Assembly: GCA_022600195.1 (NCBI GenBank)
Contig: JAHZKX010000042.1
Location: forward strand, 1-64,000
DNA: 64,000 nt
Reading direction: 5' to 3'
DNA from: Planctomycetota bacterium
Lineage (GTDB): Bacteria; Planctomycetota; Planctomycetia; Planctomycetales; Planctomycetaceae
A model generated the notes under the pieces. That model was not told where the DNA came from. It made no database searches and saw only the letters and a list, made by a program, of their open reading frames with translations. The translations under genes were made by a program, and so were the position numbers. Positions within the stretch are counted from its first letter, which is position 1. Each line of letters starts with the position of its first letter. Positions 1 through 64,000 of this stretch are shown piece by piece.

Positions 1-347
1 ACCCAGTACTTCATTGGACTGAGGGAACTGGTCAGAGATGGCGTTCTCCTGGTCGTTAGCTGCCAGCTCTCCTCCCTGGAAGGCTCTAATGGCGTCGGTC
101 CAGGCCTTGAAGGGCCCGTACATTAACCCACCGTCGAACCACGGAGTGATTTCGTTCAGTTGCATACGAGGGTTGTTGGGTGCGTAGCCGGTGTTGAAGT
201 CGTATCGGTTACGAAGGAAGGGGATCATCCTGTCTGAGCGACAGTCCCTGTCGAACAGGGGGTGGCATTTGGGTACCTTGATGAACTCGTACTCTGGTGT
301 GCAACCGGCTCTCTGGGCATCCAACACTTCCTCGACAACCTGTTGAC
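1..347 (-). CDS. Internal exon of an animal dual oxidase (peroxidase-homology domain), partial, foreign to the rest of the window
   Basis: Read on the minus strand from 347 to 1 there is an uninterrupted frame with no start codon. It contains VVEEVLDAQRAGCTPEY, then MIPFLRNRYD, NTGYAPNNPR, QLNEITPWFDGG and AWTDAIRAFQGGEL. These match, in order, the haem-peroxidase-homology domain of metazoan dual oxidases (the GCPPEY, PF-R-R-D-TG-SPNNPR, N-vT-wiDGs and W-dAlRsF-G-L blocks). The frame is closed upstream by a TGA in AT-rich sequence, and a CAG acceptor preceded by a pyrimidine-rich CCCCTTCTCTATAA sits exactly where similarity begins. That is the look of an intron/exon boundary. The other end runs off the window. 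Codon choice is rich in C-ending codons, unlike the neighbouring genes. It is best explained as metazoan DNA joined to bacterial DNA. Bacterial animal-type peroxidases exist but would not carry a splice site. The exact exon start could instead be the next CAG, 8 bases further in. Confidence 0.82.
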
Positions 348-437
348 CTGTTATAGAGAAGGGGATAATATATATAATATATAAATATCAAAAGTAAGGA
401 CTTATCAGGCTTTCGGTTCCTTGGTAAATATTAATGT
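348..437. other. Intron-like AT-rich sequence and junction between eukaryotic and bacterial DNA
   Basis: On the minus strand a pyrimidine-rich tract and CAG (348-350) end an AT-repeat stretch (365-389, almost pure A/T) that looks like the 3' end of an animal intron. On the plus strand the bacterial gene begins at 438 with no convincing ribosome-binding site and no recognisable promoter in the last 50 bases. The join between the two genomes should therefore lie between about 360 and 430. No adapter, run of N or repeated junction motif is visible. Confidence 0.6.
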
Positions 438-3400
438 ATGAAACAACGACAACATAGAATCATTCGATCTGCCTCTGGTTTCGGGCTGTGTCTGCTGGGG
501 CTCTGTTTCTCACAATCATCGTCTGGCGCTGAAGGTGTCGACTATCTCAAGCAGATTAAACCGATTTTTGCTGAGAAGTGCTATGCCTGTCATAGCTCAC
601 TCAAACAGGAATCGGAATTGCGTCTGGAAACGCGTGACCTCATGTTGAGAGGGGGTGACAGTGGCGCTGTGATCGTACCTGGTAAAATCGATGAGAGTCT
701 CCTGCTGCAACGCGTGATCGCCAAGGGAGACGAACAGATGCCACCACCGGGCGAAGGCTCCCGGCTGTCAAAGCATGAAATTGAATTGATCAAGAGCTGG
801 ATTGCGCAAGGTGCCATTTCTCCCAAAGAAGAAATACCTGGTAGTCCCAAAGATCATTGGTCGTTTCGGCCTCCTGTGAAAGCGAAAGTTCCACAAGGTC
901 ACACTGGTCCGGCAATGCGAAATCCCATCGACGCCTTTCTGGCTGCACAGCGAGAGAAACAGGGATTACTCAGTGTGAAGCCCGCATCGAAGCGTGTATT
1001 GTTACGTCGCGTTTATCTTGATTTGGTCGGCTTGCCACCTACACAGGAACAGATTCAGAATTTCGTGAATGATTCGGACAGCGACGCTTATGAGAAAATT
1101 GTAAATAAATTATTAGCGAGCCCGCAATACGGCGAACGATGGGGCCGCCACTGGATGGATATCTGGAGATATACAGACTGGTACGGACTGGGAGCACAGT
1201 TACGTTACAGCCAGAAACATATCTGGCACTGGCGAGACTGGATTATCGAATCACTGAATCAGGACAGTAGTTATGCCGAGATGATTCAGGATATGCTGGC
1301 CGCCGATGAAATCAAACCGACTGATCACAAAGCGCTTCGCGCTACCGGTTTTCTGGCGCGACATTATTATCTCTTCAATCGCACAACCTGGCTCGACAGT
1401 ACTCTCGAACATACATCGAAAGCATTTTTGGGACTGACGATGAATTGTGCCAAATGCCACGATCACAAATATGATCCGCTGACGAACGTCGATTATTATC
1501 AGATGCGGGCCATTTTTGAACCTTATCAGGTACGTCTTGACGCACTTCCCGGCGAGACAGATCTTGAGAAAAATGGCTTGCCGCGCATCTTCGATGCCCA
1601 CGCTGATACAAAAACTTTCGTGCACATTCGCGGCAATGAGAAGGCCCCGGATAAAAGCCGGGAAATGAAGCCTGCTCCCCCGGAACTCTTCACATTCGAT
1701 GAATTCAAGATTACTCCGGTAACTCTACCACCGGAAGCACATCATCCGGCGATGCAGGAATTCGTCTTGAAAGACCAGCTCAAAATAGCATCAACTAAGA
1801 TTGAAATTGCCCAAAAAACGTTACAGCAAGCCAATAAACAACTGGCGGATCTCGAACAGAAAGAGAAGTTAGAACAGAAATCGAAACCCAATCTGGATCA
1901 GCAGAAAAAAACTGAGAAAGCAGAACCATTTCTGGTTGACGATTTTGAAAAAGCGAATCCACAACTCTGGACGATGGGTCCCGGACAGTGGGCTTTTCAG
2001 AAGGGAAAACTGATTCAAACAAAAACCGGTTACGGACGTGCGTATCTACGTTCACTTCAGGACCACCCACAGAACTTTAAAGCAACATTCAAATTCAAAA
2101 CGACGGGTGGAGATAAATGGCGCTCGGTCGGGCTGGCCTTCGATGTGAATGGCAAGCGGGAGAAGATGATCTATCTGAGTGCTGTCCAGCCCGGTTCCAA
2201 GTTGCAGGTTTCCTACAACGCAGGTTCCAAATCGGTGTATCCCGGTGACGCCGTACATGCATGCAAGGTGAATTTGAATGTACCTTACGAATTGGAAATC
2301 AAAGTCCGCGATCAACTGGTCAATGTTGCTCTGAATGGAGAGCACGCCATCTCTTATACACTTCCAGTAAAGCGAGAGGCCGGGAAAATTGATATCCTGG
2401 CTTTTGATGCCGCTGCGGAATTTGACATGGTTCGTATCAGTTCTCTCTCTTTAAGTGATTCATTAATCGATGGCAAGAAATCAGCGAAAATTACACTGAA
2501 TCTTGCCAGAGCGAAATCAAAAACCGCTAGTGTGTCTCTCAAGGTTGCACAACGCTTTAAAGAATCATTGCAGACAGCCTACGCTGCGGATAAATCCAGA
2601 TATTCGAAACAGTCGGTGACGAAACAAACAGAGTTAAAACAGGCAGCCGCTCTGGCCGCACGAAAATATGAACTGGCCGTTGCAGAACAAAAACTGGCAC
2701 AGGTAGAAGAAAAATTGGAAGCAACGACAGGCGAGGCAAAGAAAAAAGTCGAAAAAGAAATCGTCGCCGCCATGAAGCAGCTTGAAAAAGCCCGGCAGAC
2801 GGTCAAAAAACCCGGTGAGAAATATACGCGCGTCCGAGCCTCACGCAAAGCCCTGGAAGGGCCCGCTGAAAAAGACGATTCACGCTACAAACCATTTCCG
2901 GAAACCAGCACCGGGCGTCGCACGGCGTTTGCCCGCTGGATGACACATCGCAAGAATCCGTTAACGGCTCGCGTTGCCGTCAATCATATCTGGTTAAGAC
3001 ACTTTGGCCAGCCGCTGGTGAACGAGGTGACCGATTTCGGTTTACGCAGCAGTCAGCCCATACAACATGAATTATTGGATTGGCTCGCTGTCGATTTCAT
3101 GGAACATAATTGGAGTATGAAGCATCTGCATCATTTGATGGTGACTTCTAACGCCTATCAGCTCGGCAGTTCCACAATCGATGCAGATTCTCAGACACAG
3201 CAAAAGGATAAAGAAAATCATTATTACTGGCGTCGAAATATGGTGCGGATGGAATCAGAAGTGATCCGGGACAGTCTGCTCCATCTGGCGGGAGAACTGG
3301 ATTTGACCAGAGGGGGACCGACAATTGATCCTGCTAAAAATCCCGATAGTAAACGCCGCAGCTTGTATTTTACAACATCCCGCGATGCCCATGATAAATT

Positions 3401-3758
3401 TCTCAGTATGTTTGATTCTGCAGACATCTTTGCCTGTTATCGACGCAATCAAAGTGTTGTACCACAACAGGCATTGGCGCTTGCCAACAGTAAGGTCTCT
3501 TTACAGATGGCACGTAAAATTACGGAAGGAATTCGCACTAAACATCCTCAACTGAACGATCAGGAATTTATTCAGCGAGCTTATGAGAAAATTCTGTGTG
3601 TGAAGCCCACTCCACAGGAATCCTCGCTCTGCCTGCAAGCCTTAGCCAAAACACAGACTGCATTGAAAACGACGAAGAATCAGCAACCGATCTGGCGATC
3701 GCGTGAGAATCTGGTTCATGCTTTACTCAACCATAACGATTTCATCACGATTCGATGA
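438..3758 (+). CDS. PSCyt1/DUF1549/DUF1553 cytochrome-type protein with LamG-like insert
   Basis: Secreted multidomain protein of 1106 residues, a class expanded in planctomycetes and usually paired with DUF1501 proteins. A signal peptide covers about residues 1-31. A planctomycete cytochrome c domain (PSCyt1) follows with haem motif CYACH at 48-52. DUF1549 (PSCyt2) spans roughly 150-360 and carries a second haem-like motif CAKCH at 337-341, followed by DHKYDP. A Lys/Gln-rich coiled coil lies near 440-490, a concanavalin/LamG-like beta domain near 495-665 and a second coiled coil near 680-800. DUF1553 (PSD1) occupies about 830-1085 with the usual HIWLRHFGQPLV block. The DUF1501 gene follows after 9 bases, so the two are surely co-transcribed. 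The family is suspected to work in polysaccharide breakdown or periplasmic electron transfer; no biochemical role is established. The start is ATG with a weak upstream ribosome site, because foreign DNA begins just upstream. Confidence 0.9.
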   Translation: MKQRQHRIIRSASGFGLCLLGLCFSQSSSGAEGVDYLKQIKPIFAEKCYACHSSLKQESELRLETRDLMLRGGDSGAVIVPGKIDESLLLQRVIAKGDEQMPPPGEGSRLSKHEIELIKSWIAQGAISPKEEIPGSPKDHWSFRPPVKAKVPQGHTGPAMRNPIDAFLAAQREKQGLLSVKPASKRVLLRRVYLDLVGLPPTQEQIQNFVNDSDSDAYEKIVNKLLASPQYGERWGRHWMDIWRYTDWYGLGAQLRYSQKHIWHWRDWIIESLNQDSSYAEMIQDMLAADEIKPTDHKALRATGFLARHYYLFNRTTWLDSTLEHTSKAFLGLTMNCAKCHDHKYDPLTNVDYYQMRAIFEPYQVRLDALPGETDLEKNGLPRIFDAHADTKTFVHIRGNEKAPDKSREMKPAPPELFTFDEFKITPVTLPPEAHHPAMQEFVLKDQLKIASTKIEIAQKTLQQANKQLADLEQKEKLEQKSKPNLDQQKKTEKAEPFLVDDFEKANPQLWTMGPGQWAFQKGKLIQTKTGYGRAYLRSLQDHPQNFKATFKFKTTGGDKWRSVGLAFDVNGKREKMIYLSAVQPGSKLQVSYNAGSKSVYPGDAVHACKVNLNVPYELEIKVRDQLVNVALNGEHAISYTLPVKREAGKIDILAFDAAAEFDMVRISSLSLSDSLIDGKKSAKITLNLARAKSKTASVSLKVAQRFKESLQTAYAADKSRYSKQSVTKQTELKQAAALAARKYELAVAEQKLAQVEEKLEATTGEAKKKVEKEIVAAMKQLEKARQTVKKPGEKYTRVRASRKALEGPAEKDDSRYKPFPETSTGRRTAFARWMTHRKNPLTARVAVNHIWLRHFGQPLVNEVTDFGLRSSQPIQHELLDWLAVDFMEHNWSMKHLHHLMVTSNAYQLGSSTIDADSQTQQKDKENHYYWRRNMVRMESEVIRDSLLHLAGELDLTRGGPTIDPAKNPDSKRRSLYFTTSRDAHDKFLSMFDSADIFACYRRNQSVVPQQALALANSKVSLQMARKITEGIRTKHPQLNDQEFIQRAYEKILCVKPTPQESSLCLQALAKTQTALKTTKNQQPIWRSRENLVHALLNHNDFITIR

Positions 3759-3767
3759 AGGTGCGTC

Positions 3768-5234
3768 ATGCATACACAAAATTCAATTGAACACGCCTCG
3801 GGAAATCTTCCACGCCGTAATTTTCTCACGAGCCTCAGTTCGGGGCTTGCCGGAATTTCATTGGCTTCTCTGTTACAGGATGAGCAAAAGTCCCAGGCGG
3901 CAACAGGACATCGTCCTCCTGACGGAAAAACACATTTTCCACCGAAAGCAAAAAGTGTGATCTGGATGTTCATGCGGGGTGGCGTCAGTCATATGGAAAG
4001 CTTCGACCCCAAGCCGATGTTGACCAAATATGCGGGGAAATCCATCAACGAAACTCCCTGGAAAAGTGTGCAGGAATCTGAAAAACTGAAACGCGTTCGT
4101 GTGGTTGTGGTCAATGATGCCAACGGACAACAACGGAACAAGGTTTATCCGCTGCAGGTTGGTTACAAAAAATATGGTGAGAGTGGTATCGAAGTCAGTG
4201 ACTGGTTTCCTCACATTGGTGGCTGTGTCGATGATATTTCGGTCGTTCGCTCCATGTGGACCACAGATGACAATCATGGGGCGCAAGTGCAATTCCATTC
4301 CGGGCGTCATATGCTGGACGGGCGCGTGCCTACCATCGGTGCCTGGATTAACTACGGGCTGGGGACATTGAACGAAAATCTTCCGCAATTCATCAACATG
4401 GGGCCACGCTATTTTGATGTGAGAGACGGACACTATCTGGGCCCTGCCTATGATTCAGTTCCCCTCAAGGTCGATCCGAAAAATCCGCTTCCCTACGCAA
4501 AGCCGGAACTGGATCTTTCAAACGAAGAACAAAAAATCGAGTTTTCACTGATCAATCAGCTCAATCGGCTCAGTGCCGAAAAATACCCCAATGACAGTAC
4601 ACTTCAAGCGCGAATTAAATCTTACGAACTGGCATTTCGCATGCAATCCGCAGTACCTGAAGTGATTCAGTTCGACCAGGAAACAAAAGAGACTCAGGAT
4701 CTTTATGGCCTGAACAATCCTGCGACAAAACCATTTGGAATGCAATTACTGGCCGCACGCCGATTTGTAGAGAAGGGCGTGCGTTTCATTCAAATTATGC
4801 ACGGCGCTGGTGCAGCGGGCGCCTGGGATTCGCATTCCAATTTGAAGGCCAGTCACTCTAAACTGGCGATGCAGGTGGATCAACCAGCGGCCGGACTCTT
4901 GAAAGATTTGAAACGACGGGGACTGCTCGAAGATACCATTGTCGTGTTTGCTACCGAATTCGGTCGAACTCCCGGGTCACAGGGCAGCAATGGCCGCGAC
5001 CACCATCCGTATGGCTTTTCAATCTGGATGGCTGGCGGGGGTATTAAAGGAGGTCTGGCACACGGAACAACTGATGAACTTGGTTTCCATGCTGAAGAAC
5101 ATCCTCATTATGTGACCGACGTCCATGCGACTCTCATGAAACAATTAGGGATCCACGCACAACGACTGGAAGTTCCCGGGCATAAACGACTGGAAATGGA
5201 TTTCGGTCACTCTATCGACGAAATCATCGCTTAA
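3768..5234 (+). CDS. DUF1501 family protein, Tat-exported
   Basis: A 488-residue DUF1501 protein, distantly related to the alkaline phosphatase/sulfatase fold. The N-terminus has a twin-arginine signal ([12 protein letters not shown], near residue 16), so export in folded form is likely. Family blocks visible are [16 protein letters not shown] near 65, [20 protein letters not shown] in the middle, and [25 protein letters not shown] with [10 protein letters not shown] toward the C-terminus. These His/Asp residues resemble the metal site of the superfamily. The start at 3768 has GAAGGTG just upstream, partly overlapping the end of the preceding DUF1549/DUF1553 gene. Co-occurrence with that gene is typical and suggests the two proteins work together in the periplasm, but the substrate is unknown. 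A second pair of this kind lies at 58923-62723. Confidence 0.92.
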
Positions 5235-5238
5235 CCTC

Positions 5239-5244
5239 TATAAT
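5239..5244 (+). promoter_or_regulatory. Possible -10 box for the SASA esterase gene
   Basis: A perfect TATAAT lies just after the DUF1501 stop codon, with TCGACG 18 bases upstream as a 4-of-6 match to a -35 box. It lies about 70 bases before the chosen start at 5312. The -35 part falls inside the preceding coding sequence, so this is only suggestive. Confidence 0.3.
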
Positions 5245-5311
5245 AGATCATTTGCGATTTTGAATTGCGGGTGTGTTTATTGTTTACATGGTTGATGCGA
5301 AAGGGGTCTCT

Positions 5312-6241
5312 ATGTTTCGTTGCGTATGTTTTGCTTTGGCGCTGATCAATATTCATTTCTTACTCAGTGCTGATTCGGTCTCTGCGAAAACGTATCGTGT
5401 TTATTTTCTGGGTGGCCAGTCCAATATGGATGGTTACGGATATGTGAATAAACTCCCCCAAGATCTCAACCAGCCAGTTCCCGGCGTTATGATCTTTCAT
5501 GCGAACCCTGCACCCGATGGAGTACCCGTTGATGGGCGCGGTATCTGGTCGACATTGAAACCAGGGCATGGAGCCGGATTCAAGTCCGATGGAAAGGCAA
5601 ATGTCTATTCCAATCGCTTTGGTGTTGAACTTACGTTTGCTCAAGCACTCAAAAAACAGGCACCGGAAGAAAATATTGCCCTCATTAAGATATCCCGCGG
5701 AGGGACTTCGCTTGCCATCGAAGCAGCGGGTGATTTTGGATGCTGGGATCCCGATTATGAAAAGGGGACTGGCAAAGGACGGGGAATCAATCAGTATGAC
5801 CATTTTCTGGCAGGGATGAAGCGGGCTCTGCAAACGCAGGACATTGATCAGGATGGTCAATTAGACACACTGGTACCCGCTGGCATTGTCTGGATGCAGG
5901 GGGAAAGCGATGCTGTTTATTCTGAAGAAATTGCCAGGCAGTATGAAGCCAACCTCAAGCGCCTTATGGACTTAATTCGTGCAACCCTTCTCACGGATGA
6001 TTTACCAGTCGTCATTGGTCGGATATCTGATTCGGGAGATAATCCTGAAGGGAAAGTCTGGAAACATGGTGAAATTGTACGGGCAGCGCAGGCTGCATTT
6101 GTCGAGAATGACAAACGTGCAGCGCTCGTTACCAGTACTGATCGTTATGGTTATTCAGATAAGTGGCACTATAATTCAGATGGTTATCTGGATTTGGGCA
6201 GGAAATTCGCCCAGGCCCTATGGAAACTGCCTCAGGAATAA
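5312..6241 (+). CDS. SASA-domain (DUF303-like) secreted acetylesterase
   Basis: A 309-residue secreted hydrolase of the SGNH/SASA type that typically removes acetyl groups from sialic acid or plant/algal polysaccharides. A signal peptide ending about SVSA is followed by the block I motif GQSNM at 35-39 with Ser37 as the predicted nucleophile. IKISRGGTSL, IVWMQGESD and a C-terminal KWHYNSDGYLDLG supply the remaining conserved blocks, including the likely catalytic His. I chose the ATG at 5312 because the hydrophobic signal peptide starts there and AAGGGG lies 5 bases upstream. An in-frame GTG at 5273 would add 13 unlikely residues. The real substrate cannot be told from sequence. Confidence 0.85.
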   Translation: MFRCVCFALALINIHFLLSADSVSAKTYRVYFLGGQSNMDGYGYVNKLPQDLNQPVPGVMIFHANPAPDGVPVDGRGIWSTLKPGHGAGFKSDGKANVYSNRFGVELTFAQALKKQAPEENIALIKISRGGTSLAIEAAGDFGCWDPDYEKGTGKGRGINQYDHFLAGMKRALQTQDIDQDGQLDTLVPAGIVWMQGESDAVYSEEIARQYEANLKRLMDLIRATLLTDDLPVVIGRISDSGDNPEGKVWKHGEIVRAAQAAFVENDKRAALVTSTDRYGYSDKWHYNSDGYLDLGRKFAQALWKLPQE

Positions 6242-6309
6242 TACTATCCTGAATTGTAATGACGTTTCACTTTCAGCGTTTCGATAGAAAATGTGTGACA
6301 GGTAATAAT

Positions 6310-7680
6310 ATGAAACCAGAACTTCTTTCTCCAGCCGGTACTCACAAGGCAATGCAGTATGCTTACGCATTCGGAGCCGACGCCGTCTATGCAGGACAGC
6401 CTCGCTACAGTTTGCGTGTTCGGGAAAATGAATTCAATAAACTGGAAGTCATGGCAGAAGCCGTCGAAGAAGCGCACAGTCTGGGCAAGAAATTTTATAT
6501 AGCCAGTAACATTGCACCCCATAATTTAAAGGTACGCAGTTATCTTAAAAATATGGAACCGGTCATTGATATGAAACCAGATGCCCTGATCATGTCGGAT
6601 CCCGGTCTGATCATGATGGTTCGGGAACGCTGGCCGGACGTGCCCATTCATTTGTCGGTTCAGGCGAATGCCGTCAACTATGCTACTGTCAAATTTTGGC
6701 AGAACTTCGGGCTGTCTCGAATCATTCTTTCCCGCGAACTCTCGATTAAAGAAGTAGCAGAAATTCAGGAAGAGTGCCCCGATATGGAACTGGAAGTATT
6801 CGTTCATGGTGCGCTTTGCATTGCTTACTCTGGACGTTGTCTGCTTTCCGGCTATATGAATCATCGCGATTCCAACCAGGGGAACTGCACCAATGCCTGT
6901 CGCTGGGATTACAAGGTAAATGATGCCGTCCAGACGCTGGAAGGGGATATCGTCTTAAAGAATCCTCCCCCTCCAAAAAGCCAGCAACAACTTCCGATTG
7001 TTGATCAGCTCTTCCTGCTGGAAGAACCGCAACGCCCGGGTGAGTATATGCCCGCGTATGAAGATGAGCATGGCACTTACATTATGAACTCCAAAGATCT
7101 GCGCGCCGTGCAACATGTGAAAACTTTCAGTGATATGGGAATCAGTTCGCTAAAAATTGAAGGACGTACAAAATCCTTCTTTTACGCCGCCAGGACCGCG
7201 CAAGTTTATCGTAAAGCCATTGACGATGCGGCTGCTGGTATCGAGTTCAATGACAACCTGCTGGAGATGCTCGACAGCCTTTCCAACCGCGGGTATACCG
7301 AAGGTTTCTTCCAGAGACATGCTTCCGAAAGCATGCAGAATTATGAGCAAGGCCGCTCAGTTGCAAATAAACAACAGTTTGTCGGCGATATTATCGACCG
7401 TGATGCAGATGGCCTGATTGTGGATGTCAAAAACAAGTTTGAACTAAACGATGAATTGGAATTAATGACACCTACCGGGAATATCGTTTTTCAACTGAAA
7501 TCTCTGTTAAACAAAAAGTTTGAATCGGTCGATGTCGCACCAGGTAGCGGGCATGTCGTTAAAATCCCGTTTACCGAGAACCTGCTTGAAGAGAGCGCGG
7601 GACAATTGAGCGAACACGATCAACAGTTCGCTTTACTAATGAAGAGTGTGAAGACACCAGCGGCGACGACATTGGTTTAA
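6310..7680 (+). CDS. trhP: U32 peptidase-family tRNA hydroxylation protein TrhP (YegQ type)
   Basis: A 456-residue member of the U32 family. The E. coli relative TrhP (YegQ) is required, with prephenate, for 5-hydroxyuridine formation at the tRNA wobble position. The protein opens with MKPELLSPAGTHKAM and AFGADAVYAGQPRYSLR, both typical of U32. The family signature is present as EVFVHGALCIAYSGRCLLSG, followed by two more cysteines in NQGNCTNACRW. TrhP-like proteins use such cysteines, probably for an iron-sulfur centre. A C-terminal beta-barrel region (from about 370) with a VKNKFELNDELEL block completes the protein. The start at 6310 is preceded by ACAGGT at good spacing; an earlier in-frame ATG at 6259 adds residues not seen in the family. 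It converges with the next gene, leaving only 9 bases between stops. Confidence 0.9.
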   Translation: MKPELLSPAGTHKAMQYAYAFGADAVYAGQPRYSLRVRENEFNKLEVMAEAVEEAHSLGKKFYIASNIAPHNLKVRSYLKNMEPVIDMKPDALIMSDPGLIMMVRERWPDVPIHLSVQANAVNYATVKFWQNFGLSRIILSRELSIKEVAEIQEECPDMELEVFVHGALCIAYSGRCLLSGYMNHRDSNQGNCTNACRWDYKVNDAVQTLEGDIVLKNPPPPKSQQQLPIVDQLFLLEEPQRPGEYMPAYEDEHGTYIMNSKDLRAVQHVKTFSDMGISSLKIEGRTKSFFYAARTAQVYRKAIDDAAAGIEFNDNLLEMLDSLSNRGYTEGFFQRHASESMQNYEQGRSVANKQQFVGDIIDRDADGLIVDVKNKFELNDELELMTPTGNIVFQLKSLLNKKFESVDVAPGSGHVVKIPFTENLLEESAGQLSEHDQQFALLMKSVKTPAATTLV

Positions 7681-7689
7681 CAAAGTCGG

Positions 7690-8361
7690 TTACTTCTCGG
7701 CGACTGTCAATTCATTCTTGACTTTACGAACTCCCGGTTCCAACATCGCCAGGAATGCTGCCAGCTTCTTTGCACTCTCTGACTTCACCTGCCCCCGCAA
7801 TGTGATACTCCGGTCCGCGTTCAACTCAAACTGCACACCGCGAAGCCGTTCGTTTCGAGCTTTCAATCGGTCAAGTGACTGACCCATAGAACTTGTGACA
7901 CTACTCAGCGGGAGCGGGGGTGCGGTAAAGGCAATTTTCATCTGCGGACGAAATGCAGGAACGATTGGGCCAGATTGACCTCTATTAAACTGGTTCTGCC
8001 CATTCTGAATACCACTGGAGGAGGCTCTGTTAAAATTACGGTTTTGGCTGGCATTGTTGCCGGTATTCTGTGTGTTGCTGCGACCAATAAATGAATCCAC
8101 TGCCGAATCTGAGCGTCCAATGAAACCATTCTGGGGATTCAATGATTGTGCGTTTCCAAATGTGGAGAGACCAAACTGTGAATTGCCGAGTGACTGGTTT
8201 CCCGTGCGCGCATTTCCAATATTGGTTCCGGTATTCCCGCCCGTCTGAGCAGAACTATTGGACAGAGATTGAACCTGGGCCTCGATTCGTTCTGTAAACG
8301 TGAAACTAAAGTATGCGCAAACTACTATACTAATTACGCTTGTGATAAAAGAGCGTGGCAT
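7690..8361 (-). CDS. Secreted BON-like protein at the end of the type II secretion locus
   Basis: A 223-residue exported protein with an N-terminal hydrophobic segment (about 8-22). A low-complexity Asn/Gln/Gly/Ser-rich middle (about 30-130) has repeated short units such as SLGNSQFG and NAQSLN. The C-terminal domain, about 150-220, contains RGVQFELNADRSITLRGQVKSE and MLEPGVRKVKNELTV. That is the alpha-beta plan of BON domains, which bind membranes or partner proteins. The ATG at 8361 has GAGGAA upstream. It is the last gene of the same-strand run that begins at 28190, so a role near the secretion envelope is possible. I do not recognise a more precise family. Confidence 0.65.
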   Translation of the reverse strand: MPRSFITSVISIVVCAYFSFTFTERIEAQVQSLSNSSAQTGGNTGTNIGNARTGNQSLGNSQFGLSTFGNAQSLNPQNGFIGRSDSAVDSFIGRSNTQNTGNNASQNRNFNRASSSGIQNGQNQFNRGQSGPIVPAFRPQMKIAFTAPPLPLSSVTSSMGQSLDRLKARNERLRGVQFELNADRSITLRGQVKSESAKKLAAFLAMLEPGVRKVKNELTVAEK

Positions 8362-8471
8362 GAATTTCCTCGGAACAGTCGCCTAAACGGAACAGGATCG
8401 CTACCTGTCTTATTATAACATCGTCATTTCACGGTCAAAGTAAATAATCTGTTTTCCGTGTAGGGATGAGG

Positions 8472-9359
8472 TTATTCCTTGGGACCTTGCAGACGAAATT
8501 TCCGATATCCGGCAGCTCTCGTTGGCGATACATTGAAATTACTGTGTGTGACGCCGCTGTGTGATTGTTGTTTTTGATCGTTCAACAAACGCGCCATTTG
8601 ATTTTCCAGTTGGTGAATTCGTTCATCCCGTTCATCAACAACGGGTTCAATGACTTCTGCCATGATTTGTTGAATTTCTGTTTGCTCTGGTGTGGAACGT
8701 TCCAGTCGAGATTGTTTATGTTCCGGAGAGAGTTCCAGCTGTTTGCCCGATTCGCGACGTGCCAATGTATCAACGATTACTTTTGCTTTCGCGGCAGGTT
8801 CCTGCTGAGTGAGTGTTTGTGGGGTCTCCTCAGGAGTTTTTCCATCCAGTTTGACGGAAATCATGCGGGAATAGATCTCGGGAGCTTTTTTTTGAGAGAG
8901 TTGAACGCGTAAGGCACATTCCACTTTATCTCTCCCTTTCCTGACATAAGGAATAAAGACCTGATAAGCGGGGCCTAACGTGGAATCGACTCCATGGACC
9001 TGCCAGGCGCCAGCATCAAATTTGTATTGATGTAGGGGCTTTGACTGTTGTTCTAAATCTCCCTGATCATCATAGAGATGAATCATCACATCACCCTTGG
9101 CATATACGGGTGAAGAGTTATTGTGCTGAAAAAACATAATCTGTCCTGAAAATCCCCGCGTCGGCATTCCGTCAACGCCTTTTCCTTCAGCAGGTTCCCA
9201 GAGCGCAACGATTTCGATAGCCGGTTTTTTGGGAGTGGCATAATTCTTTGCCGACTTCCAATCCCAGTCTGTTAATGCCAGACTCGTACATCCGGCTGTC
9301 GATGACGAGAACATTAGAATCATCACCAGATAGCGAACTGATAGGGTCAGGTGGTTCAT
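8472..9359 (-). CDS. Lipoprotein of unknown function following the secretin gene
   Basis: A 295-residue protein with an N-terminal signal and a lipobox STAGC near residue 20-24, so it should be lipidated and anchored in a membrane. The body (about 45-180) contains IEIVALWEPAEGKG, GFSGQIMFF, GDVMIHLYDDQG and FIPYVRKGRDKVECALRV. That is a beta-rich domain seen in planctomycete proteins encoded beside secretins. The C-terminal third is charged and helical. The ATG lies 3 bases after the secretin stop, so the two genes are translationally close. By position it may be a pilotin-like or secretin-associated lipoprotein, but its sequence does not resemble GspS, so this is only inference. Confidence 0.65.
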   Translation of the reverse strand: MNHLTLSVRYLVMILMFSSSTAGCTSLALTDWDWKSAKNYATPKKPAIEIVALWEPAEGKGVDGMPTRGFSGQIMFFQHNNSSPVYAKGDVMIHLYDDQGDLEQQSKPLHQYKFDAGAWQVHGVDSTLGPAYQVFIPYVRKGRDKVECALRVQLSQKKAPEIYSRMISVKLDGKTPEETPQTLTQQEPAAKAKVIVDTLARRESGKQLELSPEHKQSRLERSTPEQTEIQQIMAEVIEPVVDERDERIHQLENQMARLLNDQKQQSHSGVTHSNFNVSPTRAAGYRKFRLQGPKE

Positions 9360-9362
9360 CGC

Positions 9363-12300
9363 TTAATCTCGCCTCCAATAAGGAAAACGTCTTTTTTTGA
9401 CCGAATTTTTTGGAGAAGAGAGACGTTGTTGTTCTCTTTCGTAGTTGATCTGTTGGATACCTCCACTGGTATCCTGTTCGATTTTGAGCGATGGATTCAG
9501 ATTGGTTTGAGGCATGACTGTTGTGGGAATTGCTTCCAGTGTTCCATCACCATCGGGCAGGAATTCGGGTTCTCCCGGAGGCACAGCAAAAATCGGCCCT
9601 TGCATTTGTTCTGCTTTTTCTACCTGAAGATGAATTCGTTCTGATTCCACCTGTTTAATGAATTCTGAATCCGCATCGTTTTGAATGATGCGCGGAGTCA
9701 GAAAGACGAGCAATTCTGTGCGTCTCGTTGAACTGAAATCATAGCGGAAGGGAATTCCCACAACGGGAATATCGCCTAGCCAGGGTACTTTACGCTCGAT
9801 GGTAGTATCCCGTTCGGTGATCATTCCACCCAGTACAACTGTTTGACCATTGGGAACACTGACTGTTGTTTGAACTTGTGTAATATTTTTGATAGGAGAC
9901 TCGACCACATTCCCGGTGGTGGCATCCGTAAAGATAGGTACACTTCCTCCATCGAAGTCACTTTTCTCTGCTATCGTTTCCATGACGATATTACCATCAG
10001 GACTGATACGCGGCGTCACCGTCAGAATAATGCCGGCTTCATCCTGTTCAATGACAGGGTTCGCTGAACCGACACTGGAGACTGTCACACCATTCACAAC
10101 GGGAACAATCTGCCCCACCTGGATTTGAGCGGTAACGTTGTCCACGGTCCGAATTTGCGGACGACTTAAAATGTGCACGTTGCGTTTAGCAGCTAAGGCG
10201 CGAATCAGAATACTGACCGATTCGGAACTGGCTGATAAAACCAATCCACCAAAACCAAGATCACTGTTACCGCGCTGTAATGAAAAATTACTCAGCGCCT
10301 GACCTGCCGTACTTCTAACATTCTGAGTGTTGTTGGTACCCAGAGGATTGATACTGTTAAACAAAAATCCGGGTGTCGCTTCCTGCGATACAATCGTTTG
10401 ATTGGTTTGTGTCACGTTGTTCTGTCCGGTGACTGTTTGTTGCACCGTCAGAATGTTATCGATGATACTTCGATTAAAGAGTAGCGAATCCTGAATTCCG
10501 AGCTCGACTCCAAATTCATCATCGTTATCCAGTTCCACTTCCACAATCAAAGCCTGAATAATGACCTGAGGTGCTTCCTTATCCAATTCTTTGACGAGAT
10601 CAGAAATTTGATCGAAAAAGCGAGGCGTGGCACTGATAATTAAATTATTGTTGATCGGTTCGGGTACAGCGATCACTTCCCGTTCCAGTAATTCAAAACT
10701 GCTGATCAGATCAGGATCCTGTGAAATCAACGAGCGTTGAGTATCGAGAAACTCATTGATCGCCTCTGCTACATCGGCGACGGGTGTGTTTTTCAGTTGA
10801 ATCACCGTTGTTTCACGTTTCCGGCTGTCAGCACTATCCAATTTTAACAGAATGGCTTCGACAATTTGTAACGCGTCGGCACCGCCTTGTGCGACTACGG
10901 AATTGGTACGACGGTCGACAGTAAATTTTAATGGAATCAGATTGCTGTTCGCATCATTGACGCCGGCAATTTGAATTCCCAAATCGGTTTGTTGATTCTC
11001 AACTGAAAATGTTGACTGCAGTAAAGTCACCATTAAGTCTGCATCTGCATTTTGTAATGTAAACACCTTTAGCTCAGCCACCGTTGTAACCTGCGCATCA
11101 AATTGATTGATGAGTGCTTCCAGCAGTTCCAGGCTGTCTTTCGGTGCCGTGACAACCAGCGAATTTGCACGAGGGTCGGCAATCACTCGAATATCTGCCA
11201 ATAACCCGGATCGCAATACACGGCTTTGTTTGCCTTCCTGAGACAGAAACTCAAGTACCACAGAGCGTGCTTCCTGTAACTGCTGAGCCGCTTCACCACC
11301 GGCACCACCAATGTTGGATCCCAGACCAGAAGTCTGAGCTGCAGCGGGATTAAGAACGCTTTGCAGTGTCGAATTCAAAGTTTCAGCCAAATCAGCGGCA
11401 ATGGCATTCTTGAGAGGGAAAATTTTAACGCGGCTTATCGCCTGGGATTGATCCTGGTCTATTTTTTGAATCAGAGCAGAGATCTCCAGCATATCACGAG
11501 GTTGCGCCTGTACAATCACAGAATTAGTTCGAATATTCGGAGAGACCTGGATACGAGTTCCCAAACCGTCGCGTTCTTCGTAAAAATCTTGCAACATTGT
11601 TGAAACCTGGCTGGCACTGGCGCTTTTTAACTGAAAGACACCAAACTCGCTCAGCGGATCGACCGGCTGATCCAGTTCTTCGGCTAATTTGAGAATGGAA
11701 GGCATGTCCGTATCAGGGGCTAGAATCAATAAGGCATTCGGTTTCACCAGAGGAATGATTTTGATTTTCTGAATCTGTCCCTGGATGGCCCTTAATTCGA
11801 TCAGATCTTCATAGACGCCATTCAGCAGTTCCGCCAAGGCGCTTGAATTGACATGACGCAAATTCAATAAATGGATGTCAGGTCGCGTGCCTTCACTTAA
11901 TTTCTCCAGCTCTTTGATGATCTTCATCAAAGCATCCACATCTTCATCCTTACCTCGTAGAATTAATACCCCAAGGTCCGGTACAGATTCAATGTTGACC
12001 TTACCACTCAAGTCCTGAAGAAGTTCCGGAAGTGAAAGTTGATCTTTGGCTTCTGCAGGTTTCTCTGCTGGTTGGGGCCCCAGCGGTTTCTGTGTAGCTT
12101 TCTCTTGTTGTGGCTCATCAAAACCGACCTGATCAACACGCTGCCTCAATTGATTAATCTGCTGATTGCGTGGCGATAGTAAGTTATCTGAAGAGGGTCT
12201 GGCTGATAAACTTTGCGGTTTACGGGTTTGTAATGTGTCTGAGTTGAGTTGACGGTATAAAGTTCGTGCTACACGGCCAATTTGTGATGTTCCTGAGACA

Positions 12301-13304
12301 AGTTGAACCGAATCTACGCTACTTTTGGCAGATTGATCCAGCTTCATAACGGTTGCTCTTAATGCCTTCGCTTTTCGACTGGTGGCTTCAAAAATTAACT
12401 CATTATTTTGTTTATCGATTCCCATGCGAAATTCGATCTGCGGTTCTACAATTTTGAGAGACTTATCCGTCTTCTCATCCTGCAGACTCTGGCTGACGGT
12501 GGAATAAACAATCACTCCTGGAAATCCATTGGGGCCATCCCCCTGTAAATCCGAACGTGATTCAAAGGCATGATACAATAGTCGAAGAATGTCAGTGCTT
12601 TTCAGAGTGCGCGGCTGGATTGCGAAAATGGTCTTTTGCAGTTTGGCTGGTTTTTGTAGAATTTTTCGCGATTTATTATCAAAAGTTGCCGGAACATCTG
12701 CCGTTTTAATTCGTGATTTAGTCTCCACAGCCCGTTCTTGAAATTCGACCTGTTGGAGAGGCTGTTTTTTATCAGCTGTGGTTTGTTGTTCCTGACCGCT
12801 ATTTTGAACAGTTGCGCGAACATAGCGAGACTTGGCCCGACGAAGATCCAGTGCGATCAGAAATTTGTCTTTTTGAAGTAATCGAAACCCCTTTGGTTCG
12901 AGTTCACGATTTAAAATCTGTATTGTTTCGCTGAGAGAATGCGTCCGTTTATCAATACGGGAATAAAAACCTTTAGGCACGACATCCATTACCAGAGTTA
13001 ACTGGCTTTGCTCTGCAACCTTATTTAAGACTTTACCCCAGGATGTCTGGATATAATTGAGGGAAATATCCGTAGGTTCATTTTCTTTTCGGTTCTGCTT
13101 AATCCAGTTTGCTTGTTGATTGGGGGCCTCGGAAGCAGAATGCGTTTCACTGGATTCAGCCGCAGTTGGTTTTCGCAGACGGCTCCAGAGACTGGTTTTG
13201 CTATCGGCGTAAACAGAGATGGAAGGCCCGCACAGAAGAAGAGCCGCCAACAGACATCGTAATTGTCTGGAAATCGTTCTGCTGATACGTTTCAAAGATA
13301 ACAA
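9363..13304 (-). CDS. gspD: Type II secretion outer-membrane secretin (GspD-like) with many N domains
   Basis: Forms the outer-membrane channel of the type II secretion machine. At 1313 residues it is about twice the length of a standard GspD. After a signal peptide (to about 33) comes an N0-like region. A long series of N1/NolW-like units then follows, recognisable by repeats such as LLNLRHVNSSALAELLNGV, VFQLKSASASQVSTML, IFPLKNAIAADLAETL, VFTLQNADADLMVTLL and VIQLKNTPVADVAEAI. The secretin barrel is C-terminal (about 930-1195), with VIIQALIVEVELD, LSRPQIRTVDN and PWLGDIPVVG near 1177. The start is TTG, supported by AAGGGGTG just upstream and by the signal peptide. The gene follows the PilO/GspC-like fusion after a 367-base gap that may hold its own promoter. 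Confidence 0.9.
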   Translation of the reverse strand: MLSLKRISRTISRQLRCLLAALLLCGPSISVYADSKTSLWSRLRKPTAAESSETHSASEAPNQQANWIKQNRKENEPTDISLNYIQTSWGKVLNKVAEQSQLTLVMDVVPKGFYSRIDKRTHSLSETIQILNRELEPKGFRLLQKDKFLIALDLRRAKSRYVRATVQNSGQEQQTTADKKQPLQQVEFQERAVETKSRIKTADVPATFDNKSRKILQKPAKLQKTIFAIQPRTLKSTDILRLLYHAFESRSDLQGDGPNGFPGVIVYSTVSQSLQDEKTDKSLKIVEPQIEFRMGIDKQNNELIFEATSRKAKALRATVMKLDQSAKSSVDSVQLVSGTSQIGRVARTLYRQLNSDTLQTRKPQSLSARPSSDNLLSPRNQQINQLRQRVDQVGFDEPQQEKATQKPLGPQPAEKPAEAKDQLSLPELLQDLSGKVNIESVPDLGVLILRGKDEDVDALMKIIKELEKLSEGTRPDIHLLNLRHVNSSALAELLNGVYEDLIELRAIQGQIQKIKIIPLVKPNALLILAPDTDMPSILKLAEELDQPVDPLSEFGVFQLKSASASQVSTMLQDFYEERDGLGTRIQVSPNIRTNSVIVQAQPRDMLEISALIQKIDQDQSQAISRVKIFPLKNAIAADLAETLNSTLQSVLNPAAAQTSGLGSNIGGAGGEAAQQLQEARSVVLEFLSQEGKQSRVLRSGLLADIRVIADPRANSLVVTAPKDSLELLEALINQFDAQVTTVAELKVFTLQNADADLMVTLLQSTFSVENQQTDLGIQIAGVNDANSNLIPLKFTVDRRTNSVVAQGGADALQIVEAILLKLDSADSRKRETTVIQLKNTPVADVAEAINEFLDTQRSLISQDPDLISSFELLEREVIAVPEPINNNLIISATPRFFDQISDLVKELDKEAPQVIIQALIVEVELDNDDEFGVELGIQDSLLFNRSIIDNILTVQQTVTGQNNVTQTNQTIVSQEATPGFLFNSINPLGTNNTQNVRSTAGQALSNFSLQRGNSDLGFGGLVLSASSESVSILIRALAAKRNVHILSRPQIRTVDNVTAQIQVGQIVPVVNGVTVSSVGSANPVIEQDEAGIILTVTPRISPDGNIVMETIAEKSDFDGGSVPIFTDATTGNVVESPIKNITQVQTTVSVPNGQTVVLGGMITERDTTIERKVPWLGDIPVVGIPFRYDFSSTRRTELLVFLTPRIIQNDADSEFIKQVESERIHLQVEKAEQMQGPIFAVPPGEPEFLPDGDGTLEAIPTTVMPQTNLNPSLKIEQDTSGGIQQINYEREQQRLSSPKNSVKKRRFPYWRRD

Positions 13305-13671
13305 CGTTTCACCCCTTGGTATCGGGAGATAATTTCAGAGATGTAAGTCATGAAATGTGTACGCAACTCGTGCGAGAACACCTCAGACGGAATCCCTACA
13401 ATCGTTAATATCGGCAAAGTTTGACATTTTTATTGAACAAAGGTTTTACATTTGTAAAGAAATTCGGAGTTTATTTGACGTTGAAAATATTCATAAGCTG
13501 TTATTCAGCAAGTATATGCGCGAGGATACTCCCAGTCGTACACATCATTGAAGATGGTCGAGTCATGGCAAAGCTCATATTTCAGGCGATAAGTGGCGGT
13601 GGGTTTAAGATTGGAAAGAAGGAGAAAAGAGGATAAATTCATCTCCTCGTTTATGATGTGAAAGAGAGATG
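13305..13671. other. Intergenic gap inside the type II secretion locus
   Basis: This is the largest gap in the locus and I see no gene in it. It holds an inverted repeat TTTACA-TT-TGTAAA at 13445-13458, about 140 bases upstream of the secretin start, which could be an operator. A weak GAGGA/TCCTC hairpin sits near 13629. Short possible reading frames here lack a ribosome site and any family resemblance. The gap suggests that secretin, lipoprotein and BON-type genes may be separately regulated. Confidence 0.5.
13445..13458. repeat. Inverted repeat TTTACA-TT-TGTAAA, possible operator
   Basis: A perfect 6-base inverted repeat with a 2-base spacer, about 140 bases upstream of the secretin start. 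AT-rich dyads of this kind often bind helix-turn-helix dimers, but no regulator is encoded nearby and the site may be chance. Confidence 0.3.
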
Positions 13672-15570
13672 TTAGTTTAACACGGAAGGTGAAGTGAGGT
13701 TTCGCATGGTTCTGAAATTTTCTCCCAGCGAGAGTGTCCACGGTTTGCCATCAATTTCCAGAATGAGAAATTTGTCAGTAATCGTTTTGACAATGGCATG
13801 GATTTCAGAGACATCGATGGTATCACCGACTTGAACTTCACGTTTCTGATTTGTTGCCCGGTTACGGATCCAGGCAATTTTTTTACCATCGAGCTCGATG
13901 CTTCCCGTTAAGAAGGTAAAGAAAGCATCGTCCAACACCACTTTGACAATTAATTTCCTGGAAGTGGAAAGAGGTGGTGTACCAGAATCAGATACCTTGA
14001 TGGTCATCGGATAGTCTTTTAATTCAGTGGAAGCGGTAGGGGTCCAATTGATTTCACCTGTTTCTGAATTAAGCATGACTCCTGCGGGGGCTTCGGTTTC
14101 TAATTCGAATTTGAGTTTTTGTGAAGGTAGGTCGGGATCAGAGGCTTTCACAAAGAGTGAAAGCGGTCTTGCCTGATATGCAGTTACCAGGGAAGGAACT
14201 TCAATATTGGGTGGTAGATTTTTTTCAAGCAGTTCTATCTGGAATTTTTTTTCTACCGTCTGTCCTCCCTGAATCGCAGTGATGGTGACGGGGTAAACAC
14301 CCGCTTTTTGCTCTTCAGGTGGTAACCACTTTAACTTCCCTGATTGAACAGTCATCGCGGGTAGTTCTGTTTTGACTGATACTTCAGGAGCAGCCAATGA
14401 TGGATTGATCCCTTCCAGGGGAACCGTTAATTCGAGAGCAGTTCCTTTGACGACGTTCTGTTTTAGAATGTCTTTCAGTTTCAGTTTGTAAGACTTATCC
14501 GGGACAGGCTTCGCAAAGGGATTGACAGGAGCGATCAGACGATAATCGAAAACAGCCTGTAAGTAACGCGGCACTTCTTTCACCGCCGCGCCTTTGGAAT
14601 GAGCGGTTGCCTTGGTATCCAACACGCCCCGCTGTACCGACCATTCACCGGCTGCATGGTTGGTTACATTCAGAATTTCATCATCGATTTTGATTAAATA
14701 ACTCTCGTCTTTCGGAAAATATTTAGTGCTGAGCACTTTGATTAATTTTGAGTCCTGCGTAATCGAAGCTTGTAATTTTGTGTTGCCTTCAGAGAACTGA
14801 TTCAGGGGAGACAGTTCAAAGGGTGTGCCGGCCTTGTGTTCGGCGGGTAATGTCAAATTAGCGCCTCTGGCGACAGTCCAGGTATCATCGGCTATTTCGC
14901 TCACCGTGAGAAATTCCCGATCGATGCGAATTCGAAAAGGAGGCTCATTGGGGAACTCAGTTATGTTTTGGACTTTCATTTTCGTGCTATCTAAATCCAA
15001 CGTAGTTGTCAGCTTCGCGCGGGGAAAAAGTTCTTCGCGCGGTTTTGCTTTATTCAGAGCGAGTCCTTCAGCCGTTAGTTTGACTTGGAGAGGGTTCGCT
15101 TTGCTGGTGCCCGTACTTTTCAACTCCAGACCGATAATGTTTTGCAGTAATTCTGTCTGATAAAAATGCAACAGAAAATGACAGATTTGATCATAGGTGG
15201 CGGTTCCCTTCAGTGTCACCTGAACTGCAACATACGTCTTCCGTTCGCGAATTCGACGACCGGGTGTCAATTGGATATCAGAGAATCCAGACAGCTCTGC
15301 CAGATCGTCTAACCATTCCAGATAAAGTCGCTGCGCATCATGTTCGTCCGGTGGTAAGCTGTGTGCAGACCAGTTTCCTAACTGACTGGCTGAACGCAGG
15401 AGTTCCAGTTCTTTCTGTTCCCGTTGATCAATCTGTTGGTTTAATACGTTCAGTTGATTTTGGCGTGATTCAACTGGCTCAATGAATGTGCTGTCAATGA
15501 CAGGCATTCCAAACCAGATCAGAATCACGGCGCCAAAGATCGCCGCCAGTATTTTTTCTCGTTTTTGCAT
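13672..15570 (-). CDS. GspM/PilO-like inner-membrane protein fused to Ig-like and GspC-like domains
   Basis: A 632-residue inner-membrane platform protein. One transmembrane helix (about 8-28) is followed by a coiled coil. A PilO/GspM-type ferredoxin-like domain (about 75-175) contains LYLEWLDDLAELSGF and TYDQICHFLLHFYQTELLQNI. The middle (about 180-430) has two related beta units with VSEIADDTWTVARGANLTLPAEH and VTNHAAGEWSVQRGV. A cadherin/Ig-like domain follows (about 430-545) with VKASDPDLPSQKLKFE and LNSETGEINWTPT. The C-terminus (about 545-632: GSIELDGKKIAWIRNRATNQ, VQVGDTIDVSEIHAIV, WTLSLGENFRTM) resembles the homology region of GspC/PilP that contacts the secretin N0 domain. In that reading one protein spans from the inner membrane to the secretin. 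The GspC-like assignment is by pattern only. Confidence 0.75.
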   Translation of the reverse strand: MQKREKILAAIFGAVILIWFGMPVIDSTFIEPVESRQNQLNVLNQQIDQREQKELELLRSASQLGNWSAHSLPPDEHDAQRLYLEWLDDLAELSGFSDIQLTPGRRIRERKTYVAVQVTLKGTATYDQICHFLLHFYQTELLQNIIGLELKSTGTSKANPLQVKLTAEGLALNKAKPREELFPRAKLTTTLDLDSTKMKVQNITEFPNEPPFRIRIDREFLTVSEIADDTWTVARGANLTLPAEHKAGTPFELSPLNQFSEGNTKLQASITQDSKLIKVLSTKYFPKDESYLIKIDDEILNVTNHAAGEWSVQRGVLDTKATAHSKGAAVKEVPRYLQAVFDYRLIAPVNPFAKPVPDKSYKLKLKDILKQNVVKGTALELTVPLEGINPSLAAPEVSVKTELPAMTVQSGKLKWLPPEEQKAGVYPVTITAIQGGQTVEKKFQIELLEKNLPPNIEVPSLVTAYQARPLSLFVKASDPDLPSQKLKFELETEAPAGVMLNSETGEINWTPTASTELKDYPMTIKVSDSGTPPLSTSRKLIVKVVLDDAFFTFLTGSIELDGKKIAWIRNRATNQKREVQVGDTIDVSEIHAIVKTITDKFLILEIDGKPWTLSLGENFRTMRNLTSPSVLN

Positions 15571-15635
15571 CGTTCAATCATTCACGTCAATTAAATACAT
15601 CTTACATGACAAACTCTTAATCTCATCCACAGAAT

Positions 15636-17123
15636 TTAACTTGACTTCCCGGGTACAGATTTCGGTTTCGTTTCCACGGGAGGAGGAAGTCGTTCAGCAT
15701 CGATTTCAAAGGGAACAGGATACTTGGCATCAATGGCACCACTTTTATTTGTTCGAGGGTGTATTCGAAAATTGTTGTTGGATAATTGCTGGTTAATGTC
15801 TCTTACATCCAATTCATCTTTGGCATGGCCGCTTGCTTTCAGGCGACTGATGGACTGACCGGCAGAGCGAGTCAGATCCAGTTCATCGAGGTATAATCGA
15901 TCAGTTCCTGGCAACACCGTCTCAATTTTTTCGATCAACTTTAATGCTTTCGAATTTGAGGTTTCCCATTTCTGAATCAGTGCAACCGATTCCAGCGTTG
16001 GTTGACCTCGTTTAAGAAAATCATCCAGATCACGTTGTATTTTCTGTTGCTCGGCGAGTTGGTCATCCAAATCAGAAATGCGACGCTGCGTCAAAAATAG
16101 CGCTGCAAGCAGAATTAATACAACACCTGCTACGCCCAGTCCAATTTGCAGATTGCGGCGGTCCGGTTTGACCTCCGCTTTATGGGGGTTCAGAAAATCG
16201 ATCAATTCCAGTTTCTGTTCAACCTGAGCGTACAACATACCCAAAGGCCCTGCCAGCACTCCCGGATGTTCTAAAGCAGCAAAATCTCCAGACGCAGACT
16301 TTATGTTGAGCAATGGATCGAGTACTTCGACTGCACACTGAAATCGCTCAGCGATTTTCTCCGTGATTTCCTGTTGAGCTTGCTCCTCGCCAATCAAAAA
16401 AATGCGTTCTGATTTTTGACCGGCAAGTTGTGAGCTGCAGACCAATAGAAAACGATTGAGTTCTGTGAGTATCGCCTGTTCGGTTGCATTACGATCTTCT
16501 GATGTGAGTGAAGTTGAGTTGGTAAACAGTATTTCTCGATTGCTAACCAGAGACATTTCCAGATGGTGATCCACTTGATTCACGATCAAAGTGGGCGCAG
16601 CCATATTTCCAGAATCAGTATGGGCGATCCATTCAGCAGCAGCAATCGAGCTGATTCCCGTTGAAATAACCTCCAAGCCCATCGACTGAAATGTTTTCAC
16701 TGACCGGTCATGTAAGTCCTTTGCGATGCTCGCTACGAGCACGTCATGAGTTGCTTTATTTACCCCTGCCGGCAGTAACAGAAAGTCAAGTAACAATTGA
16801 TTCAGAGGAACCGAAGACTTGGTAGCCGCCTGGAACTGAACGATTTCGGGAACTTCATCCAGAGGCACATCTGGTATTTCCAGCAGGCGAATCGTCGATT
16901 CATGCCGCGGAAAGGAAATCAAAACATTCTTGCTGGAGAGACTTAATTTTGCAAATTCATTTTTTAACCAGCTACCAGAAGAAATCGGATCCTGAACCGG
17001 ATTCAATTGCTCGGGCCATTCAATATGAAAAGATCGCTTCACAGAAACAGCAGTACTGCTCACGTGCGCTTCCACACCGAAGAGTCCTGTTTTTCCCCAA
17101 TTGATTGCCAGATAGTCTGCCAT
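15636..17123 (-). CDS. PilM/PilN-type (GspL-like) inner-membrane platform protein
   Basis: A 495-residue protein combining a cytoplasmic PilM/GspL actin-like domain (about 1-300) with a single transmembrane helix (about 325-345). A PilN-like periplasmic part follows: coiled coil ISDLDDQLAEQQKIQRDL, then VLPGTDRLYLDELDLT and LKASGHAKDELDVRDINQ. In type IV pili these are two proteins, PilM and PilN; in type II secretion GspL carries both, so this is a GspL equivalent of the PilM/PilN style. It would couple the GspE ATPase to the membrane platform. The C-terminus is Pro/Lys-rich. It sits between GspK and the PilO-like fusion protein, as expected for this role. Confidence 0.8.
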   Translation of the reverse strand: MADYLAINWGKTGLFGVEAHVSSTAVSVKRSFHIEWPEQLNPVQDPISSGSWLKNEFAKLSLSSKNVLISFPRHESTIRLLEIPDVPLDEVPEIVQFQAATKSSVPLNQLLLDFLLLPAGVNKATHDVLVASIAKDLHDRSVKTFQSMGLEVISTGISSIAAAEWIAHTDSGNMAAPTLIVNQVDHHLEMSLVSNREILFTNSTSLTSEDRNATEQAILTELNRFLLVCSSQLAGQKSERIFLIGEEQAQQEITEKIAERFQCAVEVLDPLLNIKSASGDFAALEHPGVLAGPLGMLYAQVEQKLELIDFLNPHKAEVKPDRRNLQIGLGVAGVVLILLAALFLTQRRISDLDDQLAEQQKIQRDLDDFLKRGQPTLESVALIQKWETSNSKALKLIEKIETVLPGTDRLYLDELDLTRSAGQSISRLKASGHAKDELDVRDINQQLSNNNFRIHPRTNKSGAIDAKYPVPFEIDAERLPPPVETKPKSVPGKSS

Positions 17124-17201
17124 TACATGTTTCTCAAAATAAAAAAATCAATTCGAAAACGTTTTCACGAATAACTCGATTCATGAGCTCGGTGAGATTG
17201 G

Positions 17202-18893
17202 TTAATCATCCTGATTAATCCCCTGCAGTGTCGGCAAGGAATACCCGGCTCCCAGATTACTCAAATCACGGATGTAAGTAATTCGAGGTGGAATAAATGT
17301 TCCATCAATGATGGCTTCCACCCGGGTGACCGGTCCTGACTTTCCGAAATAGCCCAATGCCTGGGCACGAAAGACATCACCGCCACTACAAAGGTAAGGA
17401 GCCAGTTTTCTCATTTGTTCTATTGTCGTAAGTCCCTCAATGACAAGCCATCCTGTTGTTTGCCGTGCCTGACTGATTTCCGAGGAGGGTGCTCCGTTTG
17501 TACCGGTCATTTGGGAATTTACGATCGCATAGGCTAAGTCTTCATCCATATCAGGGATTCCCAACAGTGTTTCCAGCCGTGCTTCATCAACATGAATCCG
17601 TCCTTCAATGTACTGATTTTTGGTAGTTGTGAGAATCTCATGCAGGATTGGTAGATCCGCGGTCATGGCAGCGGGATCAGCCAACCAGGGGCTTTGAAGT
17701 GTTGTCTTCTGTCCGTCAATTTCTGTTTCCACTTCAGATCCAATCAGATCAAACAGAGAGTTGATTGTGAAAATGCCTCCCCCAGATAAGTCAATCCCTG
17801 CGCGTGTGACTGTCACACCTTCTTCAGAAAACAAAGCTTTCGCCAGTCCGTTTGCTAATTCATTGAGCGCCTGTTCTTCGCTCAATCCACTACCCACGGT
17901 ACTCAGCGAGCCTCCCGATTCCAGGTCAGCCAAAGTCTCCACCGGGCCATTCGCGCGATAAGCAACGATGAATTTGGCCTCGTCCGGCCCCAACTCTACT
18001 TCCAGCATGTCATATAATTCCGTCAGCATCGTCATATTCACATTGATCTTTTCTGAGCCATCAGGACGAATATTGATCTCGCGACTATGTACTGTGAAGT
18101 AATCAAACCAACCAGGGTTCAGAAGACCATCGGCGTTATCCAGGGGCAGAGTGGCGTCGCCATCATTCTCATTCGGATCTAGAATCCCATTTCGATTCGT
18201 ATCTTCGCCATATAGCATTTCTGGTGTGATATCACGAACCAGTAACAGTTCGTGTAACGATTCCAGCGGACCGTTTTTAGCAAAGTAAGGCGACTCTAAC
18301 GTTTCGTAATAATCACTCTCTGCTCCGTATGTGCGTGTTTCGTCATCTTCGTCGATCCAGTCGAGTATGGCAGCCGCGATATCTTCGGTCATATTCGGGA
18401 TATACATCATCCGATCAACGGCGTCGCCTTCTTCTTCCTCTTCCTCACTTGCCAGTATATTCAGATTCAGTTTTCCTGATTCATTCATTAAACCGAAGCG
18501 GACGGCATTGGTCTGTGAATCTGCGATTATGGGTGCAACCACACTAAAATAACCACTGGCGCGCGAGACCTCTTTTGGTAACAAATTGATATTTTGAAAC
18601 TGTTCTGGATTATGATATGAATTCCAACCGTCAATTTCGGATCGATCTCCTACATAAGCGGCTGCCAGTTCAATTCCCGATAAAGCCAGTTCGCGCGATT
18701 GAACCGAACGACCATAAACATTGGTGGCTTCCATCTCGACGATCATTAATTCCGAAAATGTATAGGCTCCCAGACTGAGCATAACCACGACCACCAGAAC
18801 CACCAGCAGCGTGCTTCCCGCGCGCAGATTTTCCAATATTTTCCGATCTGGAAAATGTTGCCAGTGATCATGATGTGAATTGGAATGCTGCAT
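17202..18893 (-). CDS. gspK: Type II secretion minor pseudopilin GspK
   Basis: A 563-residue GspK-type pseudopilin, the large subunit capping the pseudopilus tip. The N-terminal hydrophobic helix (about 28-50, RAGSTLLVVLVVVVML) resembles a class III prepilin signal but lacks the usual Glu at +5, as in known GspK proteins. Typical GspK blocks follow: FGLMNESGKLNLNIL near 133, AAAILDWIDEDDETRTYGAE near 174-193, SLHELLLVRDITPEMLYG near 212, and FTVHSREINIR with INVNMTM later. An insertion DTNRNGILDPNE at 231-242 matches the EF-hand calcium loop consensus, and an acidic EEEEEE run lies near 150. Known GspK binds calcium, though at a different site. At 563 residues it is longer than proteobacterial GspK (about 330). 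Confidence 0.88.
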   Translation of the reverse strand: MQHSNSHHDHWQHFPDRKILENLRAGSTLLVVLVVVVMLSLGAYTFSELMIVEMEATNVYGRSVQSRELALSGIELAAAYVGDRSEIDGWNSYHNPEQFQNINLLPKEVSRASGYFSVVAPIIADSQTNAVRFGLMNESGKLNLNILASEEEEEEGDAVDRMMYIPNMTEDIAAAILDWIDEDDETRTYGAESDYYETLESPYFAKNGPLESLHELLLVRDITPEMLYGEDTNRNGILDPNENDGDATLPLDNADGLLNPGWFDYFTVHSREINIRPDGSEKINVNMTMLTELYDMLEVELGPDEAKFIVAYRANGPVETLADLESGGSLSTVGSGLSEEQALNELANGLAKALFSEEGVTVTRAGIDLSGGGIFTINSLFDLIGSEVETEIDGQKTTLQSPWLADPAAMTADLPILHEILTTTKNQYIEGRIHVDEARLETLLGIPDMDEDLAYAIVNSQMTGTNGAPSSEISQARQTTGWLVIEGLTTIEQMRKLAPYLCSGGDVFRAQALGYFGKSGPVTRVEAIIDGTFIPPRITYIRDLSNLGAGYSLPTLQGINQDD

Positions 18894-18917
18894 CTTCTAA
18901 ACTCAAGTAAGTTATTT

Positions 18918-19823
18918 TTAAAAGTCGCTGGAATCCTGTTCGATCGTCTGTAATATCGCCGGTAAAGCCAGCGGGAGTGCAATCACCATGCTGTAGCTGT
19001 TCTCATAGCCATTAATTTTTGCATTTGTGATATTCAGCCCGCCCTCAACGTCATCATTTCGAAAGCCTACGGTTACTTTAATCGCCTGAGGTACGGTTCC
19101 ATATTCGATACTGTCCCAGACCTCCAGCCAGTCAGTGCCATCAAAATATTGAAACTGTAAGCTGCCGATTTCCGGCGCTAATAACTGGGACTGCTCGGCT
19201 AATTGTACGAGATCGCCTGATTCATCTGCATTGCTCATCAATAACCGGTCTCCTTCGAGACGGGCCAGGCCCTGATTGTCATTTCCCCCTCCAGCAGTCT
19301 CCCGAAATCGATCGCCAGCTGCACCTGCAAGTCCTTCTGAACCAGCGTTTGCCAGAAAATAAGAAATGGATAACAGATCACTCTGTGATTCTGCAGAACT
19401 GTCAGATTGTGAAATGAACAATGGTTGCCGGGCAGGGCGACTGGTATGCAGCACAAGTGACTGAGCGTCGCCATAAACCCCAATATTTCCAGAGGTATAA
19501 GCGTCATCCGGATTGGTGATCTGAATCTCTACATCTTCCGTTTCTTCATCGGAATCGCTGCTTGAAGATTCTTCATCTACAGTATTATTGACAAAAGTGA
19601 CACTGTGTAAATCGTGTGTTATTTTCTGAAATACAGCCCGGGCTATTTGGGCTCGCTCAACCTGTTGCTGGCCGATGGTTGTATATTTCCAGTATAAATC
19701 CAAGGCAGAATAAATGGCGGCTAAGAGCAGGGTGGTTAATCCGATAGCCAGAATGACTTCCAGTAGTGTGAAGCCAGATGATTGCTGTGGGCACCCTCGA
19801 TTGCAGGAACGGTTTCTGTTCAT
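18918..19823 (-). CDS. gspJ: Type II secretion minor pseudopilin GspJ
   Basis: About 301 residues. The prepilin signal SSG|FTLLEVILAIGL shows a Gly at -1, Phe at +1 and Glu at +5, followed by a hydrophobic helix. The C-terminal part has LQFQYFDGTDWLEVWDS and PQAIKVTVGF, which are characteristic of GspJ. An acidic Ser/Glu/Asp-rich stretch (DEESSSSDSDEETED) lies near residue 108. Coding overlaps the GspI stop by one base (TGATG) with GGAGGA upstream, which decides the ATG at 19823 over a GTG one codon earlier. It forms the pseudopilus tip with GspI and GspK. Confidence 0.85.
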   Translation of the reverse strand: MNRNRSCNRGCPQQSSGFTLLEVILAIGLTTLLLAAIYSALDLYWKYTTIGQQQVERAQIARAVFQKITHDLHSVTFVNNTVDEESSSSDSDEETEDVEIQITNPDDAYTSGNIGVYGDAQSLVLHTSRPARQPLFISQSDSSAESQSDLLSISYFLANAGSEGLAGAAGDRFRETAGGGNDNQGLARLEGDRLLMSNADESGDLVQLAEQSQLLAPEIGSLQFQYFDGTDWLEVWDSIEYGTVPQAIKVTVGFRNDDVEGGLNITNAKINGYENSYSMVIALPLALPAILQTIEQDSSDF

Positions 19824-20287
19824 CACAGTTCCTCCAAATCGGTTTCACTTGCAGATTGCACCGTATTGGCTGCATCCAGGAGCATCGCGGGATCTCTTAC
19901 CTGACGCGTTAATTGATAACTGGAAAAGATCGTTTCCGTTTCGCCCGCATATTGAACAGTCACCATCAGTTTTAAGAGGTTTTCATAATCTCCTGGCTCG
20001 ACGTCCAAACTCCATTTCCAGTTCTCATCATCATCTTCGAATGCAATCAGGGAAACCGATTCCATTGGTTGTACACCCGCCAATACTTCAGCCAGTTTTG
20101 ATTGACATTTTATGATCGCCTGAGTTCGTAGCTGTGCTTGCAATGCGGCACGGGATCCTATGCTAATCAATTGACTGATGGCAGCCAGAGCACCAAGAAA
20201 AATGGAAAGCGAAATCAGAACTTCCAGTAATGTAATCCCGGATCGGCTCTGTTTAGATTTGAGCAAGATCAGTCTGTTCACTCTCAT
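19823..20287 (-). CDS. gspI: Type II secretion minor pseudopilin GspI
   Basis: A 154-residue prepilin with cleavage motif SRSG|ITLLEVLISLSIFLGALAAI (Gly17 at -1, Glu22 at +5). The length and the position between GspH and GspJ fit GspI, and the short globular domain contains WKWSLDVEP, typical of this subunit. The start overlaps the GspH stop by 4 bases (ATGA), so translation is coupled. In the standard model it initiates the tip complex with GspJ and GspK. Confidence 0.8.
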   Translation of the reverse strand: MRVNRLILLKSKQSRSGITLLEVLISLSIFLGALAAISQLISIGSRAALQAQLRTQAIIKCQSKLAEVLAGVQPMESVSLIAFEDDDENWKWSLDVEPGDYENLLKLMVTVQYAGETETIFSSYQLTRQVRDPAMLLDAANTVQSASETDLEEL

Positions 20288-20904
20288 TTCGATTTCTCCT
20301 GATCGTAAGAAATCGTCGTACTTCCTGTCAGGCTGCGCAGGTGTATGCCGGCAACCTGCTGATCTTCTTTCAGGATTTCATGCTTTAGATCAAAAGCGGC
20401 AGTTCCGTCGGGATAGAATGTTATCGGAAACGAACTTTCCATCCAGTTCCATTCTTTGGCATTCGGTAGTTTGGCCAGCCACTCAAAGGGGACAGCTGGT
20501 TCTTTGACTGTCGCTGAAAAGTCTTTGCTGAACTGAAATTCTTCGGAGAGTTCCTGAGAAATAACCGGCTCTCTGAGGGATGACTGCTGAGAATCGGAAG
20601 CGTCTGTTTCCAGTCCTAATATCCCCCGATCCACAGGTACAACCAGGTAGTGGTTGCCTCCCGGTTCGAGAAACACTTGATAATTGACACCGTCCTCGAT
20701 GGCTCGAATGCGGGCGGCAGCGAAGGCAGAATTGACATCCTGCATGCTCTGTCTTAATCGGTTACCAGCACTGATTCGCATCACGGCAGGCCACACAACA
20801 GAAACGAGCACCAGTAACAGACCAAGAACGATCAACATTTCGAACAGCGTAAATGCCGCGCGATGTTGTTGAGTGTTCCCAGTCTTGTTCTGTTTGTTCG
20901 TCAC
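20284..20904 (-). CDS. gspH: Type II secretion minor pseudopilin GspH
   Basis: A 206-residue prepilin whose N-terminus reads HRAA|FTLFEMLIVLGLLLVLVSVVWP. It has Ala rather than Gly at -1 and Glu at +5. FAAARIRAIEDGVNYQVFLEPGG and VTFYPDGTAAFD-like residues near the end match the GspH/FimT fold. The start is GTG, supported by AGGGGA about 8 bases upstream. It lies between GspG and GspI and overlaps GspI by 4 bases. The Ala at -1 is unusual but tolerated by some prepilin peptidases. Confidence 0.8.
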   Translation of the reverse strand: MTNKQNKTGNTQQHRAAFTLFEMLIVLGLLLVLVSVVWPAVMRISAGNRLRQSMQDVNSAFAAARIRAIEDGVNYQVFLEPGGNHYLVVPVDRGILGLETDASDSQQSSLREPVISQELSEEFQFSKDFSATVKEPAVPFEWLAKLPNAKEWNWMESSFPITFYPDGTAAFDLKHEILKEDQQVAGIHLRSLTGSTTISYDQEKSK

Positions 20905-20953
20905 TTGTGACGTCCCCTGATTTCATCTGCTGCATGCCTTTTGCAATGTCAGA

Positions 20954-21409
20954 TTATTTTGTCTGATCCCAGTTATTCACATCATCGCCTGAGCCATTTT
21001 CATCCTGCTGATTTGGCCCGAGCGACCAGATTGCCGGCTTGGTCGATTTCGCCTTATTGTTCGGGTACTCATACTGAAAAGTTTGCCCCCATGCATCGAG
21101 AGGGATTGATTCCAGAAAAGGATCGATGGCTTTACCATCTGCGTCTGTTTCTGATAATAAGAGCTGAATCTGTTCCTGGCCTCCCTGTGGATATTCTCCA
21201 TTATTATCTGCAGCGTATAGTTTGAATGCCTGCTCCAGATTGTGAATGCTGGCACTCGTTGCTTTGATGTTCGCTTTTTTCTGACTTCCTAAGAGGTTAG
21301 GAACAACCATCGCTGCAATCACGAGAATGATTCCTAATACAATCAGCATTTCCAGGAGCGTAAATCCATGACGCTTTTTTTGTTTCGGTTGTGGCTTGAT
21401 TCGATACAT
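20954..21409 (-). CDS. gspG: Type II secretion major pseudopilin GspG
   Basis: A 151-residue major pseudopilin that builds the piston-like pseudopilus. The prepilin signal is RHG|FTLLEMLIVLGIILVIAAMVVPNLL, with Gly15 at -1 and Glu20 at +5. The globular part shows LEQAFKLYAADNNGEYP and ESIPLDAWGQTFQYEYP, the GspG pattern. The C-terminal DENGSGDDVNNW corresponds to the calcium-binding loop of known GspG proteins, with acidic residues retained. The ATG at 21409 has AAGGATGGAG upstream. It sits between GspF and GspH, the normal order. Confidence 0.93.
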   Translation of the reverse strand: MYRIKPQPKQKKRHGFTLLEMLIVLGIILVIAAMVVPNLLGSQKKANIKATSASIHNLEQAFKLYAADNNGEYPQGGQEQIQLLLSETDADGKAIDPFLESIPLDAWGQTFQYEYPNNKAKSTKPAIWSLGPNQQDENGSGDDVNNWDQTK

Positions 21410-21493
21410 GTCTCCATCCTTTTCGCTTTATACAATTTCCAGAAGGCAATTTTCTGGTTCTACCTGACTGAGATAAAACCCCCTCACCCTTTA

Positions 21494-22702
21494 TTATAGT
21501 AAACCGGAGCTTTGAAAAACCGGTAAAAGTAATGCCAACATGACAAAAACTACCACTGCCGCCATCAGCAACAGCATCACAGGTTCCAGCATACGAACGA
21601 ACATGTCCAGCTTACGGTTTGTCTGACGTTCCATATTATCCGCAATATCAATTAAAACCTGTTCCAGGTTATTCGCTTCTTCGCCCACGGCAATCATTTC
21701 AACAACCTCTTCTGGAAACTGACCGCAGATGGTAAACGGTTCGGCAATCGATTTTCCAGAAGAAATACTTTCAGCCGCTTCACCAATCGCTTCGCTGATG
21801 ACTTTATTACCCGCGGCATCTTTGGCAATCCGCAATGATTGTAAAATGGGAACGCCGTTCGCCAGTAAGGTTCCCAGAATGCGACAAAACCGGGCAATGG
21901 CCAGGCTACGTACAACACCTCCCAGGCCATAGGCATTTAATCGAAACTGGTCAAATTTCAGACGTCCTTCAGTTGTTTCTGCATATTTATAAACACCCAC
22001 CACGCTCATTCCGAGTGCAAAAATCAAAATGAACCAGTAAGATTGCATGAATGCGCTGAATCCCAGGAGCGTCGTGGTTGCCCATGGAAGTTCTCCCCGC
22101 TCCGACATCCTCGCGAAAATCGGCTCAAACTTGGGTACAAAGTAAACCAGTAAAAAACTTACAATGATCGTGCCGAATGTCGTTAGAAATACCGGGTAAA
22201 TCATCGCGCCTACTACACGGTTTTTCAGTTCTTCCTGATGATCGGTAAAATTGGCAATTCGTTTCAACACATCTTCCAGAAAACCGCCTTCTTCACCGGC
22301 GCGGATCATACTGACAGCGAGTTCAGAAAATACTTTAGGATGTTGCCCCATCGCAACTGCCAGACGGGTACCATCCGCCACTTCACCACGTACTTCTTCC
22401 AGAACCTGCTTGAGAGCGGGATTGTTCGACTGCTTATTCAATAACTCGAGTGAACGCAGCAGTGGCACTCCTGACCTCAATAAATCTGCTAACTGTGTAT
22501 AGAATATCGAAAGGTATCGCGCACTGACACGACGTCCGGAATACTTTAATTGAGCTTTGGCCTGATCTGCTAAATCCACTTTCACAGGAAACAGATTGCG
22601 CGCAGCCAGAGAATTCAGCGCATCCTGCTGATTGGAAGCAGTCAGAATACCAGTCACCTGGCGGCCCGTTGCTTCTCGCGCGATGTATTGAAAATCCGGC
22701 AT
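21494..22702 (-). CDS. gspF: Type II secretion inner-membrane protein GspF
   Basis: A 402-residue polytopic membrane protein of the GspF/PilC family. It opens with FQYIAREATGRQVTG, has two T2SSF helical domains (about 70-190 and 270-395) and about three membrane helices, near 168-190, 220-240 and 375-397. Family blocks include FYTQLADLLRSGVPLLRSLELL, AMGQHPKVFSELAVSMIRAGEEGG and IARFCRILGTLLANGVPILQSL. GspF is the core of the platform that couples GspE to pseudopilus assembly. The gene lies directly downstream of gspE, as usual. Confidence 0.93.
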   Translation of the reverse strand: MPDFQYIAREATGRQVTGILTASNQQDALNSLAARNLFPVKVDLADQAKAQLKYSGRRVSARYLSIFYTQLADLLRSGVPLLRSLELLNKQSNNPALKQVLEEVRGEVADGTRLAVAMGQHPKVFSELAVSMIRAGEEGGFLEDVLKRIANFTDHQEELKNRVVGAMIYPVFLTTFGTIIVSFLLVYFVPKFEPIFARMSERGELPWATTTLLGFSAFMQSYWFILIFALGMSVVGVYKYAETTEGRLKFDQFRLNAYGLGGVVRSLAIARFCRILGTLLANGVPILQSLRIAKDAAGNKVISEAIGEAAESISSGKSIAEPFTICGQFPEEVVEMIAVGEEANNLEQVLIDIADNMERQTNRKLDMFVRMLEPVMLLLMAAVVVFVMLALLLPVFQSSGLL

Positions 22703-22770
22703 TGAACTGACTCTGGTTTATCAAAACTCTAAACAATAATAGTCACATTATCTTATAAGTAAATCTCGCT

Positions 22771-24453
22771 CTAAATATCTCCTTTGGTCACCCGCAATAT
22801 TTCATCTACGGAAGTTACTCCTTCAACTACTTTTAGCCAGCCGGCATCGCGTAATGTTTGCCAACCATTTTTACGGGCGTAATCGCGAATTTGACCCGAA
22901 CTGGCATGCTCAGTACATAATTTCCTGATAACAGCATCATTTACCAGAAGTTCAAGAATTCCAATTCGCCCGGAATATCCGGTTTCGCGACAATGTCGAC
23001 AACCAACAGGCTCCCATAATTCCTGAATATTGAGATCCGGAAAATCGGGAGGTAGTTTATCAGCCTGCGGTTGATAAGGTTTTTTACAATGCGGACAGAG
23101 TACACGAACCAGACGCTGTGCCAACACGGCTTCTACAGTACTGGCAACAAGATAGGGTTCCACACCCATATCAACCAGACGAGTAAAAGCACTCGGGGAA
23201 TCATTTGTGTGCAAAGTGCTGAATACCAGATGCCCTGTTAAGGATGCCTGGATTGCACTGTTGGCCGTTTCACCATCACGAATTTCACCAATCAGAACGA
23301 TATCAGGGTCATGGCGTAAAATGCTGCGCAACCCATTGGCGAAGGTGAGTCCAATTCGGGAATGGACCTGGATCTGACTGATCCCTTCACTGTGGTATTC
23401 CACCGGATCTTCCACGGTGATGATTTTTGTCTCCGGATTCTTGATCTCATTCAACGCACTATAGAGAGTCGACGTTTTTCCACTTCCCGTTGGTCCGGTT
23501 ACCAGAATAATTCCATGAGGTGCCTGGATCAGTTCGCGAAAAGTCGACAGCATTTCCTGGTTCAAACCGACATGATCCAGACGAAACACCATGCGCTCCT
23601 TATCCAGCAGACGCAGGACGACGCCTTCTCCATAGATCATGGGAATAATCGAAACGCGAACGTCTATTTCCCTGCCGGTAATGCGCAGTTTGATTCGTCC
23701 GTCTTGTGGTAAACGCTTTTCCGCGATATTCAGGTGCGCCATGATTTTGAGGCGCGTAATAATTGCTGAATAAAAATGATTGATTTCCGGAGGCACTGAC
23801 TGTAACCGCAGCAGACCATCCACACGATAACGCACGACCAACCCGGTTTCGTGAGGTTCGATATGCACATCGCTGGCCTGTTGTTGCAGGGCTTCGATCA
23901 GCAGTTCGTTGACAAGACGAATGACCGATGCCGTCTGGGCCATATCGGCCAGTTCGCCATGCTCTTCAGAAACTTCTTCAAGCAGTTCCACTCCGTCTTC
24001 GGATGCGCGTTGGGAGACCAGTTCGTTAATCGTGTCACCGCCAACGCCCAGATTATCCTTGATCAATTCGACAACATCATCATGAAGTGCCAGCACGGGT
24101 TCCAAAATCTGGCCGCTTAAAGAACTTAATTCATCGATGGCTTCAAAGTCAAACGGATCGGCAGAAGCCACCAGCACACGGCCATTATCTCGTCTGAGTG
24201 GTAGGAGTGCATGTCGAAAGATCGGCGTTGCTGGAAATTGAGAAAGCAGTTCGGTATCAACCTGAAAATCTTTCAGCTCAAAATATTTCATGCCCAGTTC
24301 ATCGGCAAAGGCTTTCAGTAGAACTTCTTCAGTCGCCAGACCCATCTCCATTACAACACGGTCCAGACGATGACCGTTCGCCGACTGCTGGGCTAACAGC
24401 AACTGGCGTTCATCAAGGATCCCGCGTCGTTGGAGAATTTCACTGATTTCCAT
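22771..24453 (-). CDS. gspE: Type II secretion ATPase GspE
   Basis: A 560-residue assembly ATPase of the GspE/PilB family. An N1E-type domain (about 1-140) is followed by the nucleotide-binding core. SDVHIEP at 194-200 is the Asp-box region, the Walker A GPTGSGKT lies at 320-327, ITVEDPVEY near 345, the Walker B region [13 protein letters not shown] near 385-397 and FSTLHTND near 411-418. A tetracysteine zinc site is present as CPHC (453-456) and CRHC (485-488), typical of GspE/PilB. It supplies energy for pseudopilus assembly in the cytoplasm, anchored through the PilM/PilN-type protein. Confidence 0.95.
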
Positions 24454-24500
24454 TGGGTTTACACTAGAGAAAATAATCTTGAGGTATGAATCAGGGTGCC

Positions 24501-27500
24501 TTAGCGGCTGCGGCCTGGACGGCTGCCTCTACGTGAGCTGCCATTATTACTACCGGGTGTCTGGAACCCACGTGGGGAGCGGCTACTGCCGGGTGTCTGC
24601 TTTCCACCCGATTGAGGGATGCCCATCCGTTCGCGCATTCGCTGTTCAAAAAACCGGCGAATATCTTCATTGCCACTGTTGGAACTGCCGGGAGAAGTAG
24701 ACTGGTTTGGGGATCCGGGCTTCTGCTCAGTGGTCTTTTTCCGCGAGCTGCTGCCTGTTGTGCTGATGGAGACATTCGGTAACAGAGAACTCAGTGCGTT
24801 CTGTATCAAAGCTGAATTGGCATTGTTTAATGTGACCACGCGTACCGACTTGCGAGACATTTTAGCAGAGTAATCCAACTCGCGTACTAGAGATTCGATT
24901 TCCTGAAACAGAGAATCGTTGGCAGATACCAGCAACTGATTAGCGTTTTCGTCAACGCTGACGGCTAGTTTGGCTTCAACAGGTTTCGCATTGGATGCAT
25001 TCTGAGAGTTTCTGCCTCCCATCATCGCTGCAAAAGGATTTCCTTTTTGTGCGTTATTCTGCTGTTGAGGAGACTGAAGATAATCTTTGTAAAGTTCTTT
25101 GACAATCTTCTCCACATCACTGGCAGATGCATAGTCCACAGGAATGATCCCAGGTGAGCGATCTTTCAATGACGCGGGTAATTCAGAAGCATCAAGTACT
25201 TTAAGCATTTGTTCGACAGAGCGAACTTTATCGGCAGGTCCTGTGACATACAGCGCATTAGAGCGGGATTCCGGAATGATGCGCAATGTTTGTGGACCCA
25301 TTCCCAAAGTTGTTAAACCGGTCGCATCCATCAGACTGCCACCAATCGATGAGAGGCCTCCCAGCATGCCGGAACCCGAATCCATCTCGGAAACAGAACT
25401 GGTCGGGAACAGGTTTTCCAGCATTTTCGCAGTGGCAGTGGCGTCGGCTGATCTCAGATAAAATACCGTCCATTGATTTTTAGGAGGGATCGCCTGGGTT
25501 AAGGCATCTATCATTTGTTCCAGCCGATTCAAGGCTTCCAGATCGGTTGATGAAATAATCAGATTATCGCCATTTGTTGAAATCGCAACCGGATTGATTT
25601 TCTTTGTCTGTGGAGCAGGTTGTGTCGAATTCTTCTGAGCATTCGGTTGGGTTTCTACTTTTTGATCAGAACTGGTTTCGGGAGCACTCTTATTCTTTTT
25701 TGTGGTTTGTTCTGCTGACTTCAGCTCACTGGCGGTAAAGAAAAAACTCTGATGGTCGGTTTCTGCTTCACTACGTTGATGTTGGATCCGACGATTAATG
25801 GGGGCGCTGGTGTCTTGCTCAGGATTACGAAAACCGCGATTTCGGGTGGGGGCCTCTTCTTCTCCCAGAACCTTCTTTCGAATTAATGAATCTTCAGAGG
25901 GGACGACGATTCTTATAGGATTCGTATCACCAGCAGAAGCAGACCAGAGTTTATCAATCAACTGGAGAATTTCCTTGGAATCGCGCCCGCCAAGCGGAAT
26001 CGTTCGAACAGGACCACGATCGCGTAAATCATTGGATCTTCCAGAACCATCCTCACCCAATTGTGCCAGTAACGCTTTCACCTGTATCACTTGGTCGGGG
26101 GTGCCACGTACCAGCAGACGGCGTCCGAGCAGGTCTGCTTCAATCGTGGGGGCATCATTGCCGTCACGTATGAATAATGAGCGGAGTGTTGAGGTGGCAG
26201 AAATTGGATCAAGCTCGCTGAGATTGATGACAGAAACAGACTGACTGCCTCCTTCACCATCCAGTTGACGAATCATTTCCTCGATTTTTTCGTGTTCTTT
26301 GAGGGTGGCTACGATATGTATTTTATTATTGCGTGCATCTTCATTGACAACGACGCCGGGGATCATGGCATCCAGCGTTTTCGTCACTTCTTTTGAGTCG
26401 GCGGAAGTCACGGTATAGACACGCAGGAAAGGTCGATTTCCTCCTGCCGTCAATGGATTACCAGAACCATCTTCATCGACGTCTATCGATTTGATGATTT
26501 CTTCTGCAATTTTGATTTGTTCTGATGTTGCTGTCACCAATACGCGATTGGTGCGGGGATCTGCTGTAACCTGCGTCGTTTTCTTAGGGGTGGCTGGTGC
26601 TGGTGGAGGACTGTTGCTACTGCGTCGGGAACGAGACTCATAATAACGCATAGTCAGGGCACTGGCACTGACATTTTTTGTTGTGGCTGCCAATCCAAAC
26701 TGGTTTCGAATAATCTTCTCAGCTTCAATTGCATCAATGTACTTTAAATCGAAGGAACGAAATACCAGATCGGTAGGTCCTGCGTTGGCGATGGCGCCTT
26801 CCAGTATTTTTTTGACGCGCAACAGATTACTGCCGATATCAGTGACAACAATCGCATTTGCTGTTTTTAAAGCAACGGACTTGCCTTGTGGCCCTAAAAT
26901 GGCTTCCACTTCTTTAGCCACTTGATCAATGTTGGCTGCCTCCATTGGGAACGAAACACTCATCAATTCATTTTTGCCACGCTGGCCAAGATCCTCAACG
27001 GCAACAATGGGCACCAGATTGGGGGGGATTCCGTTATCGATATTTAATACAACCAGAAACCGATTACGGCGGACGATCACATAACCTTTTTGAAGCAGGT
27101 AACCATTAATAATGTCCAGCGCTTCGGTGGGTGTGTAACTGCCCTGATCAAAATAGTTAAAAGTACCCGGAGGAATATCATTTAAATCCAGAGTGTAACC
27201 GGCAGATTCTGCGAATAGTTTCAGAACATCGCCCCAGGGAGCAAACTGGAAATTGAATGACATTTTACCAACGGCCTTTGGTTGTTTGCCTTTGGCATCT
27301 CCTTTTACAGCATCCTGCATTGCAAGGGCATTACCATTTCCAAAAGAAATGCGGCGGTCTTCCGGCTTCAGTCCTTTCGGTTCCATCGGAATTTGTGGCC
27401 GCGGACGTGTCGCAGGTGTAGCATTACCGACAGCAGTTGGAGAACCGGATTTCGCCTGACCATCAGAAGAAACCAGAGGTGGTCCCTGTAATGCTTTCCA

Positions 27501-28190
27501 TTGGGACTTTTGATCTTTTGTTAAAACAGCTTCGTATTTCTGATTATAGTCCGCTTGAAGTTTTTCTCGGTCTTCAGTTGAAGCGCGGCGACCCAACTCC
27601 CGATAGGCTGTAAATTGTTCTTGTTGGAGCGCTTTGATTTTTGCTGATTGCTCTTCTGTCAAATTGAGAGATTTAGCAGTCTCCTCGTTACTCAGTTGAC
27701 GATAACCACGCTCCTGCAACTGTAATTGTTTTAAACGGGCGGATTGTTTCTCATCCATCAGACTGAAAAATTTTTCTTCAGCTGCTTTTCGCTTTTTCTC
27801 AAATGCCGCTCCCATTTCCTCACGAATGAGTGCTCGCTCTTGATCAGTTTGTGCTTCTCGCATCCGGCCCAAGAATGGTTCCATTTCCTCGCGAGTGGGG
27901 CGCATCGTTTGAGCGACTTCTTCCAGCTGCTTGACTTGATCTTCCGTTAGCTTCAGTTCTTTCTTGACCTCTTCACGTTCGATCATCGCACCCAGACCAC
28001 CAGGTGCTCCCCCGCGGTTGCCTCCGAAGCCACCTCTGCCCCCACGATCTCTTCTACCACCAAATCCTCCCTGGTTGGGCTGATTACCCGGTTGCTGAGC
28101 CTGTAAGGAGTAGTGGACGGAATCTGAACAGGAAAAGACTCCGATCAAGGCGATAACAAAATAGAGTTTGAATTTGGTGTTTTGAATCAT
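24501..28190 (-). CDS. Secretin N-domain-only protein with LTxxQ-like helical N-terminus
   Basis: A 1229-residue exported protein opening the secretion locus. After a signal sequence (which ends in a possible lipobox, GVFSC, near residue 20) comes a Gly/Arg-rich stretch. A helical region at about 70-240 contains [14 protein letters not shown] and [14 protein letters not shown], matching the LTxxQ repeats of Spy/CpxP-like periplasmic proteins. From about 315 there is an N0-like unit ([24 protein letters not shown]). Many NolW/N1-like units follow to about 1110 ([57 protein letters not shown]). No secretin barrel follows: the C-terminus is a Ser/Gly/Arg/Pro-rich tail. It may form an extra periplasmic ring or scaffold for the GspD at 9363-13304. 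It is about 50 bases upstream of gspE. Confidence 0.8.
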
Positions 28191-28518
28191 AGTGAATGCG
28201 ATTCTGAATAAGACAAATAGAGATCACTGTAGAGATATTCTTATGATCATTATGCTAAGAGTGGCAAAAATCAAAAACAAGTTCAATTTCACAAAACATC
28301 CACTATCATGTGATACTTCAATAGTTTAAGTCCCGTTTCAAAGATCCTTGAATCTTGGAAAATTGAACGATCTTTTCTCCCCTGATTGGTGTTTCTATAG
28401 CAGGGAAAGAGGGAATTCTCTTGCATCACACTGTACCAGATGCGCAAAATGCCCCTGGTTGTCTATTAAACACAGATATGGCCATCAAAGACCGCTCTAA
28501 TTTCCGCGGAGAAGGAAA
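28191..28518. other. Divergent intergenic region with the promoter area of the secretion locus
   Basis: About 328 bases between the divergent secretin-like and EF-hand genes; no reading frame is convincing. On the minus strand a weak sigma70-like pair (TTGCCA, 18 bases, TAAGAA) lies within about 60 bases of the secretion locus start, beside a small ATGATCAT palindrome. No strong plus-strand promoter was found. This should contain the main promoter of the secretion locus. Confidence 0.4.
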
Positions 28519-29553
28519 ATGTCCCGTTTTTTCTGTCTGCTGATTACTTCTATACTGCTGGTAGGGCTCAGTACTGATCTGGCTGTTGCGCAGCCTGGTG
28601 GCGAAAATCGTCCACGGGATATGATGTCGTTTATCGATCGCAACAAAAACGGTGTGATCGAAGTCGCTGAATTTGACCAGATGCCAGGGCGTTTCAAGGA
28701 ATCTCTGCAATCATTTGGTGTAGATACGTCTCGCAATATGAGTCGGCAGGAATTCGAAAAAATCATGCCAAAGATTATAGAACGCATGCGCAGTCGGAGA
28801 GGTTCCTCAGGCAGCGGAGCCTCACCTCAAGTCACTGTGATTCAAAGTTCCGGTGGTCCCCCCGGTAGCTCTTCCGGATCATTCAATAAACGCATTGAGG
28901 TAAGGCCAAGTGGATATGATTCGAATGCAAACAGAGGTCGCTATGGTTCATTTCAACAAACACAAGACTCTGCACCGCAGGCTTCTTCCAGTAGTAAATC
29001 GAAGAGTTCCACTGAAAGTAGTATCAGTAAACCGCCGCGGACGACGGTGGACTTAAATCAGGAATTTATTCCTCACGATACTGACAAAGATGGCCAGATT
29101 GGTCTATATGAATGGAGAAAAAATAATCCGACCAAACTAAGTGCTTTTTTTGTAATGGATTTAAACGGGGATGGATTTTTAACACCACGCGAGATCCAAC
29201 TTTCTAAAGCAGGTAAGCCACAGAGGAGTGCGGCCTCGTTCATGTTTGCCCTTACCGGAGATGAGCCAACAGAGCCGAAGTCAGAAACTGACAAAACTCA
29301 AACCGCCAGTAAAAAAACACCCGCAGCTTCTTCAGTCAAAAAAACAGTCACAGCCAGCACCGATCCGCTAGTCAATCAAGCCAACTACTTTTTCAAACTG
29401 CTCGACCGCAATAAAGATCAGACGGTCTCATCAAAAGAGTGGAAAAAGAGCCGCTCCATGCGTCGCATGTTTGAAGGTGCCAATATTGATCTGACACAGG
29501 ATATGTCACAGGAACAGTTCGTCAACCATTATGTGACCATTAAAAAGAATTGA
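28519..29553 (+). CDS. Secreted EF-hand calcium-binding protein
   Basis: A 344-residue exported protein with a signal peptide ending near VAQ (24). Four EF-hand loops are visible: DRNKNGVIEVAEF beginning at Asp40, DTDKDGQIGLYEW, DLNGDGFLTPREI and a degenerate DRNKDQTVSSKEW near the C-terminus. Ser/Lys/Pro-rich linkers join the pairs. It should bind calcium in the periplasm or outside the cell. AAGGA lies just upstream of the ATG. It is divergent from the type II secretion locus, which itself has an EF-hand-like loop in GspK. A functional link is plausible but unproven. Confidence 0.8.
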   Translation: MSRFFCLLITSILLVGLSTDLAVAQPGGENRPRDMMSFIDRNKNGVIEVAEFDQMPGRFKESLQSFGVDTSRNMSRQEFEKIMPKIIERMRSRRGSSGSGASPQVTVIQSSGGPPGSSSGSFNKRIEVRPSGYDSNANRGRYGSFQQTQDSAPQASSSSKSKSSTESSISKPPRTTVDLNQEFIPHDTDKDGQIGLYEWRKNNPTKLSAFFVMDLNGDGFLTPREIQLSKAGKPQRSAASFMFALTGDEPTEPKSETDKTQTASKKTPAASSVKKTVTASTDPLVNQANYFFKLLDRNKDQTVSSKEWKKSRSMRRMFEGANIDLTQDMSQEQFVNHYVTIKKN

Positions 29554-29593
29554 TCCAGTCGATCTCTGATCATTCCCGCATACTTTCACGCTA

Positions 29594-31507
29594 TTAATTG
29601 TCAGGTTGTGGCTGTTTCTTTTTCGCGCGCTTCAGTTCTCTACGAGCACGACGTTCCTGACCATCATCAAATCGCTGGGCGATTCCATATCCCAAAAGTT
29701 GTAAATAACCGGAATCGAATTGAAACCGAGTTCGAATTCCAGTCTCAGTCAGTTGTGTTGTGAGCCGAATTTGATCATTGCCTTTTTGAAAGGCAGTGTT
29801 GACGGTCTTCATGAAATCGCCGCCTTGTTCGATTTCTTCTTTAGAAAACAGGCTTAACCAGGGTTTGAGGTGAAATTCGATCTGGAACGGAGCGGTGCGT
29901 TGTTCTTTCCGTGCTTCCGGAGTCGCGGTATTGATTTTTTCAATGGCTTCACTCAACGCACTCACTGCGATATCCGTTCCCATTGCAAACCAGATGACTT
30001 GCGAATCTGCTCCCACATAGAGAGAGGGGACGCCTCCCAGAAAACGTTTTTGCTGATCATCGGGTGATTTTATATCAGGTTGTAACTGGTGTAAGGCGAT
30101 TCCCTGGACCGTTTCAGCGTTGGTATAGATGTTTGCTTTGTTCTCCGATATTTTGTCCACACGATTCACCAGGTCCAGAATTGCAGCCGGCAGATTGGGA
30201 GAGGGAGTGACTTTAATGCCGCCAATTAAAGCAAATTTCCGGGAGGGGGTTGCCACCAGTTGGGCAAACAGATCGATATGCCCTTTCTCCACCATCGATT
30301 TTATGGGACTGAAGAACTGCTGGACAGAATTCGTAGTTTGCAGCTGTTCCTCTTCGGTCAATAATTGATCAGAAATTCGTTTTTCGAATAGTGATAAATA
30401 AGTATGATAAGATTTCCGTTCTCGTTTCCCAATATTCATTGACGCCGAAGCGGCGATGGGCAGGTTTTCACGGGAAGTAATCACACTGAAATAGCTGGCC
30501 TTACCGGGTAAATTTTTAATCTCGCGGGCCAGATCGCTGTTGGGACGGCCTTTGATCTGAAAATCGATGAATCCCAGTTTTTGTTCTTTGTCAATATGGG
30601 CTCCCAGAATCAGTTCTTGCCCCTCATTTAAAAAATATTCGAGGCTGTCAAGATTCTGTTTACCTGACAGACGTCGGAGCTCGTAGGCAGTGTTCGTTTC
30701 ACCGTCTCTTTGCTGTAGCTGAGTTTCAATGGCAGTGCGAAAGAATCCGAGAAAAGTGGTCCGCATTAATTCGGGAATACCGCTCAGGTCCAGTTTGACC
30801 GCGAGATCATATTCGCTGGTTAAATTCTGAAATTGCTGTGCGGGGTCACCAAAATCTCTTGAGGTAATCATCTCCAGGGATTCTTCCGTTTCGCCACCAC
30901 GAAACAACATGTGCGCGTACTTATTCTGTAATCGAATTATCGACTCGCCACGTCTTCCCTGGACGGTGTAAACATCATCGTGATCCGGATTTTTTTTGAT
31001 GGTCTCTTCATCTCCCGGAATCATTGCTTCTAACGTATCAATAAAAGTACGCATCTTGGTAATTGGCAAAAAAGAAACAAAAACCGGTTGAGGAATTAAA
31101 CCGGTTTTGAGAAATAGTTCGACGCCCAGATTCTTATCCTGATCCAGTCCTTCAAGGTCATTCACATTTGCCAATGATGCAGACGCAATCTCGGCGATTT
31201 CCGGTCGTTCTGCCAATTCAAAAATGAGATCGATGTCCTGCAGAATGCGTTCGACACTCGCAATGTTCAAGATGATTACAGGTTTGGGCAATAATGCTTC
31301 CACCGGTTTGTTGGCTTTATCTTTTTGGGCTTGTTCCTTTTTGGCGTCCTCTTTATCAGATGGTTCCTGAGCCTGAATTGTGCCACTGAAAAGCAGACCG
31401 ACCATCAACAACAGACTCGTCAAACACCAGAAGCGTGTGAGAGATCCGGATAATGTCCCTAATGAATTCCGTTGAGAGCCAGTTCCAGAAATGAATAGAT
31501 TGAACAT
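29594..31507 (-). CDS. Secreted planctomycete protein of unknown function
   Basis: A 637-residue protein starting at the ATG with AAAAAGG upstream; an upstream ATG at 31561 would add 18 residues. A transmembrane or signal segment near residues 25-45 ends with GTIQAQ. Lys/Glu-rich linker KEDAKKEQAQKDKANKP follows. The body is an alpha-beta protein with PKPVIILNIASVERILQDIDLIFELA, GLIPQPVFVSFLPITKMRTFIDTLEAMIPG, ELILGAHIDKEQKLGFIDFQIKG and FQIEFHLKPWLSLFS. The tail ARRELKRAKKKQPQ is basic. I do not recognise a characterised family. It converges with the EF-hand gene, leaving 40 bases between the two stops. Probably periplasmic or membrane-anchored. Confidence 0.6.
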   Translation of the reverse strand: MFNLFISGTGSQRNSLGTLSGSLTRFWCLTSLLLMVGLLFSGTIQAQEPSDKEDAKKEQAQKDKANKPVEALLPKPVIILNIASVERILQDIDLIFELAERPEIAEIASASLANVNDLEGLDQDKNLGVELFLKTGLIPQPVFVSFLPITKMRTFIDTLEAMIPGDEETIKKNPDHDDVYTVQGRRGESIIRLQNKYAHMLFRGGETEESLEMITSRDFGDPAQQFQNLTSEYDLAVKLDLSGIPELMRTTFLGFFRTAIETQLQQRDGETNTAYELRRLSGKQNLDSLEYFLNEGQELILGAHIDKEQKLGFIDFQIKGRPNSDLAREIKNLPGKASYFSVITSRENLPIAASASMNIGKRERKSYHTYLSLFEKRISDQLLTEEEQLQTTNSVQQFFSPIKSMVEKGHIDLFAQLVATPSRKFALIGGIKVTPSPNLPAAILDLVNRVDKISENKANIYTNAETVQGIALHQLQPDIKSPDDQQKRFLGGVPSLYVGADSQVIWFAMGTDIAVSALSEAIEKINTATPEARKEQRTAPFQIEFHLKPWLSLFSKEEIEQGGDFMKTVNTAFQKGNDQIRLTTQLTETGIRTRFQFDSGYLQLLGYGIAQRFDDGQERRARRELKRAKKKQPQPDN

Positions 31508-31816
31508 GGTTTGCCTTTTTCGAACAATCGAATTGATCTTGAATGGGAAATTCTTTCTCACACATTTGAAAGAACTAGTTCTCTGCTGACTGAACAGACA
31601 AATTCCGAAACCAGAATTGCTGTTATTTACAATCCGTTTTGGGTATCCGTTCTAAGCAGAGGATAGCACCAGTACCAGTCCCAGTATACTCATCCAGAAT
31701 TCAAAAAGATTCAGAGAATCTGATATTTTTGATAGGGAGATTCAAATGGGCAGCAGGCGCATCGACCGGGATCTGATAACCGCAATACAGAAAAACATCA
31801 CTTTTGACGGACCGTC
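31508..31816. other. Intergenic stretch without a gene
   Basis: About 309 bases between two minus-strand genes. The upstream side should carry the promoter of the secreted protein ending at 29594. I see no convincing promoter, hairpin terminator or RNA gene. A short tandem-like CAGTACCAGTCCCAGTA lies near 31669. Confidence 0.4.
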
Positions 31817-34800
31817 TTAAAGTGATGGTATTTCAGGTAGATTAAGTTTATCAAGTAGCTCTTTGGTCTCTTCGCGTGTCTTTTTATAGTGGTGAGGCAA
31901 GACACGACTGTGATACGTTTGCAATGGACGCACTAATGTTCGTTCCAAAACCAGTTTTCGCAAACGCCAGTGTTCCTCGGAAATTCCGACCTCGTTATGG
32001 ATTTCTTTCATCTTTTCAAACGCGACTTCGATGGCAGAGAGACTGAGTTCAATATCATGCAATGCCTGTTTGGAAGTGACAGGGCGTGCTTGCGAACGGT
32101 TATCCCAACGTCGTTTTAATTCCTGTAACAGTCCATTCAGGTGGTCCCACTGTTGAGCAGATGTCTGAAACATTTCCGGATTCGCAGTTGCCAGTTCCAT
32201 CGCGCGAACAACCGAATTGATAGAACGATCTAGGGCCGAGCCGTAATTGATGGCATGTAGACGATGTGCAAATTCCAGTTGAGGTGGTGCACTTTTTGAT
32301 TTCTTATACAGCTCGGCGACTTCATCGTGCATGAAATAGCTGATCATTGGATCGTAAGTCGTTGCGAACCGGATGACTCGACTGATCAATTCGATGGGTG
32401 GTTCCGGCTTTGCCATCGCATCCGACAGCGCCTTGAAATAGTACATCCGTCGTTTGTCTTCATCATGAATGTAACTGTCTTTAGCCAAATTCTCGGCAGC
32501 GACCTGCTTGATCAATGATCGAGGATTTTCCGTAATCTGATCTTTGGCAGGCTTTCTGTATTTCCAGTATTGATCAGGATATTGCGCCATCAACTTATTT
32601 TGCGCGGTGATTTCAGACAGTCTTCTGAGTATGATGGGGTCATCTTTTTCAAAATACATCCAGTCGATCAGTCGACCAGTACGCTTTTTCTGGGAAATCA
32701 TTTTTTGGATTTCTTCGCGTTTCAATCCCCAACGCATCATCTCATAAGGCAGGGTAAAGGCAAAGTTTCCATTGATTGTGCTGTTGACGCTGGTTTTTAC
32801 ATCTGTGGTCATATTCTGTAAAGAATTTCCGGAATAAGCAGCCAGATTTAACAATACCGACCAGTCCCAGCCCACTTGAGCTAACGTAGTTCGTACTTGC
32901 GGAGCCTGTATTCGTTGCAGCAGGTTTTCTCGAATAAACCCCTGGTCTGAATTCGTTGCCAGGAATAACGTTTCTCCGTTGGCAATTTCAATGGCGATAA
33001 CTTGTTTAAACTGAGAAATAAAGGTTTGTGCAATCACACGCAGTGGTTGTGCACCAAAATCAATGTGTTGAAATCTCTGGCAAAAGATTCCTCCCGCGTT
33101 CAAATGCCGGGAGACGTTCTGATAAAATTCCGCTGTATATTCTGACTGAGACTGACTCACCACAGACTGAACCGGATTACTGATAATCAAGTCATACTGT
33201 TTTTCTGGTTCAGACCGGGCAGCCATCGCCAGCGATACCGGTAATTGAATCAATTGCACACGATCCGATTCAAAAGCGGAAATCGAATTTCGAGGTGCTA
33301 TCTCTTCCAGATACAACTTCACAAGACCATGATCTGATTCCATGCAAGTCACATGTTGAACGGGAAAATCCAGACTGGAATTAACCCCCACACCAGATCC
33401 TAAACCAAGAAATAAAACATCTGACGGACGTTGATGAAGAATCACGGGAATCAAAAACGGCATCAGTTCGCCTGTGGTATGCGGGCACAAACCGGGGTCG
33501 ATACTCGTCACTCCAAAAGGCAGCCCACTTCTGCGGATTTGAATTTGGTTCTCTCGATACGACCAGAGTGTAAACGTGCCGTACTTTCCATCGATTTCCG
33601 AAAGGCAGCGTCCTTCATCCAAATGTGGTAACAGTTCTGGTTTCAATCCATAACGCAAGCCTGTAAAAGTGTTTGTTGCAAACAATAATTTGGCCGAATG
33701 ACGGACGTCATAATTCTGATGAAATACGAAACCAAGGATGAGAGCTGCCAAACTGCAAACTCCCATCGACAGTTGAAATCGAGTTTGTGGAATTCGAAGA
33801 TGAGAAAACCAGACAACTGCCGTCAGGCAGAGTAATCCAAGTGAAGTCCAAACAATGATTGTTTTGACTTCTGCAACGCCACCCCCAATGAGCCAGAAAC
33901 TGAAAAAGATTCCTGCCAGAAAACAGAAAGGCTGCCAAACAGGAAGCGTATAGATGGTAAAGGGTTCTGTTTTTATCTGTCGGGTTTGGATCGATAAATT
34001 TAACCAGCCTCCCCAGCACCATCCTAGAAGAGAAAAGACAATCGCAGTTAATCCGCCTCGTACCAAAGCCAGGATCTGGGCTATTTCAATATATGCGTTT
34101 GCATAGAGCATGCAGGAGACCAGTAGCGGAAAGAGAGCCAGACAACTAACGCCAATGATACTCGTTCCCAATGAGAGACAGGCAGCAGTCTGTGGCTGAT
34201 GTGTTATCCCTCGCGAGCGGATGAATGAAAAGGCAGCGCCAATACCAGTGAAGAAAGCGGCCCAGATTGTGACTTTAAGATAAAGTGAGTCGGGATAGAG
34301 CTGAAAGAGCACACGACTCAACATGACAAATAGAATCCCCACAGCCAGACTGACCGGAAAACTGCAACCGTGTATCACCAGGGGAACAACCGATCCGGAT
34401 TTCTGCTGAATATTTTCACCCGGTTTAGGAAGAGGTTCTAACTCTGCTTTTGCAGAATCGACTTTCAGCCACTGGGGAGTCTCAGGAAGATAGGGTTTTG
34501 CGTAAGCTAGAATCCACGGGCCACAACACAAGACAAATACCATTCCCACCGGTAAGGCAAGAGTAATATTCCAACCGAACAAGGGTACGATCCAATAGGA
34601 GGCTGTGATGAGCGCCAAACTGATGCCTGTCAGAAAACGGGCAACATGCCGATTCAGTCGCAAGTTCGTATGAAGGTCAAAACCTGTATTCTTTGCTGTC
34701 AACCAGAACAGCCGGCTACACCAGAACACAGCAGGCATAATGAGAGCCATTGCAGCCAGCGTCATCAGGCCTGTTAAAAAAACGAAATTCGAGATTTGTT

Positions 34801-35155
34801 GAACCGTTATCAAATGCAATACCTGATTCAACTGATTCAAAAGCATTGGAAAACAAAGGGTCCAGAATGATAATACGAAAAATGTAATCCTTATTTTTCC
34901 GGCATCAGAATTCGACTCAGATATCCTGTCAGACAGCGCCACCGATGAAGGCAGACCGAGCCAGATCCCGATCGTTACCGCCAATCCCATTCCGACAAAA
35001 ACTTCCGGACTATCACCGGCAAATGCCTGGAATCGCTGGATACAGGAAAAGAGATAGATCCCACAAATCCACCCGGTAAGAAACAGAATTCCCAATCGCT
35101 CTTGTAGAATTCGAAGCGAGTTTTTGAGCAGATTTTGAGCGAACAAACGTGTCAT
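31817..35155 (-). CDS. Polytopic membrane protein fused to a spermidine-synthase-like methyltransferase-fold domain
   Basis: A 1112-residue protein. Residues about 1-450 hold a dozen or more hydrophobic helices in a transporter-like layout. A soluble part starts with FTGLRYGLKPELLP and a spermidine-synthase-like domain at about 470-770 (SEIDGKYGTFTLWSYRENQIQIRR, GELMPFLIPVILHQRPSDVLFLGLGSGVG near 583). The AdoMet-binding Gly loop is present. The catalytic Asp of true spermidine synthases is not: YDLIISNP replaces the usual D-S/D-P, so aminopropyl transfer is doubtful. The last 300 residues are helical and charged. The ATG at 35155 is chosen because AAGGAAG precedes it, while the ATG at 35173 has no ribosome site. 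Such membrane-plus-spermidine-synthase-like proteins are widespread in bacteria with unknown role. Confidence 0.75.
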   Translation of the reverse strand: MTRLFAQNLLKNSLRILQERLGILFLTGWICGIYLFSCIQRFQAFAGDSPEVFVGMGLAVTIGIWLGLPSSVALSDRISESNSDAGKIRITFFVLSFWTLCFPMLLNQLNQVLHLITVQQISNFVFLTGLMTLAAMALIMPAVFWCSRLFWLTAKNTGFDLHTNLRLNRHVARFLTGISLALITASYWIVPLFGWNITLALPVGMVFVLCCGPWILAYAKPYLPETPQWLKVDSAKAELEPLPKPGENIQQKSGSVVPLVIHGCSFPVSLAVGILFVMLSRVLFQLYPDSLYLKVTIWAAFFTGIGAAFSFIRSRGITHQPQTAACLSLGTSIIGVSCLALFPLLVSCMLYANAYIEIAQILALVRGGLTAIVFSLLGWCWGGWLNLSIQTRQIKTEPFTIYTLPVWQPFCFLAGIFFSFWLIGGGVAEVKTIIVWTSLGLLCLTAVVWFSHLRIPQTRFQLSMGVCSLAALILGFVFHQNYDVRHSAKLLFATNTFTGLRYGLKPELLPHLDEGRCLSEIDGKYGTFTLWSYRENQIQIRRSGLPFGVTSIDPGLCPHTTGELMPFLIPVILHQRPSDVLFLGLGSGVGVNSSLDFPVQHVTCMESDHGLVKLYLEEIAPRNSISAFESDRVQLIQLPVSLAMAARSEPEKQYDLIISNPVQSVVSQSQSEYTAEFYQNVSRHLNAGGIFCQRFQHIDFGAQPLRVIAQTFISQFKQVIAIEIANGETLFLATNSDQGFIRENLLQRIQAPQVRTTLAQVGWDWSVLLNLAAYSGNSLQNMTTDVKTSVNSTINGNFAFTLPYEMMRWGLKREEIQKMISQKKRTGRLIDWMYFEKDDPIILRRLSEITAQNKLMAQYPDQYWKYRKPAKDQITENPRSLIKQVAAENLAKDSYIHDEDKRRMYYFKALSDAMAKPEPPIELISRVIRFATTYDPMISYFMHDEVAELYKKSKSAPPQLEFAHRLHAINYGSALDRSINSVVRAMELATANPEMFQTSAQQWDHLNGLLQELKRRWDNRSQARPVTSKQALHDIELSLSAIEVAFEKMKEIHNEVGISEEHWRLRKLVLERTLVRPLQTYHSRVLPHHYKKTREETKELLDKLNLPEIPSL

Positions 35156-35443
35156 GGCTTCCTTGCCTGTCATTAATTATCAAACAGATTTGCATCTCGA
35201 CGAAAAGTCGCGTACTCTAAGTCATTCACCAAGAGTCTGTTAGCAGCAATAATTGCCGGTAAATGAGCTCAGTGCGCAGGGTGTGTTTTATCGAAAATTC
35301 GTAAATATATGCAATACCAGTCGTTGGAACGAGGCTGAGACCTCGTTGCGACGACTGCTTATGTACACTCCTCTAGTCAAATATAAGAAGAGAAGTAAAA
35401 TAGGTTGTCGTTTAAGCTTCCCCAGCCCCATAACATCTAGAAA

Positions 35444-37066
35444 TTGATCAGAGTGAACGAACAATTGACTACGCTACAATATCACGCCTCTGATCGATCA
35501 CGTAAGCTTTTCGATCCACAGAAATCAGTGCGAACTCGTCTGTTATGCGGGCTATTAAGCAACCTCGTCTTGCTTGTGGGAGTCTGTCATCTCGTCCAGG
35601 CTGAAACGAGTTATCCAGCAGCAGCATATAAAGCGGTTGCGAATTCGATTACGGCGGAAAAACTCAAATCGCATATCGAGTTTCTGGCCAGTGATTCCTT
35701 AGAGGGACGAGAAGCAGGCTCACAGGGCGGGCAGGCAGCCGGCACTTATATTCGCGGCATTCTTCAGAAACATGGTGTCAAACCGGGGATGGGTGAAGAG
35801 GGCTATTTCCAGGAATTTGAGGGTGGCTTTCGGAATATCATTGGTATCATTCCAGGTAACGATCCGGAATTGAAAAAAGAATATGTTGTGATCGGTGCGC
35901 ATTACGACCATGTTGGATACGGAAAACCTTCCAACAGTCGAGGAGGGGTTGGCCAGATTCATAACGGAGCCGATGACAATGCCAGTGGCACGTCTGCTCT
36001 TCTGGAAGTTATCGCCGCAATTTCACAACACAAAGAAGTTCCGCGACGTTCACTGATGTTCGTGTTTTGGGATGCTGAGGAAATGGGCTTACTCGGCTCG
36101 AAGCATTGGGTCAATTATCCAAATATTCCCCTCAATCAAATCGCCATCTATCTTAATTTGGATATGGTGGGCCGTCTTAATGGTAAAGCTCTCAATTTGT
36201 TTGGGTCTCGATCAGCTCATGGATTACGTTCCTCTGCCGTTAAATGTAATCATCGCGAGACCGGAATTAAAATACGATTTGACAGTGCCATTCGTCCTGA
36301 TAGTGACCATTGGCCCTTTTATCAGAAAGGCATTCCCTTCCTGATGCTGCATACCGGAAAACATGCGGACTATCACCGACCCGAAGATGATGCCCACAAG
36401 ATTGATTTTGCAGGTGCCCGAAAGTGTGCGCAATTATTAGCTCAGCTTTCACTGGACTTCTCTCTTCAAACGGAAAAACTGAAATTTCGCAACGCCGACC
36501 GCGATATCCTGGATGGCATCGATCAACAGGCGCGCGTAGATAAACCCAGTCCACCCCGACTGGGAATCGCCTGGAATGCTGAAAAATATAAACAGGGAAA
36601 CCTGTTTATCACTCAGGTACTCTCCAATACCGTCGCGGAAAAAGCGGGACTGAAAGTGGGCGATGAAATCTTGAAAATTGATGGGAAATCTCCGGTGTCA
36701 GATTCCGGATTCGCCGCTTTGATACGCAGTGCTCCCAGGAAAATTACTTTGCAAGTCAAGAGAATGATGGAAGAGAAATCGCTGAAAATTGCCATCGAGT
36801 TAAAAGGAGAACCAGTCAGGTTGGGAATCGAATGGAAAACCGATGAGTCCGAACCAACGGTTGTCGTCATTTCTGACGTCGTCAAATCATCACCCGCTGA
36901 TCTGGCGCAGTTGAAAATAAATGATCGAATTTATGAAATCGGGGACAAACCATTTAAGAGCAGTGATGAATTCCAAAAACGGGCCACTACGATACCACTG
37001 CCATTCAACGTATTAGTGGAACGCGAAGGGTTATTGAAAAAAATTGAGATTCAATCGACGAGATGA
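35444..37066 (+). CDS. M28 family zinc aminopeptidase with two PDZ domains
   Basis: A 540-residue secreted metallopeptidase. A membrane or signal segment near 30-52 (LLCGLLSNLVLLVGVCHLVQA) precedes a PA-like insert. The M28 catalytic domain has the two-zinc ligands in order: GAHYDHVGYG, NGADDNASGTSALLEV, FWDAEEMGLLGSKHW, YLNLDMVGRLN and HTGKHADYHRPEDDAH. Two PDZ domains follow at about 365-450 (GLKVGDEILKIDG) and 455-540 (QLKINDRIYEIGD). Peptidases of this type release N-terminal residues from peptides outside the cytoplasm. The first in-frame start is TTG at 35444 with no clear ribosome site; GTG at 35453 or 35528 are alternatives, so the N-terminus is uncertain. Its stop overlaps the next convergent gene by 16 bases. 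Confidence 0.85.
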   Translation: MIRVNEQLTTLQYHASDRSRKLFDPQKSVRTRLLCGLLSNLVLLVGVCHLVQAETSYPAAAYKAVANSITAEKLKSHIEFLASDSLEGREAGSQGGQAAGTYIRGILQKHGVKPGMGEEGYFQEFEGGFRNIIGIIPGNDPELKKEYVVIGAHYDHVGYGKPSNSRGGVGQIHNGADDNASGTSALLEVIAAISQHKEVPRRSLMFVFWDAEEMGLLGSKHWVNYPNIPLNQIAIYLNLDMVGRLNGKALNLFGSRSAHGLRSSAVKCNHRETGIKIRFDSAIRPDSDHWPFYQKGIPFLMLHTGKHADYHRPEDDAHKIDFAGARKCAQLLAQLSLDFSLQTEKLKFRNADRDILDGIDQQARVDKPSPPRLGIAWNAEKYKQGNLFITQVLSNTVAEKAGLKVGDEILKIDGKSPVSDSGFAALIRSAPRKITLQVKRMMEEKSLKIAIELKGEPVRLGIEWKTDESEPTVVVISDVVKSSPADLAQLKINDRIYEIGDKPFKSSDEFQKRATTIPLPFNVLVEREGLLKKIEIQSTR

Positions 37067-37548
37067 TTTTTCCAGTCAATCATTTGCGGCGATAATCCCG
37101 CTTTCTTCAATTCATCCTTCAGCAGTGATTCTGGTATGACACGCGCAGAGCCTTTGCGATAAACGCGTATTCGAATCCCGTCTTCGTCTCCTGTGGTCCG
37201 TTTGGCTTGCTGAATGATTTGTTTCATTTTTGCTGGTTGGTAACGGTCCTGGGACTGAGAGGATGCCTTAATCAGGTAGCTGCGATCATCAATCAGGATG
37301 TCCAGAACTTTGAGTGGGAGTTCTGCCAGAGTCTTATGTTTTGGTTCCGGTTGGATGAGTACTGGCACGATGTCAGATTCGGTAGATGCCAAAATCGCTC
37401 GCGGATCTTCAGCGGGCTCTGTTTTTTCTTCTCCGTCACCCGATCCTGTATTGATGCCAGGGGTCAGACCAAAAAACTGACCCAGAATGATCCCCAGAAT
37501 TAATACGCCCCCTCCTGCGTACATCAGTCGTTTTGGTCGTTTGGCCAT
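37051..37548 (-). CDS. Small single-span membrane protein of unknown function
   Basis: A 165-residue protein with one N-terminal helix (about 9-28, LMYAGGGVLILGIILGQFFGL) after MAKRPKR, so the N-terminus should face the cytoplasm. A short acidic linker (SGDGEEKTEPAEDP) leads to a soluble domain with LPLKVLDILIDDRSYLIKASSQ and RTTGDEDGIRIRVYRKGSARV. That is an ExbD/TolR-like or general alpha-beta shape, but I cannot assign a family. GGGGA precedes the ATG. It is convergent with the M28 peptidase and overlaps its end by 16 bases. Confidence 0.65.
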   Translation of the reverse strand: MAKRPKRLMYAGGGVLILGIILGQFFGLTPGINTGSGDGEEKTEPAEDPRAILASTESDIVPVLIQPEPKHKTLAELPLKVLDILIDDRSYLIKASSQSQDRYQPAKMKQIIQQAKRTTGDEDGIRIRVYRKGSARVIPESLLKDELKKAGLSPQMIDWKNHLVD

Positions 37549-37704
37549 GACGGTCCCCAGTTCATGATGAGCTCTGATAGAAACCGCATTGTAACGTCTT
37601 CCGCTTCATTTGAAACGAATCTTATTGTTTTCTAACAAAAATAATACAGACACAAAACGCAGTATTCTCCGTGAGACGACTCTTTCTCTTTTACAAATCC
37701 GTTC

Positions 37705-39144
37705 TTACTTCTTTTTATTCAATTCTCCCATCAACTTCAGAATACTGGCAACGATTTTCTCTGAAGCATCTTTCTGCACGCGATTGGTACCCATCCAGGT
37801 TTCATATCCACCCAGTTTATGCTGGGCAGGAGTGGGCAGATAACCATTGTATCCATTGGCAATCTCAATCGTGAACGCATCCTCGAAGGGAGTTTTGTCT
37901 TTGAGTTCCAGGCCGATTTCGCAAAAGGTTTCAAAGGGGATTGCAGCCACACACAAATCTCCAATTCGTACCGCCTGCAGCAAGACCGTCATTTCGTCAG
38001 GACCTTCCAGCAGTTTTTGAACGCGGTTTGCATAATTACGTTCATAACGGTGATGTTGAGGCGCGTCTGCTGGTTTTGCCATTACTTTTTTTATATAAGC
38101 CTGCATTTCTGCATCCGGTTTGCGAATTGTCAGAGTCAATTCACTACTGGCAGCACCAAGAGGGACCCAGGTTTTGTATTTGATCTTTTTATATGCTTCG
38201 GCGACTCTTGACGCGACCAGGTCAGCGACCTGTGTCATCTTTTCATAGGCCTTCATGCGTTTGCTTGATTTACGGAAATTGATGTTGTTGATGTCTCCGC
38301 TCGTTCCATTTGAAAGCATGCCCACAAAAGGTTGCTGATCTGGATCAGCGCCAATCAGTGAGCCAATCTTTTCAGAAAAAATACCAAAGTAGTCAGCAGA
38401 GATCTCACCTTTGTTGACACCTCCGACATAATGCAGTGAGTAATTCGCCAGCAAAGCAAGCGGTTTACCCTCCAGTGACTGCACACTGATGAATGAAATT
38501 TCCGGATCAATGGGACCCGCCGGTTTGACCAGAGCAGCATTGCCGCGTGGCGGATTCATGCGAACGGTATCAACACCACCAAAGGGATTTTTGCAGAAGT
38601 CCGGATTTGTCGTGTACCAGCGACGATTGAAAACTTCGGAGGGTTCATCGATTCCACCCCAGCCAATTCTGGCAGGTCGTCTGTTTTCTAACGCACGACG
38701 AACACAGTCGGCAATACGACGTGAAAGAAACCCATGATAATTCGGGTTGCTGGCACGCGTGGCAGAGTGCGTGTGAGTGGCCGCCATCAATATGTTTTCC
38801 GGAGGCAGATCTGTTTCTGCTTTGATGAAGTCTCGGGCGACCTGATAAACTTCTTCGGTAATGCCCAGACTGTCGCAGATGACAAATGCAATTTTTGTTT
38901 CTCCATTGTCGAGCACCAGACAGCGAACATGCAGCTCATCGTGAACATTGGTCGCAGGGAATGGCTTGAAGCCTCCAACAATGGCTTCACCCAATGGCGG
39001 CGTGATATTGCTGGTGGCGGCTCCCGCTTTCAAAATTTTTTCAGCAGCGACGCTCAAGGTTTGGAACATAGTAGACGCGAGCAGTACGCAACAAATATGC
39101 AGAACCCAAATCGAAGCCTGTCGCCGGATGCCTGTAGTCAACAT
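37705..39144 (-). CDS. Secreted neutral/alkaline ceramidase-like hydrolase
   Basis: A 479-residue exported protein with a signal peptide ending near VAA. The N-terminal blocks AGAATSNITPPLG and EAIVGGFKP are shared with the neutral/alkaline non-lysosomal ceramidase family. ATHTHSATRASNPNYHGFL carries the metal-binding His pair. Other family features are LVLDNGETKIAFVICD, FVGMLSNGTSGDINN and YNGYLPTPAQHKLGGYE. At about 480 residues it lacks most of the extra C-terminal domain of true ceramidases (about 700), as do many planctomycete homologues, so the substrate may not be ceramide. The ATG at 39144 follows GAGGAG with 8-base spacing; a TTG one codon earlier was rejected. Confidence 0.8.
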   Translation of the reverse strand: MLTTGIRRQASIWVLHICCVLLASTMFQTLSVAAEKILKAGAATSNITPPLGEAIVGGFKPFPATNVHDELHVRCLVLDNGETKIAFVICDSLGITEEVYQVARDFIKAETDLPPENILMAATHTHSATRASNPNYHGFLSRRIADCVRRALENRRPARIGWGGIDEPSEVFNRRWYTTNPDFCKNPFGGVDTVRMNPPRGNAALVKPAGPIDPEISFISVQSLEGKPLALLANYSLHYVGGVNKGEISADYFGIFSEKIGSLIGADPDQQPFVGMLSNGTSGDINNINFRKSSKRMKAYEKMTQVADLVASRVAEAYKKIKYKTWVPLGAASSELTLTIRKPDAEMQAYIKKVMAKPADAPQHHRYERNYANRVQKLLEGPDEMTVLLQAVRIGDLCVAAIPFETFCEIGLELKDKTPFEDAFTIEIANGYNGYLPTPAQHKLGGYETWMGTNRVQKDASEKIVASILKLMGELNKKK

Positions 39145-39377
39145 CAAGTTTTCTCCTCATAGAAGTCGTCACAAAAGGGCCGTATTTCAAGTCCTGATTA
39201 TAAAGACCGTAATACAGGAACACAACAGCCTGAGTTGATGTGTTGTTGAGACCCGGCGCAGCATTTACCAAATGCTTCTGCTCACAAGATTAATTTCGGT
39301 CTTGCGATGTGATTCCAATCCAGGCATACTTTGCTCGTGAGATTTCCTCACTCAAACCCGAGAAAGCAAATCAATCG

Positions 39378-39824
39378 ATGCAGCTGGAATTAACAGAAAA
39401 AACAAAGATCGATGCCTCGCCTGAAGTTGTACACGAATGGCTGAGCAATCTGGAAAACTGGCCAAAGATCAATGACAAAATCCAGTCCATTTCAGTGGAA
39501 GGCAATAAGTGTATTGGCCAGCTTCAATTTAAAGGGCAAATATTTGATTTTGCCGGCCTGGTTCCTGAAGACCATGATCCACTCAAAGTTATCTGCAATA
39601 TCGTTGTGCAATCAGAGCAGGGAAAGAAAACGCCCGGACATTTCGAAGTGATTTACGAAATTATTCCGGGCAAAAAAAATACTCAGATTATTGAACGCGT
39701 TATATTTGAACAGGAGATCCCCTTTTGGGGCTGGTTGCTGATTAAGCTTATAATGAAATTGGGGAATCCAACGGGAACGACGAATCTGCAACGAATCAAA
39801 GAACACATCGCCGATACCGATTGA
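39378..39824 (+). CDS. SRPBCC (START-like) domain protein
   Basis: A 148-residue single-domain cytoplasmic protein of the SRPBCC/polyketide-cyclase-like fold, which binds hydrophobic ligands. MQLELTEKTKIDASPEVVHEWLSNLENWPKIND is the classic first strand and helix. CIGQLQFKGQIFDFAGLV and PGHFEVIYEIIPGKK follow, and a final helix is LIKLIMKLG. The ATG at 39378 begins right at the first beta strand; in-frame starts from 39309 would add residues with no domain match. No ligand can be named. It is divergent from the ceramidase-like gene and converges with the small secreted protein downstream. Confidence 0.75.
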   Translation: MQLELTEKTKIDASPEVVHEWLSNLENWPKINDKIQSISVEGNKCIGQLQFKGQIFDFAGLVPEDHDPLKVICNIVVQSEQGKKTPGHFEVIYEIIPGKKNTQIIERVIFEQEIPFWGWLLIKLIMKLGNPTGTTNLQRIKEHIADTD

Positions 39825-39845
39825 ACCTCGTAATGAATCAGGCCT

Positions 39846-40223
39846 TTATTTTTTTTCTTTCAATACAAATTCGCCGTAGTAACCGATGCTCGATTTATAT
39901 TTCCCGCTGAGTGTGGTTCCTTTCATCAAGCCCATCCATTGATACTTGTGACCTCTGATGGTGGCGTCTCCAGAGAGATCTAATTGCTTCCCCTTTGGCT
40001 TCGATTGAAATGTCGCCTCATACTTAAACGGATCTCCTTTGAATAACCCGGTAAACGTAGCCTTCCAAGTACCCTTGTCATCAGATTTCGCGACGCACTT
40101 AAGTGGACCTGTTGTGTTGTACTTGCGATTATTCCACTTGCCTTCCCAGGTTCTGGTCTCCCCCGCCTGCAGCAGAGAGAGCGAACTCAACACAAAGATG
40201 ACGACCAGCAATGAACGTAACAT
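39846..40223 (-). CDS. Small secreted protein of unknown function
   Basis: A 125-residue protein with a signal peptide cleaved near LLQAGE (about 20). The mature part is beta-rich with repeated Gly/Lys/Trp/Thr patterns (WEGKWNNRKYNTTGPL, KGTWKATFTGLFKGDPF, TLSGKYKSSIGYYGEFVL), the look of a small beta-barrel or lipocalin-like protein. An excellent ribosome site, AAAGGGGGA, precedes the ATG. It is not recognised as a known family, though similar short proteins are common in planctomycetes. Confidence 0.7.
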   Translation of the reverse strand: MLRSLLVVIFVLSSLSLLQAGETRTWEGKWNNRKYNTTGPLKCVAKSDDKGTWKATFTGLFKGDPFKYEATFQSKPKGKQLDLSGDATIRGHKYQWMGLMKGTTLSGKYKSSIGYYGEFVLKEKK

Positions 40224-40572
40224 TATGATTTCCCCCTTTAGATCAATCTTTTCATTCCGCGTACTGTTTTGACGATATCAACACTCCCACTCAGTAAGTG
40301 TTTCGTCAAACAGTTCCAGAATGCGACAAAAATGAAGACCTGAAGTCGAAATCAATTATAGCAATTTTCATTCGTATTAACGTGTTTGGTTATAACGTTT
40401 TATTAGACAAGAGGTTAAGAGAAATGAATGACGGCCCCTATGGGAGTTCTCCCTGCGCGTCAATCCTTCATTCCAATGCGAATGGTACTCTTGAAACAGT
40501 CCCCTCTCTCTGGAGAGGAATTCATTCGGGAACCTGCCGTTGATGCAAGACACTTCAACCGCTTTTTTTCAA
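40224..40572. other. Intergenic stretch without a gene
   Basis: About 349 bases upstream of the small secreted protein and downstream of the acyltransferase gene. A perfect -10 box TATAAT on the minus strand at 40355-40360 lies about 130 bases upstream of the small protein, with only a poor -35. An 81-codon open frame on the plus strand has no ribosome site or family resemblance and was not called. Confidence 0.4.
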
Positions 40573-41469
40573 TCAAGCTGCTCGTTGAAGAGTGTTGACT
40601 TCTTTGGCCTTGATCAGCGTTTGTGGCTCAGACAGATATGTGCGCAGCGTACTGATGAATGCGGCAGCCTGATTGCCATTAATCATGCGATGATCCATTC
40701 GCACAAACAATGAAGCCTGTTTTCGAATCACAACCTGATCGTCTATAACAACAGGACGTGGTTCGGTAGGACCCATTGTGATGGCAATATTACAAGAGTT
40801 CATCGGCAAAGAACTCGGCTTATAGGAAATCATCGGAGGAGCTCCTGAAAAACCCATATAATTCACAAAGGCACCAGCGTGGTTTAAACCCTGCTGCCAG
40901 GGCCAGATGCTGGGGCACCGTATCCAGTTTCCTAAAGTGAATCCCAGACTGCACATTCTCAGGATCCACGAAAGCCGCAGATTCCTTCCCAGGTGTATCA
41001 GTCGGTTTTTGAGCCACGAACTTTCTTTCGCACGCTTATTGTCTTGAGCAACCTTCGTCGCTTTTTCTCGAACTGCATCCCAAAGATAATTGGCAACTTC
41101 GGGAATGGATAACTCTTCCACATTTTGCATGAACACACAATCAACTTCACCCGTGCTGGTTTGCAGCATAGGCATCGCTATGTTGACATTTTCATACTGA
41201 TAGACCTTCCGACCAATGACTCTTCGGTTGACCTCAGGGTGCTGGCACAGACTTTCGGTGACAGCACGAATCAGAATGTGGGCTGGTGTTACAAAAGTGC
41301 TGTGCTGAGTTCTGTGTTCTTCCAGAAAAGAATCCATTTCTTCCATGTCCACTGTGGTTCCCCAAACCATCATTGGATCACAACTTCGTGAGGTACTCCC
41401 AAGATAGGATGTATTAACCCATCCGATTTCAGAGAGCGGAACGGGTTTGTTATGTGTTGCCCAATACAT
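40573..41469 (-). CDS. Stand-alone 2-oxoacid dehydrogenase E2/CAT-like acyltransferase
   Basis: A 298-residue acyltransferase of the chloramphenicol-acetyltransferase/E2 catalytic fold, without the lipoyl or subunit-binding domains of E2. Recognisable blocks are FVTPAHILIRAVTESLCQHPEVNRR, YENVNIAMPML and SCNIAITMGPTEPRPVV. The catalytic loop reads VRMDHRMINGNQAAAF, where the active-site His is present but the usual DG is NG. The family transfers acyl groups from CoA or a carrier protein. Its neighbours are an acyl carrier protein and an AMP-dependent ligase, all on this strand, so it may accept acyl groups from that carrier. The middle region (WILRMCSLGFTLGNWIRCPSIW) is unusually hydrophobic and aromatic. 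Confidence 0.8.
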   Translation of the reverse strand: MYWATHNKPVPLSEIGWVNTSYLGSTSRSCDPMMVWGTTVDMEEMDSFLEEHRTQHSTFVTPAHILIRAVTESLCQHPEVNRRVIGRKVYQYENVNIAMPMLQTSTGEVDCVFMQNVEELSIPEVANYLWDAVREKATKVAQDNKRAKESSWLKNRLIHLGRNLRLSWILRMCSLGFTLGNWIRCPSIWPWQQGLNHAGAFVNYMGFSGAPPMISYKPSSLPMNSCNIAITMGPTEPRPVVIDDQVVIRKQASLFVRMDHRMINGNQAAAFISTLRTYLSEPQTLIKAKEVNTLQRAA

Positions 41470-41534
41470 AAATTCGTTGCCTGCTAATGAATCGAAAGTG
41501 AAGGGTGAAAGAGTGAATGTCAGTTAATCTGAAG

Positions 41535-41798
41535 TCAGATTAATTCTGCCTGACTTTTAATAGCCAGACGGTTATCAATCAATTCCGCTATGGTACTGGG
41601 AGTTTCGAAGAAGTCCGGCTGAATATCCTGAAAATCGAGCCTCAGATCAAATTCCGACTCAACAAAAACAAGCAAGTCCATCATCGTTAATGAATCTAGT
41701 AATCCAGAATCCAGCAGGCCTGCTGTCGCATTGAGATTCTGATGGCCGGTCACCGAATGCAAAAAGTCGATGAGTCGCTCTAAAATCGAATTCTCCAT
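41535..41798 (-). CDS. Acyl carrier protein
   Basis: An 87-residue acyl/peptidyl carrier protein. LLDSGLLDSLTMMDLLVFVESEFDLRL has the phosphopantetheine attachment serine in the DSL motif of a four-helix carrier. AAAGGTAG precedes the ATG. It lies between the AMP-dependent ligase and the E2-like acyltransferase, 32 bases from the former, so these three are one operon. It would carry the acyl group activated by the ligase. It is distinct from the housekeeping AcpP, which normally has the sequence GADSLD and sits in a fatty acid gene cluster. Confidence 0.88.
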   Translation of the reverse strand: MENSILERLIDFLHSVTGHQNLNATAGLLDSGLLDSLTMMDLLVFVESEFDLRLDFQDIQPDFFETPSTIAELIDNRLAIKSQAELI

Positions 41799-41829
41799 GT
41801 ATCTACCTTTACCCCTGGTCTACTTGACT

Positions 41830-43434
41830 TTATTTTTCCTGGTTTATAACAGTCTCTTTGACGCGTTGCGACAAACGCATCCGATCAATTTTCATTGCAT
41901 GGTTTAATGGAAAACTCTCAACAATAGAAATATGATCCGGAATCATTTGACGTGGCAGTTTCTTGCGACAGATGGCTATCATTTCGGAACTGGATAAATC
42001 ACGTTGAGAAGTATCCTTCTTGACGTACAAAGCCAGCCGTGTTCCCACATTATTTGATTCGAAGGGAACAGCAACCGCCTGAACAATCGGGAATGTTCTT
42101 AATGCAAACTCTTCCAGATCAGCCGGGTGTACACGATAACCCGAGATCTTGAGCAGTGCATTGCTGCGGCCCTTAATAATGATCCAACTGGAATCATCAA
42201 TCGTTGCCAGATCACCCGTGTATAACCAACCGTTTCGAATTCGTTCTTGAGTCCCCGCTGGATCTCGCCAATATCCCTGCATAATGTTCGGACCCTGTGC
42301 ACGCACTTCGCCAACTTCCCCAGGTCTAACAGAATGTCCGTTCTTATCAACCACTTCCAGTTTCACCCCTGGAATGGCCTGACCAATACAACCATCTGAT
42401 ACTTTCAATAGATGTTCAGGAGGCACATACGCTAATCTGGCTGTGGCCTCCGTCTGGCCGTACATCACAAAAAAACGTGCTGGAGAAATGTGCTGATTGA
42501 TTTCTAACGAAAGTGAATATTCCAGAGCACCACCGGCTACGGACATATAGCGTAAACGGGGCACCTTAATTTTTTTGAAAGAGGTCCGTTCCAGCAGAGT
42601 TCGAAATAAATCGGGAACAGCAGACAGGCTGGTACACTCATGTTTGACCAATGCCTGAATAATAGTTTCTGGAAACGTAGTGTTACCGTCCAGAATCAGA
42701 TGCGCTCCCATTAGAAGATGTGACTGCAAAACAGAATTACCAAATGCATGGTGGAACGGAAGGATACATAAAGGACGTTCCGTTTCATTCAATTTCAGAT
42801 ATTTTTGTATGGAGATCGAGTTTGAAATCAAGTTAGTATGACTGAGCATGACTCCTTTCGGAGTACCACTGGAACCCGATGTGAAAAAAATGGCAGCCAG
42901 CTGGCCAGTGGAGTCATGCGTGTTCGTCCGATTTACTTCTCGGGACTGATGATCTTCAGCTAATGTCAGGTCTTGCAGGTGAGGGCGTCGCTTGAGTATC
43001 CGTGGAGTCGTAATCATCATAGTGGCTTCTGTAGATTCCAGGATATTCTCAACAATACCATTCTCCAGATTGGCAGCCAGAGGAACAACGACACACTTCG
43101 CCATCAGAATTCCATAAAATGCGGCAACGTATTCGACGGAATTCGGCGTCAACAGGATGACTCTATTTCCTGGTTTGTACCCAGGATCATCTTTCAGTTT
43201 GCGAGCGATGCTGAGAGCTGCTGCAAGCAAACTACGATAATCCCATGTTGAGTCAGATGTCGAAATCGCAGGATGAGTATCCCTGCGACTCGCCACTTCA
43301 ATAAATGTAGTCATCAGACACGAAGGTGCAGGTTCCATCCGGCTACGGGACGGAGCAAGAGAGGCATCCTGCGGGCGGGTTCTTTTAGTGTTGATGAAAG
43401 TCAGATTCGAAATGATATCACTGGTAAAGAACAT
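41830..43434 (-). CDS. AMP-dependent acyl ligase (acyl-CoA/acyl-ACP synthetase family)
   Basis: A 534-residue ANL-superfamily adenylating enzyme. The signature AIFFTSGSSGTPKGVMLSH gives the P-loop-like core. MYGQTEATARLAY is the substrate-side motif, and GWLYTGDLATIDDSSWIIIKGRSNALLKISGYRVHPADLEEFAL is the A8 hinge with the GYRV block. It should activate a carboxylic acid as an acyl-adenylate and pass it to the downstream carrier protein; the substrate is not evident. The start is uncertain: ATG at 43434 has no good ribosome site, and ATGs at 43338 or 43317 fit the usual N-terminus of the family better. Confidence 0.85.
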   Translation of the reverse strand: MFFTSDIISNLTFINTKRTRPQDASLAPSRSRMEPAPSCLMTTFIEVASRRDTHPAISTSDSTWDYRSLLAAALSIARKLKDDPGYKPGNRVILLTPNSVEYVAAFYGILMAKCVVVPLAANLENGIVENILESTEATMMITTPRILKRRPHLQDLTLAEDHQSREVNRTNTHDSTGQLAAIFFTSGSSGTPKGVMLSHTNLISNSISIQKYLKLNETERPLCILPFHHAFGNSVLQSHLLMGAHLILDGNTTFPETIIQALVKHECTSLSAVPDLFRTLLERTSFKKIKVPRLRYMSVAGGALEYSLSLEINQHISPARFFVMYGQTEATARLAYVPPEHLLKVSDGCIGQAIPGVKLEVVDKNGHSVRPGEVGEVRAQGPNIMQGYWRDPAGTQERIRNGWLYTGDLATIDDSSWIIIKGRSNALLKISGYRVHPADLEEFALRTFPIVQAVAVPFESNNVGTRLALYVKKDTSQRDLSSSEMIAICRKKLPRQMIPDHISIVESFPLNHAMKIDRMRLSQRVKETVINQEK

Positions 43435-43843
43435 GTCAGGCCACTTTGATCAGGAACCAACATGGAATGTGGCTTCCTGATATCTGATTTTTTCTTGGTT
43501 CCGGGTTGAATGAGTTAATTGAGCGCAATGAATTGGTAACCTCATTTTTATCGGACTTTTCTTCGCAGTCAGTCTCTTTAAACTCAGTGGAGCGACCGTT
43601 TTTCTCCGTTTTTGTTCATGTAGATTACCCAGATTTACTGTGTCTGAGAAATACACAAGAGGTATGGGAAGCTGGAGAAGACTACGTAGATTGGGGTGGC
43701 GGTGTTCGCCGTCGAGCGACTCAGAACAGAACTCGGTTCTGGCGACTCTCCGTTGATGAGAGTCGGTGTAAATAAAGTGATTTCACTATCCGATTTCTCA
43801 GTTGATGGATTCACGTTTCGGGAATTCAGAACTTCCGATTTGA
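43435..43843. other. Intergenic stretch with a series of hairpins
   Basis: About 409 bases between the FAD/NAD(P) gene and the ligase gene. No convincing gene is present: the open frames here lack ribosome sites and resemble nothing. Three inverted repeats occur in sequence at 43695-43765: GGTGGCG/CGCCGTC with G-U pairs, CAGAAC-TCG-GTTCTG at 43727-43741, and a perfect 8-base stem CGACTCTC/GAGAGTCG at 43743-43765. No T-run follows on either strand, so they are not standard terminators. Confidence 0.5.
43695..43765. repeat. Tandem hairpins of unknown role
   Basis: Three adjacent stem-loops are visible. The last (43743-43765) has an 8-base perfect stem and 7-base loop. The middle one (43727-43741) has a 6-base stem and a 3-base loop, with the half-site CAGAAC duplicated just before it. 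The first (43695-43713) has seven pairs including two G-U. Position and closeness suggest an RNA element in the transcript upstream of the ligase gene, or a remnant of a mobile palindromic repeat. Confidence 0.45.
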
Positions 43844-45289
43844 CTAAATATAGTATTCAATCACGTGTTCTTCTTCGACAGAGAATCGATAATCGTGACC
43901 GGGCGTTACGGTTGACACATCATCCAACAAGAGTTGGGCCACACGCATCGCCTGGCCGCGCAGTTCGGGGACTGCCGTCGTTTCCCAGAGCGTCCCTTTC
44001 ATCAGTGGCCCGATTGCGAATAGAAATTCAGAATGCTCTCCCTCTGCGTTGATGACGGCAAAGTCGGCACCAACGTCGATCCCCATGTCCAACTCATCCG
44101 GCTGGATCAATCCGCGTTTCAATAAATTCTTGAAGAGTGGCACACTGGTATCGGAAAAACCGCTGTTCGGCCCCGTACAATTAATGACCAGCCCACCCTC
44201 GACCGACTGTTCTTCACCTTTTTTGTTCTGGAGACTCACTCGCACTTTCTCATTATGTTCACTGAGGCCAGTAATTCTGCCTCGTAGAACACGCAATCGG
44301 CCTTCTGTTATGGCTTCAGTAAGACGCTGGTGAATCGGTTGGGCGATTCGATGTCGGATTACATTCCAACGTGCAGCATACCGCTTGAGAAATTCCTGTT
44401 TCTCCGAAAGATCAAATTTTTGCCAGATGCGTTGGGTATGCGGGCGAAGTCGATCGACTACGATTCCCGGATTCTCACCGATCCGTTGAAGTTGTTTACA
44501 ATGTTTTTCCAGCAATTCTACCAAATTATCAAGACCCAGATTTTCAGGTTCGGGTGGTAAAAAATCGGGATATTCAATTCCCCGAAAGTGTGCCTGTGGT
44601 ATCATGCCATTATGGGAGATGGCCGTGATATTTCCCGTCCATTCCTTTTCGCTGAGCGTCAAAAAAATATCGATCATCGAGAGCCCTGTTCCCAAAATAA
44701 TGATGTCATCTTTTGGATCAGGAATTTTTTCCATCCAGTTTCCCCACGGGTCCGGTGAATATGCTGGATGAGAAAATGACTCACCCGCTAAAGAGGAAGG
44801 GGGCTGATTACCAGTTGCGAGCAAAACACGATCAGCTTCAATTGTGGTCCCATCTTTGAGAGTGATTTTTGCGCATCCATCATAGGTAAGCTCAACGTCA
44901 ACTGCTTCGCTCTCTATCACTTGTATTTCAGCAGGGTGGTGCGAATCAATCGGCTGCATATAAGTTGATAAGATACTGCGCAAATAATCGCCGTAAATTC
45001 GTCGCGGCACGTACGTTTCACGAAGTTGTGGATCGGGTAGATCACTATAATCAACCCGGGTTCGGAGCCAGTCTATAAAGTGATTTGAGTGATCGGGAAC
45101 CGCAGACATATTCCGAGCGGCTACATTCAACAGGTGCTCTTCTTGTTTCGTGCCATAAGCGACGCCACGACCCAACGGATATTTATCATTAATTAATTGA
45201 ATACAGAGCGGACCCGTGCTCAATCTGGCTAGATTCACAGCCGCCATCGTTCCGCTGAAACCACCGCCAATAATCGCGACTTTTTTCAT
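43844..45289 (-). CDS. FAD/NAD(P)-binding oxidoreductase-like protein (COG4529 type)
   Basis: A 481-residue flavoprotein with an N-terminal dinucleotide-binding motif (MKKVAIIGGGFSGTMAAVNL). LINDKYPLGRGVAYG, EHLLNVAARNMSAVPDH and DWLRTRV are the hallmarks of the COG4529 group. ILATGNQ-like DRVLLATGNQPPSS and DIIILGTGLSMIDIFLTL form the second nucleotide site. GGAAGGA precedes the ATG. It may hydroxylate or reduce a small molecule. Transcribed upstream of the ligase and ACP genes with a 409-base gap containing hairpins, it could belong to the same pathway. The substrate is unknown. Confidence 0.8.
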   Translation of the reverse strand: MKKVAIIGGGFSGTMAAVNLARLSTGPLCIQLINDKYPLGRGVAYGTKQEEHLLNVAARNMSAVPDHSNHFIDWLRTRVDYSDLPDPQLRETYVPRRIYGDYLRSILSTYMQPIDSHHPAEIQVIESEAVDVELTYDGCAKITLKDGTTIEADRVLLATGNQPPSSLAGESFSHPAYSPDPWGNWMEKIPDPKDDIIILGTGLSMIDIFLTLSEKEWTGNITAISHNGMIPQAHFRGIEYPDFLPPEPENLGLDNLVELLEKHCKQLQRIGENPGIVVDRLRPHTQRIWQKFDLSEKQEFLKRYAARWNVIRHRIAQPIHQRLTEAITEGRLRVLRGRITGLSEHNEKVRVSLQNKKGEEQSVEGGLVINCTGPNSGFSDTSVPLFKNLLKRGLIQPDELDMGIDVGADFAVINAEGEHSEFLFAIGPLMKGTLWETTAVPELRGQAMRVAQLLLDDVSTVTPGHDYRFSVEEEHVIEYYI

Positions 45290-45487
45290 AAGTATTTATC
45301 CTTCCACATCTCCTATTGACTACCAGATTTTAGATTCAGTCAGGGAGATGTTGCTTTGGTTCATTAAGCGTACAATGAATTTCTATCAGACTCTGAAAGT
45401 CAACTCAATTGTATACTGGACGGTTCCGCAGCAAAAGACAAGCGACGATGATTCCCGGTTTTAAGTCGCAGTTGGAATTCTCATCGT

Positions 45488-45898
45488 TCAACAATCGCGT
45501 CTGACGATCGCAGTTTTCTTGCCATGTTCGTCGATGGCGACATACGTAAATGCGGCTTCGGTGACTTTGAAGTAGGGACAATCGGAATCCTCGTGTCGGA
45601 GCACCGGCTCGACCCACACTTCGAGCTGTAACGTAATCGACGTCGTCCCCGTTCGGTCAATTGTTCCATAACAGGTGACCACATTTCCCACTTTAACAGG
45701 TCGGATAAACTTCATACTCTCAACCGCAATCGTCACCGTGCGGGTTCCTGAAATTTCTTTTGACAGAATCCCACCGGCAATATCCATTTGCGACATGATC
45801 CAACCGCCGAAAACATCTCCGTTGGCATTGGTGTCGGCGGGCATCGCCAGAGTGCGAAGAATCAGTTTTCCTTCTGGCAGGTCACAGACTTCTTCCAT
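45488..45898 (-). CDS. yciA: Acyl-CoA thioesterase, YciA family
   Basis: A 136-residue hotdog-fold thioesterase that hydrolyses acyl-CoA. From the ATG at 45898 the sequence aligns end to end with E. coli YciA. The block LRTLAMPADTNANGDVFGGWIMSQMDIAGG contains the catalytic Asp of the family, followed by RPVKVGNVVTCYG and ISLQLEVWVEPV-like strands. I prefer 45898 to an upstream TTG at 45952 because the family N-terminus starts there and AGGA lies about 11 bases upstream. It probably controls the CoA-ester pool; its neighbourhood with ligase and pyruvate decarboxylase may be incidental. Confidence 0.9.
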   Translation of the reverse strand: MEEVCDLPEGKLILRTLAMPADTNANGDVFGGWIMSQMDIAGGILSKEISGTRTVTIAVESMKFIRPVKVGNVVTCYGTIDRTGTTSITLQLEVWVEPVLRHEDSDCPYFKVTEAAFTYVAIDEHGKKTAIVRRDC

Positions 45899-45983
45899 TA
45901 TGATTCGATCCTGTTCAGGTCGTTTGTAATGAGGTTGGTTCAACGAAAACAAATTTTCATAATTCAGAATTCTCTACTCACGA

Positions 45984-47669
45984 TTATCGCGGCGATCGCC
46001 CGTTGTTCTTCGCCACATGTCCTCCCCAGACCAGTAGGTTCTTACTGCAATCGTCACGATCTATAAGAACTTCAATCAAAGCAGGGCCGTCATGGGAAAC
46101 AGCGGTTTGTATTGCCTCATCAAGTTCTCCTTCCGTTCCCGCCTTACAACTCCAACCATTGCCGTCTTCTGCATTGAATACTTTAACCAAATCGGCGTAG
46201 TTCCAGTTTTTGATGGTGTTATAAGGACCGTCATGAATTTCGACTTCGATGGTATACCCGCGATTGTTAATCAGAAAGATGATCGGCTTCAGTCCATAGC
46301 GAATCATCGTCGAAACTTCTTGCGCGGTCAGTTGAAACGAGCCATCGCCGATCAAGGCAATCGGACGCCGGTCCGGCGCGCCGATACTATACCCCAGTGT
46401 GGCACCGACCGACCAGCCAATCGATCCATACTGCATTTGTACTTCGAAACGTGAACCTGTCGGCAGATTAAGCTGCATCCCGTTAAACCAGGAATCACCG
46501 GTCTCTGCGATCACTGCCGAGTCGGGACCCAGCATCTTTTGAATCCTCGCAAACAGTTGACGTGTCGAAAGCGCCGTCTCGGCTGAGCCGGGAGACAAGG
46601 GGCTTAGCTCTTCCTGAATCCGTTTGTAGGCGACCAGCGAGCCATCATTGGACTTTAATTTTGTCGCGAGTTCTTCCAGGAATTCCGCTAACTTGACATT
46701 ACTGAAAGTCTGGTTGGGAAAGACAACACTATTGGGCAGGGCCTGTATTACCTTTGTAGGATCGACCAACGCCGCATGTCCGGTTGTGGTATAGTCGGTA
46801 AATGTAGGGCCGGCAAACAGGCAGAGGTCTGCAGAGTCTACGATTTCACCACAGCCGGGTGAACCGACAGGACCCCAGTAGGTTCCCATGTAGTGGGGAT
46901 GCTGTTCGTCAAAAAATCCTTTCGCGTTAGGCATACTGGCGATGGCATACCCGGACGCATCCGCCAGTTTCTGGAACTGGGATTCCGCTCCGAACGAGCG
47001 AAGTTTCACGCCGGATACTAAAACTGGTTTGATCGCGGCATTGAGTAATTCCGCCGCCTGTTCGACTGCCGCATTCAGTGAAATTGGATCGCTGGCTGTC
47101 GGGCCTCCAAACGATCTCTCATTCGGCTCCGAAGTGACGGCGGAAGCAATGTTGCAGGCGATTTCAATATAAACGGGTTTACGAAAGCGAAGCGCCGTTT
47201 GAATTGCATGATCAATTTGTTCTGGGGCTTCTCGCGGGTCGCGAATGGTCACTGCCTCAGCTGTGACTTTCGAAAAGATCTCGCGCTGATAATCGTAATC
47301 CAGGCCTCCCAGCGTATGATGTAACATTTCGAATTCGGCTTCTGAATTGGTATTCGGTCCACCTGAGACGGCAATCACCGGCAAGTCTTCCGCATACGCT
47401 CCGGCGACCGCGTTTAACAGACTCAAACCGCCGACACTAAAAGTAACGAATACGGCGCTCGCGCCACCTGTGGCTCGGGCATAACCATCGGCGGCATAGC
47501 CTGCGTTCAATTCATTACAGCAGGAGATCATCTGCAAATTTTTGTTTTCCAGAATCTGATCCAGCAAAACGAGGTTGTAGTCACCCGGAACGGCAAAGTA
47601 GTGTTGTAATCCAACTTGTTCGAGCCTGGAAGCAAGATATGAACCGACGGTAGTACTCTGATCAGACAT
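45984..47669 (-). CDS. pdc: Pyruvate decarboxylase (thiamine pyrophosphate-dependent)
   Basis: A 561-residue TPP enzyme that decarboxylates pyruvate to acetaldehyde. The family residues are all visible: FAVPGDYNLVLLD (active-site Asp), CCNELNAGYAADGYAR (cofactor-activating Glu), EMLHHTLGG (His pair), GDGSFQLTAQEV...FLINNRGYTIEVEIHDGPYN (TPP/Mg site and the second active-site Glu in IEVEIHDG). The whole sequence follows Zymomonas PDC closely rather than indolepyruvate decarboxylase or acetolactate synthase. GAAGGAA precedes the ATG at 47669; an ATG at 47687 lacks it. The malic enzyme upstream on the same strand would supply pyruvate. Bacterial PDCs are rare. Confidence 0.9.
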   Translation of the reverse strand: MSDQSTTVGSYLASRLEQVGLQHYFAVPGDYNLVLLDQILENKNLQMISCCNELNAGYAADGYARATGGASAVFVTFSVGGLSLLNAVAGAYAEDLPVIAVSGGPNTNSEAEFEMLHHTLGGLDYDYQREIFSKVTAEAVTIRDPREAPEQIDHAIQTALRFRKPVYIEIACNIASAVTSEPNERSFGGPTASDPISLNAAVEQAAELLNAAIKPVLVSGVKLRSFGAESQFQKLADASGYAIASMPNAKGFFDEQHPHYMGTYWGPVGSPGCGEIVDSADLCLFAGPTFTDYTTTGHAALVDPTKVIQALPNSVVFPNQTFSNVKLAEFLEELATKLKSNDGSLVAYKRIQEELSPLSPGSAETALSTRQLFARIQKMLGPDSAVIAETGDSWFNGMQLNLPTGSRFEVQMQYGSIGWSVGATLGYSIGAPDRRPIALIGDGSFQLTAQEVSTMIRYGLKPIIFLINNRGYTIEVEIHDGPYNTIKNWNYADLVKVFNAEDGNGWSCKAGTEGELDEAIQTAVSHDGPALIEVLIDRDDCSKNLLVWGGHVAKNNGRSPR

Positions 47670-47729
47670 GAAAGTTCCTTCTATCAATTATTGGTCGCAT
47701 CATCGAGGGATGTTTTCGAGTTGTTATTT

Positions 47730-49400
47730 TTAGTATTCTGGTTTCCACATCGTTTGTTCGATCCGCTGATCAATTTCTTCGGGCGAGAGGGAGTCAGCTA
47801 CTCCTGCTTCAATAGCCGCTGATGCCACAGCACTCGCTATGTGACGGCCCACTTCCCGAATGGTGGTTAAGGAGGGGAGCAATGATGCATTCGGGTCTTT
47901 CAGTGCTGGCGAAGTCTCTTTTAATGCCATTGCCGCTGCCATAAACATCGAATCAGTCACACGTCGCGCCCGAGATGCCAGAATGCCCAGCCCCATCGCC
48001 GGGAAGATATAACTGTTATTGCATTGAGCGATGATATGTGTGACTCCTTTGTAGTCGACCGCATCGAAGGGGCTCCCGGTTGCGATCACTGCCTTGCCGT
48101 TCGTCCATTCCAGCAGGTCGGCGGGCGTAGCCTCGGCACGTGAAGTTGGATTCGAAAGTGGAAAGATTACAGGACGTTCTGTATGTTTCGCCATTTCTCG
48201 AATGATCTCTTCGGTAAAGGCGCCGGTTTGTCCGGTGGCTCCGATCAGTACTCCTGGCTGGCCATTACTGACAACATCCGCAAACGAGATCGCTCCCGAT
48301 ACATCGCAGTCCCACTCTTTCAGGTTCTCAGGTGACTGCGCTAACTGCTGATGTAATTCATCCAAATCAGAGCGACCTGAGTGTAACAGACCGTCACGAT
48401 CAATCACATAAAATTGGGCGCGGGCTTCGGATTCACTCATACCGGAAAGCATCATTGCCTGCTTCAATTGTAAACAGATCCCCACGCCGGCGGAACCAGC
48501 ACCCAGCATGACAATCCGCTGGTCTTTCAGCTCACCGCCCGAAGCAGCAATCGCGGCCAGAATAGTTCCCGTGGTCACAGCCGCCGTGCCCTGAATGTCA
48601 TCATTAAACGTACAAAGATCATCACGGTACTTATCGATAATCCGTTCTGCATCGACGGAAGCGAAGTCTTCCCACTGTAAAAGCACATCGGGGAACCGTT
48701 TCTTGACGGCGTCTACAAATTGACCAATGAATTTGTCATACTCCGCGCCTTTGATCCGGTTCTCGCGCCAGCCGATATAGCGTGGGTCATCCAGTCGTTC
48801 CTGATTATTCGTTCCCAGATCCAGCACAATCGGTAATGTTTTCGCGGGATCAACCCCACCACATAAAGTGTAAAGCGATAACTTACCAATCGGAATGCCC
48901 ATGCCGCCGACTCCCTGATCGCCGAGACCCAGAATGCGTTCGCCGTCGGTTACCACGATGACATCGACATCATGTTTGATATTTTCAAATATCGCATCCA
49001 TCGAATCGCGCTCGGGATACGAAATAAAGATCCCGCGTGCGCGTCGATAAATGTGGCTGAAACGCTGGCATGCCAAACCAACGATGGGCGTATAAACGAT
49101 GGGCATCATTTCGGTGATATGTTCCAGCAGCAAGCGATAGAACAACGTTTCGTTTTCGTCCTGAAGCTGTCTGAGAAAGATATGTTTGTCGATATCGATC
49201 TGAAATTCAGAGAACGCTTCATAAGCACGTGCGACCTGTTCGGCGAGTGTATCAACATGGGGAGGCAGCAAGCCCAGCAATCCAAAATCCCGCCGCTCCT
49301 GTTCGGTAAATGCGGTTCCCTTATTCAACAGCGGATCTTCAATCAGCAAGGTTCCCGTTTTTTGAATCGTATTTTCTTTTGGCGTCCGTCCCGAATTCAT
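47730..49400 (-). CDS. NAD-type malic enzyme
   Basis: A 556-residue malic enzyme of the large (about 560-residue) type, oxidatively decarboxylating malate to pyruvate. Blocks include AFTEQERRDFGLLGLLPP, PIVYTPIVGLACQRFSHIYRRARGIFIS, VTDGERILGLGDQGVGGMGIPIGKLSLYTLCGGV, LDLGTNNQERLDDPRYIGWRE, FNDDIQGTAAVTTGTIL, GAGSAGVGICLQL (nucleotide site) and PLSNPTSRAEATPADLLEWT. These match the long SfcA/MaeA class. The ATG at 49400 is chosen because homology starts close behind it; the longer frame to 49487 adds a non-homologous stretch. The pyruvate decarboxylase gene follows about 60 bases downstream. Confidence 0.92.
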   Translation of the reverse strand: MNSGRTPKENTIQKTGTLLIEDPLLNKGTAFTEQERRDFGLLGLLPPHVDTLAEQVARAYEAFSEFQIDIDKHIFLRQLQDENETLFYRLLLEHITEMMPIVYTPIVGLACQRFSHIYRRARGIFISYPERDSMDAIFENIKHDVDVIVVTDGERILGLGDQGVGGMGIPIGKLSLYTLCGGVDPAKTLPIVLDLGTNNQERLDDPRYIGWRENRIKGAEYDKFIGQFVDAVKKRFPDVLLQWEDFASVDAERIIDKYRDDLCTFNDDIQGTAAVTTGTILAAIAASGGELKDQRIVMLGAGSAGVGICLQLKQAMMLSGMSESEARAQFYVIDRDGLLHSGRSDLDELHQQLAQSPENLKEWDCDVSGAISFADVVSNGQPGVLIGATGQTGAFTEEIIREMAKHTERPVIFPLSNPTSRAEATPADLLEWTNGKAVIATGSPFDAVDYKGVTHIIAQCNNSYIFPAMGLGILASRARRVTDSMFMAAAMALKETSPALKDPNASLLPSLTTIREVGRHIASAVASAAIEAGVADSLSPEEIDQRIEQTMWKPEY

Positions 49401-49750
49401 AGCAAGGTTAATCCTGATTTGAAGAAACAAAGTTTGAAAAGGAATTGAGAGATTGCAGGCTGCGGTATTCTCACTGAGCTCCAGCATAGAGTAATAGAAA
49501 AGCAGTCAGTCTGTCGATGTTACTCTTGAGAAAGTACAAGGATTCCCACAAGCTCATTATATTTTGACAGACGATGCTCAAGAATGGCCTGCCAATTCTT
49601 AAATGGGCTTGCTGAATAGTGATCTCCATTACCATTTCAGGGATTCACATCGATTCAATGGTTGAGACCGACTGGTCTGATCGTTAGAATTAATGAGCAA
49701 ACCCGCCGTAAAACTACACCTGCCTAATTCCTGCTTTTGAGGTCTCTGTC
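49401..49750. other. Divergent intergenic region between the malic enzyme and a secreted esterase
   Basis: About 350 bases with no gene. On the minus strand a perfect TATAAT at 49556-49561 lies about 155 bases upstream of the malic enzyme start, with only a weak -35. On the plus strand TTTTGACA occurs near 49563, but no -10 follows at the right spacing. Promoters for both divergent genes must lie here. Confidence 0.4.
49556..49561 (-). promoter_or_regulatory. Possible -10 box for the malic enzyme operon
   Basis: A perfect TATAAT on the minus strand, about 155 bases upstream of the malic enzyme start. The hexamer 17 bases upstream is a poor -35 (TTCTTG), so it may need an activator or be chance. 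Confidence 0.3.
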
Positions 49751-51856
49751 ATGCATCGTCTGTTTTCGATTATTGTTCTTAGCTCTGTGCTCGCTGTCTC
49801 TGTTTATTCTGAAGCAGCAGAAGATTTGAATGTGCTGCCGGAGGCGACAGGCAATGTAGCGGAAAAAGGGCCCGTTTATCACGCGCTGCAGCAGCAGAGT
49901 TATGAAGCCTCTGCAAAACGCACAGCCGCTTATGAAGCATTGAAAACACCCGCAGACTGTGTGGCCTATCAGAAACGAATGAAAGAATTCTTTCGCAAGC
50001 AGATCGGCGGTTTTCCTGAAAAGACACCGTTGAATCCTCGTGTGATTGGTAAACTGAAGGGAAAGGGCTTTCGTGTTGAAAACGTGATTTATGAAAGCTG
50101 GCCCGGACATCACGTGACAGCGAATCTTTATCTGCCCAACAGCAAGCCTCCCTATCCCGGCGTATTGGTCCCCTGCGGACACAGTCATAATGGCAAAGTC
50201 GCTGGAGCCTATCAGCAGGCTTGTATGTTACTCGCACAAAATGGAATGGCCGCCCTCTGTTATGATCCCATCGGTCAGGGCGAACGGTATCAGGTTCTTT
50301 CCAAGCAACCCAATGAATTTTTCCGTGGCACAAAGCGTTATCGTCCGCCTCATCCCCAGGTGCAATTTTACTGCACCGCAGAGCATACACTGATGTCGGT
50401 CAGCTCGATTCCTCTGGGAAGTAACTCGGCCCGTTATCGTATCTGGGATGGCATGCGGAGCATTGACTATCTGGTCAGTCGGCCGGACATTGATCCGAAC
50501 CGTATCGGCTGCACAGGAAACTCCGGTGGTGGCACACTAACTAGCTATATCATGGCATTGGATGAACGCGTGAAATGTGCCGCACCAGTTTGCTATTCGA
50601 CCATGTATCGATATCTGGTTGATAATAATGGTCCTCAAGATGGTGAGCAGGTGATTTTCGGGCAACTTGCCAATGGAATGGACATCGCCGACTACACTTT
50701 AATGCGGGCTCCCAAACCAACATTGATCTGTGCCGGCACACATGACAGCACCTTCAAGATTGCGGGAACATGGGAACTCTTCCGCGAAGCCAAACGCTTC
50801 TATACCCGCATGGGATACGCCGAGCGAGTGGGAATTATCGAGGCAGATGCGCCGCATGGATTTACGATACAACTGCGCGAAGCGGCAGCGCGCTGGATGA
50901 GTCGCTGGCTGTTGAACAAAGAAAACCCGATCTTCGAAGGCGAACTTCCCGTCTTTACTTATGAGGAATTACAGTGTTCGCAATCAGGACAGATTTTACT
51001 GGACGCCGGCGAGCGTTCACTGTTTGAGATCAATGACGGCCTGAATCAGCAGTTGGCGAAAGAACGAGCCGAGCTGTGGAACAGTGGTGATCTGAAAACC
51101 CTGCGTGATCAGGTGCGCGAAGTGTGTGGAGTCCAAAAACTCTCTGCGCTACTCCGACCGGAATTTAATGAAGTGGGCACGATTCAGCGGCCCGGATATC
51201 AGATCACGAAGCTGATTATAAAGCCCGCGCATGGAGTGCCTCTGCCAGCTCTGTTATTTCAACCGAAAAAACAGTCGGGTGAATTGGTGCTTTACCTGCA
51301 TGGAGAGGGAAAGCAGGTCGATGCGGGCGAAGGAGCCGCGATTGAGCAGCGGGTCAAACAGGGAGACGTTGTACTGGCGCTTGATATTCGTTGCATTGGT
51401 GAAACCGAACGCAAGAATAATCGGCGGGTCGGCTGGGCGCATGGTTTGCTCGGACCGAATTATCATGAGTTCGCACTGGCTTATCTGCTGGGCGATTCCA
51501 TGGTAAAACTCCGGGCTGAGGACATTCTGGTAGCAGCACGATTTCTTTCGGAATATCAGTCAAAAGACAAGCCACAAAAAGTGGAATTAACGGCCATTGG
51601 TGAAACGGCAATCCCCGCCTTGCATGCGGCGGCTATGGAACCGGAACAGTTTTCTCAGGTGAATTTGAGCCAGATGATTCCTTCCTGGGGGGAAGTCGTG
51701 AAAACGCCGGAAACTCATAACCAGTTAATTAACACGGTTCACGGCGCATTAAAAGTATATGACTTGCCCAACCTGATCAAATTAGTCGACACATCCAAAG
51801 TCAAAGTGACTCAGCCTGCTGGAGTGACGGAAAAAGTGGCGACGAAAACGCCCTGA
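49751..51856 (+). CDS. Secreted acetyl-xylan-esterase-like alpha/beta hydrolase
   Basis: A 701-residue exported protein with two alpha/beta hydrolase halves. The signal peptide ends near SEAAE. The first half resembles AXE1/AB_hydrolase_7 esterases: ANLYLPNSKPPYPGVLVPCGHSHNGK, ALCYDPIGQGERYQ and the nucleophile elbow CTGNSGGGTLTSY with Ser258. An Asp and His come later (DSTFKIAGTWELF, DAPHGFTIQLREAAARWM). The second half (about 450-690) repeats a weaker hydrolase-like fold (VLYLHGEGKQVDAGE, DIRCIGETERKN) without an obvious nucleophile. Probably acts on acetylated polysaccharide outside the cytoplasm. The ATG has GAGG a few bases upstream. Confidence 0.82.
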   Translation: MHRLFSIIVLSSVLAVSVYSEAAEDLNVLPEATGNVAEKGPVYHALQQQSYEASAKRTAAYEALKTPADCVAYQKRMKEFFRKQIGGFPEKTPLNPRVIGKLKGKGFRVENVIYESWPGHHVTANLYLPNSKPPYPGVLVPCGHSHNGKVAGAYQQACMLLAQNGMAALCYDPIGQGERYQVLSKQPNEFFRGTKRYRPPHPQVQFYCTAEHTLMSVSSIPLGSNSARYRIWDGMRSIDYLVSRPDIDPNRIGCTGNSGGGTLTSYIMALDERVKCAAPVCYSTMYRYLVDNNGPQDGEQVIFGQLANGMDIADYTLMRAPKPTLICAGTHDSTFKIAGTWELFREAKRFYTRMGYAERVGIIEADAPHGFTIQLREAAARWMSRWLLNKENPIFEGELPVFTYEELQCSQSGQILLDAGERSLFEINDGLNQQLAKERAELWNSGDLKTLRDQVREVCGVQKLSALLRPEFNEVGTIQRPGYQITKLIIKPAHGVPLPALLFQPKKQSGELVLYLHGEGKQVDAGEGAAIEQRVKQGDVVLALDIRCIGETERKNNRRVGWAHGLLGPNYHEFALAYLLGDSMVKLRAEDILVAARFLSEYQSKDKPQKVELTAIGETAIPALHAAAMEPEQFSQVNLSQMIPSWGEVVKTPETHNQLINTVHGALKVYDLPNLIKLVDTSKVKVTQPAGVTEKVATKTP

Positions 51857-52017
51857 ACACAGCGCGAGTTACGAAACAACTTTTAGCAATGGTTTCATTC
51901 AGGGAGCCACGCTGGACAAAGCCCGCTGCGCCCTTAATAATGAGTGTTCTGATCTAATTCATATCATATTAACACCGCCGACGCTTTCGGCTGCTTGTGT
52001 GCATAGGGAGAGTTTAA

Positions 52018-54336
52018 ATGCAATCGCTTACCCGACGGATGGCTTTAAAATTGTTTGCCTTGGGAACAACGTTTCTGGGATTGAAGAAGCCGGCATCCGC
52101 GACTCTGGAGAAAAATGCCAGCAAGTCTACCGTTGTGGGTCGATGGAATAAAACGCATGACCGGGTCTGGCTGGGAGAAGAATTCTGGGCCAATCCGATG
52201 GAAGACTGGCGCATTGTGAACGGAGCTGCCGAGTGCCAGACAACCGCAGGCGACCGTAATATTCAACTCGTTACCCATCAACTGACCAACACGAATGCCT
52301 CGTTCAATATGTCGGTCCGCGTAAGTCAGGTCGAACTCAAACAGCAGGATGGTGGCGTTGGTTTTCGTGTCGGTGTCAAAAGCGATCTCAATGAATACCG
52401 CAGTAACTGCTTTGCCAAAAGCGGCATCAAAGCAGGTCTGGTAAACGGAACGTTAGTGATTGGTAAAAAAAAGCAGAAGCTGAATGCGCCCGTTGATGTG
52501 AAAGACTGCATTTTGACTCTCATTGGAAAACCGCAGGGCGAGAAATACGCGCTGACTCTAACTGTGTCCAACCCAGCTTCCGACAAACCACTGGGATCAT
52601 TGACGCAAACGGTTCCACCACAGGCCGTGCTGGGAAATATAGCCTTGATCAGCAATCTGGATCCCCGTTTTAAACGCAAGATTGGTGCCCGGTATCGCTT
52701 CAGTGACTGGTCGGTTTCAGGCGATGCGTTCACGGTTTCACCCGAACATAAGTTTGGTCCGATTTTGTGGTCCATGTATTCACTGAGTGATTCTCGCAGC
52801 GCTGATGGTTTCGTCATGAAAATCAGTGCGCTTACCGGACCTTTAGGCGAACAGGACAACAAGGATGTCGAACTGCTGATTCAACAGGACGGCAAATGGA
52901 AATCGCTGGGAACTACACCACTGGATACCGACGCCTGGACCGCTACCTTTCGTATTCCCCACTGGAACGAGAAACAGACCACACCATTCAAACTGGTTTA
53001 TCGGGAAAAACAGACCGATGGTTCAGAGAGTACCACCGAGCGGACCGGCATCATTCGTTCCAACCCCGAAGGTCGACCGGTCAGACTGGGGGCATTAACG
53101 TGCCAGAAGGACTACGGATTCCCTTATGAACCGGTCGCGAATAATCTGCTGAAAGTCGATCCCGATTTATTGTATTTCTCCGGCGATCAATTGTACGAAG
53201 ATCATGGCGGTTTCGGTTTGATTCGTGATCCCGCGAAACCGGCAATTCTCAACTACCTCCGTAAATTCTACATGCATGGCTGGGCCTTTGGGGAAGCCAT
53301 GCGGGACCGTCCCACCCTTTGCATTCCCGACGATCATGATGTGTTCCAGGGAAACATCTGGGGAGAAGGGGGCATGAAAATGAGTGAAGGCTCGACTTCC
53401 TCGAAAGGCGGTTACCGGGAACCGGCGCGCATGGTCAATGTGGTTCACAAAACCTGTGCCGGCCATCATCCCGATTATTATGACCCGACACCCTGCAAAC
53501 AAAATATCAGCGTTTATTATGGCGACATGGTTTATGGCGGCGTTGGTTTTGCCATTCTGGGAGATCGGCAGTTCAAGAGTGGACCAGAGCACGTTGATAC
53601 CGGAAGTGGCAGGGCAGACCATGTTACCGACCCGAAATTTGATACTGCGAAACTGGATAAACCGGGACTGGATCTGCTGGGTGAGCGACAGGAAAAATTT
53701 CTCGAACACTGGTGCAATGACTGGCGGGCCCACAACATTAAAGTCTTGCTCAGCCAAACTGTCTTTTCCGGAGTCGCCACTCATCACGGCGGATATAATG
53801 GCTATCTCAAAGCCGATCTGGATGCCGGCGGTTGGCCTCAGACCGCCCGCAATCGAACGGTTCGTATACTCCGTAAAGGGATGCCCCTGCACATCAACGG
53901 CGATCAGCATTTAACAACGCTTTCACAATATGGCGCCGACAAACAGCGCGACAGTTGCTGGTCGTTCTGTACTCCTGCGATCTCAGCCGGATACCCCCGC
54001 TGGTGGAGACCGGACGAAGTCGGCATGCCTCACGAAAATCGTCCTCAACATGGTCAGTCAAATACGGGCGAATATCTGGATGGCTTTGGTAATAAGACTT
54101 ATGTCTACGCGGTGGGAAATCCTGAACCGGGCACGGAAAAGAACCGTTACGATCTGGCACATCAGAAGGGAAGCGGTTTCGGCCTGGTCTTGATCGATCC
54201 CAAAGAAAAAACCTACACGCTCAATTGCTATCGCTTCAAGGTCGATGCCACCGATGGCAAAGCCACGAATCAATTTTCCGGTTGGCCAGTCACCATTCAT
54301 CAAAAAGAAAATGGCGGAGAGAATTTGCTGGGATAA
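52018..54336 (+). CDS. PhoD-like secreted phosphatase
   Basis: A 772-residue protein with a short twin-arginine-like signal ([13 protein letters not shown]). An N-terminal LamG-like beta region (about 30-230: [18 protein letters not shown]) and a linker Ig-like domain precede a PhoD-type metallophosphoesterase core (about 345-750). Core motifs are [43 protein letters not shown] and [19 protein letters not shown]. These supply the Asp/His/Asn metal ligands of PhoD-like enzymes. Known PhoD is a calcium/iron phosphodiesterase-phosphatase; the substrate here is unproven. AGGGAGAG precedes the ATG. Confidence 0.83.
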
Positions 54337-54387
54337 TTCATTCTGTCAATCACACTGATTACCAGTCGGCGTAAGGAGAACAGAATC

Positions 54388-55716
54388 ATGCTGAGTCGCT
54401 TATTTCTATTTGCTTTACTGATATTTTCGACGACATCAATTGGTAACGCACAAACGCGTGAAGAAAAAGTGAAGCGGGATCGAGAGCGTGTTCAGTCAAG
54501 CGGCTACTGGATCTACAACAATCTCCAGCAGGGTTTTGCGCAGGCGAAAAAAACAAAGAAACCATTGCTCGTTGTCCTGCGCTGCATTCCCTGCGAAGAG
54601 TGTGTGAAGCTCGATGAAGATCTTATGGAGAAAGATCCGCATTTGAAGCCTCTCATGGATCAGTTTGTGCGTGTGCGACAGATTTCCACAAACGGTTTGG
54701 ATCTGTCTCTGTTTCAATATGACTATGATCAATCGTTCGCGGTATTTCTGCTGAATGCGGACAGAACCATTTATGGTCGTTTCGGCACTCGCTCACACCA
54801 TACACTCTGGTCTGAAGATGTTTCAATTGAGGCACTCTCGAAAGCGATGCAGGGGGCGTTGAAATTGCATGCAAATTATGACGCGATAAAAGCATCACTC
54901 AAAGGCAAGACAGGTAAACGACCCTATGTGGCGTCTCCTGAAAAATACCCGATGCTGGCTGGAAAATATCGATCCAAAATCAATGAGAAAAAAGATATCG
55001 TCAAGAGCTGTATCCACTGCCATCAAATCGGCGATGCCCAGCGTGATCTCTATTTAAGAGAACAGAAACCCATTCCCGAACAGATTCTATTTCAGTATCC
55101 ACACCCCAAAATTCTGGGACTGATCCTGGACCCAAAACAAAAAGCCGTTGTGAAAGCGGTTCAACCCAGTTCAATTGCAGCGGAAGCCGGATTTCAGAAG
55201 GGAGATCAGATTCTGTCAATAGCAGGGCAGCCTTTACTTTCCATTGCCGACGTTCAGTGGGTCTTGCATCATGCTGGTGAAAAGGATCAATTACAGGCTG
55301 TCATTGATCGCAGTGGTAAGCAGCGTAATCTGACGATTGATCTGCCGACAGGCTGGAAGCGTAAAGATGATCTTTCCTGGCGGGTCAGTAGTTGGCCGAT
55401 GCGAAGAATGGTCCTGGGCGGTGCCGTTCTGGAACAGGCGAACCCAGCGCAACGTAAAAATGCCGGGATAACAGCTGAGAATAAAATGGCTCTCAGAATC
55501 AGGCGTTTAGGCCAATATGGCGCGCATGCCGCTGCAAAAAAAGCAGGATTTAAAACAGGCGATGTGATTATTTCATTCGATGGCAAAAATGAGCTGCTCC
55601 GCGAGACAGACATTCTGGCTTATGGTGTCAATGCATTAAAGCCCGGCCAAACAACTGACGTGACTGTAGTCAGGGGGCAAAAACAGATGCACTTGAAATT
55701 ACCCCGACAAAAATAA
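54388..55716 (+). CDS. Thioredoxin-like protein with a haem c motif and PDZ domains
   Basis: A 442-residue exported protein. After a signal peptide ending near GNA, a thioredoxin-like domain (about 40-165) carries CIPCEEC at 66-72 in the region LLVVLRCIPCEECVKL. A haem-attachment motif CIHCH at 208-212 lies in a short linker, then a PDZ domain (about 230-320, VQPSSIAAEAGFQKGDQILSIAG) and a second PDZ-like domain (about 365-440, AAKKAGFKTGDVIISFDG). AAGGAGA precedes the ATG. It may combine redox and protein-binding functions in the periplasm; the partner and substrate are unknown. Confidence 0.8.
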   Translation: MLSRLFLFALLIFSTTSIGNAQTREEKVKRDRERVQSSGYWIYNNLQQGFAQAKKTKKPLLVVLRCIPCEECVKLDEDLMEKDPHLKPLMDQFVRVRQISTNGLDLSLFQYDYDQSFAVFLLNADRTIYGRFGTRSHHTLWSEDVSIEALSKAMQGALKLHANYDAIKASLKGKTGKRPYVASPEKYPMLAGKYRSKINEKKDIVKSCIHCHQIGDAQRDLYLREQKPIPEQILFQYPHPKILGLILDPKQKAVVKAVQPSSIAAEAGFQKGDQILSIAGQPLLSIADVQWVLHHAGEKDQLQAVIDRSGKQRNLTIDLPTGWKRKDDLSWRVSSWPMRRMVLGGAVLEQANPAQRKNAGITAENKMALRIRRLGQYGAHAAAKKAGFKTGDVIISFDGKNELLRETDILAYGVNALKPGQTTDVTVVRGQKQMHLKLPRQK

Positions 55717-55736
55717 TCGACAATTTCGAATTGGCA

Positions 55737-56633
55737 TCAACGCCATTTCAGTGTTTTCGTTTTTTGATTCCAGGCATGATTCTCGTCATTGGTTCGCGTC
55801 GTCAGCGTGATGCTATGCGGACTCAGTTTGGCGACGGTCCAGCCTGTGGTCGATTTCGCAGGGTTACCAACATAAGATGTTGCCGGTGTATTGATGATGT
55901 GAATGCCTTGATGTCCGGCGTGACTGCGGTGATGAATATGACCGTGCACATAAGCTTTCACTTGCGGACGCTTTGCCAATATTACCCAAAGCTCGACCGA
56001 GTCCGTTAATCCACCAGGAAAATGGAGCGGGTCTCCACCCAGACGCGGATTATGATGCGTGACAATAATCGCCGGCTTATCGGCATGCGCATCCAGAGCA
56101 TTCGCCAGCCAGGTTCGTTGTTCTTTGCCCAGCGTTCCCTGTGTCACCATCGTTTTGTGTAGCGAATCAAGCAGAAAGAAATTCGCGTATTTGGTTTGTA
56201 CAACAGAAATATGCCGTGATTTGACAGGGGGAGACTCAGGCTGTTCTTCTTTCATTACATCATAAAAAACATCGCGTTCATCGTGATTACCCAGCGTCAG
56301 ATGTGTATCGATTTTGGCTTCTCTAAGGGGGCGAATCAGTTTGGCGAAATGACGATAATCACCAGGCTGACCATCTTTCAGAGCCAGATCTCCATTGATC
56401 AACACACAGGCGGGTTTCTGTTTCAGGTTTGTCAATTCGTTGACCACCTGCCTCAAATGGCTGGGGACGGCTGAGTTTTCGGGGTGCTTCTCGCCAATAT
56501 GTGTATCGTTCAAAAGATAAACGATTTCGGATTGTGTTTCATTGGCAAACGCGCCGGTCGAATAAGTCACAAATCCTGCACCTAAAGTGATCAGGAATTG
56601 ACGGCGGGTCTGGGCAGGCAAGTGAACGGGCAT
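55737..56633 (-). CDS. Calcineurin-like metallophosphoesterase, Tat-exported
   Basis: A 298-residue phosphoesterase with a twin-arginine signal (TRRQFLITLGAGFVTYSTGAFA). The metal-binding motifs are in the order of the family: LLNDTHIGE (Asp-x-His), LINGDLALKDG (Gly-Asp), LTLGNHDERDVF (GNHDE), IIVTHHNPRLGGDP (His), and KAYVHGHIHHRSH (GHxH). The enzyme would cleave phosphomono- or diesters in the periplasm; cyclic nucleotide activity is a typical guess but not shown. It converges with the thioredoxin/PDZ gene, with 20 bases between stops. Confidence 0.85.
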   Translation of the reverse strand: MPVHLPAQTRRQFLITLGAGFVTYSTGAFANETQSEIVYLLNDTHIGEKHPENSAVPSHLRQVVNELTNLKQKPACVLINGDLALKDGQPGDYRHFAKLIRPLREAKIDTHLTLGNHDERDVFYDVMKEEQPESPPVKSRHISVVQTKYANFFLLDSLHKTMVTQGTLGKEQRTWLANALDAHADKPAIIVTHHNPRLGGDPLHFPGGLTDSVELWVILAKRPQVKAYVHGHIHHRSHAGHQGIHIINTPATSYVGNPAKSTTGWTVAKLSPHSITLTTRTNDENHAWNQKTKTLKWR

Positions 56634-56732
56634 GGCAGGCTCTCACTGATGAAAGAGGGAAGGTGGGATGATTTCTTAATTCGATGGTTTTATTTTACAA
56701 CGGGCCGGGACCAGGTGAAACGGAAACTTTAT

Positions 56733-57353
56733 TTATTTTTGTGGGAGAGGCTTTTGTGGATCCAGTAAGTGTAATGATTCGCGGCCCATGCGCTCACAAA
56801 TTCCCAGCGCTTCGGAAAATGGAATATTCATTGGTTCCACGCGATCGGCCGCCATAAAAATCACAAACCCGGACCAGGGATCAGGCGAACCGGGAAGGTA
56901 GATGGAAACAAGCGGCCCCTCTGTTCGTTCGACTTCGAAGGCAATTCGAGTGACATCATCGAAGCGAACAAGTACGGGAATCATTTCCGGTTTATTATGA
57001 TCTCCCCCAATACTGCCTTTAAGCTGCTCGCGGTAAATCGCATAGCGGGGAAACAAAAGAATCAGATTGTTTTCGACAAATTTCGAGAGTCTTCTACCAA
57101 TCGACCAACGGGCAATCAAGCCGGCAGCAAAGCACATCAGCAGCACGATGGCAATCGAAATCGTAACCAGCATGGCAATGCCCGAGGGGGTCTTGACCGG
57201 AATATATTCCGATAACACACCTGCTAATGCCATGACAATCGGAACGACCTGGCCAACTAATGCACCGATCACGATCAAGGGTAATAGAAAAATTAACCCT
57301 CCGATGGCGGTTGTCTATAAAAAACCAAAACTCTTCTTTACATGCTGTGACAT
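56733..57353 (-). pseudogene. DUF502 membrane protein interrupted by an in-frame TAG near its start
   Basis: A DUF502 membrane protein. From the ATG at 57353 the frame reads MSQHVKKSFGFL, then TAG at 57315-57317, then TTAIGGLIFLLPLIVIGALVGQ and the rest of the family. That includes a second helix LVTISIAIVLLMCFAAGLIARW and the C-terminal VEPMNIPFSEAL. The sequence on both sides of the TAG is in one frame and together forms the expected N-terminus and first helix. The only in-frame starts after the stop (TTG at 57278, a GTG at 57272) cut into that helix and leave 181 residues at most. So this is a nonsense mutation, a base-call error or an unusual re-initiation. DUF502 proteins are short two-helix membrane proteins of unknown function. 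Confidence 0.65.
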
Positions 57354-57398
57354 GAATGTGTCATCTTTTCGAAAATGTGAAACATAAAAACTTTAAAC

Positions 57399-58763
57399 TT
57401 AAGAAGACAGTTCTTTCACAAGAGTGTCCCGGCGTTTTTGAAAAGTTTTCATTTTGCCGGTTTCGTTTGTCATCTGATTCTGCTTCTCGTAAGGATCGGA
57501 TTTGAGATCGAATAAAAATTCTTCGCCTGCTTCGTTTTGGATATATTTCCAGTCCCCTTGTCGTAATGCAGTCCAACGGCCACGTTTTAATTCTTTATGG
57601 GGCCCGAGCTGCCAGAACAATTCTCTGGTCCCGACAGGCGTTTGTCGAGTAAGCAGGCCGGAAAGGTTCTGACCATCCAGGGTCAATCCGGCCGTGTCAA
57701 CATTTGCAAAGTGGCAGAGACTGGGAAACAAATCAAGAGCCCAGGTAACTTCGTTCGTTTCGGTAGCCGCTTTGATCTTTCCAGGCCAGCGCATAATACA
57801 GGGAACGCGAATGCCCCCTTCAAACAGGCTGGCTTTGGCGCCTCGAAATGGTTGGTTACTGCCACCATAAACGTATGAGCCGCCATGATCGGTCATGAAA
57901 ATGACCAGAGTATTTTCATCAAGCCCGTTGTTTTTGAGACTCGTCATCACGCGTCCAATGCCATCATCCAGGGACACGGTCATCGCAGCAAACTCACGCC
58001 GGACTTTGTCTTGAATGTTCCCTACCCGTTTCAAATCCGAACCTCGGGCTTGCATGATATTGACCGGACTTTGATCACCGGGGGACCAGCCTTTACCAAA
58101 GTGAGGGGCATTATAAGACAGGAACAGAAAAAACGGTTTTTCCTCTGTCTGTTGGCTTTTCAAAAAATGTTCTGCTTCTTCCGTAATTAAATCAGTAGCA
58201 TAACCATTCTCAGAAACAGTACGCTGATTGTGATACCAGTCGGGAATATTACCATACGTCATCGTGAAATAATCGATACAGCCGCCGGTATGTCCGCGAA
58301 ACAGAGCAAAGCCGTGGGAAGTTGGCAGAAATGTTTTAGCGCCGTGTCCCAGATGCCATTTGCCGATCAAAGCTGTCTGATATCCGTTTTTACGTAGAAC
58401 TTCAGCGATGGTGGTTTCGCCGGGTTGAATCCCGCGATTTTTATCTACCTCACTCATAAACATCAAAGCGCCAAGTAGTTGATCTTGCGAGCGGCTTGGG
58501 TTTCGACCCGTTAATATTCCAAAACGCGAAGGCGTACAAATCGCTGAGGCTGAATAATACTGACGAAACAGCAAACCCTCTTTCGCTAACTGATCAATAT
58601 TCGGAGTAGGAATTTCACTTCCATAACAGCCGACATCATTGATGCCTTGGTCATCAGTAAAAATGATCAGAAAGTTAGGACGCTCTGCCGCCGGTAAGAA
58701 ATTCGCAGGGGAAATGAAAAGAAAAAAGAGAATCAGATAAAGCCGATTGTGGCAGAGCATCAT
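57399..58763 (-). CDS. Formylglycine-type secreted sulfatase
   Basis: A 454-residue arylsulfatase-family protein. From the ATG at 58763 a signal peptide (LYLILFFLFISPANF) leads to IIFTDDQGINDVGCYGSE with the metal-binding DD at 37-38. The formylglycine site is CTPSR at 76-80, so maturation by a formylglycine-generating enzyme is expected. TALIGKWHLGHG and FMTDHGGSYVYGG supply Lys/His and Asp/His ligands. It removes sulfate from polysaccharide or small sulfate esters; the substrate is not evident. GGGAAG precedes the start, favouring it over a longer frame from 58850. It lies downstream of a DUF1501 and a DUF1549/DUF1553 gene in one operon, a common planctomycete association. Confidence 0.9.
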   Translation of the reverse strand: MMLCHNRLYLILFFLFISPANFLPAAERPNFLIIFTDDQGINDVGCYGSEIPTPNIDQLAKEGLLFRQYYSASAICTPSRFGILTGRNPSRSQDQLLGALMFMSEVDKNRGIQPGETTIAEVLRKNGYQTALIGKWHLGHGAKTFLPTSHGFALFRGHTGGCIDYFTMTYGNIPDWYHNQRTVSENGYATDLITEEAEHFLKSQQTEEKPFFLFLSYNAPHFGKGWSPGDQSPVNIMQARGSDLKRVGNIQDKVRREFAAMTVSLDDGIGRVMTSLKNNGLDENTLVIFMTDHGGSYVYGGSNQPFRGAKASLFEGGIRVPCIMRWPGKIKAATETNEVTWALDLFPSLCHFANVDTAGLTLDGQNLSGLLTRQTPVGTRELFWQLGPHKELKRGRWTALRQGDWKYIQNEAGEEFLFDLKSDPYEKQNQMTNETGKMKTFQKRRDTLVKELSS

Positions 58764-58922
58764 ATGTATCTTCCCAACGTGATTCGAGCAGGTCAGCAGA
58801 TCGCGGGACGATTCTGGATTACCGATGGTATCTGTTTTCGATAGCATCACCCCGAGATGAATTAATTGATAATGAAAACAGGAAGTGTTTTTAAAAGCGC
58901 CCCATTGTGTGGAAAGTCTTTA

Positions 58923-60314
58923 TCAGGCAATGATGTCTTTCACGATCTTTCCGCCTTCGACTCCCGTCAGTCGCAATTCCCGCTCACCCTGTTTGAATTT
59001 CAATTCGTCGTGCTCCAATCCCAGTTGATGAAGAATGGTAGCATGCAAATCGCGGAAATGAACTTTGCCTTCAATGGCCCGTGCGCCGGTCGGGTCTGTC
59101 TTTCCGTAAGCCAGACCACGCTTGATACCACCACCTGCCATCCAGAACGTGAAGCCTCGTGCGTTATGGCCAGTCGCGTCTTTCTTGTTTTCCGGCACCA
59201 GACCGGGACGGCCGAATTCACCTCCCCAGACGACCAGTGTCTCATCCAGCAAACCACGCTGTTCCAGGTCTTCCAGTAATGCGGCAATCGGGGCATCCGT
59301 CGATTCGCAATTCGCTGTAAGATCCCTGCGATGATTTTTGTGCTGGTCCCAACTGCCGTGATGAAGTTCAATAAATCGAACGCCGGCTTCAGCAAAACGA
59401 CGTGCCAGCAAACATTGGCGACCGAAATCCGAATTTTTACAGGTTCCAGCAGTTTTACCCTGGCCGACTCGATAGCGTTCCAGAGTCGACTTGGTTTCCT
59501 GACTGATGTCAAGCAATTCAGGTGCCGTCATCTGCATCCGGAAACCGAGTTCCATCGATTGAATGACGGCATCCAGTCGGGAATCATCAGGACGAAGCGT
59601 GGCATGCTCACGATTCATCGCCTGCACAAAATCCAGTTGTCGTCGTTTGACAGAGGTTGGCAGATGATCGCTGTTGATATTGCCTATCGTGGCCGTTGAC
59701 ATATTTGTCGTGTTGAGACCAATCGGAGTTCCTTCATAGACGGGGGGCAGAAACTGACTGGAATAAACGGATGGCTTGGAAGGATACAGACTGATGAATC
59801 CGGGAACATTCTGGTTTTCGGTACCCAGTCCATAGACGACCCAGGAACCCAGACTGGGACGCGGACGCAGTCGGTCGCCGGTATGCAGTTGCAGAAATGC
59901 TTGTGCATGGTTCGAGGTATCCGCATGCATGCCATTCAATACACACAATTTGTCTGCGTGTTTCGCGGTTTCCGGCAGGAGTTCTGAAATCCAGAGACCG
60001 CTCTCACCATGCTGCGCAAAATTGAAAACCGAGCCTGCATGTTTCTTTTTACCGGTTTGTGGTTTGTAATCGAATGTATCCAGTTGTGCGGGACCACCAC
60101 TCATACAGAGAAAGATCACTCGTTTGGCTCGAGCGGGAAGCTTCGGTACTTTGGCAGAAAGATTGGCGATGCCAGACGATTCACGGGCAAACGAGTTCTG
60201 ACCACATAAGGCCGCCAGCGCCAGATAGCCAAATCCACAAGAGGTGGAACTTAACAGTTCACGACGTGACATTCCCGGCATAACATTGTCCCTTTGGTTG
60301 TGATCGTTCTTCAT
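58923..60314 (-). CDS. DUF1501 family protein, second copy, Tat-exported
   Basis: A 463-residue DUF1501 protein with a twin-arginine signal ([21 protein letters not shown]). Shared blocks are [62 protein letters not shown]...[19 protein letters not shown]. Compared with the copy at 3768-5234 it has [10 protein letters not shown] rather than [12 protein letters not shown], so the two belong to different subgroups. It is placed 15 bases after the DUF1549/DUF1553 gene and upstream of the sulfatase. The start at 60314 has GAAGAG upstream; an internal ATG at 60281 before the Tat motif is an alternative. Confidence 0.9.
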
Positions 60315-60329
60315 GTGTCGCTCTTCTCT

Positions 60330-62723
60330 TTAATCAACATAACGAAATTCATTTGAAGTCAGCAATGCCTGGCAAAGTGTGGCCCAGACTGTCACACGAC
60401 GAATTTCTTCCTGGGAAATTTTTGTTTTTAATTCGGCGTCAACATTTTTAATCAGAGTCAAAGCCCGCTGGAGTTCAGATGACTGTGGAACACGATTTAA
60501 CACCCGCAGGTAAACCCGATGTACACGGCCCGAATCATCCAGGTCAGGGAGCGCCAGAATCTCTTTGGAAAAGAGTTGAGCCTGTTCAATCAGAAACGAA
60601 CTGTTCATCAGGAATAAACTCTGTGTCGGCAGAGTCGTTTCGTTACGTTGCCCCACGGGTCGTGTCGAGTCGGGCAGGTCAAATGCTGACAGTTCCGATG
60701 GTTCGGAATGACGCAGCAGGCACAGGTAAATACTGCGATGATTACTGGGCAGATGCAGGTTGCCTGCCTTATTGACCAACTCGTCTACATTCGCGATTGC
60801 AGAGCCCAGACCGGGTTCTCTGTTAAGCTGACCACTGACAGCAAGGATACTGTCTCTCAGTGATTCGGCATCCAGTCGCCGACGGTTATGCCGACAGAGA
60901 AGCTTGTTTTCCGGATCAGCATCCAGGACCAGATCGTCACAGAAACTGCTGAGCTGATAAGTGTGGCTCAGCACGATCTGACGAATCATTTGCTTGATGG
61001 ACCAGCCTTCAGTGCGGAAGCGTGTTGCCAGGTGGTCGAGCAACTCGGGGTGAGTGGGGCGTTCCCCATAGACTCCAAAATCATCAGGGGTGCGAACCAG
61101 CGCCTGACCAAACAGATGCAGCCAGATCCGGTTTGCCATCACCCGCGAGGTCTGCGGGTGATCTTCAGAGGTAAGCCACGCAGCCAGTTGCAGACGACCA
61201 CTCGATTTGGCTCCGATTTGGGGTGCCTGTTTGATCTTGCAGGCCGACAGAAACCCGCGAGGTACACTGGGACCCAGTTTCTTGGATTCCCCTTTGATAT
61301 TAATTTTGCAGTCGACCAGCTTTTTCTTTTCTCGGACCCCCATTGCCAGTGCTGTGCCGGGAGTGTAGACATTTTTCGGCTTCTTTTTTCTCGACAGAGT
61401 ATACTTATCGATCACGGGTTTCGCACCGCTGTCCGGCGAAGGAACGTAGACGTCCTTCGACTTCAGGACATGCAGGGGAGTTTCCGGTGCTGTTAACGGT
61501 TGATTGGCGGCAAATCCCCACATGGTTTCAGTGCTGAGGAAAATGCCGGCCAGCGCATAATAGTCACTGGTTGGAATCGGATCATGTTTGTGGTCATGAC
61601 AACGGGCACACGCCACGCTGAGTCCCATGACGGCTGTGCTGACCACGTCAATCTGATCGTTCACAACGTCCATCTGAAAGTTGACGTTCATTGCTTTTGC
61701 CGGTTTCGAACCCAGCGCCAGAAAACCGGTTGCGACCAGCAGACGATCACGTTCCTCGGGAGAATCCGCGGGTAAGAGATCTCCGGCAATCTGTTCTGTC
61801 AGAAAACGATCATAGGGGACATTATTGTTTATAGCCTGAATGACATAATCACGATATCGCCAGGCATGAGGGAAGGTGGGATTACGTCCCAGACCATCAT
61901 TACCGTTAGATTCACCATAGCGGGCGAGATCCAGCCAGTGTCGTCCCCAGCGTTCTCCAAAATGTGGTGAAGCGAGTAACTCGTCGACCAGATGCGCGAC
62001 GGCCCGTTGTTGACGTTTTTGATAGTCAGCCAGAAAGGATTCGACCTGTTCTGCCGTGGGGGGGAGACCGATCAGATCATAATACAAACGCCGTACCAGT
62101 CTCACCGGAGCGGCATCATGTGTGGGTGCTGACTTAGCCGCTTCGATACGCGAGAGAATAAAATGATCGAGGGGATCATAGCACCAGCTTTCATTTTGCA
62201 CCAAAGGTAACTCAGGCTGAGAGATCGGCTGAAACGACCAGAGTGCGGGATTCGTTACCACCTTTTCAAGAGTTGGCTTTTTCGCAATCAAAGGGTGATC
62301 GATCCGCGGATCGGGCACACCCATTTTGACCCAGGTGATAAAATCGTTGATGACAGCTTCGGGAAGCGGTTCATTCGGCGGCATTTCCAAGCCATCGTAA
62401 CGCAGGGCTTGAATCAGAAGGCTTTCTTTAGGCCGCCCTTCCACAAATGCGGGCCCCGATTCACCACCAACGCGCATGCCATCACGCGTATCCATGCGGA
62501 GCTTGCCCCCCAGTTCCTCTGATTTTGAGGAATGGCAGGAATAACATTTCTTGACGAGGACCGGACGAATTTTGTTCTCAAAAAACGCCCGCTGTTTGGG
62601 GTCCATTTTTGAGTGAGCCGACTTACCAGCCGGTTTTTTTGCACTCCAGACCGGTTCCTCTGTACAGAACGAGATCGCGATAAACCAACAGGCGATTGAG
62701 ATCAGGGTGAAACATTGACGCAT
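60330..62723 (-). CDS. PSCyt1/DUF1549/DUF1553 cytochrome-type protein, second copy
   Basis: A 797-residue exported protein. A signal segment (about 5-20) is followed by PSCyt1 with haem motif CYSCH at 60-64. DUF1549 (about 165-390) has HFGERWGRHWLDLARYGESNG and CARCHDHKHDP as a second haem-like motif. DUF1553 (about 505-785) has VMANRIWLHLFGQALVRTPDDFG and FDLPDSTRPVGQRNETTLPTQSL. It lacks the LamG-like and coiled-coil insert of the 438-3758 copy. The start at ATG 62723 is preferred over an in-frame TTG three codons earlier. It is the first gene of the sulfatase operon and has a good promoter upstream. Its biochemical role is not established. Confidence 0.9.
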   Translation of the reverse strand: MRQCFTLISIACWFIAISFCTEEPVWSAKKPAGKSAHSKMDPKQRAFFENKIRPVLVKKCYSCHSSKSEELGGKLRMDTRDGMRVGGESGPAFVEGRPKESLLIQALRYDGLEMPPNEPLPEAVINDFITWVKMGVPDPRIDHPLIAKKPTLEKVVTNPALWSFQPISQPELPLVQNESWCYDPLDHFILSRIEAAKSAPTHDAAPVRLVRRLYYDLIGLPPTAEQVESFLADYQKRQQRAVAHLVDELLASPHFGERWGRHWLDLARYGESNGNDGLGRNPTFPHAWRYRDYVIQAINNNVPYDRFLTEQIAGDLLPADSPEERDRLLVATGFLALGSKPAKAMNVNFQMDVVNDQIDVVSTAVMGLSVACARCHDHKHDPIPTSDYYALAGIFLSTETMWGFAANQPLTAPETPLHVLKSKDVYVPSPDSGAKPVIDKYTLSRKKKPKNVYTPGTALAMGVREKKKLVDCKINIKGESKKLGPSVPRGFLSACKIKQAPQIGAKSSGRLQLAAWLTSEDHPQTSRVMANRIWLHLFGQALVRTPDDFGVYGERPTHPELLDHLATRFRTEGWSIKQMIRQIVLSHTYQLSSFCDDLVLDADPENKLLCRHNRRRLDAESLRDSILAVSGQLNREPGLGSAIANVDELVNKAGNLHLPSNHRSIYLCLLRHSEPSELSAFDLPDSTRPVGQRNETTLPTQSLFLMNSSFLIEQAQLFSKEILALPDLDDSGRVHRVYLRVLNRVPQSSELQRALTLIKNVDAELKTKISQEEIRRVTVWATLCQALLTSNEFRYVD

Positions 62724-63026
62724 GGCCGACAATTCTTATCTGGAGGGAGCAGTCGTACGCGTTAAGGTAAGAGTTAGTGGACAAGCATAAATCATACTTG
62801 GGAGTCATATATAAGTCAACAATCTTAATAATCTTTCGACATCGAAAAGAGCCTGCCACTACGATTTTCTCAATACCAGTTTTAACCGTTATATCCTGTT
62901 GGTTTTATGGGGTTCGAAAAAGAGACAGGGTGAGCATCTGACCTGCTGTCAACGTTTTCCATTGAAGACTTGTTTCTGGTACGATTGATTCATCTTAAGC
63001 ATAGAATTCCAGCAGTGAGTGGCAAC
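62724..63026. other. Divergent intergenic region with the promoter of the sulfatase operon
   Basis: About 303 bases between the divergent DUF1549/DUF1553 gene and the FAD-binding protein. It holds the sigma70-type promoter listed separately for the minus strand. No clear promoter or ribosome site was found for the plus-strand gene at 63027. Confidence 0.5.
62791..62819 (-). promoter_or_regulatory. Sigma70-type promoter for the DUF1549/DUF1501/sulfatase operon
   Basis: On the minus strand TTGACT (62814-62819) and TATGAT (62791-62796) are separated by exactly 17 bases, a 5-of-6 match for each box. The predicted transcript would start near 62784, about 60 bases upstream of the chosen ATG at 62723. 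Confidence 0.6.
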
Positions 63027-64000
63027 ATGTTATCCGAGTACGATGTGATTATTGTGGGCGGAGGCGGCAGTGGTCTGGCGGCTGCCCTGCGCGCGCTGGA
63101 GAAGGGAGCCAGCGTGCTGGTTCTGGAAAAACAGTCTCAGCTCGGGGGTACCACCGGCATGGCCATCGGTTCCTTTACGGCCAATGGAACCAGCATGCAG
63201 CGCGAAGCCGGAATTAATGACAGCGCTGATGCTCATGAAGAAGATGCCGGTAAGTTTGCCATACCGGAAATTGAAAACCACAGTAATAATGAGTTGAGGC
63301 GTTTCTTTCTGGGGCAGACTGCAGAGACACTGGAATGGCTCCGCGCCATGGGGCTTTTTTTTCACGGACCGAATCCGGAACCGCCCAACCGTGTTCCCCG
63401 TATGCACAATATTGTGCCGAATGCGAAAGCCTATATCGCTGCATTCCAGTCTCAAATTATGAAGCGGAAGGGAACCATTGTTTGTAGTGCACCGGTTCTC
63501 GAACTCATGTCTGATGGAAAACAGATCACAGGTGTGGTTGCATCAATTGACGGAGAACGAAAAGTAATCAGTGCAAAACGAGGCGTGGTACTGGCGGCGG
63601 GAGATTACGCGAATGCGCCGGAAATTATCAGTCGTTTTAAAGGTCATCAATTCAAAGCCATTGAAGGCGTCAATCCAAAAGCCTGTGGGGATGGTCATCT
63701 GCTGGCAGAACAAGTCGGCGCTATGCTTCTGAATATGGATATCACCTACGGGCCGGAGCTACGTTTTGTGCCTCCTCCCGGTGATCCCTTTGAACAACTT
63801 CTGCCCACCAGTGGTCTCCTCGCAAAACTGATGGGACGACTGGTCCCCTACCTGCCACAAACTCTGATCAACTGGCGCATCAAACGTCTGCTCTTAACCT
63901 GGCAGCATCCCGAAAATTCGTTGTTTGATGATGGAGCGATTCTGGTGAATTCAGAAGGACGCCGTTTCTGTAATGAAAAAGATTCTCCGCAACGCGAAAT
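63027..64000 (+). CDS. FAD-dependent fumarate reductase/3-ketosteroid dehydrogenase-like protein, partial
   Basis: The 5' part (324 residues visible) of a flavoprotein; it runs off the window. The N-terminal FAD motif is VIIVGGGGSGLAAALRALEKGASVLVLEK, followed by LGGTTGMAIGSFTANGTSMQ. The central substrate region begins with RRFFLGQTAETLEWLRAMGLFF. KRGVVLAAGDYANAPEII and DDGAILVNSEGRRFCNEKDSPQ are the usual second FAD and active-site blocks of the FAD_binding_2 family (fumarate reductase, ketosteroid dehydrogenase, aspartate oxidase). The substrate cannot be told from the visible part. The ATG at 63027 lacks a strong ribosome site but begins right at the Rossmann strand. Confidence 0.82.
   Translation, partial: MLSEYDVIIVGGGGSGLAAALRALEKGASVLVLEKQSQLGGTTGMAIGSFTANGTSMQREAGINDSADAHEEDAGKFAIPEIENHSNNELRRFFLGQTAETLEWLRAMGLFFHGPNPEPPNRVPRMHNIVPNAKAYIAAFQSQIMKRKGTIVCSAPVLELMSDGKQITGVVASIDGERKVISAKRGVVLAAGDYANAPEIISRFKGHQFKAIEGVNPKACGDGHLLAEQVGAMLLNMDITYGPELRFVPPPGDPFEQLLPTSGLLAKLMGRLVPYLPQTLINWRIKRLLLTWQHPENSLFDDGAILVNSEGRRFCNEKDSPQRE

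What the first reader, a model, noticed from the sequence alone, without database searches (positions are those of the whole stretch)
1..347. Metazoan dual oxidase exon at the edge of a planctomycete contig
The minus-strand frame 347-1 matches the DUOX peroxidase-homology domain in several consecutive blocks, and is preceded by an intron-like AT tract with a 3' splice acceptor. The remaining 63.6 kb is planctomycete. Either the assembly joined animal and bacterial DNA, the bacterium was sequenced together with an animal, or (least likely) the bacterial DNA is inserted in an animal genome.
Basis: partly seen in the sequence, partly recalled or inferred. Interest (0 to 1): 0.85.

Follow-up and report, generated by a model that had tools for sequence, protein, structure and literature searches.

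The report
Animal gene scrap on bacterial contig
The first 366 letters look like a scrap of an animal dual oxidase gene that was almost certainly joined by mistake to the end of a piece of a bacterial (Gimesia) genome during sequencing or assembly, so this is most likely contamination and not gene transfer.

Summary
The minus-strand frame 348-1 is part of a peroxidase-homology domain of animal dual-oxidase (DUOX) type: Pfam An_peroxidase E 3.7e-15, best solved structures mouse and human DUOX1, Asp-His-Asp motif lost as in DUOX1. Homology begins exactly at the glycine codon 348-346 even when the frame is read further upstream.

From 367 on it is a conserved Gimesia upstream element, to which 13 of 16 congeners align from 367/368. 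Only 348-366 is intron-like (polypyrimidine, CAG|G).

The window starts at base 1 of contig C67. The missing native sequence is the end of contig C32 of the same genome, whose last base abuts window 367; joined, they match 11 of 11 congeners aligned. So 1-366 is a foreign cap on a contig end. No other An_peroxidase was found in the genome. Identity to human DUOX1 is about 40%, so human contamination is unlikely and an invertebrate is the likely source (inference). Confidence in contamination is 0.94. A true insertion is not strictly excluded without reads (0.03).

The parts
1..347 (-). Fragment of one exon of an animal-type dual oxidase (DUOX) gene, part of the peroxidase-homology domain, cut off by the contig start at base 1
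   Evidence: PF03098 E 3.7e-15; mouse/human DUOX1 E 1.4e-23/3e-22; 41%/40% identity over 95 aa; lacks the DHD motif; no relative confirmed in genome contigs or viral contigs
348..366 (-). Probable last 19 bases of the animal intron before that exon (polypyrimidine tract, CAG|G acceptor, phase 1); inferred
   Evidence: Sequence read directly; homology to DUOX1 begins at the Gly codon 348-346 when the frame is read upstream to 387; does not match congeners
366..367 (.). Chimeric junction, foreign (1-366) to Gimesia (367 on)
367..437 (+). Right half of a conserved AT-rich upstream element and leader of the native genes; its left half is the end of contig C32
   Evidence: Alignment with 11 congeners; one copy in each of 14 of 17 genomes of the genus searched, this one included, at up to 3 mismatches
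438..3758 (+). Native PSCyt1-DUF1549-DUF1553 protein (1106 aa), first gene after the junction
   Evidence: Pfam; aligned in congeners
3768..5234 (+). Native DUF1501 protein (488 aa)
   Evidence: Pfam; aligned in congeners

Best explanation
Bases 1-366 are a piece of an animal DUOX gene (the end of one intron and the start of the next exon, on the minus strand) attached by mistake to the end of a Gimesia contig. Shown: the DUOX-type homology; the junction at 366/367; the native continuation of the chromosome present as the end of another contig (C32), directly adjacent in congeners; contig ends elsewhere in the genome that share exact words of up to 141 bases, the mark of a k=141 de Bruijn-graph assembly. 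Inferred: the sample held DNA of an animal, probably an invertebrate; the AT-only stretch at the junction (365-388) was weakly covered or ambiguous, so the native path broke there; and either a short AT-rich word shared with the animal intron or a chimeric read led the assembler from bacterial into animal DNA for 366 bases until a dead end.
For: (1) DUOX rather than bacterial peroxidase: best E-values. In pairwise blastp mouse/human DUOX1 score 94.7/90.5 bits against at most 68.9 for the planctomycete fragments. The Asp-His-Asp motif is present in 9 of 9 planctomycete fragments aligned (9 of the 27 other genomes with a match) and in 8s6c, but absent from the query and both DUOX1. A paper passage states that the Drosophila Duox domain lacks the proximal and distal histidines (PMC4654585). 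(2) Empty site: congeners align only from 367/368. The upstream half of the element lies at the end of C32. C32 end plus C67 from 367 fits 11 of 11 congeners (26-32 of 35 bases left of the junction, against 13-16 of 35 for window 332-366, best of 9 shifts). (3) C67 start and C32 end are both dead ends, 2 of 34 among the 166 of 168 contig ends examined. (4) Words of 138-141 bases are shared between many other contig ends. (5) Another Gimesia MAG contig (L184, same length and contig number as G006:C358) also ends inside this element, at window 388. (6) No other PF03098 match in the genome at E up to 1 and no second copy of 111-366 (best other match 26 bases, E 0.0027).
Against: No reads or depth were available, so the junction itself was not tested. 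C32 ends exactly at the junction with no shared word longer than 10 bases, whereas a plain unresolved graph branch would normally leave a shared k-mer; the precise assembly step is unexplained. No second piece of animal DNA was recognised: Pfam on 10 of the 34 dead-end tips gave no animal-type family. The percent-identity gap is small: 41/40% to DUOX1 against up to 38% or 39% to planctomycete peroxidases; the case rests on score and motif. The base composition of 1-366 is unusual but not extreme (7th lowest of 166 tips; 35 of 3725 interior pieces score lower). The animal source is not identified.
Confidence: 0.94

Rival explanations
1. Genuine transfer: a piece of animal DNA, with intron end and exon, is inserted in this Gimesia chromosome between C32 and C67.
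For: C32 ends exactly at the junction and C67 carries foreign DNA from there, which an insertion between the two would also give; no read data contradict it.
Against: Only 366 bases are seen and they run to a contig end; C32 carries none of the insert; no listed congener match covers it and no relative was confirmed in genome contigs or viral contigs; a piece of an intron-bearing gene would not be expected to work in a bacterium (inference); the junction lies in an AT tract where another draft genome also breaks.
Confidence: 0.03
2. The frame is a native bacterial haem peroxidase (planctomycete An_peroxidase) that happens to sit here.
For: 14 of 16 congeners, and 27 of the 58 other genomes searched, encode a related peroxidase, 33-39% identical over the fragment; the percent identity to DUOX1 is only slightly higher (41/40%).
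Against: Scores to DUOX1 are clearly stronger, and the Asp-His-Asp motif present in 9 of 9 planctomycete fragments aligned is missing. The congener peroxidases lie on another contig or at least about 0.45 Mb away from this operon and are 33-38% identical in protein, whereas the neighbouring operon is 71-80% identical in DNA. Homology stops at a splice-like CAG|G.
Confidence: 0.02
3. Gimesia DNA is inserted in an animal genome and the contig is animal.
For: Only the physical juxtaposition.
Against: 113 kb contig whose first genes align with one-contig Gimesia genomes, in a 6.58 Mb genome of 99.99% completeness.
Confidence: 0.005

Closest known systems
Eukaryotic contamination at contig ends of bacterial draft genomes (Conterminator paper, PMC7218494; FCS-GX paper, PMC10898089; passages seen)
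   Same: Foreign-kingdom DNA as a flank of an otherwise correct contig. [quoted passage not shown] a passage of PMC10898089 describes a test with 1-kb contaminants added to contig ends.
   Different: Here the displaced native flank was located (C32), so the junction is known to the base. The foreign piece is only 366 bases, shorter than the 1-kb pieces of that test.
Animal dual oxidase (DUOX), peroxidase-homology domain
   Same: Sequence, register, loss of the Asp-His-Asp motif
   Different: Only about 116 codons, all apparently of one exon; no EF-hand, ferric-reductase or NADPH-binding part present

Membership tests
Animal dual oxidase (DUOX) | Peroxidase-homology domain closer to DUOX than to catalytic peroxidases | tested here: met
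   DUOX1 E 1.4e-23/3e-22, next 2.9e-7; pairwise scores 94.7/90.5 bits against at most 68.9; percent identity differs only slightly
Animal dual oxidase (DUOX) | Loss of the distal-histidine motif found in catalytic peroxidases | tested here: met
   Query EEV and DUOX1 SDL where 9 of 9 planctomycete fragments and 8s6c have DHD; Drosophila Duox lacks the histidines (PMC4654585 passage)
Animal dual oxidase (DUOX) | EF hands and a NOX (ferric reductase, FAD/NADPH) part downstream | not testable with these tools
   The fragment is cut off at contig base 1. Elsewhere in the genome one PF08030 match (E 0.0025) lies inside an 869-residue open frame on C55
Animal dual oxidase (DUOX) | Spliceosomal intron at this position in homologues | not tested
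   No animal genomes in the tools; a CAG|G acceptor is read directly and homology begins there
Contig-end contamination / misassembly | Foreign part runs to a contig end | tested here: met
   Window base 1 is G000:C67 base 1
Contig-end contamination / misassembly | Native continuation exists elsewhere in the same assembly | tested here: met
   C32:60579 abuts C67:367
Contig-end contamination / misassembly | Uneven read depth or missing read pairs across the junction | not testable with these tools
   No reads available

The most novel reading that the evidence does not exclude
A Gimesia strain living with an invertebrate has taken up a piece of the animal's DUOX gene, which encodes an oxidase used in gut immunity, and carries it inserted in the conserved upstream element of a PSCyt1-DUF1549-DUF1553 gene.
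Probability: 0.03. Interest if true: 0.8.

Novelty: not a real feature. Interest (0 to 1): 0.07.

Why it matters
As an artefact it matters only for data hygiene: if annotated, the frame would enter databases as a bacterial DUOX-like protein. It also shows a cheap test that needs no reads: look for the native flank at the end of another contig and compare with congeners. If it were a real insertion, it would be an animal-to-bacterium transfer of a piece of an intron-bearing immune gene.

Tried and rejected
Relatives of the fragment were sought in genome contigs (157 pattern stretches, none confirmed) and viral contigs (9 stretches, none confirmed); these collections are not of animals, and records of the own genome may be left out there. 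Composition as a discriminator was weak. Overlap between the last 300 bases of C32 and window 1-420: no shared word longer than 10 bases. A promoter scan around the conserved element in L028 found one sigma-70-like site, where shuffles give 0.7 on average. Other contig ends as animal DNA: Pfam on 10 of the 34 dead-end tips, chosen by open frame, gave 5 with a match at E up to 0.01 (transposase, integrase, KR, BPL_N and, below its curated cut-off, Prok-JAB) and 5 without a match; no animal-type family. The high ends of C83 and C84 were not taken. Six paper searches were seen as listings with starts of abstracts; passages were seen in PMC10898089, PMC1940245, PMC4654585 and PMC7218494. The word intron does not occur in the held text of PMC1940245. 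One search for a Gimesia MAG paper did not point to this genome. The genome's own name is not known to me; the genus is inferred from L184, a Gimesia sp. record whose length and contig number equal those of G006:C358, a congener.

Full report
What is there. The window starts at base 1 of contig C67 (113,172 bp) of a 6.58 Mb, 84-contig genome scored 99.99% complete. The minus-strand frame 348-1 encodes 116 residues that match Pfam An_peroxidase (E 3.7e-15, profile positions 98-190 of 530). Among solved structures the best matches are mouse DUOX1 (1.4e-23) and human DUOX1 (3e-22), then 8s6c (2.9e-7) and peroxinectin A (0.0013). I aligned the query with nine planctomycete peroxidase fragments (those with loci, of 27 other genomes with a match), with 8s6c and with both DUOX1. 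The query and both DUOX1 lack the Asp-His-Asp motif that the other ten all have. [quoted passage not shown] I therefore call the fragment animal DUOX. The percent identity alone would not carry this: it is 41/40% to mouse/human DUOX1 over 95 residues, and up to 38% to the planctomycete fragments in the same call (up to 39%). At 40% identity to human DUOX1 it is unlikely to be human DNA; human DUOX2 was not compared (recalled to be close to DUOX1). Another eukaryote with a DUOX-like protein is not strictly excluded.

Where the foreign part ends. A search of 30 genomes (the own genome and 29 others, 16 of them congeners) with window 1-4500 gave alignments that start at 367 or 368 in 13 congeners. 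In a 14th (G006) the alignment starts at 388, where its contig ends. The last two show no alignment here: in G015 the match begins at 2735 at a contig edge, and G010 has only partial matches inside the genes. Only 348-366 is left as animal intron end: minus strand atccccttctctataacag followed by GT, with the exon starting at the second base of a glycine codon. Read upstream to 387, the open frame gives 13 more residues. phmmer with this longer frame still begins its match exactly at that glycine (residue 14), which aligns with Gly 88 of the mouse and Gly 103 of the human DUOX1 chain, although those chains continue upstream. The 19 bases hold no stop in frame, so the intron itself remains an inference.

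Where the native sequence went. In congener G013 the chromosome continues upstream with the other half of the element, then a membrane protein and SmpB (gene names from my own reading of the translations). Searching the own genome with that stretch found it on contig C32, reversed, up to base 60579. C32 is 60,579 bp long and ends in ...ttttgtataaaatatataaagaaa. Joining C32's end to C67 from 367 restores the congener sequence with no gap within 20 bases of the junction in any of the 11 congeners (G013 has one extra base about 24 bases to the left). Of the 35 bases left of the junction 26-32 agree with each congener, against 13-16 of 35 for window 332-366. With up to 3 mismatches the right half of the element occurs once in each of 14 of 17 genomes of the genus, this one included, and is not found in G006, G010 and G015.

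Why an assembly error. Many contig ends share exact 138-141 base words, which is the trace of a k=141 de Bruijn-graph assembly (MEGAHIT uses that k; recalled). C67 start and C32 end are both among the 34 of 166 examined ends that share no 31-mer of their last 141 bases with another end. The junction lies in an AT-only stretch (365-388), and a contig of another Gimesia MAG (L184) also ends within the element. The genome holds no other An_peroxidase match at E up to 1, one PF08030 match (E 0.0025) inside an 869-residue frame, and no second copy of 111-366 (best other match 26 bases, E 0.0027). [quoted passage not shown]

What remains open. The exact step that attached the animal piece is not shown: a short shared AT word in the graph, or a chimeric read. 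C32 stopping exactly at the junction without the usual shared word is unexplained, and would also fit a true insertion. Composition separates 1-366 only weakly (7th lowest of 166 tips; 35 of 3725 interior pieces lower). Reads would decide. The animal is not identified, because no animal genomes are held here.

Verdict. Contamination at a contig end, ordinary in kind. The DUOX observation is right; the intron tract is mostly wrong; the first-listed interpretation is the supported one.

Noticed in passing
window 367-405, with its left half at L038 3553-3579 (end of G000:C32): A roughly 60-base AT-rich element upstream of the PSCyt1-DUF1549-DUF1553 and DUF1501 genes is nearly invariant in 11 of 11 Gimesia genomes aligned, while its upstream flank is not conserved; its right half occurs once in each of 14 of 17 genomes searched. 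It may be a regulatory element; a promoter scan gave nothing clearly beyond shuffles.
   Followed up: partly
G000 (whole genome): 14 of 16 congeners have a PF03098-like peroxidase frame (33-38% identical to the fragment), but this genome has no PF03098 match apart from the foreign fragment.
   Followed up: no
G000 contig ends, e.g. C29, C51, C75, C77, C81 and C4, C6, C35, C41, C58, C60, C83: Families of 7 or more contig ends share the same terminal 138-141 bases, which points to multi-copy repeats that broke the assembly.
   Followed up: no
L046 (G000:C2, 6367 bp) and the ends of C19 (L063, L135): The two ends of each of these contigs carry the same 139-141 bases as inverted repeats.
   Followed up: no
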